A stretch of DNA of 64,000 bases from Blastomonas sp. AAP53 (GTDB lineage: Bacteria; Pseudomonadota; Alphaproteobacteria; Sphingomonadales; Sphingomonadaceae), in contig NZ_ANFZ01000009.1 of the NCBI RefSeq assembly GCF_000331245.1, forward strand, positions 62,001 to 126,000, read 5' to 3'. The translations under genes were made by a program, and so were the position numbers. The notes under the pieces were generated by a model, which was not told the origin of the DNA, ran no database searches, and saw only the letters and a list, made by a program, of their open reading frames with translations. Positions 1 to 64,000 of this stretch are shown here, piece after piece. Each line of letters opens with the position of its first letter. Position 1 is the stretch's first letter.

Positions 1-357
1 CTTGATCTTCGCAAAGACCCTGACGCTCAGGCCTGAGGCCTCGCCAGCAATGCGCCGGACACCGGAGGCGCGGCGGCAGGAGGCCGGACGTCCAGCGTCT
101 GTGAAGTTGCACGCCTGAACGGCCCACATTCCTGCGGCGAGCTTGGAGCCGTTGCGCAGGGACGAATTCCCGCCAACCCCGGCGATACAGTTCCACAGGT
201 CTTGCACGTGGGGCTGACCTCTCGCCGGGTCTCTGGGCATTTCGGGTCAAATGTTGCCTACCTGCAAGATCGACTACCGCCTAGAAGCGGCTGTGGAAAC
301 GCCGGTACCTCGCCAGCCATTCGGCCTTTGGCGCGCAGTGATGCCAGTTCAGGTTCG
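1..357. other. Leading stretch with no supportable gene
   Basis: No frame gives a recognisable protein. A minus-strand frame beginning with ATG at 240 stays open to the left edge (80 codons), and a plus-strand frame is open from the left edge to a stop near 118. Neither resembles a family I know, and open frames of this size are common by chance at this GC content. The stretch lies downstream of the flavin hydroxylase gene, so it could hold the end of that transcript and the edge of a neighbouring or decayed gene. No hairpin followed by a T-run was seen. Confidence 0.4.
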
Positions 358-1974
358 TCACAGCATCAAGGTATAAAGTCTCGATGCTACGGCATCCATG
401 TCTGCAGCCACAAATGTCGTCAAGACATACCGGTCTGGACGGACCAACAGGACACGATTGCGGTCCCCGCCCGCTGCTGTGAGTAGAATGTCTTTAGCAT
501 CGACAATCACGTCGTGTCCGCCACCAACCACTGCGCTACCCGAGGATGATACAAGCACGCTCTTGGGGTTCAGTTTCGCAAATATCGGGTTGCGCTGTTG
601 ATCAAAGGACGCCTTGACCGCCTCATCAAAGAAAATGATCGAAAACCCGTCACCCAAGACATCATCGAGCAATGCCTGTGTACCGTTAGACCGCAAAACC
701 AGGGGTTGAGGCAGCAGGCGGCCCACCAGAGTATGGCGCGCGCCGCGCTTGTCCGGAATTATGAAGCCTTCCTCGAACCGCGGCTTGGGTTTATATTTCA
801 TCTGTGCGAAGTAATCGCGGCATCGCGGCCACAACCCCATGATCCTGAAGCCTGTCTGGATGAAGTGCCCAACGGCGCGGTTGCGAGGCCCCATGATCCG
901 CCCCATGCGCAGCGCCAACTGGATCATGTCGCGCACATGTTCGCGGCGTTCGCTTTGATAGCTTTCCAAAAGCCGCGCAGGTGAACGCCCCGCTGTTACC
1001 GATGCAAGCTTCCAGGCCAGATTGTGTGCATCGCGAATACCGCTATTCATCCCCTGCCCAGCAAAAGGCGGCGTCAGGTGACAGGCGTCACCCGCCAGAA
1101 AGACGCGTCCCACGGACCATTTTGGCGCCAATCTTGCGTGGAAGGTATAAACCGTCTTGCGGCAAACACGACTGTTGGGATGCGCGCCATGAGCCGCCAG
1201 CAAGGCATTCACGGATTCCGGTTCAACAATCGCTTCCGGGTCTTCGCCGGGTAGCAATTTGAATTCGAACCTGCGCGTCTGGTTCGGCCCGGGAAGCGCG
1301 ATACAGGGGCGCGCAACATCGCAGAAAACAAGCGTTTCCTTGCTTTGCGTCGGCGAACTATCCAGATCGACGATCAGCCATTCTTCCTGAAACGTTTCAC
1401 CGTCCAAACTCAACCCTAGTGCGGAGCGCACCGCGCTGCGCGCACCATCTGTGCCAACCAGATAGTCGCACCGCACCGATCGGTGTGCGCCGGTTTGATC
1501 GACCAGTTCGACAGCGACGCCAGTCTCATCCTGCTTGAAGGTCCTTAGTTCGCAGCCGAACCACGTTTCGACACTCGCAGAATTGGCAAGTGCATCGCGA
1601 AGCTGGGCTTCGAATATCGGTTGGCGAAACGCGTTTCGGCGCGGGTAGCCATATGGCTGTTCGCTGGGCTCGACCTTCAGGAACAGGCGGCCTTTTGGCG
1701 TATAATATTCCGATCCATAACCGGCGACAATTTCGGTCAACACCGTGTCTATCACGCCTGCTGCTTGCATTGTCCGCAAGGATTCGTCGTCGATGGAGAC
1801 CGCGCGTGGCTCCTGGACTGTCGTTGCGTTGCGCTCCACCAGCAGCGCGCGGGTGCCATAGCGTGACAGCAGATTGGCCAGCGTCAGCCCGGTCGGTCCC
1901 CCGCCGATCACTATGACAGGATAGTGATCGGCAAGTGGCCCCTGGGAGGCGTCGTTTGAACTTCCGGCGGACAT
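358..1974 (-). CDS. FAD-dependent aromatic hydroxylase (MhpA/PheA-like monooxygenase)
   Basis: A 538-residue class A flavoprotein monooxygenase, expected to hydroxylate a phenolic ring in the cytoplasm using FAD, NAD(P)H and O2. The N-terminal dinucleotide fold carries GGGPTG at residues 24-29 and ends in an acidic 'VER' strand. The DG motif (GTDGARS) lies near 174-180 and the ribityl-binding GD motif (AGDACHLTPP) near 294-303, followed by the usual 'GQGMNSGIRDAHNLAWKL' helix. About 200 residues follow, as in MhpA and the phenol or resorcinol hydroxylases. It is the last gene of a three-gene operon, 10 bp after the FAH-type gene, so its product probably feeds the extradiol dioxygenase at the head of that operon. 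The ribosome site is weak (AAGAAAAAG), which suggests translational coupling. The family is certain; the substrate is not. Confidence 0.9.
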   Translation of the reverse strand: MSAGSSNDASQGPLADHYPVIVIGGGPTGLTLANLLSRYGTRALLVERNATTVQEPRAVSIDDESLRTMQAAGVIDTVLTEIVAGYGSEYYTPKGRLFLKVEPSEQPYGYPRRNAFRQPIFEAQLRDALANSASVETWFGCELRTFKQDETGVAVELVDQTGAHRSVRCDYLVGTDGARSAVRSALGLSLDGETFQEEWLIVDLDSSPTQSKETLVFCDVARPCIALPGPNQTRRFEFKLLPGEDPEAIVEPESVNALLAAHGAHPNSRVCRKTVYTFHARLAPKWSVGRVFLAGDACHLTPPFAGQGMNSGIRDAHNLAWKLASVTAGRSPARLLESYQSERREHVRDMIQLALRMGRIMGPRNRAVGHFIQTGFRIMGLWPRCRDYFAQMKYKPKPRFEEGFIIPDKRGARHTLVGRLLPQPLVLRSNGTQALLDDVLGDGFSIIFFDEAVKASFDQQRNPIFAKLNPKSVLVSSSGSAVVGGGHDVIVDAKDILLTAAGGDRNRVLLVRPDRYVLTTFVAADMDAVASRLYTLML

Positions 1975-1984
1975 GGGCTTTTTC

Positions 1985-2833
1985 TTAGGCTTCGGCGTGA
2001 ACCGGGTTGATCAGCAGGCCAATGCCCGGAATGTCGACTTCCACGGTATCCCCCGGCTTGAGCCACAATGGTGGCTGGCGCTTTGCGCCGACACCCCCCG
2101 GTGTGCCGGTGACGATCACATCACCAGGAGCCAGGTGCGTGAACGTGGAGATATAGGCGATGAGCTGCGGTATTGGAAAAATCATGTCAGCCGTTGGCTG
2201 AGACTGCACAACGGTTCCATTCAGCCGCGTGGTGACTGATAGCGTTGCAGGGTCGGGAATTTCGTCGGGCGTCACCAGCCAAGGACCAAAAGCGCCGGTA
2301 CCGGCAAAGTTCTTGCCAGGGGTAAATTGCGTCGTGTGCCACTGCCAATCGCGCACCGATGCATCGTTGTAACAACTGTAGCCGGCGACATGCTGCAAGG
2401 CGTCTGCTTGGGCTATATTCTTGCCCGCCTTCCCGATCACAACGGCCAGCTCGCCTTCATAGTCCAGCATGGTTGATACCTTGGGCATGATGATGGGCTC
2501 ACCATGGCCCATCTGGCTATCGGCAAAACGGACGAAAATGGAGGGGTAGCTGGTCTTCGCGCGACCAGTTTCCTGCCTGTGGCTTTCATAGTTATGCCCA
2601 ACGCAAAAGATCTTGCCCGCATTGCCGATGACGGGCGCAAACGTCAGGTCTTGCAGCGGGATCCGAGGGGCCTGTGGCGCAGCCAGCTTCACAGCTTCCA
2701 TCGCGTCGGCCGCAATCACCGCCTTCAGATCGGGGAAGCGCTCCTGCAGAACCGCTCCGATATCGATCAGAAATTCGCCTTCGACGATGCCATAACTTGC
2801 CAGGCCGCCGATGCGGACACTTCCCAATTTCAT
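1985..2833 (-). CDS. Fumarylacetoacetate hydrolase family protein (ring-fission product hydrolase, isomerase or decarboxylase)
   Basis: A 282-residue FAH-superfamily enzyme. After a short N-terminal domain (1-65) comes the FAH barrel with the 'GHNYESH' lid segment near 79-85, the metal-binding pair in LDYEGELA (Glu126 and Glu128), a further acidic ligand at Asp157 (YNDAS), and the glycine loop 'TGTPGGVG' near 245. Members hydrolyse, isomerise, hydrate or decarboxylate ring-cleavage products using Mg2+ or Mn2+. I chose ATG at 2833 because GGAG lies 6 nt upstream; a TTG four codons earlier is the alternative. It sits 25 bp after the extradiol dioxygenase and 10 bp before the hydroxylase, so it most likely processes the dioxygenase product. 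Which of the reactions it performs cannot be told from sequence. Confidence 0.88.
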   Translation of the reverse strand: MKLGSVRIGGLASYGIVEGEFLIDIGAVLQERFPDLKAVIAADAMEAVKLAAPQAPRIPLQDLTFAPVIGNAGKIFCVGHNYESHRQETGRAKTSYPSIFVRFADSQMGHGEPIIMPKVSTMLDYEGELAVVIGKAGKNIAQADALQHVAGYSCYNDASVRDWQWHTTQFTPGKNFAGTGAFGPWLVTPDEIPDPATLSVTTRLNGTVVQSQPTADMIFPIPQLIAYISTFTHLAPGDVIVTGTPGGVGAKRQPPLWLKPGDTVEVDIPGIGLLINPVHAEA

Positions 2834-2858
2834 CTTTTTCTCCAAAAATAGTAGTGCT

Positions 2859-3725
2859 TTAGCTGCGAAGCAGGCCCTGGCCCCAGCTGTTCAATGTGCG
2901 CTGTTCGTGCGGCCATTTGCCAACCGGCCGGTCATGCGCGACGGTTTCAAGCTCGGCGGAGATTTCCACCCAGTTGCCATCGGGATCATGGACAAACAGA
3001 AACAGGTTGTTGCCGGGACCATGCCGTCCTGGCCCCCACTGGATCGCGATATGCTCCGACGCCATGTGGTCGCCCCAGTCTCGGATCATGTTCCAGTCTG
3101 TGGTTTCGTAGCAGTGGTGATCGAGCCGGTCCTGTGCGGCCTTGAACACGGCAAAGCTGTGGTGCTCATCGCTGCACCGCAGGAACGACGTTCGCACACC
3201 ACCTTCGCTGTCAACAACATCGTCTGACAGGGTGAAGCCGAGCGCATCGATAAAGAAACGCACGATCTTTTCAGGGTCGCGACTTGCAACCACGACATGC
3301 TGCAACCGAGCAGGCATGCCATCCGCGACAGGACCGCCGTCAGGATTGTCCTGCGCAACGCCAAACACCAGCCGGTTGCCATCGGGATCGACCGTCTCGA
3401 TCGCATCGGCCAGCAATACTGACGCGACCTCGTGAAACATGGCGCCCGCATTGCGAATTCTGTCTTTAAGACGCTCCAGTTCGTCCCTGTCGGGCACTGC
3501 GAAACCCGCACTGACGAGGGATCTGGCCGGGCCCTCGAGAAAAATCAGGTGACGCTCGGGGCCACGGGCGATGATGGCAGCACCACAAGGTTGAAGGCGA
3601 TAACCCATGGCCCGTGCGTAGAAGTCGGCTGTCTGATGCGGATCGGGGCTGGCCAGGGCAAGATAGCGCAGGCTCGCCACAAGTGTATCAAGTGGGCGGC
3701 CCCACCGAACGGGCGCAGAAGACAT
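2859..3725 (-). CDS. Type I extradiol dioxygenase (VOC superfamily, BphC-like)
   Basis: A 288-residue two-domain vicinal-oxygen-chelate protein that should open a catechol-type ring next to the hydroxyls. The Fe(II) ligands expected for this family are present in the C-terminal domain: His143 (LQHVVV), His203 or His204 (LDHHCYE) and Glu254 (NWVEIS). The 'DEHHSFAVF' stretch at 186-194 carries the conserved His of the active-site lid. The N-terminal half (20-125) keeps the fold without ligands. The start is ATG at 3725 with GGAG 6 nt upstream; a GTG four codons earlier is less likely. It is the first gene of the operon and starts 43 bp from the inverted-repeat operator. The family is secure; substrates could be a catechol, hydroxyquinol, gallate-like compound or a biaryl catechol. 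Confidence 0.9.
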   Translation of the reverse strand: MSSAPVRWGRPLDTLVASLRYLALASPDPHQTADFYARAMGYRLQPCGAAIIARGPERHLIFLEGPARSLVSAGFAVPDRDELERLKDRIRNAGAMFHEVASVLLADAIETVDPDGNRLVFGVAQDNPDGGPVADGMPARLQHVVVASRDPEKIVRFFIDALGFTLSDDVVDSEGGVRTSFLRCSDEHHSFAVFKAAQDRLDHHCYETTDWNMIRDWGDHMASEHIAIQWGPGRHGPGNNLFLFVHDPDGNWVEISAELETVAHDRPVGKWPHEQRTLNSWGQGLLRS

Positions 3726-3767
3726 ACCTTGCTCCACAGACAGAAACCGACGAACGCATCGATTTTC

Positions 3768-3802
3768 ACAACATAATTCCTACATATCCGGAATTATGTT
3801 GT
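3768..3802. promoter_or_regulatory. Long inverted repeat in divergent promoter, probable operator (site A)
   Basis: Two perfectly complementary 13-bp arms, ACAACATAATTCC (3768-3780) and GGAATTATGTTGT (3790-3802), flank a 9-bp centre (TACATATCC). The site lies between the minus-strand ring-cleavage operon and the plus-strand stilbene-oxygenase genes. Its 23-bp core (3776-3798, read on the minus strand) matches 20 of 23 positions of a second site at 7313-7335 before the TonB receptor gene. The symmetry and recurrence point to a dimeric regulator; the IclR-type protein encoded at 9848 is the nearest candidate, by inference. Confidence 0.75.
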
Positions 3803-3828
3803 CAATCGACGATTGTTCGGTTTATGTC
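3777..3828. promoter_or_regulatory. Overlapping divergent promoters
   Basis: On the minus strand a consensus TTGACA (3805-3800) is followed after 17 nt by TAGGAA (3782-3777), a weak -10, so the operator lies between the two boxes. On the plus strand TTGTCA (3799-3804) is followed after 18 nt by TATGTC (3823-3828). The two -35 boxes share the same bases, so a protein bound at the inverted repeat would affect both directions. These are sequence matches only; start sites have not been mapped. Confidence 0.45.
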
Positions 3829-3902
3829 TGCCGCGTGCTGACGGCTTCCATGCCAGCCGCGATAATAGCATGCTCCCAAGGCGGGGCAGATCGGAGAGGT
3901 AT

Positions 3903-5366
3903 ATGACGGTCAAATTTCCTTCGACGCCGGACTTTGTCGGGGCGCTTTATGCGCCCTCGCGATTTGAAGGCTCCATTCGCGATCTGGAGGTTGAGGGCGA
4001 GATTCCCGCCGAACTCAACGGCACGTTCTTTCAGGTTTCGCCAGATCCTGCCTATCCCCCCATGCTGGGTGACGACATTTTCTTCAACGGTGATGGCGCG
4101 GTCACAGCCTTCCGGTTTGCTGGTGGCCATGTCGACATGCAGAGGCGATATGTCGAAACCGACCGCTTCAAGGCGCAACGCGCAGCCCGCAAATCACTGT
4201 TCGGGCATTACCGCAATCCCTATACCGATGATCCGTCCGTCGCAGGGCTGAGCGGCGGAACCGCCAACACGAACATTGTGCCATTTGCCGGCAAGTTGCT
4301 GGCACTCAAGGAAGACAGTCTTCCGGTCGCGATGGACCCCGATACCCTGGAAACAATCGGCAACTGGGACTTTAACGGCCAGATCGGCAACACGCCGTTC
4401 ACCGCCCATCCCAAACGCGACCCAAGCAATGGCAGCCTGCTCGCCTTCGGGTACGAAGCAGGCGGCCTGGCGTCGCGTGACGTGGTCTATTACGAGTTTT
4501 CTGCCGATGGCACCAAGCGGCGGGAAATATGGATCGAAGCACCCTATGCCAGCATGATCCATGACTTTGCGGTCACACCGAATTTTGTCGTTTTCCCGAT
4601 TGTGCCGATCACCGCCGATGGCGACAGGATGGTCGCAGGCGGGCAGCACTTCGAATGGCAGGACGATCTGCCATTTCAATTCGGCGTCATGCGCCGCGAT
4701 GGCGATGGCAGCGACATCCGCTGGTTTACGGCGCCTGCCTGCTTCCAGGCCCATGTGCTGAATGCGTTCGAAGATGGTCACAGGATTCATCTCGATATGC
4801 CAAGCTCCAGCGGCAATATCTTTCAGTTCGTCCAAAAAATCGGCGCGCCTGCTCCCGCACCACACACATTCCATTTCGAGCTCACGCGCTGGACCTTCGA
4901 TCGTGCCTCAGACGGTCGGGATGCGACGCGGCAGACCCTGTATGATGCGCCGTGTGAATTTCCCCGCTGCGATGATCGTGTTGTCGGCCTTCCTTATCGT
5001 CACGCCGTGATGCTCGGCTGTGACATGAGTTTGTACGCGATAGATCGCCTGGGTCCGCCGCCATGGCAGTTCTTCAACCAACTGGTGCACATCGATGTTG
5101 TCGCCGGCACGGCTGAAACCTGGTGCGGCGGAGATGCAGAATGCTTCCAGGAAGCCACGTTCGTGCAACGTGGTGAAAACGCACCGGAAGGAGATGGCTA
5201 CATACTGGCCCTCCTCAACCACCTCGAAACACACACGACGGAACTTGTCATCCTGGATACGCAGCGCGTTGATGCAGGCCCGGTTGCGCGGGTAAAGTTG
5301 CCGGTGCGCATGCGAATGAGCCTGCATGGCAATTGGGTCCCCGGCAAGAACATCGCGGCCGCCTAG
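3903..5366 (+). CDS. Carotenoid oxygenase family protein, probable hydroxystilbene/lignostilbene alpha,beta-dioxygenase
   Basis: A 487-residue seven-bladed propeller Fe(II) dioxygenase expected to split the central C=C of a stilbene into two aldehydes. The four iron ligands are visible: His169 (TAHPK), His220 (MIHDFA), His284 (AHVLNA) and His475 (LHGNW). Phe61, Tyr103 and Lys136 line up, with a constant offset of two, with Phe59, Tyr101 and Lys134, which I recall as the residues that hold the 4'-hydroxyl of the substrate in Novosphingobium NOV1. This favours 4-hydroxystilbenes (resveratrol, lignostilbenes) over carotenoids. No signal peptide is seen. I chose ATG at 3903, with GGAGAGG shortly upstream; an upstream in-frame ATG at 3813 would add a basic, unfamily-like tail. 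It is followed 29 bp later by an aldehyde dehydrogenase, which fits. Confidence 0.9.
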   Translation: MTVKFPSTPDFVGALYAPSRFEGSIRDLEVEGEIPAELNGTFFQVSPDPAYPPMLGDDIFFNGDGAVTAFRFAGGHVDMQRRYVETDRFKAQRAARKSLFGHYRNPYTDDPSVAGLSGGTANTNIVPFAGKLLALKEDSLPVAMDPDTLETIGNWDFNGQIGNTPFTAHPKRDPSNGSLLAFGYEAGGLASRDVVYYEFSADGTKRREIWIEAPYASMIHDFAVTPNFVVFPIVPITADGDRMVAGGQHFEWQDDLPFQFGVMRRDGDGSDIRWFTAPACFQAHVLNAFEDGHRIHLDMPSSSGNIFQFVQKIGAPAPAPHTFHFELTRWTFDRASDGRDATRQTLYDAPCEFPRCDDRVVGLPYRHAVMLGCDMSLYAIDRLGPPPWQFFNQLVHIDVVAGTAETWCGGDAECFQEATFVQRGENAPEGDGYILALLNHLETHTTELVILDTQRVDAGPVARVKLPVRMRMSLHGNWVPGKNIAAA

Positions 5367-5395
5367 CCCCGCCAATCCCATTCGAAAGGCCAACA

Positions 5396-6871
5396 ATGAC
5401 CACTGAATTTTTGCCGTACAAGGACATGGATGGGCAGTTTATTGCCGGGCAATGGCGCGCAGGACGGTCCGGAAAAGTGCTGCCCAACCATAACCCTTAC
5501 GACAGCGGCCTGCTGGGCGAGATTTCGCTCGCAAGCGAGTCCGATCTGGACGAAGCCTACCAGGCCGCCGCTGCCGCGCAAAGAAGCTGGGGCAAGTCGC
5601 TGCACAGCGAACGCAGTGCGCTGTTCCTCAGGGTTCTTGCGATCCTTGATCAGCGCAAGGACGAAATCATCGGCTGGATCGTCCGCGAAACAGGATCGAC
5701 CCTCCTCAAGGCAACCGCCGAATGGGGTGCCGTGCGCGCGGGGACAATGGAAGCTGTTGCGCTTCCTTCGCGCGTTGAAGGCAAGATCATGCCGATCGAC
5801 GTTCCGGGCAAGCAGAGCTTTGTCTATCGCGAACCGCTCGGCGTTATCGGCGTCATCAGCCCTTGGAACTTCCCGATGGTTCTATCCAACCGTTCGATCG
5901 CGCCCGCACTGGCGCTGGGCAACGCCGTCGTGGTCAAGCCGGCAGAGGATACGCCTGTTACCGGCGGCCTGTTGCTTGCCAAGATCTACGAGGAAGCAGG
6001 GCTTGCAGCGGGCCTGCTCAACGTCGTGGTAGGCGATGTGGCGGACATTGGCGATGCGTTCACCCTTCACCCCATTCCCAAGCTGATCTCATTCACCGGA
6101 TCGACGCGGGTCGGCAAGCGGATCGCCGAGATGGCGGCAACGGGCACCCGGCTCAAGCACGTCGGGCTTGAACTGGGGGGCAACGCTCCATTTGTGGTGC
6201 TAGATGATGCTGATCTTGACCTCGCGGTAGGAGCAGCGGCCTTTGGGCGCTTTCTGCATAACGGGCAGATCTGCATGAGCACCAACCGGATCATCGTCGA
6301 CGCCAGCATTTTCGATGCGTTTGTCGAAAAGTTCGTTGCACATGTGAAGACCTTCAAGACCGGCGATCCCAGCGACCCTGACACGGTGATTGGCCCGCTG
6401 ATCAACGGCAAGCAAAAAGCCGCAGCATTGCGTAACATCGCTGCTGCCCGTGCGGCGGGTTTCACCGAGGTGCTGGGAGGAGAGGCGGACGGCTTGATGG
6501 TTCCGCCACATATCTTCGTGAACGTCCCCAACGACAGCCCATTTGCGCAAACCGAACAATTTGCGCCGATCGCTCCGATCATCCGGGCAGCCAATGAAGA
6601 CGATGCGTTGCGGCTGGCGAACGAAACGGAATTCGGCCTGTCCAGTGCAGTTTTTACGCGCGATGTTGCTCGCGGTGTGCGCTTTGCACGTGGAATCGAA
6701 GCCGGCATGACCCATGTCAACGATATCTCGGTTCTCGACAGCCCGTTCAACATGTTTGGCGGGGAAAAGAACTCCGGAATCGGACGCTTCAATGGCGATT
6801 GGGTTATCGCTGAGATGACAACCGATCACTGGATTACGGTGCAGGATGGAGCACGGCACTACCCGTTCTGA
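5396..6871 (+). CDS. Aldehyde dehydrogenase (benzaldehyde/vanillin dehydrogenase-like)
   Basis: A 491-residue NAD(P)+-dependent aldehyde dehydrogenase. It shows the oxyanion Asn158 in SPWNFP, the cofactor-loop 'FTGSTRVG' near 233-240, the general base Glu259 (ELGGNAP) and the nucleophile Cys293 (GQICMST). Length and motifs match the benzaldehyde, salicylaldehyde and vanillin dehydrogenase branch ('GQICMSTNR'). ATG at 5396 has GAAAGG 6 nt before it. The gene follows the stilbene-type oxygenase by 29 bp and is probably cotranscribed with it. By context it would oxidise one or both aryl aldehydes released by the oxygenase to carboxylic acids. Family is certain; aryl specificity is inferred from the neighbours and the Cys motif. 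Confidence 0.92.
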   Translation: MTTEFLPYKDMDGQFIAGQWRAGRSGKVLPNHNPYDSGLLGEISLASESDLDEAYQAAAAAQRSWGKSLHSERSALFLRVLAILDQRKDEIIGWIVRETGSTLLKATAEWGAVRAGTMEAVALPSRVEGKIMPIDVPGKQSFVYREPLGVIGVISPWNFPMVLSNRSIAPALALGNAVVVKPAEDTPVTGGLLLAKIYEEAGLAAGLLNVVVGDVADIGDAFTLHPIPKLISFTGSTRVGKRIAEMAATGTRLKHVGLELGGNAPFVVLDDADLDLAVGAAAFGRFLHNGQICMSTNRIIVDASIFDAFVEKFVAHVKTFKTGDPSDPDTVIGPLINGKQKAAALRNIAAARAAGFTEVLGGEADGLMVPPHIFVNVPNDSPFAQTEQFAPIAPIIRAANEDDALRLANETEFGLSSAVFTRDVARGVRFARGIEAGMTHVNDISVLDSPFNMFGGEKNSGIGRFNGDWVIAEMTTDHWITVQDGARHYPF

Positions 6872-7105
6872 TCAGTCCCTGTCCGCGCTTGTGGCTTCGT
6901 CGAGGATCGGATGCATGACCGGCGCAGGGTCTGGATCGCCGAAACCAGCCATGAGACCATAATCCGCAAGTTGCGGGCATTGCGGCAACGCGCGGCGCGT
7001 TTGCAGGACACCGAAGGCCTCCGGACACTGTGGAGAATAACCCGCGCAGGATAAGCCTGCGCGACCATGGCTCGCAGCGGTCCTAGCGCTCTGGACGGGT
7101 AACAC
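6872..7105 (-). pseudogene. Possible 3' remnant of an unrecognised gene
   Basis: The 441 bp after the aldehyde dehydrogenase hold no intact gene. A minus-strand frame ending at 6872 has natural-looking GC-rich codons over its last 45 or so residues (for example ADYGLMAGFGDPDPAPVMHP) but no recognisable start or domain and is only 77 codons long. It could be the end of a truncated enzyme gene or chance. A perfect 8-bp hairpin (CGCGCAGG / CCTGCGCG, loop ATAAG) lies inside it at 7043-7063; no T-run follows on either strand. I see nothing definable between 7106 and 7312. Confidence 0.25.
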
Positions 7106-7312
7106 CAGCGCGGGATCGTCGCACCGCGCGCTTGCGCATGCGTTGGTGCCAGCACAGCTGCAGACTGGTCATGTCCAGCAAGACCTTGCCGATCTCCCGA
7201 CATTCCATCCAGCTGGATTTGGGTGTGCACCAGCGCCGTATGGAGGCTCTTCGTTCCTCGGCCGAAATTCAAAAATGACGCCCTGTTTCTCCGAAACGCC
7301 AAATTTGTGTTG

Positions 7313-7335
7313 CATATTTCCGGATATACAGGAAT
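7313..7335. promoter_or_regulatory. Second copy of the operator core (site B) before the TonB receptor gene
   Basis: The 23-bp core differs from site A at three positions only. The shared centre reads TTCCGGATAT, then two variable bases, then AGGAAT. The flanking arms are less symmetrical than in site A. It ends 46 bp before the receptor ATG and overlaps the region where a -35/-10 pair would sit (TTGCAT at 7310-7315 is a possible -35). It links the receptor gene to the divergent catabolic operons. Confidence 0.65.
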
Positions 7336-7381
7336 ATGGTCATTATAAATGAGGGCCAGAAAGGTTATCAGGGGAGGCATC

Positions 7382-9706
7382 ATGAGCATTCAAATTTCCA
7401 GAACCGGGTTAAATTCCTCGTGCGCTGCAATAGCGATATTCATGGCCTCGCTATCGATTGCGCAGGCACAAGACGCATCGGGCACACCGATGGCGGCCAG
7501 CGCGGATGCGGCGGAACCAGAGGCCGGATTGAGCGAGATCGTGGTTACGGCAGAGCGGCGTTCCGAAAATTTGCAGAAGACTGCTTTGGCGGTCAGCGCT
7601 GTTGACGGCGCTGCGCTTCAAGCAGCCAACATCTCACAACCGCAGGATCTTTCGAAGCTGATCCCGGCGTTGAAGCTCTCCAGCAGTGGTGGCAACGGCA
7701 CGCAGGTGACGATCCGTGGCGTCGGCAACTTTGCCGGGAACGCCTATTCCGAACCGGCGGTCGCAATCAACCTTGATGGCGTATATCTGGCCCGTTCTGG
7801 TGGCCCGAACGGCCTGTTCTACGATCTCGAACGTGTTGAGGTTCTCAAGGGACCGCAGGGCACGCTCTACGGCCGCAACGCGACCGCAGGCGCGATCAAC
7901 GTGATTGCGCGCAAGCCCACTGACACGCTGTCCGCCGAAGGCGCATTCACTGTCGGCAACTACGATCTGGTACGAGGGGAGGCTGCCGTCAACGTGCCGC
8001 TCGCAGAAGGCGCAGCGCTCCGGGTCGCTGGCATTTTCGTGCGCCGGGATGGCTATATGTCGGACGGCTACAACGATGACCGAAGCGAATCCATCCGTGC
8101 CCAGCTGCAGCTTGACATGACCGATCGGCTTTCGGTGTTGCTGTCTGGCGATTACGTGCACGTGGGTGGCAATGGCACCGCCGGCGTCTTTGCGCCTTTT
8201 CTCAATCCGGATGATCCTTATCTGGGGCCGACACGGGACGGCACCAACGCCATTCTGACTGAAGCGTCCCTGGCCATCAGCCGTGGTGGGAACCCCAATC
8301 TTCTGCCCAAGGTGCGTGATGATGGTTTTGTCGACATGGACAACTGGGGGGTTTCTGCAACGATAAGCTATGATCTGGATGGTGTGGATCTGACGGTCAT
8401 TCCGGCTTATCGTCGCAGCGATAACAGCTATTTGCATTATGCAGCCGGCTTCCCGATCACGGCGAGCGAATTGTCGAAGGCGACTTCGGTTGAAGTGCGC
8501 CTGGGATCGTCCGACGCTTCGCCGATCAAATGGCTTGTCGGGGGCTATTATTTTGACGAGGCGCTGAATTTCGATCTGTTCGCCAATCAGGGCGTTGCCT
8601 TCAACCGAACTGTCCCGGACCTAAAGACACGCAGTTACGCGGCCTTCGGCCAGCTGACGTACAGCATGACGGACACTTTCCGCGTGACGGCCGGGGGCCG
8701 CTATACCAACGAGCGCAAAACGCAAAGCGGCGTGAATGGCGGACCGTTACCACCCGTACCGGCCGGGTTCCCTGGTCCTGCGGTGGCATTCTACAACCTT
8801 GCATGCGCGCCCTATGATGCTGCTGCGAGCACATGCTTTGGCGCGTTGGATGGCGTCGTCAGGGACAGCAAGGTGACCTGGAAGGCGGGCGTGGAATATG
8901 ATGCCGGCGACCGATCGTTGCTCTATGCCAACGTGGCAACCGGCTTCAAGGCAGGCGGGTTCTACGCGTCTTTGACACCCAACACGTTCAAACCTGAAAC
9001 GCTGACTGCCTACACGGTGGGATCGAAAAACCGCTTTCTGGACAACACATTGCAGTTGAACCTTGAAGCGTTCTACTGGGTCTACAAGGACAAGCAGATC
9101 ACGCATCTGGGCCCCATTCTGCCAGGCGGGTTTGGTTTGATCACCGAAAATGCAGGCAAGGCAGACATCTATGGTGCCGAGATTGAGCTGCTGTGGCAGC
9201 CTGTCGCAAGTGACCGCTTCAGTGCAAACCTGCAGTACCTGAACAGCAAGTACAGTGATTTCACGTACAGGCAAAGCACGGCAACAGGCGTGCCGAACAC
9301 GGCCTGCGTGACGACGCCAATTGCAGGCGCTCAGGCTGTTCAGGTGGATTGCTCAGGGCGGGTTGCATCGCTCTCACCCAAATGGACGCTGAATGCCAAC
9401 TACGTCCATATTTTCGAATTGGGCGATGGTTCATCGGTTGATGCGCAAATGGGCACTCAGATCCAGAGCGGCTACTGGGTAGGCGAAGAGTATCTCGCCG
9501 GCCAGTTCCAGAAGGCATCGATGGTTTCGAATGCGTCGCTGACGTGGCATGTGTCGAATGATCGTTTTTCTCTGGCGGCCTTCGTCGACAATATCGAAGA
9601 CCGTGCCATCAAGGCGGCGTCGTTCGTGCAACCGGTGCTGGGAGCGTCATTCGCGCTGCTTCGTGCACCGCGCACTTTCGGCTTGCGCGGCAACTTCAGG
9701 TTTTGA
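7382..9706 (+). CDS. TonB-dependent outer-membrane receptor
   Basis: A 774-residue outer-membrane barrel transporter. A signal peptide ends near residue 29 (SIAQA|Q), followed by a linker and a TonB-box-like EIVVTA (52-57), the plug domain with the 'IRGVGNF' and 'VEVLKGPQGTLYGRNATAGAIN' elements, and a barrel ending in the terminal phenylalanine of 'GLRGNFRF' that the Bam machinery reads. This layout is typical of the large sphingomonad receptors placed beside aromatic catabolic genes. ATG at 7382 has a strong GGGGAGG 4 nt upstream; an in-frame start 11 codons earlier lacks one. The operator copy at 7313 and the terminator at 9746 bracket it as its own unit. It probably imports the pathway substrate or an oligomer of it across the outer membrane. 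Confidence 0.92.
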   Translation: MSIQISRTGLNSSCAAIAIFMASLSIAQAQDASGTPMAASADAAEPEAGLSEIVVTAERRSENLQKTALAVSAVDGAALQAANISQPQDLSKLIPALKLSSSGGNGTQVTIRGVGNFAGNAYSEPAVAINLDGVYLARSGGPNGLFYDLERVEVLKGPQGTLYGRNATAGAINVIARKPTDTLSAEGAFTVGNYDLVRGEAAVNVPLAEGAALRVAGIFVRRDGYMSDGYNDDRSESIRAQLQLDMTDRLSVLLSGDYVHVGGNGTAGVFAPFLNPDDPYLGPTRDGTNAILTEASLAISRGGNPNLLPKVRDDGFVDMDNWGVSATISYDLDGVDLTVIPAYRRSDNSYLHYAAGFPITASELSKATSVEVRLGSSDASPIKWLVGGYYFDEALNFDLFANQGVAFNRTVPDLKTRSYAAFGQLTYSMTDTFRVTAGGRYTNERKTQSGVNGGPLPPVPAGFPGPAVAFYNLACAPYDAAASTCFGALDGVVRDSKVTWKAGVEYDAGDRSLLYANVATGFKAGGFYASLTPNTFKPETLTAYTVGSKNRFLDNTLQLNLEAFYWVYKDKQITHLGPILPGGFGLITENAGKADIYGAEIELLWQPVASDRFSANLQYLNSKYSDFTYRQSTATGVPNTACVTTPIAGAQAVQVDCSGRVASLSPKWTLNANYVHIFELGDGSSVDAQMGTQIQSGYWVGEEYLAGQFQKASMVSNASLTWHVSNDRFSLAAFVDNIEDRAIKAASFVQPVLGASFALLRAPRTFGLRGNFRF

Positions 9707-9745
9707 TCCTTCAACCCATCTCAGAACTGGAATGCACAAGGCTGG

Positions 9746-9777
9746 GGGGCGAGGTGATTTCACGCCTTGCCCCTTTT
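9746..9777 (+). terminator. Rho-independent terminator after the TonB receptor gene
   Basis: An 11-bp stem (9746-9756 with 9763-9773, two G-T pairs) with a six-base ATTTCA loop is followed by TTTT at 9774-9777. It starts 40 bp after the receptor stop codon and separates that gene from the IclR-type regulator. Confidence 0.75.
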
Positions 9778-9847
9778 GCTCTTCTGGCATTAAGGGAAGC
9801 GTCGATGCCTGAGGTGGCGGCAGGCTTGTGACGTGAGGTGAACTGAA

Positions 9848-10609
9848 ATGGCTACCGCCGATCGTGTGCTGTCCATTTTGGGCCTTTTCACGGTCGAAAG
9901 ACCGGAATGGACGGTCGATGCAGTCGCTCTTGAGCTTGGCCTGTCGGGTAGCACGGCGTATCAATATGTTCGAAGTCTTGTTGATGCAGGACTGCTCGTC
10001 AGCCAAAAGGGCGGGCGCTACATGGTCGGGCCTGCGATCATCGAACTCGACCGCGTCACCCGCCGTTTTGATCTGCTGGGAAATGCGGCGCGCGACACGC
10101 TCGAAGCGCTGACTGCAAGCGTCGATGCCGAGGCGATCGGGCTGTTATGCCGAATATATCGCCTGAAAGTGATGTGCGTCGATCAATGCGTTCTGCGTCC
10201 ACCAAGCTTCGCGATCAGCTATGAGCGCGGGCGCCCCATGCCACTCACTCGCGGGGCAGCATCCAAATGTATCCTGGCCCATCTTAAGTCGCGGGCGCTG
10301 CGGAAATTCTACGACAGTGAGCCGCAAGCCGTTCGTGACGCCGGCCTGGGCGAAGATTGGGAAGCGTTCAAACTTGCAATCAGGGATCTGAGAAAACAAC
10401 CCGTACTTGCGACTCGAGGAGAGCTTGACCCCGGTCTTATGGGTATTTCGGCACCGGTGTTTGACGCTGAAAATGTTGTCATCGGCAGTATTGGACTGGT
10501 CGTTTCTGCAGCTGATTTTGCCGATCAGTCAAAAATTGCTGTGGTGAGCACATCTGTGGCAGCAGCTGCTTTAGCTGTTTCCAAGCGGTTGAAAGACAGC
10601 TCTGAATGA
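9848..10609 (+). CDS. IclR family transcriptional regulator
   Basis: A 253-residue regulator with an N-terminal winged helix-turn-helix (about 1-65; 'TVDAVALELGLSGSTAYQYVRSL' contains the HTH) and a C-terminal IclR effector domain of GAF-like fold (about 80-248; 'RGAASKCILAHL' and 'DPGLMGISAPVFD' are the usual family segments). IclR proteins commonly control aromatic catabolic operons as ligand-responsive repressors or activators. The start has AGGTGA about 7 nt upstream. It has its own promoter region after a terminator, and no copy of the 23-bp operator core was found before it, so autoregulation through that site is not indicated. It is the only regulator gene in the catabolic block. Confidence 0.9.
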   Translation: MATADRVLSILGLFTVERPEWTVDAVALELGLSGSTAYQYVRSLVDAGLLVSQKGGRYMVGPAIIELDRVTRRFDLLGNAARDTLEALTASVDAEAIGLLCRIYRLKVMCVDQCVLRPPSFAISYERGRPMPLTRGAASKCILAHLKSRALRKFYDSEPQAVRDAGLGEDWEAFKLAIRDLRKQPVLATRGELDPGLMGISAPVFDAENVVIGSIGLVVSAADFADQSKIAVVSTSVAAAALAVSKRLKDSSE

Positions 10610-10622
10610 TAAGGCCTTAGAG

Positions 10623-10835
10623 TTACAAGCATCGCCCTGCGTCGCAGACCTGGCAACGATTGACGCCAAACTGCGGCGGGACGACCTGAAACAAGAACCT
10701 TCCATCGCTGCTGATCGTCTGGAGCTTGAACAATTCGTTGTCGCGGTAAAGCTCTGCCTGCCACCCGGGAGGCGCACCTCCGACCATGTCCGTTCGATCC
10801 ATCCGCCCGGCAGCATTGAGGCGATCTCGACCAAT
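10623..10835 (-). pseudogene. Fragment resembling an outer-membrane usher-like protein
   Basis: A minus-strand frame contains 'GGAPPGWQAELYRDNELF', 'SSDGRFLFQVVP' and 'FGVNRCQV'. From memory this follows the pattern of the repeated beta-sandwich segment of fimbrial usher-like proteins ('..PPGW.vELYrNg.L......dG.Y.F.dVP...G.N.f.v'). The frame stops at 10623 and has no start or family-length partner, so it appears to be a short broken piece. It lies between the IclR gene and tRNA-Lys, a position where remnants of insertions collect. The identification rests on pattern memory only. Confidence 0.35.
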
Positions 10836-10892
10836 CGCTGGCAATGTCGCCGAGCTAACCGATAGCTCAGTCCATGTTATGAATGTTAAAAA

Positions 10893-10968
<76 letters not shown>

Positions 10969-11109
10969 ATCCATAAGCAGCGGTTCGAATCGGCCGCCGC
11001 CGGGAGAGCGCTGCCTATATAAGATTGGAGCGCGATGAAAAGACCTTTTTTGCGCCGTGCGGCACAAAACATAGGTGCTGCCGTTCCAATCCGTCACTCG
11101 GGGGCAGGC

Positions 11110-12231
11110 CTAGCTAACGACGCGGCCCGCGCTGCTGCCACTTTGCCGGTTGTTGCGGTCGATCGCCATCAGCATTCCCATGCAAATCATCACGGTCATC
11201 ATCGATGAGCCGCCATGGCTGATCAGAGGCAGGGGGATGCCGATCACCGGGGCAAGGCCCATGACCATCAACAGATTGATCGCCACATAGATGAATACGG
11301 TGGTCGCGAGGGTTGCTGCCGCAATGCGCTGGAACCGCTCCGTTGCCGCCAGCGCCACGCCCAGCCCCCACCAGGTGAGCAGGATGAAGCCGACGATCAG
11401 GAACAGGCCGCCTGCCAGGCCGAATTCCTCGGCAATCAGGGCGAAGACGAAATCGGTATGGCCTTCGGGAAGATAGTTGAGGTGCACCTGCGTGCCGTTG
11501 AGAAACCCCTTGCCGAAGATCCCGCCCGAGCCGATGGCAATTTTTGACTGGGTGATGTGATAGCCAGCGCCCAGAGGATCCGAGGCCGGGTCGAGGAAGG
11601 TCATGGCCCGGTTGCGCCAATGATCAAACCCGTAGATCAGGAGCAGCGGCACGCTGACCACGCCGGCCAGTCCACCGATGGCAAACAGCCGGATCGGTGT
11701 TCCCGCCAGGAACATTGCCACTGCGCCGCTGGCCAGGATCGTGATGGCGGTCCCCAGGTCCGGCTGCAGGATCACCAGTCCGGTCGGAACCAGGATCATG
11801 ATCACGGGAGGCCAGATTCCACCGAGCTTGCGCACTTCGCTGGGCGGGACCAGCTCGTAGAATCGCGCCAGTGCCAGCACCAGCGCCGGCTTGGCGAGTT
11901 CTGAGGGCTGCAGGCGGATGATGCCCAGATCGAGCCAGCTCTGCGCACCGCCTGCAACATGGCCTACCAACTCTGTGAGCAGCACCATGATGATGGCCAC
12001 CCCATAAGCCGGAAAAGCCAGATGCCGGTACCACGACAAGGGCAGGCGGGACATCACCAGCGCCACGGTGAACAGGACGGAAAAGCGGATCGCATGGCTG
12101 AGCGCCCATGGACTGGCATTGCCGCCCGCCGCCGAATACAGCACGATCACGCCCAGCCCTGCAATCAGCAGCAGCAGCGTGATCGCGCGCCATGGCAGAT
12201 CAGCAATCGGGCGGGGAACGATGCTGAGCAT
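11110..12231 (-). CDS. rodA: Rod shape-determining protein RodA (SEDS peptidoglycan glycosyltransferase)
   Basis: A 373-residue polytopic inner-membrane SEDS protein that polymerises lipid II during cell elongation with PBP2. Visible family landmarks are the 'SWLDLGIIRLQPSELAKP' segment, the 'QPDLGTA' loop, the catalytic-loop aspartate in 'GHTDFVF', and the 'PLPLISHGGSS' motif near the C-terminus. It is the last gene of the mreB-mreC-mreD-mrdA-rodA operon, one base after the mrdA stop codon, so the two are translationally coupled. About 140 bp separate it from tRNA-Lys and mark the border between core genes and the accessory block. Confidence 0.97.
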   Translation of the reverse strand: MLSIVPRPIADLPWRAITLLLLIAGLGVIVLYSAAGGNASPWALSHAIRFSVLFTVALVMSRLPLSWYRHLAFPAYGVAIIMVLLTELVGHVAGGAQSWLDLGIIRLQPSELAKPALVLALARFYELVPPSEVRKLGGIWPPVIMILVPTGLVILQPDLGTAITILASGAVAMFLAGTPIRLFAIGGLAGVVSVPLLLIYGFDHWRNRAMTFLDPASDPLGAGYHITQSKIAIGSGGIFGKGFLNGTQVHLNYLPEGHTDFVFALIAEEFGLAGGLFLIVGFILLTWWGLGVALAATERFQRIAAATLATTVFIYVAINLLMVMGLAPVIGIPLPLISHGGSSMMTVMICMGMLMAIDRNNRQSGSSAGRVVS

Positions 12232-12232
12232 G

Positions 12233-14152
12233 TCAGTCTGCTTCGCCTTCGGCCGGCGCTTCAGGCACCAGACCCTCGGCGCGCGCCCGGAACGAGGCGA
12301 ATTCGCTGGCCATGCGTTCGGCGATGTTGCCGCCCCAGCCGGCTTCCAGCGCGAGCAGGCTGTCCATCGCCTTTTGCGGATCGAACATATAGGTCATGAA
12401 ATCCTTGGCGACGGGCGCTGCGGCGCGCGACCCGCCCAGGCCATGCTCGATCACGACGGCAGCGGCATAGAGCGGCTGCTCGACGGGGGCAAAGCAGACA
12501 AACAGGCCGTGGTCGCGGTATTTCCATGGTACGCCAGCGCCGCCACGGCTGCCTGACCCGAAACCGCGCACCTGTGCGGTGCCGGTCTTCCCCGCCATCG
12601 CAATGCCATCCAGCGGCAGCTTGCTGCGTGCGGCGGTGCCCTGGCTGACCACCTGCGCCATGCCCTGTTGCGCGATGGCGAGATGTTCGGGGGAAAAGGG
12701 CAGGGTAGGGGCGATCTTGTCGTTGGGGATCAGGTGCGGATAAAGCTTGCGGCCCGAAGCGAGCCGCGCGGTCATCACCGCCAGCTGCAGTGGATTGACG
12801 ATGACATAGCCCTGGCCGATCACCGCATTCAACGAATCCGACGCGGTCCAGCCCTGCTTGTACTTGCGCATCTTCCATTCGCTGTCGGGAATGGTGCCAT
12901 AGCGCTGGTTGAGCCCGGCGAGGTCGAATTCCTCGCCCAGCCCCATTTCGCGCGCGACCATGGCAATCTTGTCATAGCCGAGGCGATGCGCCTGCGCGTA
13001 GAAATAGGTGTTGCAGCTCTTTTCGATCGCGCGGGTCATGTTGACCGGCCCGTGTCGTCCCAGGCACTGGTAGAAGCGGTTCCCCAGACGATAGCCACCG
13101 GGACAGTTGACGGTTTCTTCCGGGTCCACGCCGTTTTGCAGGCAGGCGACTGCCGCCATCGGCTTGAGCGTCGATCCCGGTGGATAGAGGCCGCGCGTCG
13201 CCTTGTTGAGCAGCGGAACGCGCTCATCCTGCGACATCATGGCGTATTCCAGTCTGCCGATGCCGTCCGAAAAGCTGTTCGGGTCGAAGCTGGGCATCGA
13301 TGAGAACGCCAGGATGCCGCCGGTCTGGCAATCGATCACCACCGCCGCACCCGATTCGCGCCCCATGCGGCGAGCAACGAATTCCTGCAAGCCGCCGTCG
13401 ATGGTGAGTTTCAGCGGCTTGCCCGGCACGTCTTCTTTCACGCCAAGTTCGCGCACGATCTTGCCGCGCGCGGTCACCTCAACCTTGCGCGCGCCGGGCT
13501 TGCCCTCAAGCCGTTCTTCGTAATATTTCTCAAGCCCGTCCTTGCCGATCTTGAAACCGGGCGTGATCAGCAGCGGGTTCTTGCTCTGCTCGTACTCTTC
13601 GGCATTGGCGATGCCGACATAGCCCAGCAGATGGCCGACCGCAGCCCCGGTGGGATACTGGCGCGAAAAGCCGCGTTGCGGGGCGACGCCCGGAAGATCG
13701 GGAAGCCGGACCGAAAGCGTCGCGAAATCCTCCCAGGTCAGCCCTGCGGCCACCGGTACGGGCTGCAACCCCCGGGCGTCCTTCATTGCGACGCGAAGGT
13801 CGTCGATTTCGTCGGGCGTCATGCGCAGAATGGTGCCCAGCTGGCTGATCGTCGTGTCGACATCGCGCACCCGTTGCGGGATCAGGTCGACCCGGAAGTC
13901 CGCCTTGTTGTTCGCCAGCGGCTTGCCGTGCCGGTCGATGATCCAGCCCCGGCGCGGCGGAATGAGCGTCAGGTTGACCCGGTTGCTCTCCGACAGCATC
14001 TTGTAGCGCTCGTTCTCGACGATCGAGATATACGCCATGCGGCCTGCCAGGACGGTGCCCAGCAGCCCCTGCGCACCACCGATCAGCATCGTTCGGCGAT
14101 TGAACGTGATGTTCAGCGAATTGCGGGTGATGAGCTTGCCGGGTCGTCTCAT
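12233..14152 (-). CDS. mrdA: Penicillin-binding protein 2 (peptidoglycan D,D-transpeptidase)
   Basis: A 639-residue class B PBP that crosslinks peptidoglycan in the elongasome. A single N-terminal anchor lies about 21-42. The pedestal with the 'PPRRGWIIDRHG' segment follows, then the transpeptidase domain with Ser327-x-x-Lys330 (GSTLK), Ser379-x-Asn381 (KSCNT) and Lys522-Thr-Gly (GKTGTAQ). The C-terminal tail after about 600 is acidic and variable. It lies between mreD and rodA, its enzymatic partner. The length is normal for the family. Confidence 0.96.
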   Translation of the reverse strand: MRRPGKLITRNSLNITFNRRTMLIGGAQGLLGTVLAGRMAYISIVENERYKMLSESNRVNLTLIPPRRGWIIDRHGKPLANNKADFRVDLIPQRVRDVDTTISQLGTILRMTPDEIDDLRVAMKDARGLQPVPVAAGLTWEDFATLSVRLPDLPGVAPQRGFSRQYPTGAAVGHLLGYVGIANAEEYEQSKNPLLITPGFKIGKDGLEKYYEERLEGKPGARKVEVTARGKIVRELGVKEDVPGKPLKLTIDGGLQEFVARRMGRESGAAVVIDCQTGGILAFSSMPSFDPNSFSDGIGRLEYAMMSQDERVPLLNKATRGLYPPGSTLKPMAAVACLQNGVDPEETVNCPGGYRLGNRFYQCLGRHGPVNMTRAIEKSCNTYFYAQAHRLGYDKIAMVAREMGLGEEFDLAGLNQRYGTIPDSEWKMRKYKQGWTASDSLNAVIGQGYVIVNPLQLAVMTARLASGRKLYPHLIPNDKIAPTLPFSPEHLAIAQQGMAQVVSQGTAARSKLPLDGIAMAGKTGTAQVRGFGSGSRGGAGVPWKYRDHGLFVCFAPVEQPLYAAAVVIEHGLGGSRAAAPVAKDFMTYMFDPQKAMDSLLALEAGWGGNIAERMASEFASFRARAEGLVPEAPAEGEAD

Positions 14153-14165
14153 GGCTTGCCTGCCG

Positions 14166-14681
14166 TCACCGCTTGAGACGGATATGGTCGAGCCGCGCGA
14201 CCAGGCGCAGCACCAGCGGATAGGTGAAGATCGCCAGGATCATCTGGGGGAACAGCACCGAGATGCGGGTGTCATTGACGAGAAAATTGTTGATCGCAAG
14301 GCCTCCTGCAATCGCGAATATAAGGCACACGGTGGCAATGAACCAGTCCTGCCAGTAATTGCGCCAGATATATCGCTGTTCGATGAGGTCGAGAGCAATC
14401 AGGATGATCGACCACAGCAATACTGCGCTCCCCACCGGCTGCCCGCTGAGAATGTCGTCAAACATGCCGAATGGAACGCCAGCCCACACCGGCCAGAGAC
14501 CAGGCCGAAGGATCTGCCAGCAGATCAGCACGACCAGGCCGAACGGCGGGAGAACCGGAGCAGAGGCCACAATCGGCAACAGCGGTGCCATGGATGCAGC
14601 CATTACCGACGCAATGGGCACGGCGGCCTTGCGGAAGGCGGAAGGCTCGCGGTTGAGCCGGGCCCGGTAAAGGTCGTTCAT
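14166..14681 (-). CDS. mreD: Rod shape-determining protein MreD
   Basis: A 171-residue integral membrane protein with about five hydrophobic segments, the typical MreD topology. It is a structural partner of MreC in the elongasome. The start codon overlaps the mreC stop by 4 bp (ATGA at 14681-14678), showing translational coupling. MreD is poorly conserved in sequence; the assignment rests on size, hydrophobic profile and position between mreC and mrdA, which together leave little doubt. Confidence 0.9.
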   Translation of the reverse strand: MNDLYRARLNREPSAFRKAAVPIASVMAASMAPLLPIVASAPVLPPFGLVVLICWQILRPGLWPVWAGVPFGMFDDILSGQPVGSAVLLWSIILIALDLIEQRYIWRNYWQDWFIATVCLIFAIAGGLAINNFLVNDTRISVLFPQMILAIFTYPLVLRLVARLDHIRLKR

Positions 14682-15694
14682 CGCGCAGCCGGACCTTGCA
14701 CGGGAACAGAGGCTTCAGCCTGGTCTGGGGCGGACGACGTCGGGGCTGGAGCGGTTGCTGGCGGCTGCGTTTCACGCTGACGTGGCGCTGAGAGCGGCGA
14801 TGCGGGCGATGAATCCGCCGGCGGCAGCCCGCTGGCTTCCGGATAGGCCAGCTCGGGCTCGTACATCTCCTGCACGATCACGAAATCGGTGCCAGCAGGG
14901 TTGGCAAGCAGCTTGCCGATGGCGCCATCATTGGTCAGCTTCTCGATGATCGCCACCGGCACGTTGGGCGGATAGATGCCGCCATTGCCCGATGTAACCA
15001 TCACATCGCCCACCTTGAACGGATTGATGCCGATATCGATCAGCTTGATGTCCACCCGGCCATCGCCACGCCCTTGCGAGAACGCCACCGTACCGTCACG
15101 CGCGCGGCGCACCGGCACGACGTTCTCGGCATCGCTGAGCAGAAGCACGCGCGAGGTGTTGGGTCCGGTTTCCAGCACCCGGCCGATCAGGCCACGCTGG
15201 GCGCGCACCGGTTGGCCGCGCTGCACGCCCTGGCGCGACCCGACATCAAGCGTGGCATAGCGGCGGCTGCTGGAGGCAGAGGAGTTGATCAGACGCGCGG
15301 TCGCGACAGGGCGGCCATCCTGCTTGATCAGGCCCAGCAAGCGGCGCAACTCGCGGTTTTCCTGGCGCAGAGCGCGCGCTTCGATCAGCCGCATCCGGTT
15401 GCGTTCGACCTCGCGCTGCAGCGCGGCGTTCTTCGATCCCGCATCGAAATAGGCTGCGACTTCGCGCCAGCCGTTCTGCGTCCCCACCCGCATGCCGGTC
15501 AGCAGCCGGGCAGGCGGCGCGGTGACCTCTGCGGTCATGCTGCGCACCGCAGAAAAGGCGGCCGGATCGAAATAGGACAAGGCAAGCAGAAGCAGACCGG
15601 CAAACGCGCCCGTAAAGGCCAGCAAATAGCCGGTGAAGATCTGCAGTTGCGCCTTGCGGGAGAACCCGGGGCGCCGGTTCCGCGGCGGCGCCAT
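14678..15694 (-). CDS. mreC: Rod shape-determining protein MreC
   Basis: A 338-residue bitopic protein. An Arg-rich N-terminus leads into one membrane helix (about 20-40), then a periplasmic coiled coil (about 75-120; 'LQREVERNRMRLIEARALRQENRELRRLL') and the double beta-barrel domain with 'LDVGSRQGVQRGQPV' and 'VGDVMVTSGNGGIYPPNVPV'. The last 60 residues are a Pro/Ala/Ser-rich tail, probably disordered. MreC scaffolds PBP2 and MreB. It follows mreB by 13 bp. Confidence 0.95.
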   Translation of the reverse strand: MAPPRNRRPGFSRKAQLQIFTGYLLAFTGAFAGLLLLALSYFDPAAFSAVRSMTAEVTAPPARLLTGMRVGTQNGWREVAAYFDAGSKNAALQREVERNRMRLIEARALRQENRELRRLLGLIKQDGRPVATARLINSSASSSRRYATLDVGSRQGVQRGQPVRAQRGLIGRVLETGPNTSRVLLLSDAENVVPVRRARDGTVAFSQGRGDGRVDIKLIDIGINPFKVGDVMVTSGNGGIYPPNVPVAIIEKLTNDGAIGKLLANPAGTDFVIVQEMYEPELAYPEASGLPPADSSPASPLSAPRQRETQPPATAPAPTSSAPDQAEASVPVQGPAAR

Positions 15695-15707
15695 ACTGTG
15701 TGCGCCC

Positions 15708-16913
<1,206 letters not shown>

Positions 16914-16927
16914 CTAGGACCGGGGGC

Positions 16928-18727
16928 ATGTCAATACGAAGGCTTCCAAACGCCCTGATAAACCGGATCGCAGCAGGCGAAGTGGTGGAAAGACCAGCCA
17001 GTGCGTTGAAGGAGCTGGTCGAGAACGCAATCGACGCCGGAGCGGACCGGATCGCCATCTCTCTGGAGGATGGCGGGCTGGGTGCGATCGAGGTAATCGA
17101 CAACGGCTGCGGCATGTCCTCCGACGACATCGCTCTTGCGTTGGAACGCCATGCGACCTCGAAACTCCCCGACGATGCGATCGAACTGGTCTCCACTTTG
17201 GGCTTTCGCGGCGAGGCCTTGCCCAGCATCGCCAGCGTCGCGCGGCTCTCGATCGCCAGCCGCACGGCGGACGGCGATGGCTGGCGGAGGGTGGTCGATC
17301 ATGGTGATGTCGTTGAAGACGGCCCCGCCTCGCTGCCGCCCGGAACACGCATCCGCATGGACAGCCTGTTCGGCCGCGTGCCGGCGCGTCGCAAGTTTTT
17401 ACGTTCTGCGCGCAGCGAATATGCGGCGTGCAATGATGTGGTGAAGCGTCTGGCGATGGCGCGGCCCGACATCGCCTTCAGTCTCGAATCAGACGGCCGC
17501 AGGGTGTTTTCGGTGCAGGCGGGCGAGGCGCGGCTGACGCGCATAGCCTCGCTCACCGCGCGCGGCCTCGCCGACAATGCCGTGCTGCTCGATTTCGAGC
17601 GCGAAGGCGTGCGGCTGACCGGGGTGGCGGGGCTGCCGACCTACAACCGGGGCGTTGCAGACCACCAGTTCCTGTTCGTGAATGCGCGCCCCGTCCGTGA
17701 CCGCTTGCTGGTGGGCGCGGTGCGCGCGGCCTATGCCGAGATGCTGGCGCGCGACCGGCATCCGGTGGTGGCGCTGTTCCTCGATGTCGTGCCGCAGGAT
17801 GTCGATGTGAACGTGCATCCGGCCAAGACCGAAGTGCGCTTCCGCGATGCCGCGATGGTGCGCGGGATGATCGTTTCGGGGTTGAGGCGCGCGCTCGACG
17901 AGGGCGGCTTCCGCGCGGTGCAGCGTCCGGCGGAAGGCGCTCTCTCGCGCTGGCAAAGCGAGCCGGTCGCGCCGCCGCCGCTGCCCGAGCGCGACATGTT
18001 CAGTCCCGCACCGATGGCGCTTGCGCCGACGGAGGCGCCTGCCTGGCTCGCCGCTGCCGGGGTGGCCGAACGCAGCCAGCCGTTAATGGCGGCAGCGCCC
18101 CTGGGCCGCGCCGAGCCTTCCCATGCGCCGGTGCCGATGGCGGAACGCTATCCCTTGGGCATCGCGCGCGGGCAGATCGCCAAGACCTATATCGTCGCCG
18201 AGGCCGAGGACGGTCTGGTGATCGTCGACCAGCACGCCGCGCACGAGCGACTGGTGCTCGAACGGATGCGCAAGGCGGCGGGCGGTGGCCGCGTCGCCAG
18301 CCAGGCGCTGCTGCTGCCCGAAGTGGTCGAGTTGGACGAGACCGCGTGCGACCGGATCGATGAGCGCGCCGCCGAACTTGCCGATTTCGGGCTGGAGGTC
18401 GAACGCTTCGGCCCGGCGGCGGTGCTGGTCCGCGCGGTGCCTGCGATGCTCGGCGGCGGTGATGTGCACGGCTTGGTGCAGGACATCGCTGATGAACTCG
18501 GCGCGTTCGATGCGGCGCTGTCGCTCAAGGAGCGGCTCGATCTGGTCGCCTCGACCATGGCATGCCACGGATCGGTGCGGGCAGGGCGCGTGCTCTCGGT
18601 CGCCGAGATGAACGCATTGCTGCGCGAAATGGAAATCACCCCGCACTCTGGTCAATGCAACCACGGCCGCCCAACCTGGGTCAAGCTGGCGCATGGCGAT
18701 ATCGAGCGGTTGTTCGGGCGGAAGTGA
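16928..18727 (+). CDS. mutL: DNA mismatch repair protein MutL (endonuclease type)
   Basis: A 599-residue GHKL ATPase that couples mismatch recognition by MutS to strand incision. The N-terminal ATPase has 'ELVENAIDAGA' (motif I), 'DNGCGM' (motif II) and 'TLGFRGEAL' (motif III). A proline-rich linker lies about 340-410. The C-terminal domain has DQHAAHERLVLE starting at Asp434, an exact DQHA(x)2E(x)4E metal-binding motif, so this MutL should nick DNA itself, as in bacteria without MutH. ATG at 16928 is preceded by GGGGG. The gene is divergent from mreB with a 176-bp shared promoter region. Confidence 0.96.
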   Translation: MSIRRLPNALINRIAAGEVVERPASALKELVENAIDAGADRIAISLEDGGLGAIEVIDNGCGMSSDDIALALERHATSKLPDDAIELVSTLGFRGEALPSIASVARLSIASRTADGDGWRRVVDHGDVVEDGPASLPPGTRIRMDSLFGRVPARRKFLRSARSEYAACNDVVKRLAMARPDIAFSLESDGRRVFSVQAGEARLTRIASLTARGLADNAVLLDFEREGVRLTGVAGLPTYNRGVADHQFLFVNARPVRDRLLVGAVRAAYAEMLARDRHPVVALFLDVVPQDVDVNVHPAKTEVRFRDAAMVRGMIVSGLRRALDEGGFRAVQRPAEGALSRWQSEPVAPPPLPERDMFSPAPMALAPTEAPAWLAAAGVAERSQPLMAAAPLGRAEPSHAPVPMAERYPLGIARGQIAKTYIVAEAEDGLVIVDQHAAHERLVLERMRKAAGGGRVASQALLLPEVVELDETACDRIDERAAELADFGLEVERFGPAAVLVRAVPAMLGGGDVHGLVQDIADELGAFDAALSLKERLDLVASTMACHGSVRAGRVLSVAEMNALLREMEITPHSGQCNHGRPTWVKLAHGDIERLFGRK

Positions 18728-18858
18728 CAGTCTCAAGCAACTTGCAAGTGTCGCGTCCCTATTATGGCACGCTAGGTGCTGAGGTATGTGAAAGATACGC
18801 CAATCTGGATTGGTACGCGCGGTTTGCGGCTATCGATGTTTTGGCTTATCAATAGCGG

Positions 18859-19143
18859 ATGGCTGTAGGTCTAATCTTGGCATGTGGCGCTTTGGCAGCG
18901 ATCATCGCTTTTTTCACGATTCATAGATTTAAACGCACGGGGTTACGGGTCGGCGCTGTCATCGCTTTGTCGATGTTACCTATTCTACCTTATTCTGTCT
19001 GGTTCGCCCTGCTTCCTTCTGCCCAGGAGGGAACTGACTGGGGTTGGTGGTTGACGGGGTTGGTGATGACGTCTCCGCTTCTGATGTCATGGGTAATGGG
19101 TATTTTTATCGGCATTTTCCTGAGGAAAGTTTCTGCACGATAA
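18859..19143 (+). CDS. Small hypothetical membrane protein
   Basis: A 94-residue protein with three predicted membrane helices (about 3-20, 30-52 and 64-88), a WGWW patch in the second loop and a basic C-terminus. I do not recognise a family. Base composition over 18,730-19,140 is visibly more AT-rich than the flanking genes, suggesting recent acquisition or weak selection. No good ribosome site precedes the ATG. It lies between mutL and a REP-like cluster. The 130 bp before it hold an open frame without recognisable content. Confidence 0.5.
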   Translation: MAVGLILACGALAAIIAFFTIHRFKRTGLRVGAVIALSMLPILPYSVWFALLPSAQEGTDWGWWLTGLVMTSPLLMSWVMGIFIGIFLRKVSAR

Positions 19144-19167
19144 TCCTGCGGGAATAGTAGATTGCTT

Positions 19168-19296
19168 CTCCCCTCCCGCTTGCGGGAGGGGCAGGTTCAG
19201 CTTGCTGAACCGGGGTGGGCCGGGAGCACGACGGGTCGCAGGCCCACCCCGACTTCGGCTGCACCTCAGCCACCCCTCCCGCATGCGGGAGGGGAG
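19168..19296. repeat. REP/BIME-like cluster of palindromes
   Basis: Two copies of a GC-rich palindrome built on CCCCTCCCGC and GCGGGAGGGG (19170-19191 and 19275-19294) are placed in inverted orientation around an inner inverted pair GGGGTGGGCC / GGCCCACCCCG. A separate short hairpin (GTTCAGC / GCTGAAC) lies next to the first copy. The layout is that of a bacterial interspersed mosaic element between two plus-strand genes. Such elements can stabilise or end transcripts. No T-run follows. Confidence 0.7.
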
Positions 19297-19369
19297 AGGT
19301 GTGAGGCTTTAACCTCGACTGTCCCCGCGCTATACGCCCTCCAACATTCCCCGATCCCGGAGCTTCCCC

Positions 19370-19882
19370 ATGCGCATCGCCCTCCTGTTCCCGCTCGTCC
19401 TGCTTGCCGCGTGCAGCAGCGAAATGCCTGCCGATGACGAACTCGTCACGCTCGACGCCGGTACCGGTGCCCAGCAAGGCAGCGTGTCGGCATCGGCGGG
19501 TGGGGCCACGTCTTCGTCCATCACCGGCGTGCAGGCGGTCGATGCCGAAGGGCCGAAGCTCGAACCGTTGCTGTCGAGCGCGATCAACGCGGCGGGGCTG
19601 GATAGCGGATCGTGCCGGTTCGGCCCGGCTCAGGGTGCGTTGCCGGTGCTGGTGGCCAGCAAGACCGGCGGCAAGGGCATAATGTCCATTGCGGGCAAGC
19701 AGATCGATGTGACCGCGTCCGCCACGGTAGCGGACACGGGCGGCAGTTTTGCAGGCCAGGGTGTCACGCTCATGGTGTCAGCCTCAGGCAAGGACGCCGC
19801 AGGCAGCACCGCCACGATGCAGGTCAGCGATGCCGACGGGCCGGCGTTTGTCTATCGGGACGGCTTCTGGGCCTGCAACTGA
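19370..19882 (+). CDS. Hypothetical lipoprotein
   Basis: A 170-residue predicted lipoprotein. The signal is MRIALLFPLVLLAACSS with a lipobox LLAAC and Cys15 as the lipidated residue; Ser16 would allow export to the outer membrane. The mature part starts acidic and Ser/Gly-rich and continues into a small beta-rich domain with one further pair of cysteines (in 'GSCRFGP' and the C-terminal 'WACN'), possibly a disulfide. I do not recognise the domain. It is convergent with the MaoC-type gene, 12 bp apart. Confidence 0.8.
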   Translation: MRIALLFPLVLLAACSSEMPADDELVTLDAGTGAQQGSVSASAGGATSSSITGVQAVDAEGPKLEPLLSSAINAAGLDSGSCRFGPAQGALPVLVASKTGGKGIMSIAGKQIDVTASATVADTGGSFAGQGVTLMVSASGKDAAGSTATMQVSDADGPAFVYRDGFWACN

Positions 19883-19894
19883 GGCCCAGACGCG

Positions 19895-20365
19895 TCAATC
19901 CTCGATCGGCGCTTCCGGGTTGCGCACCTTGATCAGGCCGTTGCTGCGCATGGTCATCACCGGCTCGTCATTCTGGTTGAAGATCGTGAGGTCGGATTTG
20001 AACAGCCCCATGTCCGGGCGGTTCTTCGATCGGCGCTTTTCGATGATCGTGGTTTCGACGCGCAGCGTGTCGCCGGGGTAGACGGGCTTGACCCAACGCA
20101 GATTGTCCATGCCGGGCGAACCCAGACCGGCCTGGCGGCTGGTCTTCATGTTCTCGACCAGCATCGCCATCGTCATCGCACATGTGTGCCAGCCGCTGGC
20201 GGAGAGCCGTCCGAAGTGCGTCTTCGCCGCGGCTTCGTCATCGAGATGGAAGGGCTGAGGATCGTATTTCTGGGCGAAATCGATCACCTCATCACGGGTG
20301 ACATCATAACGGCCGAATTTCGAGGTCGAGCCGACCTCCAGGTCTTCATAATAGATCATGGACAT
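19895..20365 (-). CDS. MaoC family dehydratase (hot-dog fold)
   Basis: A 156-residue single hot-dog protein of the (R)-specific enoyl-CoA hydratase/MaoC type. The hydratase signature is visible as 'DPQPFHLDDEAA' followed by 'GRLSASGWHTC', containing the catalytic Asp/His pair. I chose ATG at 20365 as the family start ('MSMIYYEDLEVG'); a TTG ten codons earlier is possible. Function may be in acyl-CoA hydration during fatty-acid or mesaconyl-like metabolism. It lies 36 bp downstream of the NPP gene and may share its transcript. Confidence 0.88.
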   Translation of the reverse strand: MSMIYYEDLEVGSTSKFGRYDVTRDEVIDFAQKYDPQPFHLDDEAAAKTHFGRLSASGWHTCAMTMAMLVENMKTSRQAGLGSPGMDNLRWVKPVYPGDTLRVETTIIEKRRSKNRPDMGLFKSDLTIFNQNDEPVMTMRSNGLIKVRNPEAPIED

Positions 20366-20401
20366 GAGTTTTGATCCGCAACCTTGGCTTTGCAAGCAAA
20401 A

Positions 20402-21610
20402 TCAGCGGGCGATCAGCGGCGCGAGCGTGTCGGCGTTGCCGTCTGATGGCAACGGAGCGAAGCCGGTGAGGGCTGCAAGCAGCGGATAGACATCGACATT
20501 GTCGAACACGCCCAGATGATCGGTCGGCTTGATCGAAGGGCCAAACGCCATGAACAGTGCGTGCATGTCTGGATGCGTGGGGTCATAGCCATGCGCGCCG
20601 CCCTTGACCGGATAGGGTGGGGTGCCCGAGAGGATCGTCCAGCCATTTTCGGCGATGCAGATGATCGCGGCGACCCGCGGGTTCTGCCCGTAATGCAGGT
20701 GCTGGGGCAGCGCTTCCTTGCGATGGCAGGTCATATGCGGATGCGGTTTCAGAAAGGCAGCGGCAACCCGCTCATCGGTGCCCGCCGCAGGTTCGATGGC
20801 GGCATAGGGGCCGGTTTCCACCGGGATGTAGCTGGCGCGGTCGATCAGTTCTTCCAGCTGGATCACGCGGGTTTCGGCGGTTTCGGCCATGCCGTGATCG
20901 GCGGTGATGACGAAGTTGGCGCGCACCCCCATCGCTTCCACTCCGCGCACGACATCGCCGATGCGCGAGTCCACATCGGCAATGGCGGCATCCAGTTCGG
21001 GCGAGCGACCAGGGCCAAAGCGGTGCCCGGCGGTATCGACGGTGTCGAAATACATCGTGACGAGGCGCGGACGGATTGCTGGCGGGCGGCGCACCCAGTC
21101 GAGTACGGTGTTGACCCGCTGCGCATTGCCGATGGCCTGATCGAACCGCATCCAGTCGCTCGGACGAACGCCGTTATGCGCCACTTCGCTGCCCGGCCAG
21201 AACATCGTCGCGGTGCGAAGGCCGGCCTTTTCCGCCGTGATCCAGACGGGCTCGGCCTCGATCCACCAGAACGGATCAAGCGCCTGTTTGGCATCGCCCA
21301 TGCTGAACATCTGCCCGGGGCGGGTCGGGGCGATCATCGAATTGCCGACAATGCCGTTGCGGTCGGGCCGCTTGCCGGTGACTATGGTATAATGATTGGG
21401 GAAGGTCTTGCTGGGGAAGCTCGGCCGCATGGCTGTTGCGACCCCGCGCTGCCGGAACTCGGCCAGATTGGGGGTCAGACCGCGATCCAGATAATCGGGC
21501 CGCATTCCATCGATCGAAATCAGGATCGTAACCTCGGGCTCGGCGTCTTGCGCCATTGCCGGAGCGGCAATCGTCAGTGCCAGCAGGGCCGCAATCAGCC
21601 GGGCGATCAT
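20402..21610 (-). CDS. Secreted alkaline phosphatase/nucleotide pyrophosphatase-phosphodiesterase (NPP type)
   Basis: A 402-residue alkaline-phosphatase-superfamily enzyme with a signal peptide ending near 'APAMA|Q' (residue 20). The metal and nucleophile elements of the NPP group are seen: 'ISIDGMRPDYL', 'FPSKTFPNHYTIVTG' with the Thr nucleophile, 'DTVDTAGHRFGP' and 'VITADHGMAE'. It should hydrolyse phosphodiester or pyrophosphate bonds in the periplasm. The start codon overlaps the phoD-type stop by 4 bp, so both are translated together and would share the candidate Pho box at 23218. Confidence 0.93.
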   Translation of the reverse strand: MIARLIAALLALTIAAPAMAQDAEPEVTILISIDGMRPDYLDRGLTPNLAEFRQRGVATAMRPSFPSKTFPNHYTIVTGKRPDRNGIVGNSMIAPTRPGQMFSMGDAKQALDPFWWIEAEPVWITAEKAGLRTATMFWPGSEVAHNGVRPSDWMRFDQAIGNAQRVNTVLDWVRRPPAIRPRLVTMYFDTVDTAGHRFGPGRSPELDAAIADVDSRIGDVVRGVEAMGVRANFVITADHGMAETAETRVIQLEELIDRASYIPVETGPYAAIEPAAGTDERVAAAFLKPHPHMTCHRKEALPQHLHYGQNPRVAAIICIAENGWTILSGTPPYPVKGGAHGYDPTHPDMHALFMAFGPSIKPTDHLGVFDNVDVYPLLAALTGFAPLPSDGNADTLAPLIAR

Positions 21611-23166
21611 GCCGAAAGACCGGTCATTTGGGCACCGGGCGTGCCGTGGGCAACCTCTGCAGTGGCCCGGCGCTTCATGATGTTGGGGCGCAGTGACACC
21701 TTGTCGACGACCTGGAAATGGCTGAGCCAGGCATCCGGCGTGACCTCGCAGACCACATAGCCGCGCTGATCGTTGAGGAACTTGAGCTCGGGATTGTTCT
21801 TCATCATCTGCTCGCTGCCATAGCGAAGGTCCGATCCATCGCCGCCGCTGCTGATCGAGGTTGCGACGATCTCGGTGCCAACGACCTTGTCGTTATGAAC
21901 CAGATCGCCGACGAAGTTCTGGTGCTCGTCTCCGGTCAGCACGATCACGTTGCCCAAGCCCGCCATGCGCGAGAGCATCCGCTGGCGCGGAACTTCATAG
22001 GCGGCCCAGCTGTCCATGTTGGCGATGCGCGTGTCTTCGTTGGCGGCGCGGCGACGGTCGAGGCTCATCATCATGATCTGCTGACCAAGGCAGTTCCAGC
22101 GCGCCTGATTGCGTGACAGGTTCTTCGCCAGCCACGCTTCCTGCTCGGCGCCCAGGACCTGCGCGGTCTTGTCGCCCACGCCCTCGCACAATGGCTTGAA
22201 GCCATCGTCGCAGGCCTGGTCGCTGCGGTAGGAGCGGGTGTCGAGCAGCTGGATCTCGGCCAGATTGCCAAAGCGCGCCGTGCGGTGGAACTGGCCGGTG
22301 CCGAAGCGCGGCATGTTGGCGCGGCGGATGGGCATATGCTCGTACCAGGCCTGCAATGCAGCCGCGCGGCGCAGTTCGAAAGCCTCTGCCGGAACGCCCC
22401 TGCCGCCGCTGATTCCCGCGACCCAGTTATTTTCAATCTCGTGATCGTCGAACGTCGGAAAGAAGCTGTGGGCTGCGTGCGCGCGCTGCAGATCGGTGTC
22501 GGTCTTGTACTGCGCGTAACGCTGGCGATAGTCGGCCAGATCATACAGGTTCTGCCCGACATGCAGCCGCACCGGCACCTGCAGACCACCGCTGAAATAG
22601 TTGGCGCGGGTCGGGCTGCCGCCATATTCGTAGATATAGTCGCCATAATGGAAGACGAAATCGAGCTCTTCGCGTGCCAGATGGTTGTAGGCGCCGAAAT
22701 AGCCATCTTCGAAGTTCTGGCAGCCGACCACGCCGAATTTCAGCTTGTCCATGGTGGCACCCGCCAGCGGCAGCGTTCGCGCTCTCCCTGAGAAGCTGCG
22801 CTCGCCGCCGGCGGTGAAGCGATACCAATAGGGCCGGTTGGGCTGGAGTGCTGACACCTCGACATGCACTGAATGCGCCGTCTCGGGCCGGGCGATGACC
22901 TCGCCCTTGCCAACGATCGTCGCAAAACGGTCATCGCTGGCGACTTCCCATTCGACCGCCATCGGGGTCATCGGCATGCCGCCATGCGGATCCAGCGGTT
23001 CGGGCGCCAGCCGCGTCCAGATCACGAAGCCGTCAGGCGAAGGATCGCCCGAAGCAATGCCCAGCGCGAACGGGAACGTCCGAAATACGCTTTGCGCGCG
23101 CAAAATGCCCGGCGCGCCGATCACGGTGAGCGGAGCGGCGGCAATGAACAGGCGGCGGGAAAGCAT
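21607..23166 (-). CDS. phoD: PhoD-like alkaline phosphatase/phosphodiesterase, Tat-exported
   Basis: A 519-residue PhoD-type metallophosphatase. The N-terminus MLSRRLFIAAAPL is a twin-arginine-type signal, as is usual for folded PhoD. The PhoD N-domain follows ('FPFALGIASGDPSPDGFVIWTRLAP'). The metallophosphatase core has 'GVVGCQNFEDGYFGAYNHLA', 'FVFHYGDYIYEY', 'FDDHEIENNW' and 'LTGDEHQN'. It releases phosphate from phosphate esters or teichoic-acid-like diesters using Ca2+/Fe3+ in characterised members. ATG at 23166 has AAGGA 9 nt before it. It leads a two-gene unit with the NPP-type gene. Confidence 0.93.
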   Translation of the reverse strand: MLSRRLFIAAAPLTVIGAPGILRAQSVFRTFPFALGIASGDPSPDGFVIWTRLAPEPLDPHGGMPMTPMAVEWEVASDDRFATIVGKGEVIARPETAHSVHVEVSALQPNRPYWYRFTAGGERSFSGRARTLPLAGATMDKLKFGVVGCQNFEDGYFGAYNHLAREELDFVFHYGDYIYEYGGSPTRANYFSGGLQVPVRLHVGQNLYDLADYRQRYAQYKTDTDLQRAHAAHSFFPTFDDHEIENNWVAGISGGRGVPAEAFELRRAAALQAWYEHMPIRRANMPRFGTGQFHRTARFGNLAEIQLLDTRSYRSDQACDDGFKPLCEGVGDKTAQVLGAEQEAWLAKNLSRNQARWNCLGQQIMMMSLDRRRAANEDTRIANMDSWAAYEVPRQRMLSRMAGLGNVIVLTGDEHQNFVGDLVHNDKVVGTEIVATSISSGGDGSDLRYGSEQMMKNNPELKFLNDQRGYVVCEVTPDAWLSHFQVVDKVSLRPNIMKRRATAEVAHGTPGAQMTGLSA

Positions 23167-23217
23167 CGGCAAGTGTCCTTCAATCGGCAGCGGCGTCAGC
23201 CGCCTTGCCCGGTTTAT

Positions 23218-23235
23218 CTGACAGGCTGATGACGG
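23218..23235 (-). promoter_or_regulatory. Candidate Pho box
   Basis: On the minus strand the sequence CCGTCATCAGCCTGTCAG consists of two direct repeats close to CTGTCAT (6 of 7 positions each) separated by 4 bp, the spacing of a PhoB half-site pair. It ends 51 nt before the phoD-type ATG. It would place both secreted phosphoesterases under phosphate starvation control. Confidence 0.6.
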
Positions 23236-23262
23236 CCTGCCAAGCAGTAGCCCCGCCAGCGG

Positions 23263-24363
23263 TCAGACGTTGAACTTGAAGTGCAGTACGTCGCCGTCGT
23301 GGACGACATATTCCTTGCCTTCCTGGCGCAATTTGCCCGCATCGCGGGCGCCGGATTCACCGTTCAGGGCAATATAGTCGTCGAACGCGATGGTTTCGGC
23401 GCGGATGAAGCCGCGTTCGAAATCGCTGTGGATCTCGCCAGCGGCCTGCGGTGCCTTGGACCCCACCTCGACCGTCCACGCGCGCGCTTCCTTGGGGCCG
23501 ACGGTAAAGAAGGTGATGAGGTGCAGCAGGTCGTAGCCCGCGCGGATGACGCGGGCGAGGCCGGTTTCCTCCAGCCCCAGATCGGCGAGGAATTCCATCC
23601 GCCCTTCCATGTCCATGGTGATCAGCTCGGCCTCGATCGCGGCGGAGACGACAACGGCTTCGGCGCCTTCGGCCTTGGCCTTTTCGAATACGCGCGCGCT
23701 GAAGGTGTTGCCGTCGGCTGCGCTGCCTTCGTCGACATTGCAGACGTACAGCACCGGCTTTGAGGTGAGCAGCTGCGCCTGCGCCAGCACGCGTGCTTCT
23801 TCCTCGTCGGCAGGCTCGGTCAGACGCGCAGGCTTGCCTTCGCGCAGCAGCTCGAGCGCCTTGCCCAGCACCGATGCGCCAATCTTCGATTCCTTGTCGC
23901 CCTGCTGGCCGCGCTTGACGAGGCCGGGGACCCGCTTTTCGAGGCTTTCCAGATCAGCGAGCAACAGTTCGGTCTCGACCGTCTCGGCGTCCGAGATCGG
24001 GTCAACCTTGTTCTCGACATGCTGAATGTCGTCATCCTCGAAGCAGCGCAGAACATGGACGATGGCATCGACCTCGCGGATGTTGCCGAGGAACTGGTTG
24101 CCGAGGCCTTCGCCCTTGGAGGCGCCACGCACCAGCCCGGCAATGTCGACGAACGCGAGCTGGGTCGGGATGATCTTCTGGCTGCCGGCGATGGCCGCAA
24201 GCTTGTCGAGGCGCGGATCGGGAACGGCCACATTGCCGACGTTGGGCTCGATCGTGCAGAACGGATAGTTCGCCGCCTGTGCCGCCTGCGTCTCGGTGAG
24301 CGCGTTGAACAATGTGGACTTGCCGACATTCGGCAGCCCGACAATACCGCATTTGAAACCCAT
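23263..24363 (-). CDS. ychF: Redox-regulated ATPase YchF (Obg-like)
   Basis: A 366-residue P-loop protein of the Obg/YchF family that prefers ATP and associates with ribosomes. The G1 motif is GLPNVGKST near residues 9-17, G3 is 'DIAGLV', and the NKxD element is replaced, as usual for YchF. A coiled-coil insertion lies about 130-200 and the C-terminal TGS domain ends in '[15 protein letters not shown]'. It is a single gene with its own promoter region, and length is normal. Confidence 0.96.
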
Positions 24364-24435
24364 AAATATCCCAGCCTGAAAGATGCGTCAGCGCGCGCTG
24401 ATCCTGCCAGCGCGAACTTTGGCTGCGCCCTAGCG

Positions 24436-25320
24436 CTAACGCGTCGGCAATTCCAGTGGCAGCGTGGCGGGGGCGTCAAAATGCGGCGCCGCCAGCAGGG
24501 CAGCGCCCAGCCACAGGCCCAGCACGAAACTCATGCCCGAACCGACCAACGGCACCGGAAACCAGCCAAAGGCGGGGGCGAGCACAATGGCAGTGCTATA
24601 CAGCGCGAGCGAAAGCGCTGCGCGGTCGCAGGGCCGCGATCGCCAGACGACAAGGGGCAGGGCGGCCAGCGCCGTTACCGCCACCGCCGCCAGCGCGGGA
24701 TGGACCGTCAGCGCCAGCATGATGATCTGCTCGACCTCTGGCACCGGGCCCAAGGGGTCGGGACTGAGCGTGGCGATGGCCGCCAGGGCGATCATGACGA
24801 AGCCCTGGGCCAGCGCGCTGGGCGCTTTGCCCGGCCACAGCCAGGCGAGACTGGCCAGTGCAAAGCCCCAGGCCTGCGACGCATCGGGCTGTACCGTGAG
24901 AACGGCCGCAACGACAAGTGCGATCGCCTGGGCCACACGGTTGCCGTGGCCCATTCGGGCGAGGGCGACGATGACTGCAGGCAGCATGATGGCTGCGCCG
25001 TGGATGAACAGCGGGCCGATTGTCAGCCAGCGGTGGATGCCCAGTTGGTCGGGGCCGACGAGCGTTGCGAGGATTGCAGCAGCGCCGCCAAGGGCGATGA
25101 ATGTCCAGCCCTTGCCGCGCGGGCGAGCGCGCACGATCGCCAGTGCAAGCAGGGCCCCCACGGCCCAGGCGGCGAGGTTGAGCGCCCAGCGCAGGGCAGG
25201 GATGCCGATATTGGCCATCGTCACCGCGCCGCTGACGACGGCGATCAGCGACACAGCTGCGAATGCGAGAATGAACCGGCGACCGGAACGACCGGATCGC
25301 GGCTCTGCCGTCGCGATCAT
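24436..25320 (-). CDS. Polytopic membrane protein, divergent SEDS-like (RodA/FtsW fold) without the catalytic residues
   Basis: A 294-residue protein with about eight or nine membrane helices. It shares several RodA landmarks at matching spacing: 'RWLTIGPLFIH...LPAVIVALAR' (97-122) against 'SWLDLGIIRLQPSELAKPALVLALAR' in the RodA of this window, 'TVQPD' (142-146) against 'ILQPD', and 'PVPLVGSGMS' (255-264) against 'PLPLISHGGSS'. The QPSE element is HGAA and there is no 'HTDF' catalytic loop. It is 80 residues shorter than RodA. I infer a diverged SEDS-fold protein unlikely to polymerise glycan. Its start overlaps... downstream of pth by 4 bp (ATGA), so it is translated with that gene. Confidence 0.6.
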   Translation of the reverse strand: MIATAEPRSGRSGRRFILAFAAVSLIAVVSGAVTMANIGIPALRWALNLAAWAVGALLALAIVRARPRGKGWTFIALGGAAAILATLVGPDQLGIHRWLTIGPLFIHGAAIMLPAVIVALARMGHGNRVAQAIALVVAAVLTVQPDASQAWGFALASLAWLWPGKAPSALAQGFVMIALAAIATLSPDPLGPVPEVEQIIMLALTVHPALAAVAVTALAALPLVVWRSRPCDRAALSLALYSTAIVLAPAFGWFPVPLVGSGMSFVLGLWLGAALLAAPHFDAPATLPLELPTR

Positions 25321-25886
25321 TCCTGCAGTCGCAGCGCGACGTCGTTCATGAAACGCGCGTCGTCATCGTTCGCCAGCCAGGCCGCCTCGGCAGCCATCGC
25401 GCCCAGCATGTCGGTGAGGTCATCAAGTTCGGTCTTGTGATAGTTGCCCAGGACATGGCCGGTGACCCGGTCCTTGTTGCCGGGGTGGCCGATGCCGATG
25501 CGCACGCGGCGAAATTCGGGGCCGATATGCTGTTCGGTCGAACGCAGGCCGTTGTGCCCGGCGGTCCCACCACCGCGCTTGACCTTCACCTTGAACGGGG
25601 CAAGGTCGAGTTCGTCATGGAAAAGGGTGACGGCCTCGGGCTCCAGCTTGAAGAAGCGCATCGCCTCTCCCACTGCCTGGCCGGACTTGTTCATGAAGGT
25701 GGCGGGTTTCAGCAGCAGCAGCTTCTCGCTGCCCAGTCGCCCTTCCTGCGCCCAGCCCTGAAAGCGGCGCTTGGGGGGCTCGAAACCGTGGACATCGGCA
25801 ATCGTGTCCAGCGCCATGAAACCGACATTGTGCCGGTGCATCGCATATTCCGCGCCGGGATTGCCAAGGCCGACCCAGATTTGCAT
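25317..25886 (-). CDS. pth: Peptidyl-tRNA hydrolase
   Basis: A 189-residue enzyme that frees tRNAs from peptidyl-tRNA dropped by ribosomes. Family residues are visible: 'GLGNPGAEYAMHRHNVGF' with the catalytic His near residue 20, 'PATFMNKSGQAV' with the substrate Asn, 'LFHDELDL' with the catalytic Asp, and 'GGGTAGHNGLRS'. I chose ATG at 25886 because homologues begin 'MQIWVGLGNPG' and AAAGGAAA lies before it. It follows the L25 gene by about 60 bp with an inverted repeat between them, the common rplY-pth pairing. Confidence 0.96.
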   Translation of the reverse strand: MQIWVGLGNPGAEYAMHRHNVGFMALDTIADVHGFEPPKRRFQGWAQEGRLGSEKLLLLKPATFMNKSGQAVGEAMRFFKLEPEAVTLFHDELDLAPFKVKVKRGGGTAGHNGLRSTEQHIGPEFRRVRIGIGHPGNKDRVTGHVLGNYHKTELDDLTDMLGAMAAEAAWLANDDDARFMNDVALRLQE

Positions 25887-25908
25887 GAAAGGAAACTCCG
25901 TCTCCCAA

Positions 25909-25933
25909 CCCTCTCCCCACACGGGGGAGAGGG
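25909..25933. repeat. Perfect 10-bp inverted repeat between rplY and pth
   Basis: CCCTCTCCCC (25909-25918) and GGGGAGAGGG (25924-25933) pair perfectly around a 5-base loop. No T-run follows on the minus strand. It resembles the arms of the REP-like cluster at 19168 in composition and could attenuate or process the rplY-pth transcript. Confidence 0.6.
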
Positions 25934-25946
25934 CGAGAAGAATGGA

Positions 25947-26558
25947 TTATTCGCCGGCTTCGTCAGCAGCTTCGCCGTCGCTCGACTTGAGCGCCGAGGG
26001 AGCAACGATCGTGGCGATGGTGAAATCGCGGTCGGTGATCGCGGAGCTCGAGCCCTTGGGCAGCTTCACGGCCGAGATGTGGATCGAATCGCCGATTTCG
26101 GTGCCGGTGACGTCGATTTCAATCTCGTCGGGAATGTTGGTCGCATCGCAGACCAGTTCCAGCTCGTGACGCACCACGTTCAGAACGCCGCCGCGCTTCA
26201 GGCCCGGCGAGGCTTCTTCGTTGGTGAAGACAACCGGAACGGCGACTTCGACGGTCGCGCCCTTGGTGATACGCAGGAAATCGACGTGCAGCGGGCGATC
26301 GCTGACCGGGTGGAAGGCGACATCCTTGGGAAGGGTGACAACCGTCTTGCCATCGATTTCGACCTCAACGATCGAGTTCATGAAGTGACCGGTGCCGAGC
26401 AGCTTGTTCAGCGCACGTTCTTCGATGTGGATCGCTTCAGGGTCTTTCTTGTCGCCGTAAATAACGGCGGGTACACGGCCTTCGCGGCGGAGTGCACGGG
26501 AGGCTCCCTTGCCTGCCCGATCACGCAGCTGGGCCGACAGGGTAAGCGTATCGCTCAT
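25947..26558 (-). CDS. rplY: 50S ribosomal protein L25/general stress protein Ctc
   Basis: A 203-residue L25 of the long (CTC) type. The N-terminal domain (about 1-95) binds 5S rRNA ('[25 protein letters not shown]'), and the C-terminal beta domain (about 100-185) is typical of the TL5/CTC form ('[12 protein letters not shown]'-like segment is present). The tail is acidic. It is the first gene of the rplY-pth-(SEDS-like) group. Confidence 0.95.
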
Positions 26559-26677
26559 GGACTGTCTCCAGATTTTGGGTGTTCGTTCAATTCCCCAGCC
26601 ACGCCTCCAGGGATGACCATGGCTTCGGGGAACGCGGGCCTATACGCGCAGACCTGCGCAAAAGCAAGCGTTCCCGG

Positions 26678-27595
26678 CTATTGCACGCGGGTGACCGTGA
26701 AGCCGCGCGCTTCGAGCATCGCCTGCACGCTGTCTTCGCCCGCCAGATGCGCGGCGCCCACGGCAATGAACGGGCGTGCGCCCAGGCCGATCAGGTCGGT
26801 GATCTGGTTGGCCCAGTCGCGGTTGCGCCGCACCAGAATCTGCTCGCGAATGGGCTTGCGCTGCAACAGTCCGCGGTTGGCGGCTTCGGCCAGACGCTCG
26901 CCATCGCCCTCGAGCCAGGCTGTGACCATGTCGCGATAGGCTTGCGGCGCGTTGTCGGCGTCGGCCACCACGCTGGACAGCATCGCGCGCTGTTCCTCTT
27001 CGGCCAGTTCGTCGAAATAGGAGAACTGGCGGGCGGCTGTTTCCAGCCCGATCACAGGCTTGTCGCGCTTGCGATAGCGCTTGGCCAGTACCCGCTCGAC
27101 ACCCGCTTCGCGCACCATGGCAAGGTTGGCGGTCGCGGCCCCCGCGAGCGAAAGCGCGGCTGCCCATGTCTCCAGGGTCTCGAACCGGGCAGGGGCGAGG
27201 CGACTGGCCGCCCGCAGCTGCTCTGCCCGATCGCGCAATTCGGGTGCCAGCCGGTCTGCAAGCGGCGGCTGGCCGGGGCTGTTGCCCAGTTGCTGGAACG
27301 TTTTCGTGATCTCGGCGGGCTGTTCCAGCCCGACGACTTCAAGCACCAGCCGGTCGCTGTCGTCCATCGCCCGCTTCATCTTCGGGCTGATCCATTTGAT
27401 GTTGGGCGGCAGCGCATGAATACCGCCAAACAGCCACGCTTCGCCCTGCCGCCCCTGGACGTGCCACAAAGCCGGCGTGCCCTTTTTTGGGCCATCCCAG
27501 GCGGCGAGCCCGGGCTCCAGAAACGGAAAGCCGCTGCAGGCCTGGATCAGCACAAGCAACGGCAGCAACAGCCAGCGGACAAGGGAAGCATTCAT
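26678..27595 (-). CDS. TraB/GumN family lipoprotein
   Basis: A 305-residue predicted lipoprotein: the signal ends in the lipobox LIQAC (Cys20). The TraB/GumN (Tiki-like) domain shows 'LFGGIHALPP' with the Gly-Gly-x-His element near the start of the fold, 'LVLEVVG' with the conserved Glu, and near the C-terminus 'FIAVGAAHLAGEDSV' with the GxxH element. Eukaryotic Tiki members are metalloproteases; bacterial members are mostly uncharacterised. ATG at 27595 is preferred over a TTG three codons earlier. It lies about 55 bp downstream of the patatin-like gene and may be read with it. Confidence 0.88.
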   Translation of the reverse strand: MNASLVRWLLLPLLVLIQACSGFPFLEPGLAAWDGPKKGTPALWHVQGRQGEAWLFGGIHALPPNIKWISPKMKRAMDDSDRLVLEVVGLEQPAEITKTFQQLGNSPGQPPLADRLAPELRDRAEQLRAASRLAPARFETLETWAAALSLAGAATANLAMVREAGVERVLAKRYRKRDKPVIGLETAARQFSYFDELAEEEQRAMLSSVVADADNAPQAYRDMVTAWLEGDGERLAEAANRGLLQRKPIREQILVRRNRDWANQITDLIGLGARPFIAVGAAHLAGEDSVQAMLEARGFTVTRVQ

Positions 27596-27650
27596 GCTGC
27601 CCAAATTAGGGACGCCCCGCTGAAATGGCCAGCCCGCATCGGCACGCTGC

Positions 27651-29987
27651 CTATTGGCCCAATGCTGCTTCGATCTCCGCGCGGATGCGCGGGACCAGCG
27701 TTGCGTCGGTGGTCAATGTCGTCTGCTCTTCATCGCAGATCGCCAGAAACGCGCGGCGTTTGAAGTCGGCCAGGACATCGGGCGGGAAGGCGGCACCCGG
27801 CGGCATCGCCGATGCAATGATGTCGATCAGCCGCTCTGCTCCGTGCAGACGGCCCCAGAGATAATCGTTCTCGCGATAGGCGCGGCTGAAGAATGCGCCG
27901 AAGCTGTTGAACTCTATGCCCTTCAATGTCGCTTCTGCACCGCCCTGGCGGATCGACTGGCAATCGTCGGGCGAGATACGGTCGACCTTGATCGGGTCAT
28001 ACTCGTTCTGCCCTTCGCCCTGCAGCAGCGGCAACGTCGCGATATCGTAAAAGGGAAATCCCAGATACGCGAGCAGCATCGAGCGGCGGCTGGCCTTGGG
28101 CAGCAAGGCGAGGGCTGCTGCCAGCTGCTCGTCGACGATGGCATCGGCACTGCGCAGATCGCGCCGGCTCGCCAGTTCCGCGATGGCCATGCCCGGAGCA
28201 TCGATGGCGCCCGCTGCGATGTCGGCGAAATTCTGCCCCAGATGGTCAGTTGTCTCGCGGTCAAGATAGTGCGACAGACAAGCGTAGAGCGTGTCGTGCA
28301 TCGCCACAACGGCTTCGGGCGGCGTTCGCCCCGATTGGGCGATATCTTCGCCCAGCCGCCGTGCCAGAAAGCGCAGGCGGCGAATGCGAAAGCCCAGATC
28401 CTGCGTGCGGAAGAACAGGATCGCCTGCTCGCTGGCACCGCCGCCCTTGGCGGAGAGCTTGTCGAGCCCGGTGCGTGCCAGCTCCTGGCGGATGGCATCG
28501 CGCAACCGCTCGGCATACAGCGCCTTGGGCCCGCGATGGGCGCGGCGCAGCGTGTCGACGATATCCTCGACGATGGTCGCGAGCTTCAGTTGGCCATAAG
28601 AGGCATAGGCAAAGCCCGCCATATGGGCGGCGCGGTCCTGCGCCTTGTTGCGCCATGCGGTGAGCCGTCGGGGCGTGGGGCTGTCCAGAAACAAAGTGTA
28701 GCCGAACAGCTTGCCCACGGTCTCTTCGACATCCGTCCGCAACGAATCGGTGATGCTGCGCATCTGCCGGACTCGCGCCGAACGTCGCTCGATCCCCTCC
28801 AGATTGTCGCGGATCGGCTGTTCGCGCGGAATGTCCGAAATCGCACCGAAGATCGTCGAGAAAAAGCCCGGCAGCCGCTCGCCCGTCGCATCGCGTTCGC
28901 GCGCCTGGTCGAGCCCGCCTGCGACATCGGGCTTGGGATCGATATAGACGAACCGGCGGTCGATCTCGCGATGCGCGGGACGGTTGCGCAGCGCGTCGAT
29001 CGCCTGGGCAAAGGGGGCGTTGGCAAGGACGGATCCATCGATCAGGATCGCGCGCTCGGCCTGGCCATCGGCATATTGCTGCGGAAACACCCTTGCCAGA
29101 AACGCCTCGCGTCCGGGCCAGAGTTTTTCGCGCCGCGTTAGCATCCGGTCCATCTCGGCGACGTTGAACGGCGGAAAGGCACCGGGAAAGCTCGCGGTCG
29201 CGCGCGCGGCGAACACCAGCTCGGCCGGATCGGCCAGTGCGTCATCGCGCCCGCGCAGGTAGCGAAACCCAATCGAGAGGCGGTGTTCGGTCTCCACCAC
29301 CTCGGCCGGGCTGTTGAGCCGCAGCCGCTCGAGATGGCCCTTGAAGTCGGTGACGGTGACGAACAGGTCGAGCGGCTGGCCCAGCGGCAGCAGGCGCGGC
29401 CCCGCAGGCGCAGCGGCCATGGCCTCCATGGCGTCATACAGCAGCGCGGAAAAACCGGTGCCGCTGAACGGCGGCGCGAACCAGCGTGCGCGCACCAGCC
29501 GCGACAATTTGGTCCGTACCTCGCTGCGCGCCTCTGCTGCGACGCTGCGGTCGAGCGCGCCACCGGGCCGGCGCAGCAGCAGCCACACCAGCGGCTGCGC
29601 CCAGAATTTGGTGAAGCGCGAAAAGGGCCGCGCATCGGGATCGAGCAGTTGGTCGATATCGGCGCATTCCAGCCACAGCCGAGTGAGCGGTTCGAGCGAC
29701 TGGCCGCTGGTCAGTGCCTGCGCCAGGAAGACACCGTTGATGCCGCCGGCGCTGGCGCCTGCGATGATATCGGGCAGCAGGCGCAGCTTGACCTCGCTCT
29801 TTTCGGCAAAGGTTTCGAACAGCGCGCGATACACGCCCTGGCTTCCGCTCGCGGGAGGTTCGCCTGCATGGAAACTGCGGCTGGCCCGCGTCGCGCGCCA
29901 GATCTCCTTGGTGATGCCGTGCATGTAGACCGCCAGGCTGATGCCGCCGTAGCAGACCAGGGCAAGGCGGAGTTCCTTCTGACGCAT
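27651..29987 (-). CDS. Patatin-like phospholipase (patatin plus DUF3376)
   Basis: A 778-residue protein with an N-terminal patatin lipase domain (about 8-330). The oxyanion segment is 'YGGISLAVYMHG', the nucleophile Ser79 is in GASAGG, and the dyad Asp is in 'LIDGSVLANAPF'. The C-terminal half matches the long DUF3376-type extension found in actinobacterial and sphingomonad patatin-related proteins. It has no signal peptide, so it is probably cytoplasmic or membrane-associated and acts on lipid acyl chains. It is divergent from radA with 125 bp between them. Confidence 0.9.
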   Translation of the reverse strand: MRQKELRLALVCYGGISLAVYMHGITKEIWRATRASRSFHAGEPPASGSQGVYRALFETFAEKSEVKLRLLPDIIAGASAGGINGVFLAQALTSGQSLEPLTRLWLECADIDQLLDPDARPFSRFTKFWAQPLVWLLLRRPGGALDRSVAAEARSEVRTKLSRLVRARWFAPPFSGTGFSALLYDAMEAMAAAPAGPRLLPLGQPLDLFVTVTDFKGHLERLRLNSPAEVVETEHRLSIGFRYLRGRDDALADPAELVFAARATASFPGAFPPFNVAEMDRMLTRREKLWPGREAFLARVFPQQYADGQAERAILIDGSVLANAPFAQAIDALRNRPAHREIDRRFVYIDPKPDVAGGLDQARERDATGERLPGFFSTIFGAISDIPREQPIRDNLEGIERRSARVRQMRSITDSLRTDVEETVGKLFGYTLFLDSPTPRRLTAWRNKAQDRAAHMAGFAYASYGQLKLATIVEDIVDTLRRAHRGPKALYAERLRDAIRQELARTGLDKLSAKGGGASEQAILFFRTQDLGFRIRRLRFLARRLGEDIAQSGRTPPEAVVAMHDTLYACLSHYLDRETTDHLGQNFADIAAGAIDAPGMAIAELASRRDLRSADAIVDEQLAAALALLPKASRRSMLLAYLGFPFYDIATLPLLQGEGQNEYDPIKVDRISPDDCQSIRQGGAEATLKGIEFNSFGAFFSRAYRENDYLWGRLHGAERLIDIIASAMPPGAAFPPDVLADFKRRAFLAICDEEQTTLTTDATLVPRIRAEIEAALGQ

Positions 29988-30112
29988 GTTCCGGCGCGGA
30001 CCTTCGGTTCAGTCTTTCGAGGTTAATTCGCCGTCACGCTATCGATGTTACGCCTGATGGCAAGTGCAAAGCCACAATTGCGTTCCAGTTTTGTTCGGGC
30101 TATGCGGCGATC

Positions 30113-31492
30113 ATGGCTAAACCGCGCAAAACCTATGTCTGCCAGGCCTGTGGCAGCGTTTCCAACCGCTGGCAGGGCCAGTGTCCCGATTGTGCGGAAT
30201 GGAACACCATGGTCGAGCAGTCTGCCCCGACGGCGTTTTCCGCGCGGCATGACCTGCAGACCGGCGGCCAGCGGATCGCACTGGCGCGGCTCGACGCGGT
30301 GGTGAAGCTGCCGCCGCGCATTTCGACCGGCATTTCCGAATTCGACCGCGCATTGGGTGGCGGGCTGGTGGCGGGGTCTGCCACCTTGATGGGCGGTGAT
30401 CCGGGCATCGGCAAATCGACACTGTTGCTGCAGGCATCGGCCAACATGGCCAAGGCAGGGCATTCGATCGTTTATATCAGCGGCGAGGAAGCAGCCGACC
30501 AGGTGCGGCTGCGTGCGCTTCGGCTGGGGCTCGCCGATGCGCCAATCGATCTGGCGTCAGCGACATCGGTTCGCGACATCCTGACCACTTTGCGCAGCAT
30601 GGACGCGCCGGTGATGCTGGTGATCGATTCGATCCAGACGATGCACAGCGACCTGATCGAGGGCGCGCCCGGCACCGTCAGCCAGGTGCGCGCCTCGGCG
30701 CAGGAGCTCATCCGCTTCGCCAAGGAAAGCGGGTGCGCGGTGATGCTGGTCGGCCATGTCACCAAGGATGGCAGCATCGCCGGCCCGCGCGTGCTCGAGC
30801 ACATGGTCGACACGGTGATGAGCTTCGAGGGCGAGCGCAGCCACCAGTACCGCATCCTGCGGTCGATCAAGAACCGCTTCGGCGCGACCGACGAGATCGG
30901 CGTGTTCGCGATGGAAGAGGAGGGCCTGTCCGAAGTCGGCAACCCTTCCAGCCTGTTCCTGAGCGACCGGGATGCGCAGATGCCGGGGACGTCGGTCTTC
31001 CCCGCGCTCGAGGGCACCCGTCCGGTGCTGGTCGAGATCCAGGCGCTCACCGTGCGATTGTCCAGCGGCGCGACACCTCGCCGGGCGGTCGTTGGCTGGG
31101 ATTCAGGCAGGCTGGCCATGGTGCTGGCGGTGCTGGAGGCGCGTTGCGGCCTGAGCTTTTCGACCGCGGAAGTCTATCTCAATGTCGCAGGCGGCTATCG
31201 CCTGTCCGATCCTGCCGCCGACATGGCGGTGGCGGCTGCGCTGATCTCTGCGCTGTCGGAGCGGCCACTGGGCAGCGCGACGATCGTTTTCGGCGAACTG
31301 GCGCTGTCAGGCGAGCTGCGCCCGGTTGCGCATGCCGGATTGCGGCTGCGCGAGGCGGCCAAGCTGGGGTTCGAAAAAGCGCTGGTCCCTGCGAGCGTCA
31401 CCGCCAAGGGAAAAGCCGAGACCGGCGGAATGCGGCTGACATCCTATACCCGGCTGGCAAATCTCGTTGACCAACTGCTGGGTCGCAACTAG
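30113..31492 (+). CDS. radA: DNA repair protein RadA
   Basis: A 459-residue RecA-like ATPase that promotes branch migration in recombination. It has the N-terminal C4 zinc finger (CQACG...CPDC, residues about 8-25), Walker A 'GGDPGIGKST', Walker B 'VMLVIDSIQ', the RadA-specific 'KNRFG' motif and the C-terminal Lon-protease-like domain ('VYLNVAGGYRLSDPAADMAVA'). It heads a plus-strand series with cvpA 12 bp downstream. Confidence 0.97.
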   Translation: MAKPRKTYVCQACGSVSNRWQGQCPDCAEWNTMVEQSAPTAFSARHDLQTGGQRIALARLDAVVKLPPRISTGISEFDRALGGGLVAGSATLMGGDPGIGKSTLLLQASANMAKAGHSIVYISGEEAADQVRLRALRLGLADAPIDLASATSVRDILTTLRSMDAPVMLVIDSIQTMHSDLIEGAPGTVSQVRASAQELIRFAKESGCAVMLVGHVTKDGSIAGPRVLEHMVDTVMSFEGERSHQYRILRSIKNRFGATDEIGVFAMEEEGLSEVGNPSSLFLSDRDAQMPGTSVFPALEGTRPVLVEIQALTVRLSSGATPRRAVVGWDSGRLAMVLAVLEARCGLSFSTAEVYLNVAGGYRLSDPAADMAVAAALISALSERPLGSATIVFGELALSGELRPVAHAGLRLREAAKLGFEKALVPASVTAKGKAETGGMRLTSYTRLANLVDQLLGRN

Positions 31493-31504
31493 CCAGCGGA
31501 CGAC

Positions 31505-32008
31505 ATGACCGCATTCGATATCCTTGTTCTGACGCTGCTGGCCGGTGGGGCGATTCTGGGCTTCCTCAACGGCTTTGTCTATGCGGCAGTCTCGCTGATC
31601 GCCTGGGTGGCAGGCATCTTCGCGCTGCGACTGTTTCATGGCCCGGTCACCGCATTGCTCAAGGAACCGGTGGGCAATGACAGCGGCGCTGCTGCGCTGG
31701 CTTTGGTCGGGCTGTATCTGGGGGTCTATCTGATCGGCAAGCTGATCGCGTCCTCGCTACGCAGCCGCACGCGCAGATCGGTCCTCGGCCCGATCGATCG
31801 GGTGCTCGGCTTCGGTTTCGGCGCGGTAAAGGGATTGATCCTGGCGACTTTGGCCTATCTGCTGGTCACGATGCTGCACGATATCGTCTGGCCGGGCGAG
31901 GGGCAGCCGCAGTGGGTGACCGACAGCCGCACCTTCCCGCTGCTCAATGCCAGCGGCACCGCTTTGGTCGACCTGTACGATTATCAGCAGTCGCTCGGCG
32001 ATGAGTGA
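31505..32008 (+). CDS. CvpA family membrane protein
   Basis: A 167-residue CvpA-type protein with four hydrophobic helices in the first 115 residues ('FDILVLTLLAGGAILGFLNGFV' opens the family) and a short polar C-terminus. E. coli CvpA is linked to colicin V export and envelope homeostasis; its biochemical role is unsettled. It is 12 bp after radA and overlaps the next gene by 4 bp. Confidence 0.9.
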   Translation: MTAFDILVLTLLAGGAILGFLNGFVYAAVSLIAWVAGIFALRLFHGPVTALLKEPVGNDSGAAALALVGLYLGVYLIGKLIASSLRSRTRRSVLGPIDRVLGFGFGAVKGLILATLAYLLVTMLHDIVWPGEGQPQWVTDSRTFPLLNASGTALVDLYDYQQSLGDE

Positions 32009-32448
32009 GCAGGACTGGCAGCACCCTGGTGGCTAACGTCCTTTACACCCCCCATATCCTGGCGCTGGCGGTTTCGCTGGCGGACTGGCCGCTGGCGGAC
32101 GACCTGCCGCATCAGGCAGAGCTGCGCTCGCAAAGCTGCGGGTCGGTGGTCCGCGTTGGCCTCCGCCTTGATGAGGCAGGCCGGGTCGCGCATTTCGGCG
32201 TGCGGGCGCAGGCCTGCGCGCTGGGCCAGGCGTCGGCGGCGATCCTGGCTGACCGGGCGATCGGGCAGGGGCGTGACGCGCTGATTACTGCACGCGACGC
32301 TCTGACAGCCTTTCTGGCAGGCGATCGGACCGACCCCGGTGACTGGCCGGGCATCGACCACATTGCCAGCGCCTTGCCTTATCCGGCGCGGCATGGTTCC
32401 ATCCTGCTGCCCTGGCGCGCGATTGTCGCCGCGCTCGACCAGCCCTGA
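32005..32448 (+). CDS. NifU/IscU-like iron-sulfur scaffold family protein, partly degenerate
   Basis: A 147-residue protein starting at GTG, whose first bases overlap the cvpA stop (GTGA). The fold of IscU/NifU N-domain is recognisable from 'SQSCGSVVRVGLRLDEAGRV' and 'QACALGQASAAIL', giving two of the three cluster-binding cysteines; the first conserved Cys and the LPPVK loop are not visible. It may be a divergent scaffold or a metal-handling relative. The place between cvpA and a potassium/proton antiporter is not that of an isc or suf operon. Confidence 0.75.
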   Translation: MSRTGSTLVANVLYTPHILALAVSLADWPLADDLPHQAELRSQSCGSVVRVGLRLDEAGRVAHFGVRAQACALGQASAAILADRAIGQGRDALITARDALTAFLAGDRTDPGDWPGIDHIASALPYPARHGSILLPWRAIVAALDQP

Positions 32449-32464
32449 TCGGACGCATCACATC

Positions 32465-34234
32465 ATGGAACATGGCGGCGATATCTTCCTGTCGGGTACC
32501 GTGCTGCTCGCGGCCGCGCTCGCCTTTGTGCTGCTGTTTCGCAAACTGGGGCTGGGCGCGGTGCTCGGCTATCTGGTCGGTGGCATCATCATCGGCCCGG
32601 ACGTTCTGCAGCTGGTGGCCGATCCCGAGCTGATCGTCGGCTTTGCCGAGATCGGGATCGTGCTGCTGCTGTTTCTCGTCGGGCTGGAGCTTGCGCCTTC
32701 GCGGCTGTGGCAGCTCAAGCGCGACATCTTTGGCCTGGGATTTGCGCAGGTGGCGCTGTGCGGGATCGCGCTGGCATTGTTCATCTATTTCGTCACCGGA
32801 TCGACCTGGGGCGCGGCGCTGGCGCTCGGCCTGCCGCTGGGTCTGTCGTCGACCGCACAGGTATTGCCGTTGCTGCAGTCGCAGGGGAGGCTGAACACCC
32901 CGACGGGGGAGCGCGCGTTTTCGGTCCTGCTGTTCCAGGATCTGTCGATCGTCCCGCTGCTGACCATTGTGGCGGCACTATCGCGCGCGCCGCAGACCGG
33001 GCCGCAGACGCCGGGCTGGCTGCTGGCGCTTTATGCCATCGCCGCAATTGCCGGGCTAGTGGTGGCGGGGCGATACGGGCTTGCGCCGCTGCTCAAGCTG
33101 ATCGGCAAGGTGGCGGAACGCGAGCTGTTCATCGTCGCCGGGCTGTTTGCGGTGTTCGGCAGCGCAGCGCTGATGGACTCGATCGGGCTTTCGGCGGCAC
33201 TGGGAGCCTTCATCGCCGGCGTCATGCTCGCCGATTCGCCGTTCCGGCACGAGCTGGAAGCCGATATCGACCCGTTCCGTTCGATCCTGCTCGGCCTGTT
33301 CTTCCTCGGCGTCGGGATGATGCTTGATATCGACGTCATCCTGGCCAACCCGATGTTCATCGTGGCGATGGCGGCTGCGCTGGTGGTGATCAAGGTCGCC
33401 ATCATCTTCGGCCTCGCCAAGGCGTTCGGCATGGAAAACCGCGCCGCGTTCGTGCTTGGCCTGTTGCTCAGCCAGGGCGGTGAATTCGCCTTCGTGCTGT
33501 TCGCCGAAGCGCAGGCAGCACTGTTGATCGAGGCAGAGGCGGCGAGCCGCTTTGGCGCGATCGTCACGCTGTCGATGGCGACGACGCCGTTCCTGATGCT
33601 GATTACCCGCCTGTTCGGCGGGGTGCGGGGCTCTGGCACCGAGGACATGGTCGATCCTGAACAGGCGCGTCAGTCCAACGCCATCGTCATCGGTCACGGC
33701 CGCTTCGGCCAGGCGGTCGCGCAGATCTTCGCAGGCGCGAACATCTCGGTGACGCTGATCGACATCAATCCCGACCAGATCAGGCTGAGCGGCGAATTTG
33801 GTCGCAAGGTGTTCTATGGTGACGGCACCCGTATCGATCTGCTCCGCCGGGCGGGGGCGGAAGCTGCGGGCGCACTTTTGTTCTGCATGGACGACAAGGA
33901 ATTCGGTCCTGACCAGATCGCGCCGATCGCGCATGCCTTTCCCGAAGCGCAACTGTTTGTCCGCGCCAACGATCGGCGGCAGCTGCTGGCGCTCAAGCAT
34001 GCCCCGATCGCAGCAGCCCAGCGCGAGCTGTTCGAATCCTCGGTCAAGCTGGCGCACACCGCCTTGCTGCGCACCGGGATCGACCCGATCGTCGCCGACC
34101 GGGTGGTGGAAGAGTTTCGCAAGCGCGATTGCGAGCGGCTCGAACTGCAGATGGAGCAGGGCAACATCCGCGCCGGAATGCATCTCAGCTTCGGCGCAGC
34201 GGATTCACAAGCCTTTGATCCGCAATCCGATTAA
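32465..34234 (+). CDS. CPA2 family monovalent cation:proton antiporter (KefB/KefC-like)
   Basis: A 589-residue protein. Residues 1-385 form the Na+/H+-exchanger membrane domain of about 12 helices ('FAEIGIVLLLFLVGLELAPSRLW', 'LGLPLGLSSTAQVLPLL', 'LLSQGGEFAFVLFAEA'). A soluble TrkA-N/RCK domain follows (about 400-520; 'IVIGHGRFGQAVAQIF' is the nucleotide-binding GxGxxG). Such systems release K+ under electrophile stress or pH change. ATG at 32465 is the family start. It follows the NifU-like gene by 16 bp. Confidence 0.93.
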   Translation: MEHGGDIFLSGTVLLAAALAFVLLFRKLGLGAVLGYLVGGIIIGPDVLQLVADPELIVGFAEIGIVLLLFLVGLELAPSRLWQLKRDIFGLGFAQVALCGIALALFIYFVTGSTWGAALALGLPLGLSSTAQVLPLLQSQGRLNTPTGERAFSVLLFQDLSIVPLLTIVAALSRAPQTGPQTPGWLLALYAIAAIAGLVVAGRYGLAPLLKLIGKVAERELFIVAGLFAVFGSAALMDSIGLSAALGAFIAGVMLADSPFRHELEADIDPFRSILLGLFFLGVGMMLDIDVILANPMFIVAMAAALVVIKVAIIFGLAKAFGMENRAAFVLGLLLSQGGEFAFVLFAEAQAALLIEAEAASRFGAIVTLSMATTPFLMLITRLFGGVRGSGTEDMVDPEQARQSNAIVIGHGRFGQAVAQIFAGANISVTLIDINPDQIRLSGEFGRKVFYGDGTRIDLLRRAGAEAAGALLFCMDDKEFGPDQIAPIAHAFPEAQLFVRANDRRQLLALKHAPIAAAQRELFESSVKLAHTALLRTGIDPIVADRVVEEFRKRDCERLELQMEQGNIRAGMHLSFGAADSQAFDPQSD

Positions 34235-34290
34235 TGACCGGATGCGGGCCGCGTCGTGCAAAACCATGGACGAACGCGCCGTCAGTGCCT

Positions 34291-34602
34291 ATGTACCGGG
34301 CTCTTCAGGATAATCATGCTCACGTGAAACTGCTTCTCGCCTTGCTCGCTCTGCTCACCGGGTTTTCGGTGACGGATGGCGTGCGCATCGCGAACCCCGC
34401 GATGGCGCAGGGCAATGGTGTGGTCCGCGACTCGCAGATTGCAGGCGACGAAGGCCCGGTTGCGGTTGGCGCTGCGATCTATCTGGTTGCAGCATTGGCA
34501 CCGCCGGTTCTGGCGCTGGTGCCGTCGCAGCATTGGTCGATCAGCTCTGCGACTGCAGCGGCGCCTGTCACCGTGCATCGCGGTGACCGTTCACGGCAAT
34601 AA
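34291..34602 (+). CDS. Small exported hypothetical protein before secA
   Basis: The frame gives 103 residues from ATG 34291; a GTG at 34324 would start right at the signal ('VKLLLALLALLTGFSV'). A signal-peptide-like helix is followed by a likely cleavage site after 'NPAMAQ', then a second hydrophobic stretch 'AAIYLVAALAPPVLALVP' and a polar tail. I know no function. The gap to secA is 123 bp. The start is uncertain, and no clear ribosome site was seen for either choice. Confidence 0.5.
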   Translation: MYRALQDNHAHVKLLLALLALLTGFSVTDGVRIANPAMAQGNGVVRDSQIAGDEGPVAVGAAIYLVAALAPPVLALVPSQHWSISSATAAAPVTVHRGDRSRQ

Positions 34603-34725
34603 GCTGGTTCTTCGCAGCGCGATTTGCTCGTGCGGCCTCTCCTCGCCTGTTCCAGGGCATAGCCGATAGCGGTGCAGACTGCATCCCGGCGTTCATACCT
34701 CCCCAAATTTCAAGGAATTCCCGCC

Positions 34726-37449
<2,724 letters not shown>

Positions 37450-37455
37450 TAGCCC

Positions 37456-38205
37456 ATGTGGGGGCTGGCAGCGGGTTTTGCGCTGACCGCTTTGCTGTAT
37501 GCTTCGGTCGGCTTTGGTGGCGGATCGACCTATAACGCGCTGCTGGTGCTGGCAGATACCGATTATCGGCTGCTGCCGGCCATCGCCTTGCTGTGCAACC
37601 TGATCGTGGTCACGGGCGGAACCATCCGCTTTGCAAGGGCAGGGCAGGTGCCATGGCGACCGCTCTGGCCGATCCTTCTGCTGTCTGCGCCATGTGCCTG
37701 GGCGGGCGGGCAGCTGCCCGTCGACAAACCCCTGTTCGTTGCGCTGCTGGGCTGTGCGCTATTGCTGGCGGGGCTGCTGATGCTGGTGCAGCAGGAACCA
37801 AAGGCCGAAGGTACGCCCAACCCGCTGGCGTGGATCGGCATTCCCATCGGCATGGGTGTGGGCTTTTTCAGCGGGATTGTCGGCATCGGCGGCGGTATTT
37901 TCCTCGCCCCCGTGCTGCATCTGCTGCGGTGGGCGAGCGCCCGCCAGATCGCCGCGAGCGCCAGCGTGTTCATCTTGGTCAACTCGCTGGCCGGGCTTGC
38001 CGGGCAACTGATGAAGCAGAACGCTGCAGCCACGCCCGCTGCCATCGCAGCCTATTGGCCATTGTTCGTGGCAGTTCTGATCGGGGGGCAGATCGGCAGC
38101 CACGCTGGCGTGCGCGTGCTTCCGCAGCAGATCATACGCACCGGAACAGCCGCATTGATCCTGTATGTCGCCGCGCAGCTGTTGTGGCAGCGGTTTGGCG
38201 GATGA
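37456..38205 (+). CDS. TauE/SafE family permease
   Basis: A 249-residue protein with about eight membrane helices, glycine-rich as in the family ('GFGGGSTYNALLVL' at the N-terminus and 'FFSGIVGIGGGIFLAPVLHLL' in the middle are the paired repeats). Members export sulfite, sulfoacetate or other organic anions. It starts 6 bp after secA and could be transcribed by read-through. The substrate is unknown. Confidence 0.9.
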   Translation: MWGLAAGFALTALLYASVGFGGGSTYNALLVLADTDYRLLPAIALLCNLIVVTGGTIRFARAGQVPWRPLWPILLLSAPCAWAGGQLPVDKPLFVALLGCALLLAGLLMLVQQEPKAEGTPNPLAWIGIPIGMGVGFFSGIVGIGGGIFLAPVLHLLRWASARQIAASASVFILVNSLAGLAGQLMKQNAAATPAAIAAYWPLFVAVLIGGQIGSHAGVRVLPQQIIRTGTAALILYVAAQLLWQRFGG

Positions 38206-38283
38206 TGGTGAAGTCTGATGGGCCGCACTGGGCGGGCACGGGCTAAGCGAGACGTTAAGACCGTCGCTGCCGATGAAAGAAGC

Positions 38284-38358
38284 TGGCTCCCCGAGTAGGA
38301 TTCGAACCTACGGCCAAGTGATTAACAGTCACCTACTCTACCGCTGAGCTATCGGGGA
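38284..38358 (-). tRNA. tRNA-Asn (anticodon GTT)
   Basis: The reverse complement starts TCCCCGATAGCTCAG and folds fully. The acceptor TCCCCGA pairs with TCGGGGA, the anticodon loop contains GTT (GACTGTTAATC), the T-loop is TTCGAAT, the discriminator is G, and CCA is encoded at the 3' end. Confidence 0.97.
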
Positions 38359-38406
38359 ACGCGCTCTGCCCGGTGGAACACAGGGTGTTCGTCTCGGGAA
38401 GCGCGC

Positions 38407-38435
38407 CTATAGCACCGGGTTTTTTGGTTTGGCAA
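38407..38435 (-). promoter_or_regulatory. Promoter of tRNA-Asn
   Basis: On the minus strand TTGCCA (38435-38430) and CTATAG (38412-38407) are separated by exactly 17 nt, with the mature tRNA beginning 48 nt after the -10 box. Confidence 0.55.
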
Positions 38436-38451
38436 GCGTCTGGTTGCAGGT

Positions 38452-39240
38452 TCAGACGATAAATTGTTCGGCAGAAATCCGGTCGTCGAGGCTGTGGCCC
38501 GGATCGAACATCAAGGACAGGCGACGGTTGGGATCGATGGCGATCTGGATATCCCGGATATCGCGGACTTCACGCTGGTCGGCGACCGCGCTGACCGGGC
38601 GCTTGCCCGGTTCCAGCACCCGAAATGTGATCTGCGACGAATCGGGCAGCAGCGCGCCCTTCCACCGGCGGGGGCGAAACGGGCTGATCGGGGTCAGCGC
38701 CAGCATGCCGCAGCCCAGCGGCAGGATCGGCCCGTTGGCAGACAGGTTGTATGCGGTCGATCCGGCGGGTGTCGCAACCAGCACGCCATCGCACACGAGC
38801 TCGCTGATTCGCACCGCGTTGTTGACGCTCACCTCCAGCTTGGCGGTCTGGCGCGTTTCGCGCAGCAGCGACACCTCGTTGATCGCCGGATAGGTGATGC
38901 GCTCGCCCGACATCGTCGTCGCGGTCATCGACAGCGGCAACACTTCGAACGACTGCGCGCGGTCCAGCCGGTGCTGGATGCTGTCGCCGCTGCGCCACAG
39001 GTTCATCAGAAATCCGACCGTTCCCAGGTTCAGTCCGTACACGGGCACGATCCGCCCGCGTTCGAGCATCTGGTGCAGCGTCTGCAGCATGAAGCCGTCA
39101 CCGCCCATCACCACGACGATGTCGGCGTCTGCCATGTCAGCCCATTCATAGGCCGCGAGCATTTCGCGCGCTGCCTTGCGTGCCCGCTCGGTCGGCGACA
39201 CAGCCAGCGCGATTTTGCGATCGATAACCGAATTGGTCAT
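38452..39240 (-). CDS. nadK: NAD kinase
   Basis: A 262-residue enzyme making NADP+ from NAD+ and ATP. The 'GGDGF' diacylglycerol-kinase-fold motif is in 'IVVMGGDGFMLQTL' (about 47-60), 'YGLNLGTVGFLMN' follows, and the NE/D segment 'AINEVSLLRET' and 'PAGSTAYNLSANGPIL' are present. I chose ATG at 39240 ('MTNSVIDRKIALAVS'). The upstream extension to 39348 would be non-family. Length is normal for proteobacterial NadK without regulatory tail. Confidence 0.95.
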   Translation of the reverse strand: MTNSVIDRKIALAVSPTERARKAAREMLAAYEWADMADADIVVVMGGDGFMLQTLHQMLERGRIVPVYGLNLGTVGFLMNLWRSGDSIQHRLDRAQSFEVLPLSMTATTMSGERITYPAINEVSLLRETRQTAKLEVSVNNAVRISELVCDGVLVATPAGSTAYNLSANGPILPLGCGMLALTPISPFRPRRWKGALLPDSSQITFRVLEPGKRPVSAVADQREVRDIRDIQIAIDPNRRLSLMFDPGHSLDDRISAEQFIV

Positions 39241-39430
39241 GTAAAAATGCGCCTCACAGGATATTGCACTGGGTCTTAACGGATGGATGCTATCGCGCCA
39301 ATCATTCTTGAAGATAGCGACGACGTGGCAGTGCAGGGCAGCGGCCATGCGATGAACGGCCGCAGATGATGGGAATTGGGGGCAGTCTCTGACCAGCGAC
39401 GGATATCAACGGCTGCCGACCTGGTGCAGC

Positions 39431-41002
39431 ATGACGACGGGTGTCGTTGCCCCCGCCTTGGCCGCCGCCCTGAAAGATGCGGGCTTTGCGGAAGGTGCAG
39501 GCGGGCAGGCCGATTTGCGCATCTTGGATTTGCGGGGTGACGGCGCACAGGCCGTGCCGCCTCGGCCCGCTGCGTCGGGCGAAATGGGCCTGTTGCTGTG
39601 TGACCCGGATAGTCTGCAACATCTGCCGGCGGTTCTGCCGGGTATCACCCATGTGCTTGTCTCTCCCGTTGGCGACCGCGTGCTGCGGTTGCAACTGGAC
39701 TTGATCCATCATCAGATCCAGCAAGGCGCGGTGCCGTCGCCGGATCTGCACCAGCGCATTGCGGCATTTGCTGCGGCGGGCGAGGGCAGGCTGCACGCGA
39801 TGCTCATCGGATTGCGGCGGATGTCTGCGATCAACGCGACCTATGGTGCTCCGGTGGGGGATGCCGCGCTGGAAGCCGTCGAACAACGGCTCACGCGGCA
39901 GGCGGCGCGGCTTTCCGGCGGCGCCTCGCTCACGCTTCGCCTGTCAGGCGGAGATTTCCTGGTCGCGCATATCATGCCCGAGGAGCGGGTGGGCTGGCAG
40001 GTGATGGCCGAGCGGATGCTGCGCCTTGTGTCAGATCCGCTCGATGCTGCCGGGCACCGGTTGAGGCTGACGGCACGTGCTGCACTGGCGGTCGCGCGCG
40101 CCGATGAAGACCCGGTATCGCTGCTCGACCGGCTTTCGACAGGCCTTGCGGTTGCGCGTGAAAGCCCGGCGGACCCGGTGCGCTGGGCCGACCGGCAATC
40201 GGACCATGCGCCGCAAAGCGGCTATCGGCTGGAACAGGAAATTGTTCAGGCGATCGAACGCAACGAGATCACGGTGCTGTTCCAACCCCAGTTCTCGGTG
40301 GTGTCAGGGCGGATTACCGGGGCCGAGGCATTGGCGCGCTGGCAGCATCCGCAGCATGGCGAGATCGGGGCAGGGACTCTGTTTGCCATCGCTGACAAGG
40401 CGGACTTTACCCGCGCGCTGTCGCGTCACATCCGTTTGCGGGCGATGGAACATGCGTCGTTTTGGACTGGTCCGCTGGCTGGCCTCAGGCTGTCGCTCAA
40501 CGTCACCGCCGAGGACCTTGGCGAGAGGGGCTTTGCCCGGCGCGAGCTGGCGATGATTGCTGCATCGGGCTTCCAGGCCCGGCGCCTGACGCTGGAGATG
40601 ACCGAACAGGCCTTGGTTGCCGACCTGAAGCGCGCTTCCGCCCGATTTTCCGCACTCCGCGAGGCGGGCGTCCGGATCGCGGTGGACGATTTCGGCACCG
40701 GCTATTCCAGCCTGCTCTATCTCAAGCGGCTTCCGCTCGATTATCTCAAGCTCGACCACGCGATGACGCGCGACATCGGCGGCGCGGAGGCTGACCGCAT
40801 CATTGTGCGGTCCATCGTTGCGATGGCCAAGGCGCTGAACCTCAAGGTGATCGCAGAGGGCGTCGAGAGCGAGCAACAGCTGGAGGCGCTGCGCGAAGAG
40901 GGTTGCGACTATTTCCAGGGATTCCTGCGTGGCAAGGCCATGGAGGCCGATGTGTTCGCGCAGTTTGCAAAGGATGCTCTCTCCCCGTCAGGAGAGAGAT
41001 AG
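39431..41002 (+). CDS. Cyclic-di-GMP phosphodiesterase with degenerate GGDEF and intact EAL domain
   Basis: A 523-residue cytoplasmic protein. Residues about 112-245 are a GGDEF-fold domain whose signature is SGGDF (172-176), so cyclase activity is unlikely. Residues 265-515 are an EAL domain with Glu299-Ala-Leu301 (GAEALARW), Asn357, Glu389 (EMTEQA), Asp419-Asp420 (VDDFGTGYSS), Lys440 and 'AEGVESEQQ', the full metal and catalytic set. It should hydrolyse c-di-GMP, possibly with the GGDEF part sensing GTP. The first 105 residues match no sensor I recognise. A hairpin covers its 3' end. Confidence 0.92.
   Translation: MTTGVVAPALAAALKDAGFAEGAGGQADLRILDLRGDGAQAVPPRPAASGEMGLLLCDPDSLQHLPAVLPGITHVLVSPVGDRVLRLQLDLIHHQIQQGAVPSPDLHQRIAAFAAAGEGRLHAMLIGLRRMSAINATYGAPVGDAALEAVEQRLTRQAARLSGGASLTLRLSGGDFLVAHIMPEERVGWQVMAERMLRLVSDPLDAAGHRLRLTARAALAVARADEDPVSLLDRLSTGLAVARESPADPVRWADRQSDHAPQSGYRLEQEIVQAIERNEITVLFQPQFSVVSGRITGAEALARWQHPQHGEIGAGTLFAIADKADFTRALSRHIRLRAMEHASFWTGPLAGLRLSLNVTAEDLGERGFARRELAMIAASGFQARRLTLEMTEQALVADLKRASARFSALREAGVRIAVDDFGTGYSSLLYLKRLPLDYLKLDHAMTRDIGGAEADRIIVRSIVAMAKALNLKVIAEGVESEQQLEALREEGCDYFQGFLRGKAMEADVFAQFAKDALSPSGER
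40977..40998 (+). terminator. Hairpin at the 3' end of the EAL gene
   Basis: CTCTCTCC (40977-40984) and GGAGAGAG (40991-40998) form a perfect 8-bp stem around CCGTCA, just before the TAG stop. No T-run follows. It lies between two convergent genes (EAL protein and mfd), so it may slow read-through in both directions. Confidence 0.35.
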
Positions 41003-41025
41003 CAGACACGGGCATGGGCCGTGGG

Positions 41026-44000
41026 CTAGCCCGCCTTCGCCTTCTTCTTCACGATCCCCGCCAGCCCCTTGGAGAGCTGGATCAATCCGTTGATCCGCGA
41101 TGCCGGATCTCCCCATACGCGCTGGATCATCAGCTTCTGATCAGGACGCAGCTTGGCGACGCCATTGAGCCGATCCACATAAGCGAGCAGCCCCGACACG
41201 TCGGGGAAGCTGTCGTTGTGGAAGCTGACCAGCGCGCCACGCGCGCCGACATCGATCTTCGAAACACAGGCGGTGATGCAGTTGAGCTTGATCTCGATCA
41301 GCTTGATCAGATTGGTCGTCGCATCGGGCAGCGCGCCGAACCGGTCGATCATCTCTGCGGCAAACGATTCGATCTCGGCGCTGTTTGCCAGATCGTTCAT
41401 GCGGCGATACAGCGCCATGCGCACCGCGAGGTCGGGGACGTAATCTTCCGGTATGAGGATCGGCGCGTCGACCGTGATCTGCGGCGAGAACTTCTGGCGC
41501 GGCAGGTCGAGCGACAGGCCGCCGGCCTTTGCCTCCAGGATCGCCTCTTCGAGCATCGACTGGTAGAGTTCGAACCCGACCTCGCGGATATGGCCCGACT
41601 GTTCGTCGCCAACCAGATTGCCCGCGCCGCGAATGTCGAGATCGTGGCTGGCGAGCTGGAAGCCCGCACCCAGGGTATCAAGGTCGCCGAGCACCTTGAG
41701 GCGCTTTTCCGCCGTCTCGGTCAGCACCCGGTTCTCGGGCGTGGTCATATAGGCATAGGCGCGCGTCTTCGACCGGCCCACGCGCCCGCGCAGCTGGTAG
41801 AGCTGCGCGAGGCCGAAGGTGTCGGCGCGGTGGATGATCAACGTGTTGGCGCTGGGAATGTCGAGTCCGGATTCGACGATCGTGGTCGACAGCAACACGT
41901 CGTATTTGCGGTCGTAGAACGCGCTCATGCGCTCCTCGACCTCGGACGGGGCCATCTGGCCATGCGCCATGATATGCCGAATTTCGGGGACCTCGTCGCG
42001 GATGAACTCGCCCAGCTTGTCGAGATCGCTGATACGCGGCGCGACGAAATACGACTGGCCGCCGCGATAATGCTCGCGCAGCAACGCTTCGCGCACCACT
42101 ACCGGGTCCCAGGGCATCACGTAGGTCCGCACCGCGAGCCGGTCGACCGGCGGGGTCTGGATGACCGAAAGCTCGCGCAGGCCGCTCATCGCCATCTGCA
42201 GCGTGCGCGGGATGGGGGTTGCCGTCAGTGTCAGCACATGGACATTGGCCTTTAGCGACTTCAGCCGCTCCTTGTGGACCACGCCGAACCTTTGTTCCTC
42301 GTCGATGATCACCAGCCCCAGCCGCTTGAACTCGACCGATTTGGCGAGCAGCGCGTGCGTGCCGATGACAATGTCGGTGGTGCCGTTGGTCAGGCCTTCG
42401 CGGGTCGCCTTGGCTTCGCCAGCGGTGACCAGCCGCGACAGGCGGCCGATGATCAGCGGGAAGCCCTGAAACCGCTCGACGAAATTGGTGTAGTGCTGGC
42501 GCGCGAGCAGCGTCGTCGGCGCGACGATCGCGACCTGCATTCCGGCCATCGCGGCGACGAACGCCGCGCGCATCGCGACCTCGGTCTTGCCGAAGCCGAC
42601 ATCGCCGCACACCAGACGGTCCATCGGCTTGCCCGAGGCCAAGTCGTCCAGCACCTCGGCGATGACGCGCTCCTGGTCCTCGGTTTCCTCGTACGGAAAG
42701 CGGTCGGCGAAGCTGGCGTAGCTGCTGGTGTCGAGTTCGGCGACATCGGCCACGCGCAAGGCGCGCTCTGCCGCCGTCTTCATCAGCTCGCCGGCAATCG
42801 CCTGGATGCGTTCCTTGAGCTTCGCGCGCCGCCGCTGCCATGCCTCGCCGCCCAGCTTGTCGAGCGCAACGCCATCGCTTTCGGAGCCATAGCGGGTGAG
42901 AACGTCGATATTCTCGACCGGCACGTACAGCTTGTCGCCGCCGGCATAGGTCAGCCATACGCAGTCATGCGGACTTTTGCCGACGGGGATCGAGACCAGC
43001 CCCTCATAGCGGCCGATGCCATGGTCGATATGCACCACCAGATCGCCCGCCGAGAGCGACTGCAACTCGGCAAGGAAGGCATCGGCGGACTTGCGCTTCT
43101 TGCGCCGCCGCACCAGCCGGTCGCCCAGCAGATCCTGTTCGGAGAGCAATTCATAGCGGTCGGTGGCAAAGCCGTGGTCCTGCGGCAGCACGACCATCGA
43201 TGCCATGCCGGTGGCTGCCTGGCCCAGCGCCTCCTGCCAGCTGTCGGCCAATGCCATGCGCGCGAGGCCATGGTCCTTGAGAAGGCCGAGCAGACGGCTG
43301 CGCGAGCCTTCCGAATAGCTGGCAATGATCGCGCCCTTGCTGGCGGCGCGCAAGGAATCGATATGCGCGGCGGCGGCGGCGTAGACATTGTCGCCGCGCG
43401 CACGTTCGGCCCCGAAATCACGCGCGGAGCGATAGGCGAGGCCAAGTACCGTCGCCGACTCCGGCTCGTCCTGACCGCTGACGAGGTGGATCGGCGCTTC
43501 GGCCGCCTGCGCGCGCCATTCCTTGGGCACCAGATACAGCGCGGAAGGCTTGAGCGGGCGATAGCTGCCGGTCTTGTCCTCGTTCCCGCGCGTCCGGTTG
43601 GCGTGATAATCGGTAATGCTCTCGAACCGCTGATCGGCGGCGGCATCCGCGCCTGCATCACGCAGCACGATGTCGCCATCGTCGAGATGCTCGAACAGCG
43701 GCACCAGCCGGTCCTCGATCATCGGCAGCCAGTGTTCCATCCCCGCCAGTCGACGCCCGTCGCTGATCGCCTGGTACAGCGGATCCGATGTAGCGTTGGC
43801 GCCGAAGGCCTCGCGATAGGCACTGCGGAACCGCTTGATGCTGTCGGCATCGAGCAGCACTTCGGAGGCGGGCAGCAGGATGTGCCGCTCTACCCGCTCG
43901 GTCGAGCGCTGCGTGCCGGGATCGAAGGCGCGCATCGAGTCGAGCTCGTCGCCGAAGAAATCGAGCCTCAGCCCGCTGTCCATTCCGGCGGGGAAGATAT

Positions 44001-44523
44001 CGATGAGGTTGCCGCGGACTGCAAACTCGCCTGAATCGGCGACGGTATCGGTGCGGGCATAGCCCTGCCGCACCAGCTTCTCGATCAGCGATTCGCGCGC
44101 GATCGTCATGCCGGGCTTGAGCTCGGCCCCAACCTGCCGCACGCGGAACGGGGTCAGCGTGCGCTGGGTGACCGCATTGGCGGTGGTGACGAGAAGCTGC
44201 GGGCCACCGGCGGGCTGTTGCAGCGTCCACAGCGCCTTCAGCCGCCGTGCGGTGATCCCCAGCGAGGGCGAGGCACGGTCATAGGGCAGGCAATCCCATG
44301 CCGGAAACTCGATCGCCTCGATGTCCGGTGCATAAAAGGGCGCGGTTTCCGCCACCGCATGCATCAGCGCATCGTCGGGAGCGATGAACACCACGCGCCC
44401 GGCCTGCTTGCGCGCTGCAGCAGCCCGCGCCAGATCGGCCAGCAGCAGCGGCAGCGCGCCAGGCGCCACGCCAGCCAGCGTCAGCGGGCCTTTCGCCTGC
44501 AATATCCTGCTGATGGTATCCAC
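41026..44523 (-). CDS. mfd: Transcription-repair coupling factor Mfd
   Basis: A 1165-residue translocase that removes stalled RNA polymerase and recruits UvrA. The order is UvrB-homology module (about 1-340), the RNA polymerase interaction domain (about 470-545, 'GDLVVHIDHGIGRYEGL'), the RecG-like helicase with Walker A 'GDVGFGKTEVAMRAA' and 'IIDEEQRFGV', and the C-terminal UvrA-binding TRCF domain. I chose GTG at 44523, with AAGG upstream; a TTG six codons earlier lacks a ribosome site. It lies 47 bp downstream of sdhE on the same strand. Confidence 0.96.
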   Translation of the reverse strand: MDTISRILQAKGPLTLAGVAPGALPLLLADLARAAAARKQAGRVVFIAPDDALMHAVAETAPFYAPDIEAIEFPAWDCLPYDRASPSLGITARRLKALWTLQQPAGGPQLLVTTANAVTQRTLTPFRVRQVGAELKPGMTIARESLIEKLVRQGYARTDTVADSGEFAVRGNLIDIFPAGMDSGLRLDFFGDELDSMRAFDPGTQRSTERVERHILLPASEVLLDADSIKRFRSAYREAFGANATSDPLYQAISDGRRLAGMEHWLPMIEDRLVPLFEHLDDGDIVLRDAGADAAADQRFESITDYHANRTRGNEDKTGSYRPLKPSALYLVPKEWRAQAAEAPIHLVSGQDEPESATVLGLAYRSARDFGAERARGDNVYAAAAAHIDSLRAASKGAIIASYSEGSRSRLLGLLKDHGLARMALADSWQEALGQAATGMASMVVLPQDHGFATDRYELLSEQDLLGDRLVRRRKKRKSADAFLAELQSLSAGDLVVHIDHGIGRYEGLVSIPVGKSPHDCVWLTYAGGDKLYVPVENIDVLTRYGSESDGVALDKLGGEAWQRRRAKLKERIQAIAGELMKTAAERALRVADVAELDTSSYASFADRFPYEETEDQERVIAEVLDDLASGKPMDRLVCGDVGFGKTEVAMRAAFVAAMAGMQVAIVAPTTLLARQHYTNFVERFQGFPLIIGRLSRLVTAGEAKATREGLTNGTTDIVIGTHALLAKSVEFKRLGLVIIDEEQRFGVVHKERLKSLKANVHVLTLTATPIPRTLQMAMSGLRELSVIQTPPVDRLAVRTYVMPWDPVVVREALLREHYRGGQSYFVAPRISDLDKLGEFIRDEVPEIRHIMAHGQMAPSEVEERMSAFYDRKYDVLLSTTIVESGLDIPSANTLIIHRADTFGLAQLYQLRGRVGRSKTRAYAYMTTPENRVLTETAEKRLKVLGDLDTLGAGFQLASHDLDIRGAGNLVGDEQSGHIREVGFELYQSMLEEAILEAKAGGLSLDLPRQKFSPQITVDAPILIPEDYVPDLAVRMALYRRMNDLANSAEIESFAAEMIDRFGALPDATTNLIKLIEIKLNCITACVSKIDVGARGALVSFHNDSFPDVSGLLAYVDRLNGVAKLRPDQKLMIQRVWGDPASRINGLIQLSKGLAGIVKKKAKAG

Positions 44524-44570
44524 GCGCGTGCCGCCTTGCAAATTAGTGAAGTGGTTGTTTATTCAGGGTT

Positions 44571-44837
44571 TCAGCGCGGGATATCGATGAAGTCGAGCTT
44601 GCGCATCAGGTCCATCTGCACCCCGGCAAATTGTGCAGGAACTTCCTGCGTGCCGATCGCCCAGGCCATGATGTCCACGTCCTGCTCCTCGATCAGCGTT
44701 TCGAACCAGGTCAGCTCTTCGTCCGACCAGTCGTTGCCGTAGCGATCGAAGAAACCACCGATCATGAAGTCGGCCTCGCGGGTGCCCCTGTGCCAGGCGC
44801 GGAAGCCAAGGCGGCGCAATCGGGTTTCGCGGTCCAT
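44571..44837 (-). CDS. sdhE: FAD assembly factor SdhE (succinate dehydrogenase assembly factor)
   Basis: An 88-residue protein of the SdhE/Sdh5 family, which helps attach FAD covalently to the SdhA flavoprotein. The family 'RRLGFRAWHRGTREADFMIGGF' segment contains the RGxxE motif (RGTRE, about 17-21) that is functionally needed, followed by 'WFETLIEEQDVDIMAW'. It is divergent from recG and followed by mfd. Confidence 0.93.
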   Translation of the reverse strand: MDRETRLRRLGFRAWHRGTREADFMIGGFFDRYGNDWSDEELTWFETLIEEQDVDIMAWAIGTQEVPAQFAGVQMDLMRKLDFIDIPR

Positions 44838-44938
44838 GCCAGATGTTCCTTTGCTTGCGGGGTAGGCCGTGCCTGCCTAAGACGAGGACAGGAATTCAGC
44901 CAGCGGACCGATTTGCGGCCGCATTTTTTGCGATAGCC

Positions 44939-46996
44939 ATGCGCCCCCAGATACTCAACCCCGCATTCGCCGAGATCGAGAGCCTGAAAGGCGTCGGTGC
45001 AAGCCTGCAAAAGCCGTTTGCTCGGCTGGGAATCGCGCGGGTCAAGGACATGGCCTATCATCTGCCGACCGGCTTCATCCGCAGGCGTGCGGTGGCAACC
45101 GCAGACGAGGCCGGGACCGGCGAGCAGATCATCATCGCGCTCACCGCCACCGGCTATCGCAGCAGCCCGGGACGCGGGCCGACGCGGGTGATTGCCGAGG
45201 ACAGCATCGGCAACCACATCGCGCTGGTCTATTTTGGCGGCAATCCGGGCTGGGCCCGCAAATTGTGGCCGCTGGGTGAGACCCGGCTGGCGGCGGGCAA
45301 GCTCGAGATCTGGGGCGAGGCGTGGCAGATCGTCCACCCCGATCATGTCGTGGCACCGGAGGATGCCGACCAGATCGGCGAGGCGGAGCCGGTCTATCCG
45401 CTCGCTGAAGGTCTGGGGCAGAAGCGCGTCGCGTCGCTCGCGGCGCAGGCGTTGTCGCTGATGCCGCCGCTGCCCGAATGGATCGAGCCGACGCTGAAGG
45501 CCAAGCAGGACTGGCCCGACTGGCACACCGCGCTCGCATCGGCGCATCAGGGCATGGACGAATTGCCCCGCGAACGGCTGGCCTATGACGAGATTTTCGC
45601 CAACCAGCTCGCGTTCGCACTGATCCGGCAGAGCAACCGCAAGCGCAAGGGGCTGGCGCTGCAGGGCGATGGCCATCTGCGCGATGCGCTTCGGCTGCCC
45701 TTTGCGCTGACGGGGGCGCAGCAGCGCACGATCGGCGAGATTACCGGCGACATGGCGCAGGACGTGCCGATGCTGCGGCTGCTGCAGGGTGACGTTGGCG
45801 CGGGCAAGACCTTGGTTGCGGTGATGGCGATGCTCAACGCGGTCGAATGCGGCGGCCAGGCGGCGTTGCTGGCCCCCACAGAGATACTCGCGCGGCAGCA
45901 TTTCGACACCATCTCGCGGATGCTGTCGGGTCTGCCGGTCAGCATCGCAGTGCTCACCGGGCGCGACAAGGGCCGCGCGCGCGAGGCGACGATGATGGGG
46001 CTGGCCGATGGATCGATCCAGATCATCATCGGCACGCACGCGCTGTTTCAGGACGCGGTGAAGTATCGCAATCTGGCGCTGGCGGTGATCGACGAGCAGC
46101 ACAAGTTCGGCGTGTCGCAGCGGCTGATGCTGCAGGAAAAGGGCAGGGCGACCCCGCATCTGCTGGCGATGACGGCAACGCCGATCCCGCGCACGCTGAC
46201 ATTGAGCCATTATGGCGAGATGGATGTCTCGCGGCTCGACGAATTGCCGCCGGGCCGCCAGCCGATCGAGACGCGTGTCATCGCCGACGAGCGCTTGTCC
46301 GAGATCGTCGATGGGCTTGCGCGGCATATCGAACGTGGTGGGCAGGCCTATTGGGTGTGTCCTTTGGTGATGGACAGCGAGACCAGCGATCTGGCCGCCG
46401 CCGAAACGCGCGCGGCGCAATTGGGCGAGCGCTTTCCCGGCAAGGTCTCGCTGGTCCATGGCCAGATGCCATCAGAGCGCAAGGATGCGATGATGGCGGA
46501 TTTTGCCAGCGGCAAAACCGCTCTGCTGGTTGCAACGACCGTGATCGAAGTCGGCGTCGATGTACCCAATGCCACGTTGATGATCATCGAGGCGGCGGAA
46601 CGCTTTGGTCTCGCCCAGCTGCACCAGCTGCGCGGCCGCGTGGGGCGGGGCGACCAGAAGTCAGTGTGCGTGCTGTTGCGGGGCAATGCATTGAGCGAGA
46701 CGGCACGCGCGCGGTTGGCGCTGATGCGGTCGAGCCAGGATGGCTTTCACATCGCCGAAGAGGATCTGCGGCTGCGCGGAGGCGGTGAACTGCTGGGTAC
46801 GCGCCAATCGGGCGATGGTGCATTCCGCATTGCGACGCCTGAACAGGTGCAACGCCTGATCCCTACGGCATCCGATGATGCCCGGCTGCTGATGGACCGT
46901 GACGGCGGGTTGGATAGCGAACGCGGCGAAGCTGCGCGGGTGGCGCTCTATCTGTTCGAACGCGATTACGGGGCGAAATTGCTGAGGGGCGGCTAG
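44939..46996 (+). CDS. recG: ATP-dependent DNA helicase RecG
   Basis: A 685-residue branch-migration helicase for stalled forks. The N-terminal wedge domain with an OB fold spans about 50-150. Helicase motifs follow: Walker A 'GDVGAGKTLVAVMA', 'IIIGTHALFQ', 'DEQHKFGVSQR', 'TATPIPRTL', and motif VI 'QLRGRVGRG'. ATG at 44939 is the family start ('MRPQILNPAFAEIESLKGVG'). It is divergent from sdhE and convergent with the PilZ gene, 6 bp apart. Confidence 0.96.
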   Translation: MRPQILNPAFAEIESLKGVGASLQKPFARLGIARVKDMAYHLPTGFIRRRAVATADEAGTGEQIIIALTATGYRSSPGRGPTRVIAEDSIGNHIALVYFGGNPGWARKLWPLGETRLAAGKLEIWGEAWQIVHPDHVVAPEDADQIGEAEPVYPLAEGLGQKRVASLAAQALSLMPPLPEWIEPTLKAKQDWPDWHTALASAHQGMDELPRERLAYDEIFANQLAFALIRQSNRKRKGLALQGDGHLRDALRLPFALTGAQQRTIGEITGDMAQDVPMLRLLQGDVGAGKTLVAVMAMLNAVECGGQAALLAPTEILARQHFDTISRMLSGLPVSIAVLTGRDKGRAREATMMGLADGSIQIIIGTHALFQDAVKYRNLALAVIDEQHKFGVSQRLMLQEKGRATPHLLAMTATPIPRTLTLSHYGEMDVSRLDELPPGRQPIETRVIADERLSEIVDGLARHIERGGQAYWVCPLVMDSETSDLAAAETRAAQLGERFPGKVSLVHGQMPSERKDAMMADFASGKTALLVATTVIEVGVDVPNATLMIIEAAERFGLAQLHQLRGRVGRGDQKSVCVLLRGNALSETARARLALMRSSQDGFHIAEEDLRLRGGGELLGTRQSGDGAFRIATPEQVQRLIPTASDDARLLMDRDGGLDSERGEAARVALYLFERDYGAKLLRGG

Positions 46997-47002
46997 CCGA
47001 CG

Positions 47003-47341
47003 TCAGCGCCGCGTAAACGGCGGTGCCGTCGCGCCCAGCTGTTCGACCATCTGGTTGAATTCGTTCAGGCGGATAACCCGTTCCAGCTGGAACCCGCTGC
47101 GTCCGCCCAGCGACCAGATCAGGTGCGCTTCGATCCTGCCGATGACCGGCAGCCGCACCGTGATGCGCTCGCCCTTGGCCAGCGGCATCTCGCCTTCGGT
47201 CATGAAGCCGTTGGCAGAGATATTGACGATATGCGTCTTGATGTCGCCCACATGGCGATGTTCGGCGATGGTTGCGTGACTGACCACATGGCGCGCCGCA
47301 TGGCGCTTTTCCACGACGGCAAGTTTGGCTCCTCTGGACAT
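47003..47341 (-). CDS. PilZ domain protein (c-di-GMP binding)
   Basis: A protein of 112 residues from ATG 47341 (119 from the ATG at 47362). The PilZ motifs are an N-terminal arginine cluster (EKRHAARH) and 'DIKTHIVNISANGFM' with N-x-S-x-x-G, so c-di-GMP binding is likely though the RxxxR spacing is approximate. It has no output domain. Another c-di-GMP gene, the EAL phosphodiesterase, lies 6 kb away. Confidence 0.85.
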   Translation of the reverse strand: MSRGAKLAVVEKRHAARHVVSHATIAEHRHVGDIKTHIVNISANGFMTEGEMPLAKGERITVRLPVIGRIEAHLIWSLGGRSGFQLERVIRLNEFNQMVEQLGATAPPFTRR

Positions 47342-47449
47342 TTTGACCACCCGTTTGTGCATGATTGCGAAGGCTACAATCGGTCAAAAGTACGAACAAA
47401 GTGTAAATCCCAAGGAGACCTCACGCTTTGTCCTAGACAATGGTTCAAG

Positions 47450-48673
47450 CTAGTCTTGCGCCAGCACCAATCCATGCTTCTTCTGTCCAAGGCTCAGTTT
47501 GTCACCCGGTCTGACAATATGATCGAAGGCCAGAATTTTCTCGCCGTTAACCCTGACGGCACCCTCTTCGATCTTGCGCTTGGCCTCCTTGTTCGATGCC
47601 GTGAAGCCCAATGCGCTGGTGGCCTGAACAATGGACATGCCATCGGCAGACACGTGGATCGAAGGCAAATCGCCGCCGGCCTGGCCCTGCTCGAAGGTTG
47701 CGCGGGCAGTTTCCGCCGCAGACTGCGCGGCTTCGGCGCCGCGGCACAGCGTCGTGGCGGCGTCGGCCAGTATCTTCTTGGCCTCGTTGATTTCCGAGCC
47801 CTCAAGCGCTTCCAGCCGGGCGATTTCGTCGAGCGGAAGATCGGTGAACAGGCGCAGTCGCACGCCGACGTCCTTGTCTGCCGTATTGCGCCAGAACTGC
47901 CAGTAATCATGATGGGTAAGCTGGTCTTCATTCAGCCAGACCGCACCACCCACCGTCTTGCCCATCTTGCTGCCGTCAGCGTTGGTGAGAAGCGGCGTTG
48001 TCAGCCCGAAGACCTGCGTGCCATCGACGCGCCTGGCGAGATCGACGCCGTTGACGATATTGCCCCATTGGTCCGATCCGCCCATCTGCAGACGACAGCC
48101 AGCCCGACGTGACAGCTCAAGGAAGTCATAGGCTTGCAGGATCATGTAGTTGAATTCGAGGAACGACAGCGACTGCTCGCGATCCAGGCGCAGCTTGACC
48201 GAATCGAAGCTCAGCATGCGGTTCACCGAGAAGTGCTGACCGATGTCGCGCAGGAAGGGGATGTATTCCAGCCTGTCGAGCCATTCGGCATTGTCGAGCA
48301 TGATCGCATCGGTCGGACCATCGCCAAACGTCAGGAACCGTTCGAACACGCGCTTGATCGACGCGACGTTCGACGCGATCAGATCGGTGGTCAAGAGCTT
48401 GCGGGCTTCGTCCTTGAAGCTGGGGTCGCCGATCTTGCCGGTACCGCCGCCCATCAGCACGATCGGCTTGTGGCCGGCCTTCTGCAGCTGGCGCAGCATC
48501 ATGATCGACACAAGATGACCGACATGCAGCGACGGCGCGGTGGGATCAAAGCCGATATAGCCCGGCACGATCTGCTTGGCCGCCAGCGCATCGAGCGCGG
48601 CTGCATCGGTCAGCTGGTGAATATAACCGCGCGCGTCAAGCAGCGCCAAAAGATCGGATGTGTACTGGCTCAT
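47450..48673 (-). CDS. tyrS: Tyrosyl-tRNA synthetase
   Basis: A 407-residue class I synthetase of the bacterial TyrRS type. The HIGH-like motif is 'LHVGHLVS' near residue 50, tyrosine-site segments '[12 protein letters not shown]' and 'GGSDQWGNI' follow, KMSKS is 'KMGKT' near 233-237, and a C-terminal S4 RNA-binding domain closes the protein ('[20 protein letters not shown]'). It stands alone, about 90 bp downstream of... the PilZ start region lies beyond its 3' end on the same strand. Confidence 0.97.
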
Positions 48674-48721
48674 GATGGCCGCGCGCTTAGCATCGTTGGG
48701 CGCGTGCGAAAAGGTCGCTTG

Positions 48722-49717
48722 TCACGCGTGCGCAGGAGTTTCGGCCGCGCAGCGCCGGTCGTCGCACGGAATGATCTCGAAGGTGCAGTGCGACAGGTTG
48801 GCGATATCGCCGAGCAGCGCGCGGTAATGGCCCGGCGGGCGCGGATTGTGGGTGGCGAGCGACACGATCAGCGCCAGATGCCCGGTGCCGACCTGCCACA
48901 GGTGCAGATCGACCACGCGATTGTCGGCATCGGCCTCGATCCGCTGGCGGATGGCACTGGCAGTGGCAGGGTTGGCCTCCATGTCGAGCAGGACGCGCGC
49001 CGATTGCCGCATCAGCCCTGCCGCCCACCACAGGATGACCACCGCGCCGATAATGCCCATCACCGGGTCGAGCCATGCGAGGCCGAGCCACAGCCCGCCC
49101 AGCAATGCGGCCAGCGCCAGCACCGATGTCAGTGCGTCGGTCAGCACATGCACATAGGCTGCGCGCAGATTGTGATCGTGATGATGGTCGCCATGATCGT
49201 GATGGTCATGATCGCCATGATGGTCATGAGCGGCATCGTGATCGTGGTGATGATGGTCGTGCCCGCCCAGCATGAACGCGCTGGCGATGTTGACGGCCAG
49301 CCCGATGACCGTGACGATGATCGCGGCGGAATAGTCGATGGTCACAGGCGATGCGAGGCGGACAGCCGATTCCCATGCCATCAGCAGCGCGATGACTCCC
49401 AGCAGCAGCGCGCTGCCGAAGGCCGTGAGCGATCCGACCTTGCCGGTGCCCATCGAAAAGCGGCGATCATCGGCATGGGTGCGAGCGAAATGATAGGCGA
49501 AGCCGGCCAGGCCCAATGCGGCGACATGGCTGCCCATGTGCCAGCCATCGGCAAGCAGCGCCATCGATCCGGTCCACCAGCCGCCTGCGATTTCCGCGAC
49601 CATGGTGACGGCCGTGAGTGCGACGACATACCAGGTGCGTCGTTCGCTTTCCGCCTCGCGCTGTCCGGCGAAGACGTGGTCATGGGTCAGTTTTTCGAGC
49701 GCGGCATCATGATGCAT
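48722..49717 (-). CDS. dmeF: CDF family Co2+/Ni2+ efflux transporter DmeF
   Basis: A 331-residue cation diffusion facilitator. The start 'MHHDAALEKLTHDHVF' is characteristic of the DmeF branch. Six membrane helices follow (about 30-215), with metal-site residues in 'ADGWHMGSH' (helix 2) and 'HVLTD' (His190, Asp194; helix 5). Between helices 4 and 5 lies a His/Asp-rich loop (153-183) with about 18 histidines, and a C-terminal cytoplasmic ferredoxin-like domain ends the protein. ATG at 49717 has GGAAA 5 nt upstream. No DmeR/RcnR-type repressor gene is adjacent. Confidence 0.92.
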   Translation of the reverse strand: MHHDAALEKLTHDHVFAGQREAESERRTWYVVALTAVTMVAEIAGGWWTGSMALLADGWHMGSHVAALGLAGFAYHFARTHADDRRFSMGTGKVGSLTAFGSALLLGVIALLMAWESAVRLASPVTIDYSAAIIVTVIGLAVNIASAFMLGGHDHHHHDHDAAHDHHGDHDHHDHGDHHHDHNLRAAYVHVLTDALTSVLALAALLGGLWLGLAWLDPVMGIIGAVVILWWAAGLMRQSARVLLDMEANPATASAIRQRIEADADNRVVDLHLWQVGTGHLALIVSLATHNPRPPGHYRALLGDIANLSHCTFEIIPCDDRRCAAETPAHA

Positions 49718-49829
49718 GGCGTTTCCAGATGACAGGGGAGGCATCCAGGCTGCTTCGTCCCGGTTAGCCGCCTATTTCTGTCAGTCCAGCAGCGTCAGCG
49801 CAATCCCCTGCTGCGGATGGTTGCCGCGC

Positions 49830-50735
49830 TCAGCCTTCGGCCAGGGCCTTGAGCAGGGCGCGCTCCAAAGGATCCAGCGCGCCATCGGCATCGACCATGG
49901 CCTGCAACCAGTCCTGTTCGCGCTCCGAAAGGTCAGGCTCCGACGCTGCTTCGGGCTCGGGCGTGCGCGCTGCCGGAGCCGAATCGACGAGAGAGCTGGC
50001 CATCCGCCCGAAAAAGCGGCCGACGCTGGAAGAGGTGTCCGCCATGAAGGCATGCAGTCGCGCGGCGTCCCGATGGCTCAGCGCCTCGAAACGCTGGTCG
50101 GTGAGCAGATGCAGGCTCAAGGCCTGGACGAACAACGTCTGCCATTCAGGCGCATTCTGGCCGTGTAATGTCGCGTTCTTGATGTCGAACAAGAGTTCGG
50201 CCTCGGCCCGGTTAATGTGCGCAGGCGCTGCGCCGCCCGCGGCATAGAGCACCCGCCGCAGCAGGCGCACTTCGGCTGTACCGATGGTGCCCGGCGCCAG
50301 GCCGTTACCGCAGCGGGTGGGGCCTTCGCCGTGAAGGACTGCGTGGCGGATCTGCTCGAGGGCATAGAATTTGAGACTGTCGGGTACATTTTCGGCGCGC
50401 TCGATCACTTTCACCAGCAGCTCGAGTTCGGCCAGTGTATCGACCCTGCCGTCATGGTCGATCGCCTGCATCAGCCAGGCGGCGTTGCCTTCGCTGACAT
50501 AGCCGCGGGGCTCGGCCTGTTCGACGAGATAGGCGGTGATGGCCTCGACGAAAAAGTCGACCCATTCGGCGCTGGGGGCGGTGCTGGTGCGGTTGAGTTC
50601 GAACAGGATGCCCGCTTCCTGCGGCGTGATCTGGCCATCGGGCCAGACCACCCGGCGCAAGGCCAGCGTTTCATCCGGGCCAAGGCTGCGCGCCTGCGCG
50701 ATCATCGCGGTCACATCATCAAGGGGCTTGGTCAT
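49830..50735 (-). CDS. Internally duplicated EF-hand/TerB-like hypothetical protein
   Basis: A 301-residue soluble protein without signal peptide. It consists of two copies of a unit: a helical part (28-72 'RRVVW...PSAEWVDFFVEAITAYL' against 160-210 'RRVLY...APEWQTLFVQALSLHL') and a loop-helix part ('WLMQAIDHDGRVDTLAELELL' at 87-107 against 'WLQAMVDADGALDPLERALL' at 276-295). Both loops have the D-x-D-G-x-x-D-x-x-E spacing of an EF-hand calcium loop (Asp93/95/99, Asp282/284/288). TerB-like proteins show similar acidic loops. I do not know its role. Confidence 0.7.
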   Translation of the reverse strand: MTKPLDDVTAMIAQARSLGPDETLALRRVVWPDGQITPQEAGILFELNRTSTAPSAEWVDFFVEAITAYLVEQAEPRGYVSEGNAAWLMQAIDHDGRVDTLAELELLVKVIERAENVPDSLKFYALEQIRHAVLHGEGPTRCGNGLAPGTIGTAEVRLLRRVLYAAGGAAPAHINRAEAELLFDIKNATLHGQNAPEWQTLFVQALSLHLLTDQRFEALSHRDAARLHAFMADTSSSVGRFFGRMASSLVDSAPAARTPEPEAASEPDLSEREQDWLQAMVDADGALDPLERALLKALAEG

Positions 50736-50832
50736 GGTTTCGCATCGCCTGCAGCTGTCGAAGGCTGTCAGCGTTAACCCCAAGGCCTTAAGATGCGGTA
50801 ATCAACCCACAGCCAAGCATCCTTGCGTGGCT

Positions 50833-51642
50833 TCAACCGCGTTTGGGCGGCATGGGAAAAAAGGGCGATGTGCGTGCGATATAGTCCGCATATTCCGGGC
50901 GGGTCTTCTTGAGCCCGCGCTCCAGCATCGCTGCACCGCTCCACTTGATCAGCGTGAAGTTGAGGAACACCGGCCCGATCAGGCTGGCAAAGCCGATATC
51001 CCATCCGGTGGAGAACGCCACTAGCCAGATGCCCCACCAGGTGCAGGCATCGCCAAAATAATTGGGGTGGCGGGTGTAGCGCCAAAGGCCGGTGTTCAGC
51101 ACCTTGCCCTTGTTGGCGGGGTTGCCACGGAACTGTTCCAGCTGCCAGTCGCCGATGGTTTCGAACGCGATGCCGATCAGCGCGATGATACCGCCCAGAT
51201 AGGCAAGAGCCCCCAGCTCGCCGCCCCGCCAGATCCCCAGCTGCGCAGGCAGGCAGACCATGAACAGCAAGGGGCCTTGCAACAGAAACACCTGCAGCAG
51301 CGACGTCTTGGCAAAGCTCCAGCCCTTCTTGTCCCTGGCCGAGGCAATGATCTTGGCATAGCGTGGATCTTCGCCATTGCGGCGCCAGCGGATGAACAGG
51401 TGCAGCCCCAGCCGCAGGCCCCAGATCGCGGTCAGTGCCAGCAGCACTACCGCTGCGGGTGAGGCAGCGCCGCTGAGCCAGAACGTCGCTGCGGCCAGCA
51501 GCACCATGCCCATCGGCCAGACCGCATCAATGAACGAGACATCCTTGATCGCCACGGAGACGCCCCACAGCACGATCATGACGCCAAAGATCAGCGCCAG
51601 GTTGTGCAACAGCAGGGGGATGGCGTCGGTCACAGGGGTCAC
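50833..51642 (-). CDS. DUF1295 membrane protein (steroid 5-alpha-reductase-like fold)
   Basis: A 269-residue polytopic protein of the DUF1295 family, related to steroid reductases and isoprenylcysteine methyltransferases. Landmarks are 'WGLRLGLHLFIRW' and the C-terminal 'LWRYTRHPNYFGDACTWWGIWLVA', where the HPNYFGE-like block binds cofactor in the superfamily. I chose GTG at 51642, which overlaps the upstream acyltransferase stop (GTGA), so the two are coupled. The substrate is unknown; a lipid is likely given its neighbour. Confidence 0.88.
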   Translation of the reverse strand: MTPVTDAIPLLLHNLALIFGVMIVLWGVSVAIKDVSFIDAVWPMGMVLLAAATFWLSGAASPAAVVLLALTAIWGLRLGLHLFIRWRRNGEDPRYAKIIASARDKKGWSFAKTSLLQVFLLQGPLLFMVCLPAQLGIWRGGELGALAYLGGIIALIGIAFETIGDWQLEQFRGNPANKGKVLNTGLWRYTRHPNYFGDACTWWGIWLVAFSTGWDIGFASLIGPVFLNFTLIKWSGAAMLERGLKKTRPEYADYIARTSPFFPMPPKRG

Positions 51643-52271
51643 AGGCGGCTGTCCTTGATGATGTCGATACCCGCGCGGTCGGGGTGGCGCGGGGTCACGC
51701 TCTTGTAAAATTCCATGATGGCCTTCATGTCCTCGGCATAATCGCCGGTCGGCATGATGGCAGGGCCCAGACCACCGACCTTGCGTCCATAGTCCATCAG
51801 CCCGCACACCAGCGGCACGCGCGCGGCCAGCGCGATCTGGTAAAAGCCGGTGCGCCACTGGCGGACATTGCCGCGCGTGCCTTCGGGTGCGATCGTCAGC
51901 ATGAACTCGTCGCGGCGGGCGAATTCCTCGACCATCTGCTGCACCTGACCGCGGTTGTAGCTGCGCTCGACGGGAACGCCGCCCATGTCGCGCATGAACC
52001 GCCCCAGCGGCCAGCGGAACAGCGACGTCTTGGCCATGAAATGCGCCTTGATGCCAAGATCGCCGGTCAGCCCCAGGAAATACAGAAAGTCCCAGTTGCT
52101 GGTGTGCGGCGCGGCGATGATGACGAAACGGCGCGGCTCTGGAACAGTGCCCTCGGCCCTCCAGCCTCGGCTGCGATACAGCATCAAGAGCAGGCGCCGG
52201 ACTACGCGCGACAATAATGTGGGCGGACGGTCGTCCGTGCGCGGCGGCCAGCCTTCGTGCTCAACATCCAT
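51639..52271 (-). CDS. Lysophospholipid/1-acylglycerol-3-phosphate acyltransferase family protein
   Basis: A 210-residue PlsC-superfamily protein. The H(x)4D motif is 'HTSNWD' near residue 55, and the second block 'PEGTRG' lies near 128. There is one N-terminal hydrophobic segment ('LLLMLYRSRGW' region) but no clear transmembrane helix. It transfers an acyl chain to a lipid acceptor at the membrane face. It may act with the DUF1295 protein encoded directly after it. Confidence 0.87.
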   Translation of the reverse strand: MDVEHEGWPPRTDDRPPTLLSRVVRRLLLMLYRSRGWRAEGTVPEPRRFVIIAAPHTSNWDFLYFLGLTGDLGIKAHFMAKTSLFRWPLGRFMRDMGGVPVERSYNRGQVQQMVEEFARRDEFMLTIAPEGTRGNVRQWRTGFYQIALAARVPLVCGLMDYGRKVGGLGPAIMPTGDYAEDMKAIMEFYKSVTPRHPDRAGIDIIKDSRL

Positions 52272-52395
52272 GATCTGAAAAACCCGCCCCCGTCTGATCG
52301 CTCGCGTCAGCTACGGCGCGAAGAGTGCAGAAGATGCGGCAAACAGGCAAATGTTATTGATGCAGGTTAGGGCGTGATCGGGAATTGGCTGATTG

Positions 52396-52722
52396 TCAGT
52401 GTCCGCACACGGCGGACAGGCGGGCCATCAGGGCAGGGGCTTCGCCTGCAATGTGCACTTGTTTGTTGCGCCCGGTTTCGCCAGAGTGGATCGTGACCTC
52501 GCGCTTGCGCAGCGACAGTTCAGCCGCGAGCAGATCGACCAGAGCAGCATTGGCTGCTCCATCCGATGGAGGGGCTGCGATGCGGACCAGCAACACCGCC
52601 CGTCCCTCTGCATCGACGCCCATGCCCGCAATCTGGCTGCGTGTGGCGCGAGGGGTGGCGCGCACACAAACCAGAACCCCGCCCGGCGCGGCACGCCAGG
52701 GCGGGGTTTCTTGATCGGACAA
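52396..52722 (-). CDS. DUF167 (YggU) family protein
   Basis: A small basic/acidic alpha-beta protein of the DUF167 family, with 'VLVCVRATPRATRSQIAG', 'LLVRIAAPPSDGAANAALVDLLA' and 'HSGETGRNKQVHIAG' in the family order. The full frame gives 108 residues from a TTG at 52722, with a weak ribosome site, so the true start could be somewhat later. Function of the family is unknown. It lies 22 bp after the DUF885 gene and is probably in its transcript. Confidence 0.85.
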   Translation of the reverse strand: MSDQETPPWRAAPGGVLVCVRATPRATRSQIAGMGVDAEGRAVLLVRIAAPPSDGAANAALVDLLAAELSLRKREVTIHSGETGRNKQVHIAGEAPALMARLSAVCGH

Positions 52723-52744
52723 GGCGGATGGCCCCGTCAGCCGG

Positions 52745-54565
52745 TCAGCCCTTGCTGGCCAGGATCCACCGGTTGATCTTCTCTTCCAGGACGCTCATCG
52801 GCAGCGCGCCGGTGTTGAGCACCTGGTCGTGGAATTCGCGCGGATCGAACCTGGCACCCAGTTCCTTCTCCGCCTTGGCCTTCAGCCGCTGGATGGTCAG
52901 CGCCCCGATCTTGTAGGCCAGTGCCTGGCTGGGGATGGCAATGTAGCGCTCGACTTCGGCGGTGGCGTCGGTTTCGCCCATCGACGAGTTGTCGAGCATG
53001 TACTTGATCGCCTGTTCGCGGGTCCAGCCCTTCGAGTGGATGCCGCTGTCGACCACCAGACGCATCGCACGCAGCATCTCGTCATCCAGATGGCCAAAGC
53101 GCTGATAGGGGTCGGTGAACAGACCCATCGGATAGCCGAGCTTTTCGGAATACAGCGCCCAGCCTTCGACATAGGCGGTGTTGCCGCCAAAGCGCATGAA
53201 CGCGGGCAGGGCCTCGTTTTCCTGCGCCAGGCTGATCTGGAAATGGTGCCCGGGGGCGCCCTCGTGCAGGTACAATGTGGTCATGCCCGGGGTCGTGCGG
53301 CTGGGCAGGTCATAGGCATTGAAATAGAAGATACCGGGGCGAGAGCCATCAGGATTGCCCGACTGATAGCTGCCGCCTGCCTCGAACTTCTCGCGGAATT
53401 CCTCATAGGGGCGGATTTCCAGCGACGTCTTGGGCAGGATCTTGAATTGGGTTGCGATGACCGCATCAACCTTCTTGCCAATGTCGTAATAGCCCTGGGT
53501 CAGCGCCTCGCGGCTGGGCATCTTGAACTTGGGGTCGGTGCGCAGATAGTTGAAGAACTCTGCCAGCGTGCCCTTGTAGCCGACTTCGGTCTTGATCGCT
53601 TCCATCTCGGTGAGGATGCGCTTGACCTCGCTCAGGCCCAGGTTGTGCACTTCATCCGCGGTCAGCGGCAGGGTGGTGGTCTGCTCGATCAGATAGGCGT
53701 ACAGCTTGTCGCCGCCCTTCATGTACTTCAGGCCCACGCCCTCGCGGGCATCCTTCAGGTAGTCATCGGCCAGATAGTCGCGCAGCCGCTTGTAGGCGGG
53801 GTAGATGTCATCGGTGATGACCTTGCGATATTCGGCGGTGAAGCGCGCCTTGTCCGCCTCGCTGAACTCGGCGGGGAACTGCTTTGTCGGGCCGAAATAG
53901 GGCGAATCTTCGGGCTTTTGCGCCAGCTGGGTGTCGAGCTGCTCGATGACGTTGCGGATCGTCATCTTGGTTTCCACGACGCCGGACGCCTGGCCCTGCT
54001 TGAAGCGATCGATCGACCGGTCGAGCAGAATCACGAACTCCTTGTGACGCTTCAGATTGTTCTCGTAATCCAGCACGGTCTTGAACGGCGCGGTGCCGGT
54101 GCCCGATGCGAAATTGGGGTAGAAGGTGTGAAAACCGAAAAAGTGGTTGATCGGGCGCACGGCGGTCAGCGGCAGATACTCGGGTGACAGGCCCTTGATC
54201 ACATCCTGCTGGTTGCGCTCGAAAATGTCATAGCCGATCTGGTTCGTCGTCGTCAGCCTGGACCGGTCGATCTTCGCCAGCGCGGCCAGATTGTCTTCGG
54301 CCGCCTTGCGCTCTGCATTGTAGAATTCATCCGTGACATAATCACCCAGGCGATCGGCATAGCGCAGGTCGCCGCGGAACAGCCCGCCCAGCGGGTTGCG
54401 CTCCAGCTGTGCTTCGTCATCGGCCGCAAACAGCGCATTCAATCGCGCATCTTCGGATTGCGATGTAGCCTCGGTTGCAGTCTGGGCATGGGCTGGCGAA
54501 AGGCTGAGCGGTGCTGCAAGGGCGGCGCTGGCCAGCAGCAGCATGGTCTGGCGAAATGACGACAT
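52745..54565 (-). CDS. DUF885 family secreted protein (putative zinc carboxypeptidase-like)
   Basis: A 606-residue protein with a signal peptide ending near 'SPAHAQ|T' (residue 28). The DUF885 domain fills the rest. The motif 'YLHEGAPGHHFQ' near residue 432 holds a HExxxxHH arrangement that is thought to bind metal, with a later 'FGGNTAYVEGWALYSE' carrying the conserved EGW glutamate. The family is linked to peptidase clan MA-like enzymes but is little studied. Periplasmic location is expected. Confidence 0.88.
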   Translation of the reverse strand: MSSFRQTMLLLASAALAAPLSLSPAHAQTATEATSQSEDARLNALFAADDEAQLERNPLGGLFRGDLRYADRLGDYVTDEFYNAERKAAEDNLAALAKIDRSRLTTTNQIGYDIFERNQQDVIKGLSPEYLPLTAVRPINHFFGFHTFYPNFASGTGTAPFKTVLDYENNLKRHKEFVILLDRSIDRFKQGQASGVVETKMTIRNVIEQLDTQLAQKPEDSPYFGPTKQFPAEFSEADKARFTAEYRKVITDDIYPAYKRLRDYLADDYLKDAREGVGLKYMKGGDKLYAYLIEQTTTLPLTADEVHNLGLSEVKRILTEMEAIKTEVGYKGTLAEFFNYLRTDPKFKMPSREALTQGYYDIGKKVDAVIATQFKILPKTSLEIRPYEEFREKFEAGGSYQSGNPDGSRPGIFYFNAYDLPSRTTPGMTTLYLHEGAPGHHFQISLAQENEALPAFMRFGGNTAYVEGWALYSEKLGYPMGLFTDPYQRFGHLDDEMLRAMRLVVDSGIHSKGWTREQAIKYMLDNSSMGETDATAEVERYIAIPSQALAYKIGALTIQRLKAKAEKELGARFDPREFHDQVLNTGALPMSVLEEKINRWILASKG

Positions 54566-54861
54566 GATAAAGGAACCTTCCCGGTCTTATAAAACGCGCG
54601 CCTTGCCGCTGATCGATGCGATAAGCGCGAATACCGGGGCGCTATCATGACGTTAACCGTGCGGCAATCGTGGCCTTATGATGCTGGTCGAACAGCTGGA
54701 TACGTTGGTGGAAATGGTGTCTGGCCCAATCGGATGAATCGAGCCGTTCGATTAACATGCATCAACTTATCGATGAAACTTTATAGCGAACTGGTGGTTT
54801 ATTGTTCCGAGAGCCGCCCAAAGGGGGCGCCACCCTCTGAAGAAGTGAAACCGTTACCGCC

Positions 54862-55269
54862 ATGAACGCCCGTATCCTTATTGTCGAAGATGAATTCCTG
54901 GTAGCGCTCGACATGCAGGTTGGGCTGGAGGACGCAGGGCATGAGGTCGTGGGTGTTGCCGATGACTGGAAATCCGCCATCCGGCTGGCCGAAAGCGGAC
55001 CGAGCGTCGCATTGGTCGATATCAATCTATGCGATGGTGCCACCGGCCCCTCCATCGGAGCATGGCTGGGTCAGGAAATCGGCTGCACGGTGATCTTCGT
55101 GACCGCAAACCCGCGCCAGATCGACATCCCCATTCCCGGTGCGCTGGGCGTGATGATCAAGCCGGTCGATAGCCGGCAGGTCGTCGAGGCCGTGAGCTTT
55201 GCCGTGGCTGCCCGCCTGGGCAAGCCTTCGCCGACTCCGCCGCCGGGGCTGATGCTGCTGGCTTCCTGA
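54862..55269 (+). CDS. Single-domain response regulator
   Basis: A 135-residue receiver domain without output domain. The acidic pocket is Glu9/Asp10, phosphoacceptor Asp53 (LVDINL), switch Thr81 (FVTANP) and Lys100 (MIKPVD). The tail after 120 is Pro-rich. It is convergent with an HWE-type kinase gene, 48 bp apart. Such lone receivers in alphaproteobacteria often pair with HWE kinases and act by phosphate transfer or protein binding. The 296 bp before it hold no gene that I can see. Confidence 0.92.
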   Translation: MNARILIVEDEFLVALDMQVGLEDAGHEVVGVADDWKSAIRLAESGPSVALVDINLCDGATGPSIGAWLGQEIGCTVIFVTANPRQIDIPIPGALGVMIKPVDSRQVVEAVSFAVAARLGKPSPTPPPGLMLLAS

Positions 55270-55317
55270 CGCGGCCCCAAAGCTTACTTCACAAGATTGC
55301 AAAAATGGCCGTTTCGA

Positions 55318-56406
55318 TCAGACGGGAGCGCCCTCGGCTCGCTTGAGCCGACTGGCTGAAATCCGCATATCCACGCGCAACCCCTCCGCAAGCCAGTGCC
55401 GCTCGATAGCCCCGGCCAATTGCTGGGTGACGGCAAGCTGCACCAGCCGTGTTCCAAATCCGGTCTCGTTGGGTTCGCCTTGCAGCGCGGGACCCTTCTG
55501 CTCGATCCAGTCGATCAATACGTCATTGCCGTTCTGCGCGATCTCGATGGCGACCGTGCCCAGGTCAGACGAAAGCGCGCCATATTTTGCCGAGTTGGTG
55601 GCAAGTTCGTGAAACACCAAGGCCACCGGTGTTGCACTGCGGTCGTCGATCTCGGGGTTGTCTCCCGTCATCGTCAGCCGGCCTGCGCCTAGAGCGGGGT
55701 ATGCGCTCAATATCTCGCCCAGCAACCCGTGGAGTGTCGAGGCGACGGCAATCGGACGGGATTGTTCGCTGTGCGGACGAGCAAACTCGTGCGCCCGGCC
55801 CAGCGCTGCGATGCGATCCTGCAATTCGGCGGCCATCGGGCGCAATTGCGGGTTCTGGCGGGCCGACATGCCGATCAGCCCATTGATGACGGCGAAGATA
55901 TTCTTGATCCGGTGGCTGAGTTCGCGGCTCAGGACCTCGTTTTCCTCCATCATCATCTTGGATTCGTGAATATCGGTGCAGGTGCCGATCCAGCGCACGA
56001 TCTTGCCTTGCTCGTTCTTCAGCGGCAGTGCCCGGCCCAGGGTCCAGCGATATTCGCCGCTGTGATGGCGAAGCCGATAGGTGACTTCGTATTGATCGCC
56101 GGTCTCGAGCGCATGCTGCCACACCCTGCGGGAATGTTCCTGGTCATCGGGATGGAACATGCCGTTCCAGCCTTCGCCATCGGTCGATCCTTGCGGGACG
56201 CCGGTAAATTCGTACCAGCGGGCATTGTAATAATCATGAAAGCCATCGGGCAGCGTCGACCACACCATCTGCGGCATGGCATCGGTCAGGATACGAAAGG
56301 CAGAGTTCATACGCTGCAGCGTGTCGCGCGTCGCAACAACGCCTTCTTCATCGGCAGCCTGCGCACCAAAGCCAAAGGCGCGCGACAAAAAATCGAGTTC
56401 AGACAT
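55318..56406 (-). CDS. PAS-HWE sensor histidine kinase
   Basis: A 362-residue cytoplasmic kinase. Residues 34-147 form a PAS domain of PAS_3 type ('VWSTLPDGFHDYYNARW...' to 'IVRWIGTCTDIHE'). The dimerisation helix contains phosphoacceptor His165 (LSHRIKNIF), and the ATP-binding domain follows ('LVFHELATNSAKYGAL' is the N-box). The FHELATNS form marks the HisKA_2/HWE family. No membrane segment is present. ATG at 56406 is used; a TTG just before it is an alternative. The gene is 53 bp after the Crp-type gene, same strand. Confidence 0.92.
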   Translation of the reverse strand: MSELDFLSRAFGFGAQAADEEGVVATRDTLQRMNSAFRILTDAMPQMVWSTLPDGFHDYYNARWYEFTGVPQGSTDGEGWNGMFHPDDQEHSRRVWQHALETGDQYEVTYRLRHHSGEYRWTLGRALPLKNEQGKIVRWIGTCTDIHESKMMMEENEVLSRELSHRIKNIFAVINGLIGMSARQNPQLRPMAAELQDRIAALGRAHEFARPHSEQSRPIAVASTLHGLLGEILSAYPALGAGRLTMTGDNPEIDDRSATPVALVFHELATNSAKYGALSSDLGTVAIEIAQNGNDVLIDWIEQKGPALQGEPNETGFGTRLVQLAVTQQLAGAIERHWLAEGLRVDMRISASRLKRAEGAPV

Positions 56407-56459
56407 CAAGGTGCTTTCTGGCAGGCAATTTCGAGCGATAGCGACTGGCGTTCATAGGG

Positions 56460-57197
56460 TTACGCCTTGGCGGCGGGAAACCAGCTGGAATCGATGGCGC
56501 TGAAGCGATCCACAAACCGGGCCAGCTCGATCAACCGGGGTTCATCGACCAGTGTCAGCGTGCTGCGGTTGCGCGTGATCAGCTTTTCTTCGGTCATCTG
56601 CCGGATCAAGCGGTTGACGTGCACCTGTGTGAGGCCAACCGCATCACCCAGATCGCTCTGCGTCAGCGGAATGCGAATCACCGGATTGTTCTCGCCGCTC
56701 ACGGCACGCATCCTGGCGGCGATCGACAGGAACAGGTTGGCAAGGCGCGCCTTTCCCTCGCTTCGGCCGAGCGCGCGCAGCCGATCGGCAAGATCGATGC
56801 TTTCCATCTGACTCATGGCAAAGAACAGCGCGGCGAGCCGGGGATGGGTGTTGAATGTGTCGCCCAGAGCGCTGCGCGGAAAGCGGCAGACAACCACGTC
56901 GGTGGCTGCAACGATGCTGGATGCGGCATCACGAAAGGCTATGCCTGAGGCGCCGATCAGGTCGCCTGAAAAGTGGAAACGCAAGATCTGGCGTTTTCCG
57001 GCCGGCAATCGCGTTTCCGACAGCGCCCAGCCGTGGTGCACGATCAGCAATTCTGAGACGTCATCACCCTCCTGCCACAGCGTGCTGCCGGAATGATATT
57101 CCCGGGGTTCACGCTCCAGATGCGCAATCGCATTCATCTCGGATGGGGTAAGGTCGAGATACCTGTTCAGCCGGACGACGAAACAACTGTCTGACAT
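56460..57197 (-). CDS. Crp/Fnr family transcriptional regulator
   Basis: A 245-residue regulator: cyclic-nucleotide-binding-like beta barrel (about 28-145) and a C-terminal winged helix (about 155-235) with recognition helix 'LTQVHVNRLIRQMTEEKLI'. It lacks the N-terminal cysteine cluster of FNR. The barrel lacks the classical cAMP pocket RT/S signature, so the signal is unknown. It is followed by the HWE kinase gene. Upstream is a 277-bp region rich in palindromes. Confidence 0.9.
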   Translation of the reverse strand: MSDSCFVVRLNRYLDLTPSEMNAIAHLEREPREYHSGSTLWQEGDDVSELLIVHHGWALSETRLPAGKRQILRFHFSGDLIGASGIAFRDAASSIVAATDVVVCRFPRSALGDTFNTHPRLAALFFAMSQMESIDLADRLRALGRSEGKARLANLFLSIAARMRAVSGENNPVIRIPLTQSDLGDAVGLTQVHVNRLIRQMTEEKLITRNRSTLTLVDEPRLIELARFVDRFSAIDSSWFPAAKA

Positions 57198-57218
57198 GGC
57201 CGGGCTCCTGCAACAAAA

Positions 57219-57355
57219 GATATCCGGCAGGCCTGCCAGGATATCCCGTAAATCACTATCGGTCTGGTCCCCGGGAGCCCCGCTTTAGGGCTGAAGAGGT
57301 TTATTATCTAGCAAATTCAGAATATTAACATATGTTACACCTGCTAAAAAGCAGG
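57219..57355. promoter_or_regulatory. Three palindromes between the Crp-type gene and the acyl-CoA ligase gene
   Basis: First is a dyad at 57219-57245 (GATATCCGGCAGG and its complement with one unpaired A). Second is the perfect 12-bp palindrome TAACATATGTTA at 57326-57337. Third is a hairpin CCTGCT/AGCAGG with an AAAA loop at 57340-57355. The rest of 57198-57474 is AT-rich for this genome and carries the two divergent promoters. No T-run follows the hairpin on the plus strand. Confidence 0.5.
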
Positions 57356-57474
57356 CTTCGCCTACTTACGCTTCACCCCTCAAAACGATCCTGAAAATCA
57401 GCCATTGCGCGACGCGAGCAATTCCATAGGGTTAGGGCAATTCATAAAAACTGCATCGAGAGGATCGCCGCATC

Positions 57475-59250
57475 ATGACGCTCACCGAGAGCTTGTCCGA
57501 CCCCGAAACCGAAGCTGCAAAAGCCGCTGCCCTTGACTGGAGCGCCCCTGCCGGCTGGCCCGCGATGTCGCTGGAGCAGATAGAAGGCATGCTGTGCGCG
57601 CCGGGGCAGCCATTCGAGATCGAGACGATCGCGATCGATGGCGTTGCCACGCGCTGCTGGAAGAATGCGCCGCCCAGTCTTGCGGCGCTGGCGCAGGTCG
57701 CACGCGCGCATGGCGACAAGACTTTTGTGGTCTATGAAGATGAGCGGGTCAGCTACGATTGCTGGTTCCGCGCGATGGCGACACTGGCGCACCACCTGCA
57801 GGCTGTGGGGATCCGCAAGGGGGACCGGGTGGCGCTGGCCATGCGTAACCTGCCCGAATGGCCGGTGGCGTTCTTTGCCATCGTGAGCATCGGGGCAATC
57901 GCCGTGCCGCTCAACGCCTGGTGGACTGGGGCCGAACTGGCCTATGGCCTGGCCGATTCCGGCGCAAAGCTGCTGATCGCCGATGCCGAGCGGCTCGATC
58001 GGATCACTCCGCACCTCGGCGATCTGGCTGCGCTGGAGGCGATGCTGATCAGCCGCAGCACCGGCGATCTGCCGGCGACGGCATCGCGGCTTGAGGATGT
58101 GGTCGGCACGCCGACTGCCTATGCGGCGCTGGAGGCAACCGACCTGCCAGTGGTTGCCATTGCGCCCGACGACGCGGCGACGATTTTCTATACGTCGGGT
58201 ACCACCGGCAACCCCAAGGGCGCGTTGGGCAGCCATCGCAACATGACGACGAACATCATGACCTCCGCGTATGCCGGGGTCCGTGCCTCGCTGCGTCGGG
58301 GCGAGGCTCCGCCCGCGCCCGAGCCTGCGGTGATGCTCACCGTGATTCCGCTGTTCCATGTCACCGCCTGCAGTGCAGGCATGACCGGCATCATGTTCGG
58401 CGGATCGACCATGGTCTTCATGCACAAATGGGATGCGCAAAAGGCGCTGGAGATCATCGAGCGCGAGCGGGTGACTGCCACCGGTGGCGTGCCGACCATC
58501 GCATGGCAGCTGATCGAGCATCCCGATCGCGACAAGTACGACCTGTCATCGCTCAAGTCGATTTCATACGGCGGCGCGCCGTCCGCGCCCGAACTGGTCC
58601 GCAAGATCCGCGAAGTCTTCGGAGCGCTGCCCGGCAACGGCTGGGGCATGACGGAGACGATGGCGACGGTGACCAGCCATACCGCCGAGGATTATCTCAA
58701 CCGCCCCGACAGCTGCGGCCCGGCGGTGCCGGTGTGCGACCTCAAGATCATGGACGCCGATGGCGTCACCGAAATGCCGGTGGGCACGGTGGGCGAGCTA
58801 TGGGCGCGCGGGCCGCAGATCGTGAAGGGCTATTGGAACAAGCCCGCCGAGACCGCCGCCACCTTCGTCGACGGCTGGGTGCGCACGGGCGATCTGGCGC
58901 GGGTCGATGAAGAGGGCTTTTGCTATATCGTCGATCGCGCCAAGGACATGATCATCCGTGGCGGGGAGAATATCTATTCGTCCGAGGTCGAAAACGTCCT
59001 GTATGACCACCCGGCGGTCACCGACGCCGCGCTGATCGGGCTGCCACACCGGACGCTGGGCGAGGAGCCCGCAGCGGTGGTCCATCTGGCACCGGGCACC
59101 ACCGCCAGCGAAGCCGAACTCCAGGCGTGGGTGCGCGAGCGGCTCGCCGCGTTCAAGGTGCCGGTGCAGATCGTTTTCCATCCCGAAACACTGCCGCGCA
59201 ATGCGAACGGAAAAATCCTGAAAAAGGACCTTGCCGGGCTTTTCGTCTGA
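57475..59250 (+). CDS. Acyl-CoA ligase (AMP-forming, FadD-like)
   Basis: A 591-residue adenylate-forming enzyme activating a fatty or aryl-alkanoic acid to its CoA thioester. The P-loop 'YTSGTTGNPKGALGSHRN' lies near 240, the 'GWGMTETMATV' A5 block near 387, 'VRTGDLARVDEEGF' (A7) near 465, 'KDMIIRGGENIYSSEVE' (A8) near 485, and the catalytic Lys of A10 in 'NANGKILKK' close to the C-terminus. The ribosome site GAGAGG lies about 11 nt before ATG. A GC-rich hairpin follows its stop. The chain-length preference cannot be told. Confidence 0.92.
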   Translation: MTLTESLSDPETEAAKAAALDWSAPAGWPAMSLEQIEGMLCAPGQPFEIETIAIDGVATRCWKNAPPSLAALAQVARAHGDKTFVVYEDERVSYDCWFRAMATLAHHLQAVGIRKGDRVALAMRNLPEWPVAFFAIVSIGAIAVPLNAWWTGAELAYGLADSGAKLLIADAERLDRITPHLGDLAALEAMLISRSTGDLPATASRLEDVVGTPTAYAALEATDLPVVAIAPDDAATIFYTSGTTGNPKGALGSHRNMTTNIMTSAYAGVRASLRRGEAPPAPEPAVMLTVIPLFHVTACSAGMTGIMFGGSTMVFMHKWDAQKALEIIERERVTATGGVPTIAWQLIEHPDRDKYDLSSLKSISYGGAPSAPELVRKIREVFGALPGNGWGMTETMATVTSHTAEDYLNRPDSCGPAVPVCDLKIMDADGVTEMPVGTVGELWARGPQIVKGYWNKPAETAATFVDGWVRTGDLARVDEEGFCYIVDRAKDMIIRGGENIYSSEVENVLYDHPAVTDAALIGLPHRTLGEEPAAVVHLAPGTTASEAELQAWVRERLAAFKVPVQIVFHPETLPRNANGKILKKDLAGLFV

Positions 59251-59261
59251 TCGCGTGATCC

Positions 59262-59285
59262 GGGCCCCGGACGGTTCCGGGGCCC
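59262..59285. terminator. Strong hairpin between convergent genes
   Basis: GGGCCCCGGA (59262-59271) and TCCGGGGCCC (59276-59285) pair perfectly around CGGT. It sits 11 bp after the acyl-CoA ligase stop and 11 bp before the stop codon of the converging gene. No T-run flanks it, so termination would be Rho-assisted or the element may protect both 3' ends. Confidence 0.5.
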
Positions 59286-59296
59286 CGAATCGCATG

Positions 59297-60040
59297 TCAG
59301 GCAAAGACGCTGGCCAGCTGTTCGCTGCTCGCACCTTCCTTGGTGCCGCGCAGTTCGATGTACACGGCCGCGATCCCCGCCGAGCCGACAGCAGCGCTTG
59401 CGGTGCTGATCAGCGCGCTGCTGACCACCGTCAGTGACGCGCTGATCATCGAGATGACGCCGATGGGTATCGCGATGATGAAGCTGAACACGAAGAACAC
59501 GACGATGAGGCCCAGCAGTCTCAGCCGTGATCCCTTGGTCAGCGCCGAACTGCGGCTGAGTGCCTCGAAAACGCCCAGATTTTCAACCATCAGCGCGGGC
59601 ACGGCCACCATCCACATCAGGTAGAGGATGATGCCCGGAATGATGAACAGCAAAAGGCCCAGGCTGATGCCTATGGCAACAACGATACCCAGCCCGATCA
59701 GCGGTAGCAGTTTCGACACTGCTCGCCCGACGCATTCGCCGAAATTCACTGGCCGACCGGCAAGATCGTTGGCGGATGCCACAATTAGCGAGGCCTGGAG
59801 GATGATCGAGAGGAACAGGAAGACAAAATAGCCTATGATGCTGCTGATAATGCCCCCAGGGTTGGAGAATAAGGTGGTGGGGTCCGCAGGTGCAGCAGGC
59901 ACGACCATGCCGACCCCCAGTTGCGGCAGGCCGACAATCAGCAGCGAAAGCCCTAGAAACAGGGCGGGATTGCGCGCGATCACGCCGAAGGTGTTTGAAA
60001 ACACATTGGATATGCTGAATTCGGTAGGTTGGCTGGCCAT
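59297..60040 (-). CDS. Polytopic membrane protein (YciC/GP_PDE-membrane-domain-like)
   Basis: A 247-residue protein with about six membrane helices and a short polar N-terminus ('MASQPTEFSISNVFSNTFGVIARNP'), the layout of the family in which a soluble start leads into glycerophosphodiesterase-type membrane segments. Glycine- and isoleucine-rich helices fill the rest. I chose ATG at 60040; the frame continues upstream without family-like sequence. It is divergent from the DUF4129-MoxR operon. Function is unknown. Confidence 0.75.
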   Translation of the reverse strand: MASQPTEFSISNVFSNTFGVIARNPALFLGLSLLIVGLPQLGVGMVVPAAPADPTTLFSNPGGIISSIIGYFVFLFLSIILQASLIVASANDLAGRPVNFGECVGRAVSKLLPLIGLGIVVAIGISLGLLLFIIPGIILYLMWMVAVPALMVENLGVFEALSRSSALTKGSRLRLLGLIVVFFVFSFIIAIPIGVISMISASLTVVSSALISTASAAVGSAGIAAVYIELRGTKEGASSEQLASVFA

Positions 60041-60181
60041 ATCGTAACTCCCGGTTGATTGTCCCAAGCGACCGAATCTTGTCTTGGGGACCAGCCTAAC
60101 ATCTGCACACAGGCCGTCCAGTGCGCTTGGTGACCGCAAATCGCCTTGCTCCGACGCGGTGGTTCTGCGATCAAACCGGCT

Positions 60182-60826
60182 GTGACTGCTGGCCCAGCCC
60201 TTTCTGCACCCCGCCGCGACGGTTTTGACGCGGCCTTTGATCAGGTGCGCGGCGATGGCGATATTCAGTTCTCCGCTGCCTTTGCCAAACCTCCCGACCC
60301 GCCACCCGAATGGTGGGGCGATGTCACCCGCTGGCTGGGTGAGGCGCTCGAACCGCTGGCACGGGCTCTGGCCTGGGCTTGGCCGTGGCTCAGCAAGCTG
60401 CTGCTCGTCGCGCTGGCCATTGGCGTGGTGGCGCTGCTCTGGGTGATCCTGGCCCCGTACATTGCCGATTGGCGTGAACGCCGCGCCGCTGCCGTGCCGG
60501 ACTGGGCGCCGGACCAGGCACTTGCACGGGCGCTGCTCGAAGATGCGGACAGGCTGGCTGCCGAAGGCCGGTTCGATGAAGCAGCGCATCTGCTGCTCTA
60601 CAGGTCGATCGAGGACATTGCAGCGACGCGTCCCGATCTGCTGCGGCCTTCGACCACCGCGCGCGAGATCGGCGCGTTTGAAGCGTTGTCGCAACGTGCC
60701 CGACAGGCATTCGGTGTGATCGCAGGCCATGTCGAGGCGAGCGTCTTTGCCCGCCGGCCGCTCGACCGCAACGCGTGGGACAGTTCGCGCGAAGCCTATC
60801 GCGCCTTTGCCCTGGACGGTGGCTGA
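60182..60826 (+). CDS. DUF4129 domain membrane protein
   Basis: A protein of about 214 residues with one central membrane helix (about 80-105 'WLSKLLLVALAIGVVALLWVIL') and a C-terminal cytosolic DUF4129 domain ('ADRLAAEGRFDEAAHLLLYRSIEDIAATRPDLLRPSTTAREI'), whose fold resembles the C-terminal part of transglutaminase-linked proteins. The start is uncertain: GTG 60182 and TTG 60146 are both possible, with no clear ribosome site. It begins the DUF4129-DUF4350-MoxR-DUF58 operon, with a 1-bp gap to the next gene. Confidence 0.8.
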   Translation: MTAGPALSAPRRDGFDAAFDQVRGDGDIQFSAAFAKPPDPPPEWWGDVTRWLGEALEPLARALAWAWPWLSKLLLVALAIGVVALLWVILAPYIADWRERRAAAVPDWAPDQALARALLEDADRLAAEGRFDEAAHLLLYRSIEDIAATRPDLLRPSTTAREIGAFEALSQRARQAFGVIAGHVEASVFARRPLDRNAWDSSREAYRAFALDGG

Positions 60827-60827
60827 C

Positions 60828-62135
60828 ATGGCTGGCGGTGAAGGCTCCGGTCCTTTCGCGCGCGGCACCGTGCTGCTGATGATCGCCATCGGCTTTGCCG
60901 CGTTTCTGGCACTGCTTTATGCGATCGGCGCGGGCGGGGCGCTGCGGCCCGGCAACAACGGCGAGGCGCATGGCGCATCGTCGAGCGCCATCGGCTATTC
61001 GGCGCTGGGCCGCCTGCTGGAGAAAACCGGCACCCCCGTCCGCTACGGGCGTGCGCCGGGTGCGCTGCAGCAGCAGGACCTGCTGATCGTCACGCCGCAG
61101 CTGTCGTCCGACCCCAAGGAACTGGCGGCCCTGGTCAACCAGCGCGCCTTTGCCGGCCCCACCATCATCATCCTGCCCAAATGGCACGTGACCCCTGCGC
61201 AGGGGTTGAAGACCGGCTGGGTGCAGCTTGAATCCCCGTTCACCGCGCTGCAGGCCCCGCAGATATTGTCGCAGATGCTCGCGGTGAGAACCCGGCTGGA
61301 AGGCATGGACGACCAGGACGGAACACTTCCGTTTGTCCAGTCAGCCAAGCCCGAGGAAAAGGCGAAGATGATCAAGCAGGCGCTGAAATCACGCGTTACG
61401 ATCAGCGGTGCCGGGTTGAAAACGGTGCTGGCCGATCCGCAAACGGGTGGCGCGCGCGTCGCGGTCATCGAGGATGGAGGCTGGTATCCCTCACTCGATC
61501 CCGGTGCGTCGACCGATCCTGCGCCAGAGGTGCAGCAGGGGCGCTATCCGGTGGTCATCGTTGCCGATGCCGATCTGATGAACAATCTGGGGCTGGCCAA
61601 CCGCAAGTCGGCGGCGCAGGCGTTGCAGATCATCGATGCGGCCTGGTCGGGCGGCGGGCAGGGCGTGGTGTTCGATCTGACGCAGAACGGGCTGGGCGCG
61701 TCGGAAAATCTTCTCTCGGTCGCGTTTCGCCCGCCGTTTGTCGGCGCGGTAGCCAGCCTTGTGCTGGCGGCGATCGCCTTTGGATGGATGGCATTCTTCC
61801 GCTTCGGCCCGCCCTTGGTCGATGAACGCCCTTTCGGCTTCGGCAAGACCGCCCTGGTGCGCGGCAGCGCCGGGATCGTGCGGCGGCTGGGGCGCGATCA
61901 TCTGACGGCGGATGCCTATGCCGATCTGCTGCGCGACCGCGCGGCGCGCGCACTGGGCCTGCCGCCCTCGCTGCCGCCGGACGAGGTCGATGCGCGGCTG
62001 GCTCTGGTCCCGGCGGATGATCAGGGGCAGGGCTACGAAACGCTGATTGCCAATATGCGTGCTGCGCGCGACCGGCCCGCCATCGCGGCTGCCGCGCGCG
62101 CGCTCTATCGATGGAAAAAGGAACGGATGGGATGA
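60828..62135 (+). CDS. DUF4350 domain protein
   Basis: A 435-residue protein with a membrane helix near the N-terminus (about 12-32), a periplasmic DUF4350 domain ('[20 protein letters not shown]' opens it) of GATase-like fold, a second helix near 305-325 ('[20 protein letters not shown]') and a cytosolic tail with an Arg-rich segment. DUF4350 proteins occur next to MoxR and DUF58 genes. It overlaps the MoxR start by 4 bp (ATGA). Confidence 0.88.
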
Positions 62136-63088
62136 ACATGGCCGATATCAATGCGCTGGGGGACCGCATCCGCGCCGAAATGGGCAAGGCGATCATCGGC
62201 CAGGACGAAATTGTCGAACAACTGCTGATCGCTTTGTTCTCATCGGGCCATGTGCTGCTCGAAGGCCCGCCGGGTACCGCCAAGACCTTCATGGCGCAAT
62301 GCTTTGCCGCGTGCCTTTCGCTCGATTTCGGGCGCATCCAGTTCACGCCTGATCTGATGCCGGGGGACATTGTCGGGTCGAACCTGTTCAACTTCCAGAC
62401 CAGCCAGTTCACGCTGACGCGCGGCGCGATCTTTACAGATTTGCTATTGGCCGACGAGATCAACCGTACCCCGCCCAAGACGCAGGCAGCGCTGCTCGAG
62501 GCGATGCAGGAGCGTAGCGTGACGCTGGATGGCACGCGCCATGCGCTGTCGCCGCATTTCATGGTGGTCGCGACGCAGAATCCGATCGAGCAGCAGGGCG
62601 TCTATCCGCTGCCCGAAGCGCAGCTCGACCGCTTTCTGTTCAAGCTGCTTGTTGGCTATCCCGATGCCGAGCAGGAGGCCCGCATTGTCGCCGAATATGG
62701 CAAGCGCAGCGGCATGCAGCGCCCGCAGGCGTTCGATATTCAGCCGCAGGTGACGTCCGACGAACTGACGGCGGCGCGCGCTGTGGTGGCAGAGGTCAGG
62801 CTGGTCGACGAGGTGGTCGCCTATATCGTTCGGCTGGTGCGCGCGACGCGCGAGACGGCGGACTTCGAAAGTGGCGCAAGCCCGCGTGCGGCGATCATGC
62901 TTGCCAATGCGGCGCGCGCGCGGGCGGCGCTGCTGGGGCGCGACTATGTGATCCCCGATGACGTCAAGCAGCTCGCGGCATCGGTGCTGCGCCACCGCAC
63001 CTTGCTGTCGCCCGCCGCGGAGATCGAGGGCCGCCGGGTCGAGACGATCGTCGCCGATCTGGTCGAACGGACCGAGGCGCCGCGTTGA
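62132..63088 (+). CDS. MoxR family AAA+ ATPase
   Basis: A 318-residue AAA+ ATPase of the MoxR class. Walker A is 'GPPGTAKT' near 46-53, Walker B '[24 protein letters not shown]' near 105-128, sensor 1 '[10 protein letters not shown]', and the lid domain ends the protein. MoxR proteins act as chaperones that help insert cofactors or assemble DUF58/VWA-containing complexes. The start ATG 62132 overlaps the DUF4350 stop, and its stop overlaps the next start (TTGA). Confidence 0.95.
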
Positions 63089-64000
63089 TCGGAGCCTATC
63101 CCACGCTGCGCGCCGGTGTGCTGATCGCCGGTGGTGCGCCGCTGGCGATGCTGCTGGCAACAGCCGCGCCCGGGCTGTGGGCGCTGGGCCCGGCGTGGTC
63201 GGCAGCGATGCTGCTGCTGGCGCTGCTCGACGCGCTGGTCGCCGGGCGCGCACGCGATATCCGGTTGATCGTGCCCGCGAGTAGCGAATTGGGGCACGAT
63301 GTCGTGATCGGCCTGGAGGCAGCGCTCTCGTCGCGGGTGCAGATCCGCCATGTAGAGGCGAGCGTCTCGGTGGAAAGCCGGATCGTGCCCGGAGGAAACG
63401 GGTTTGCAACTTTGCAACTCGATGGCGGGGCAAGGCTTTTGCATGGCTATATCGCGCTTCATCCGGTGCGGCGTGGGACGCTGGTCATCGAGGCTCTCTG
63501 GCTGCGCTGGCAGGGCCCACTGGGGCTGGGCTGGCGGCAGGACCGACGCGCAAGTGGTGAGAGCATCGCAATCCTGCCCGATATCGCTGCGGTGCGCGCG
63601 CCTGCGCTGCAAGTCTTCATCAAGGATGCGATCTACGGCATTCTGGCGCGGCAGAGCCGCGGGGAAGGCAGCGAATTCGAGGCATTGGTCGAGTATCAGC
63701 CGGGGTTCGACCGCCGCACGATCGACTGGAAAAGCTCCGCGCGCCACTCCAAGCTGCTGGCGCGCGAATATGATACCGAGCGCAACAACCAGATCGTCTT
63801 TGCGCTCGATTCAGGCTCGGACATGTGCGAGCCGGTGGCGGGGCTTCCGCGCATCGACCGGGCCGTGTCGGCGGCGTTGCTGACCAGCTATGTTGCGCTG
63901 AAGGCTGGCGATCAGGTGCGGTTGTTCTCGTTCGCCGCCAGGCCTGAACGCGCGACACCGTTCGTTTCAGGCAGCCGCAACTTCTTTCGCCTGCAATCCG
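63085..64000 (+). CDS. DUF58 domain protein (partial, runs off the right end)
   Basis: The first about 305 residues of a DUF58 protein. It starts at TTG 63085, overlapping the MoxR stop. Two membrane helices lie near the N-terminus (about 12-55), followed by a beta domain and the DUF58 core '[34 protein letters not shown]' and a VWA-like strand '[17 protein letters not shown]'. It is the usual partner of MoxR. The C-terminus is outside the window. Confidence 0.9.

Follow-up and report, generated by a model that had tools for sequence, protein, structure and literature searches.

Two catabolic operons diverge from a short intergenic gap in the window, i.e., the whole 64-kb stretch of DNA analysed here, and genes for a TonB receptor and an IclR-family regulator lie close by. 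This raises the question whether these three transcription units share an operator and, if so, which protein reads it. The original prediction proposed one regulator for all of them and named the IclR protein as the candidate.

Genes of the locus

The minus-strand operon runs from a VOC-family extradiol ring-cleavage dioxygenase gene (2859-3737; PF00903, with HpaD/catechol-2,3-dioxygenase-like matches below cut-offs) via a fumarylacetoacetate-hydrolase (FAH) family gene (1985-2845; PF01557) to a gene for an MhpA-like FAD-dependent aromatic hydroxylase (358-1974; PF01494, NF004831 above cut-off). Based on the aligned starts of relatives, ATG 3725 is a likelier start of the ring-cleavage gene than GTG 3737. 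The set of hydroxylase, extradiol dioxygenase and FAH protein presumably resembles orcinol-type (resorcinol ring) pathways. The small contig of a relative (G032:C20:3584-3736; L050, L141) carries a 51-residue fragment that matches the end of the ring-cleavage protein with 75% identity.

On the plus strand, a carotenoid-oxygenase family gene (3903-5366; PF03055) is followed by an aldehyde dehydrogenase gene (5396-6871; PF00171). The former is lignostilbene-dioxygenase-like and scores 575 bits for the respective equivalog NF053778, below its cut-off of 800 bits, i.e., it is related and its substrate is putative. The TonB-dependent receptor gene (7382-9706, plus strand; PF00593, PF07715) and, 3' of it, the gene of the IclR-family regulator (9848-10609, plus strand), which we propose to read both sites, complete the block. 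Rod-shape-like genes (rodA, mrdA, mreD, mreC, mreB; 11110-16901, minus strand; named by eye) are found beside it.

Both IclR-family domains are above cut-off (HTH PF09339 with 4e-10, effector domain PF01614 with 3.4e-13), and the cut-off of the PcaR/PcaU/PobR subfamily TIGR02431 is not reached (51.6 vs. 284.75 bits). When searched against its own genome, the IclR protein matches only itself at E 0.001.

Structure of sites A and B

Site A (3768-3802) lies within the 165-bp gap between the ring-cleavage gene (minus strand) and the carotenoid-oxygenase family gene (plus strand). It reads ACAACATAATTCC-TACATATCC-GGAATTATGTTGT, that is, its arms are exactly complementary and form the perfect 13-bp inverted repeat with a 9-bp centre that had been described for it. 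Site B (7310-7342) is located 48 bp 5' of the TonB receptor start with its TTCC-N9-GGAA core at 7318-7334. Positions 7313-7335 agree with the reverse complement of site A at 20/23 core positions, which reproduces the reported likeness in opposite orientations; the next best place for the 23-mer of site A in the window reaches 15/23. The arms of site B are asymmetric and agree at 6/13 positions only.

Site A and the divergent promoters

Two promoters meet at site A. For the stilbene-dioxygenase operon, a -35 box TTGTCA (3799-3804, plus strand) and, after an 18-bp spacer, a candidate -10 box TATGTC (3823-3828) can be read from the sequence. This arrangement, TTGTCA-N18-TATRNC (with TATGTC, TATGCC or TATAAC), is found in the window as well as in L072 and L073. 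The ring-cleavage operon has its -35 box TTGACA at 3800-3805 (minus strand) and the candidate -10 position TAGGAA at 3777-3782, 17 bp further on. The two -35 boxes do overlap as predicted, and TTGTCA also overlaps the edge of the operator, i.e., the operator touches the -35 of the plus operon.

The claim that the operator is placed between the -35 and -10 of the minus operon has to be amended. It fills the spacer, but it also overlaps the -10 position, since TTGACA plus 17 bp leads into the TTCC arm; it is thus not wholly between the boxes. TAGGAA is a poor hexamer with a weak match to the consensus, and the identical hexamer is present in 6/7 relatives. The same holds for the full arrangement TTGACA-N6-TTCC-N9-GGAA, which the window shares with 6/7 relatives; the exception L076 shows TTGACT-N8. 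For site B, reading the surrounding sequence by eye gave no clear -35/-10 pair.

Specificity of the motif

The bare pattern TTCC-N9-GGAA occurs twice in the window, while 0.72 occurrences are expected. Because 18/100 shuffles also reach two, we dropped the bare pattern as evidence of non-chance. We also built a symmetric weight matrix of 33 columns, trained on the promoter sites of 7 relatives with the window excluded from training. Over the 64-kb window, it assigns 36.4 bits to site A and 25.5 bits to site B, and no other place exceeds 8 bits. This includes the region upstream of iclR, such that autoregulation is not evident. The maximum was 15.1 bits in 50 Mb simulated from the trinucleotides of the window (order-2) and 13.5 bits in 78 control loci (326 kb) from genomes in which no close IclR was seen. 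In 50 Mb of random sequence with 40% GC, the maximum was 23.7 bits, with 19 matches of at least 20 bits and none of 25.5 bits.

A genome-wide scan for the core motif had been suggested as a check. Within the whole 3.6-Mb genome, WWTTCC-N9-GGAAWW is confined to sites A and B (reversed-pattern control: 0), so the motif is not scattered over many unrelated genes. For 15 other genomes, the respective counts range from 0 to 15 (controls: 0 to 7). A 23-mer tuned to site A matches only site A. Two further patterns were discarded: TTCC/GGAA with a spacing of N12-18 (300 matches vs. 362 in the control) had the wrong spacing and was uninformative, and another consensus, which found site B and missed site A, was badly chosen.

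A covariance model was derived from 8 sites, none of them from the window, and used to score 150 of 478 first-look candidates of the whole genome. Among these, E is 4.6e-5 for site A and 1.8 for site B, and nothing else reaches E<=10. Four genomes of the same genus without a close IclR (G001, G002, G005, G008) reach E 2.87 at best. Some arms show symmetric double changes (TTAC/GTAA in L073, TTCTT/AAGAA in L162). The observed pairing of the arms over 17 sites was reached by 102/500 column shuffles; as this is not clearly above shuffles, arm covariation is not used as support.

Judged by its sequence, site A is a real site beyond doubt. Site B is weaker than site A and likely an operator.

Co-occurrence of site and IclR at ring-cleavage loci

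Using the ring-cleavage protein as query, we obtained 15 loci in named genomes. TTCC-N9-GGAA is found directly 5' of the ring-cleavage gene at 7/15 loci (L072-L076, L079, L081); at L080, it stands 5' of the hydroxylase gene preceding the ring-cleavage gene. An IclR protein of 54-80% identity is encoded in 6/15 genomes, all of which are among the seven with the site at the ring-cleavage promoter. Including the window, this site is thus present in 7/7 genomes that combine the ring-cleavage gene with an IclR of at least 54% identity. The iclR gene adjoins the ring-cleavage gene in L075, L076, L079 and L081, is about 3 kb away in L073 and resides on another contig in Sphingobium Ant17. Exceptions are L074 and L080, which have the site while the best IclR homologues found in the assemblies show 36% and 40% identity; the end of the L074 contig lies 211 bp from the site. 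In L077, L078 and L086, the weight-matrix scan gave nothing above 8 bits.

At L082 and L084, the hydroxylase gene is preceded by a variant, TTCTCATTTT...GGGAA or GAGAA. More generally, a repeat TTCYCATTTT...GRGAA with TTGAC directly 3' precedes this gene in Beijerinckiaceae/Rhizobiales MAGs (L080:8300-8332; L082, about 6617-6649; L084, upstream of 8382), whose IclR homologues show 40-44% identity only.

Before import genes, Nitrospirillum L073 has a pair of sites, 35 bp apart and scoring 22.5 and 21.4 bits, in front of a PF13557 gene, which we take to encode an outer-membrane channel. Within Sphingobium Ant17, the TonB receptor match 3' of the aldehyde dehydrogenase (L072:3479-6015) is split over two ORFs, perhaps by a frameshift or an assembly error. 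A TTTCC-N9-GGAAA near a TonB receptor in L131 of the same genome is weak (<8 bits) and was dropped, and a place of 14.5 bits before another TonB receptor (L072:6273) was left uncounted.

Site and IclR at other loci

Conservation at ring-cleavage promoters can be explained in part by shared ancestry, such that other loci provide the better test. IclR searches at E 1e-25 gave 8 genomes each among 396 of the order and 385 of the class, counting the own genome, and a plasmid search at E 1e-20 yielded 51 records. We scanned 16 regions around IclR homologues and found a site of at least 15 bits in 3/16; the other 13 do not exceed 12.9 bits.

The strongest case is a Methylobacterium currus plasmid (L161). 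Here, the IclR is 63% identical and a 33.1-bit site is found 100 bp before a phenol-2-monooxygenase-like gene, which precedes iclR. No ring-cleavage orthologue is encoded on this plasmid (best match 31% over half its length; plasmid only searched), i.e., in this case the motif goes with the IclR and not with the ring-cleavage gene. For more distant homologues of about 37-50% identity, the nearby site is weaker or absent in several cases. Shinella (IclR 43%) shows a 23.6-bit site between gentisate dioxygenase and transporter genes and Phaeobacter (IclR 40%) two intergenic sites of 17.8 and 17.2 bits. For L165 (IclR 50%), the ATTCC-N9-GGAAT in the gap that separates iclR from a divergently oriented TonB receptor gene scores only 10.8 bits, and KA1 (IclR 41%) reaches 5.3 bits. 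The same ring-cleavage/FAH/hydroxylase set is also found on the Shinella (L162:30975-35241) and Phaeobacter (L164:732-5202) plasmids, where it adjoins IclR-family genes of 33-38% identity that are separate from the better-matching IclR genes.

Recognition helix

A comparison of the recognition helices of 18 selected IclR homologues shows that the residue at position 39 co-varies with the site. It is Q, H or E in 9/9 homologues of at least 49% identity and R in 9/9 others. By reading the S-T pattern by eye, position 39 would correspond to TtgV Arg52, for which the available part of PMC8222616 (Table 5) lists a direct base contact to DNA.

Relation to known operators

Two groups of IclR operators are described in the part of PMC8222616 at hand. 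The original prediction noted that IclR sites are often drawn with GGAA and TTCC the other way round. This was half right, since TTYC...GRAA is, according to the same part of that review, the larger group. Sites A and B as well as the 8 training sites follow this group 1 order with TTCC-N9-GGAA, but their spacing of 9 bp departs from the 7-8 bp between TTYC and GRAA that is given there for group 1. The group 2 order TGRAACA-N1-2-TGTTYCA (PMC8222616, as far as available) is not found, i.e., the half-sites here are reversed in order. One of the closest known cases is the group 1 subgroup WTT-11-AAW (WTTYCRYW3RYGRAAW), which has TTYC/GRAA arms and an A/T-rich centre as well; it counts 11 bp from TT to AA compared to 13 bp here, where also the outer CAAWW/WWTTG is conserved. 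Among the individual regulators covered by the part of the review at hand, GenR of Corynebacterium glutamicum (IclR family; 3-hydroxybenzoate/gentisate) has the same half-sites in the same order, ATTCC-N7(5)-GGAAT (PMC8222616, Table 1). The GenR centre is shorter (7 or 5 vs. 9 bp), GenR serves another pathway, and the likeness refers to the operator. The 9-bp centre is thus a spacing variant of known IclR operators, and a 9-bp case that the available part does not list may exist.

Two sphingomonad systems offer themselves for comparison. PheR of Sphingobium sp. SHPJ-2 is also an IclR-family regulator of an aromatic pathway, and TonB receptors are up about sevenfold in its deletion mutant, a transcriptomic result for which the accessible part of PMC13273656 gives no binding site; the PheR core GCAACG reported there is unlike the sites here. 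At Saro_0803/nov1, a repeat overlaps the -10 of a stilbene-dioxygenase promoter and resveratrol releases the regulator, according to the part of PMC10046596 at hand. Saro_0803 is MarR-like, in contrast to the IclR protein here, and its repeat GCAATA...TATTGC is unrelated. A literature search, with most subscription journals beyond reach, found no paper on the operator itself.

Discussion

Sequence comparison establishes that the two sites exist, that they are confined to these promoters and that they co-occur with the IclR protein. We judge site A to be a genuine, local operator, probably of the IclR protein, and the three promoters probably form one regulon. That a single regulator, with IclR as the candidate, could serve all three units is favoured by the comparative data (7/7 genomes, L161). 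We consider it quite probable that the IclR protein (9848-10609) reads sites A and B as a repressor of the three units and that a pathway compound relieves this repression. Here, an IclR dimer (or tetramer) would grip the half-sites CAAWWTTCC and GGAAWWTTG over the 9-bp centre. When bound at site A, it would cover, on the ring-cleavage side, the -10 position as well as the spacer between -35 and -10. On the other side, it would touch the -35 box of the stilbene-dioxygenase/aldehyde-dehydrogenase operon, such that one bound regulator would shut both operons. Binding to site B would have a weaker negative effect on the TonB receptor. A pathway substrate or ring intermediate would free IclR, so that uptake, side-chain cleavage and cleavage of the ring would increase jointly.

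IclR binding, the sign of the regulation, the inducer and the function of site B are what we infer in this circuit. It is rather unlikely, though to be taken seriously, that IclR is the reader but works as an activator, or that its sign differs between the two sides, with repression of the ring-cleavage operon and activation on the stilbene side. The family comprises repressors, activators and dual regulators (PMC8222616, available part), a GGAA arm is placed 5-6 bp 5' of a TTGNCA box on the stilbene side of site A, in L080 and in L161, where activators can sit, and the -10 of the ring-cleavage promoter is poor. On the other hand, the operator of the window and 6/7 relatives occupies the stretch between -35 and -10 of that promoter, which is the usual place of a repressor, and PheR, the IclR protein of a sphingomonad, is a repressor as far as PMC13273656 is available. 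Repression relieved by a pathway compound, as for PheR, would thus be the simplest reading.

A different reader of the sites, e.g., from the MarR or TetR family, is highly unlikely. Such a reader is known for the nov1 stilbene dioxygenase of Novosphingobium aromaticivorans, which is under the control of the MarR-like Saro_0803 until resveratrol releases it, but the nov1 repeat GCAATA...TATTGC differs from sites A and B (both from the part of PMC10046596 at hand). L074 and L080 have sites and no close IclR was found there; against this stands L161, which has both site and IclR without a ring-cleavage orthologue. A LysR-type gene about 4 kb before the window (L142:6926-7906) has apparently unrelated neighbours. 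That only site A is a real operator, with the likeness of site B due to chance or decay and the TonB receptor outside the regulon, is unlikely too. The asymmetric arms of site B, its covariance-model E of 1.8 and the lack of a clear -35/-10 pair would fit this. But with 25.5 bits it exceeds everything in the 100 Mb of simulated sequence (maxima of 15.1 and 23.7 for the two kinds of simulation), and it is the second and last exact-core place in the genome, 48 bp 5' of a receptor start. In L165, a TonB receptor gene that diverges from iclR is preceded by ATTCC-N9-GGAAT, and in L073 there are sites upstream of a different gene with a predicted outer-membrane product.

Compared to known systems, the proposed IclR circuit is overall tidy and fairly ordinary, with a slightly unusual spacing. 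Beyond this locus, it is conceivable, if tentative, that the regulators form a distinct IclR lineage with Q/H/E for R at the direct-contact position, a wide TT-13-AA operator and small regulons of catabolism plus import. Therein, the importer would be exchanged between lineages, with sphingomonads using a TonB receptor and Nitrospirillum a PF13557 channel, and the operator would have arisen anew before each non-homologous import gene.

For the stilbene-type aromatic catabolism of sphingomonads, the locus provides a concrete and cheaply testable operator-regulator pair, in which an outer-membrane importer is proposed as a direct target of the same switch. The IclR code would gain an operator with a 9-bp centre and a recognition-helix residue that co-varies with it. 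Provided that a stilbene or a resorcinol-type acid acts as the inducer, the pair could be used as a biosensor.
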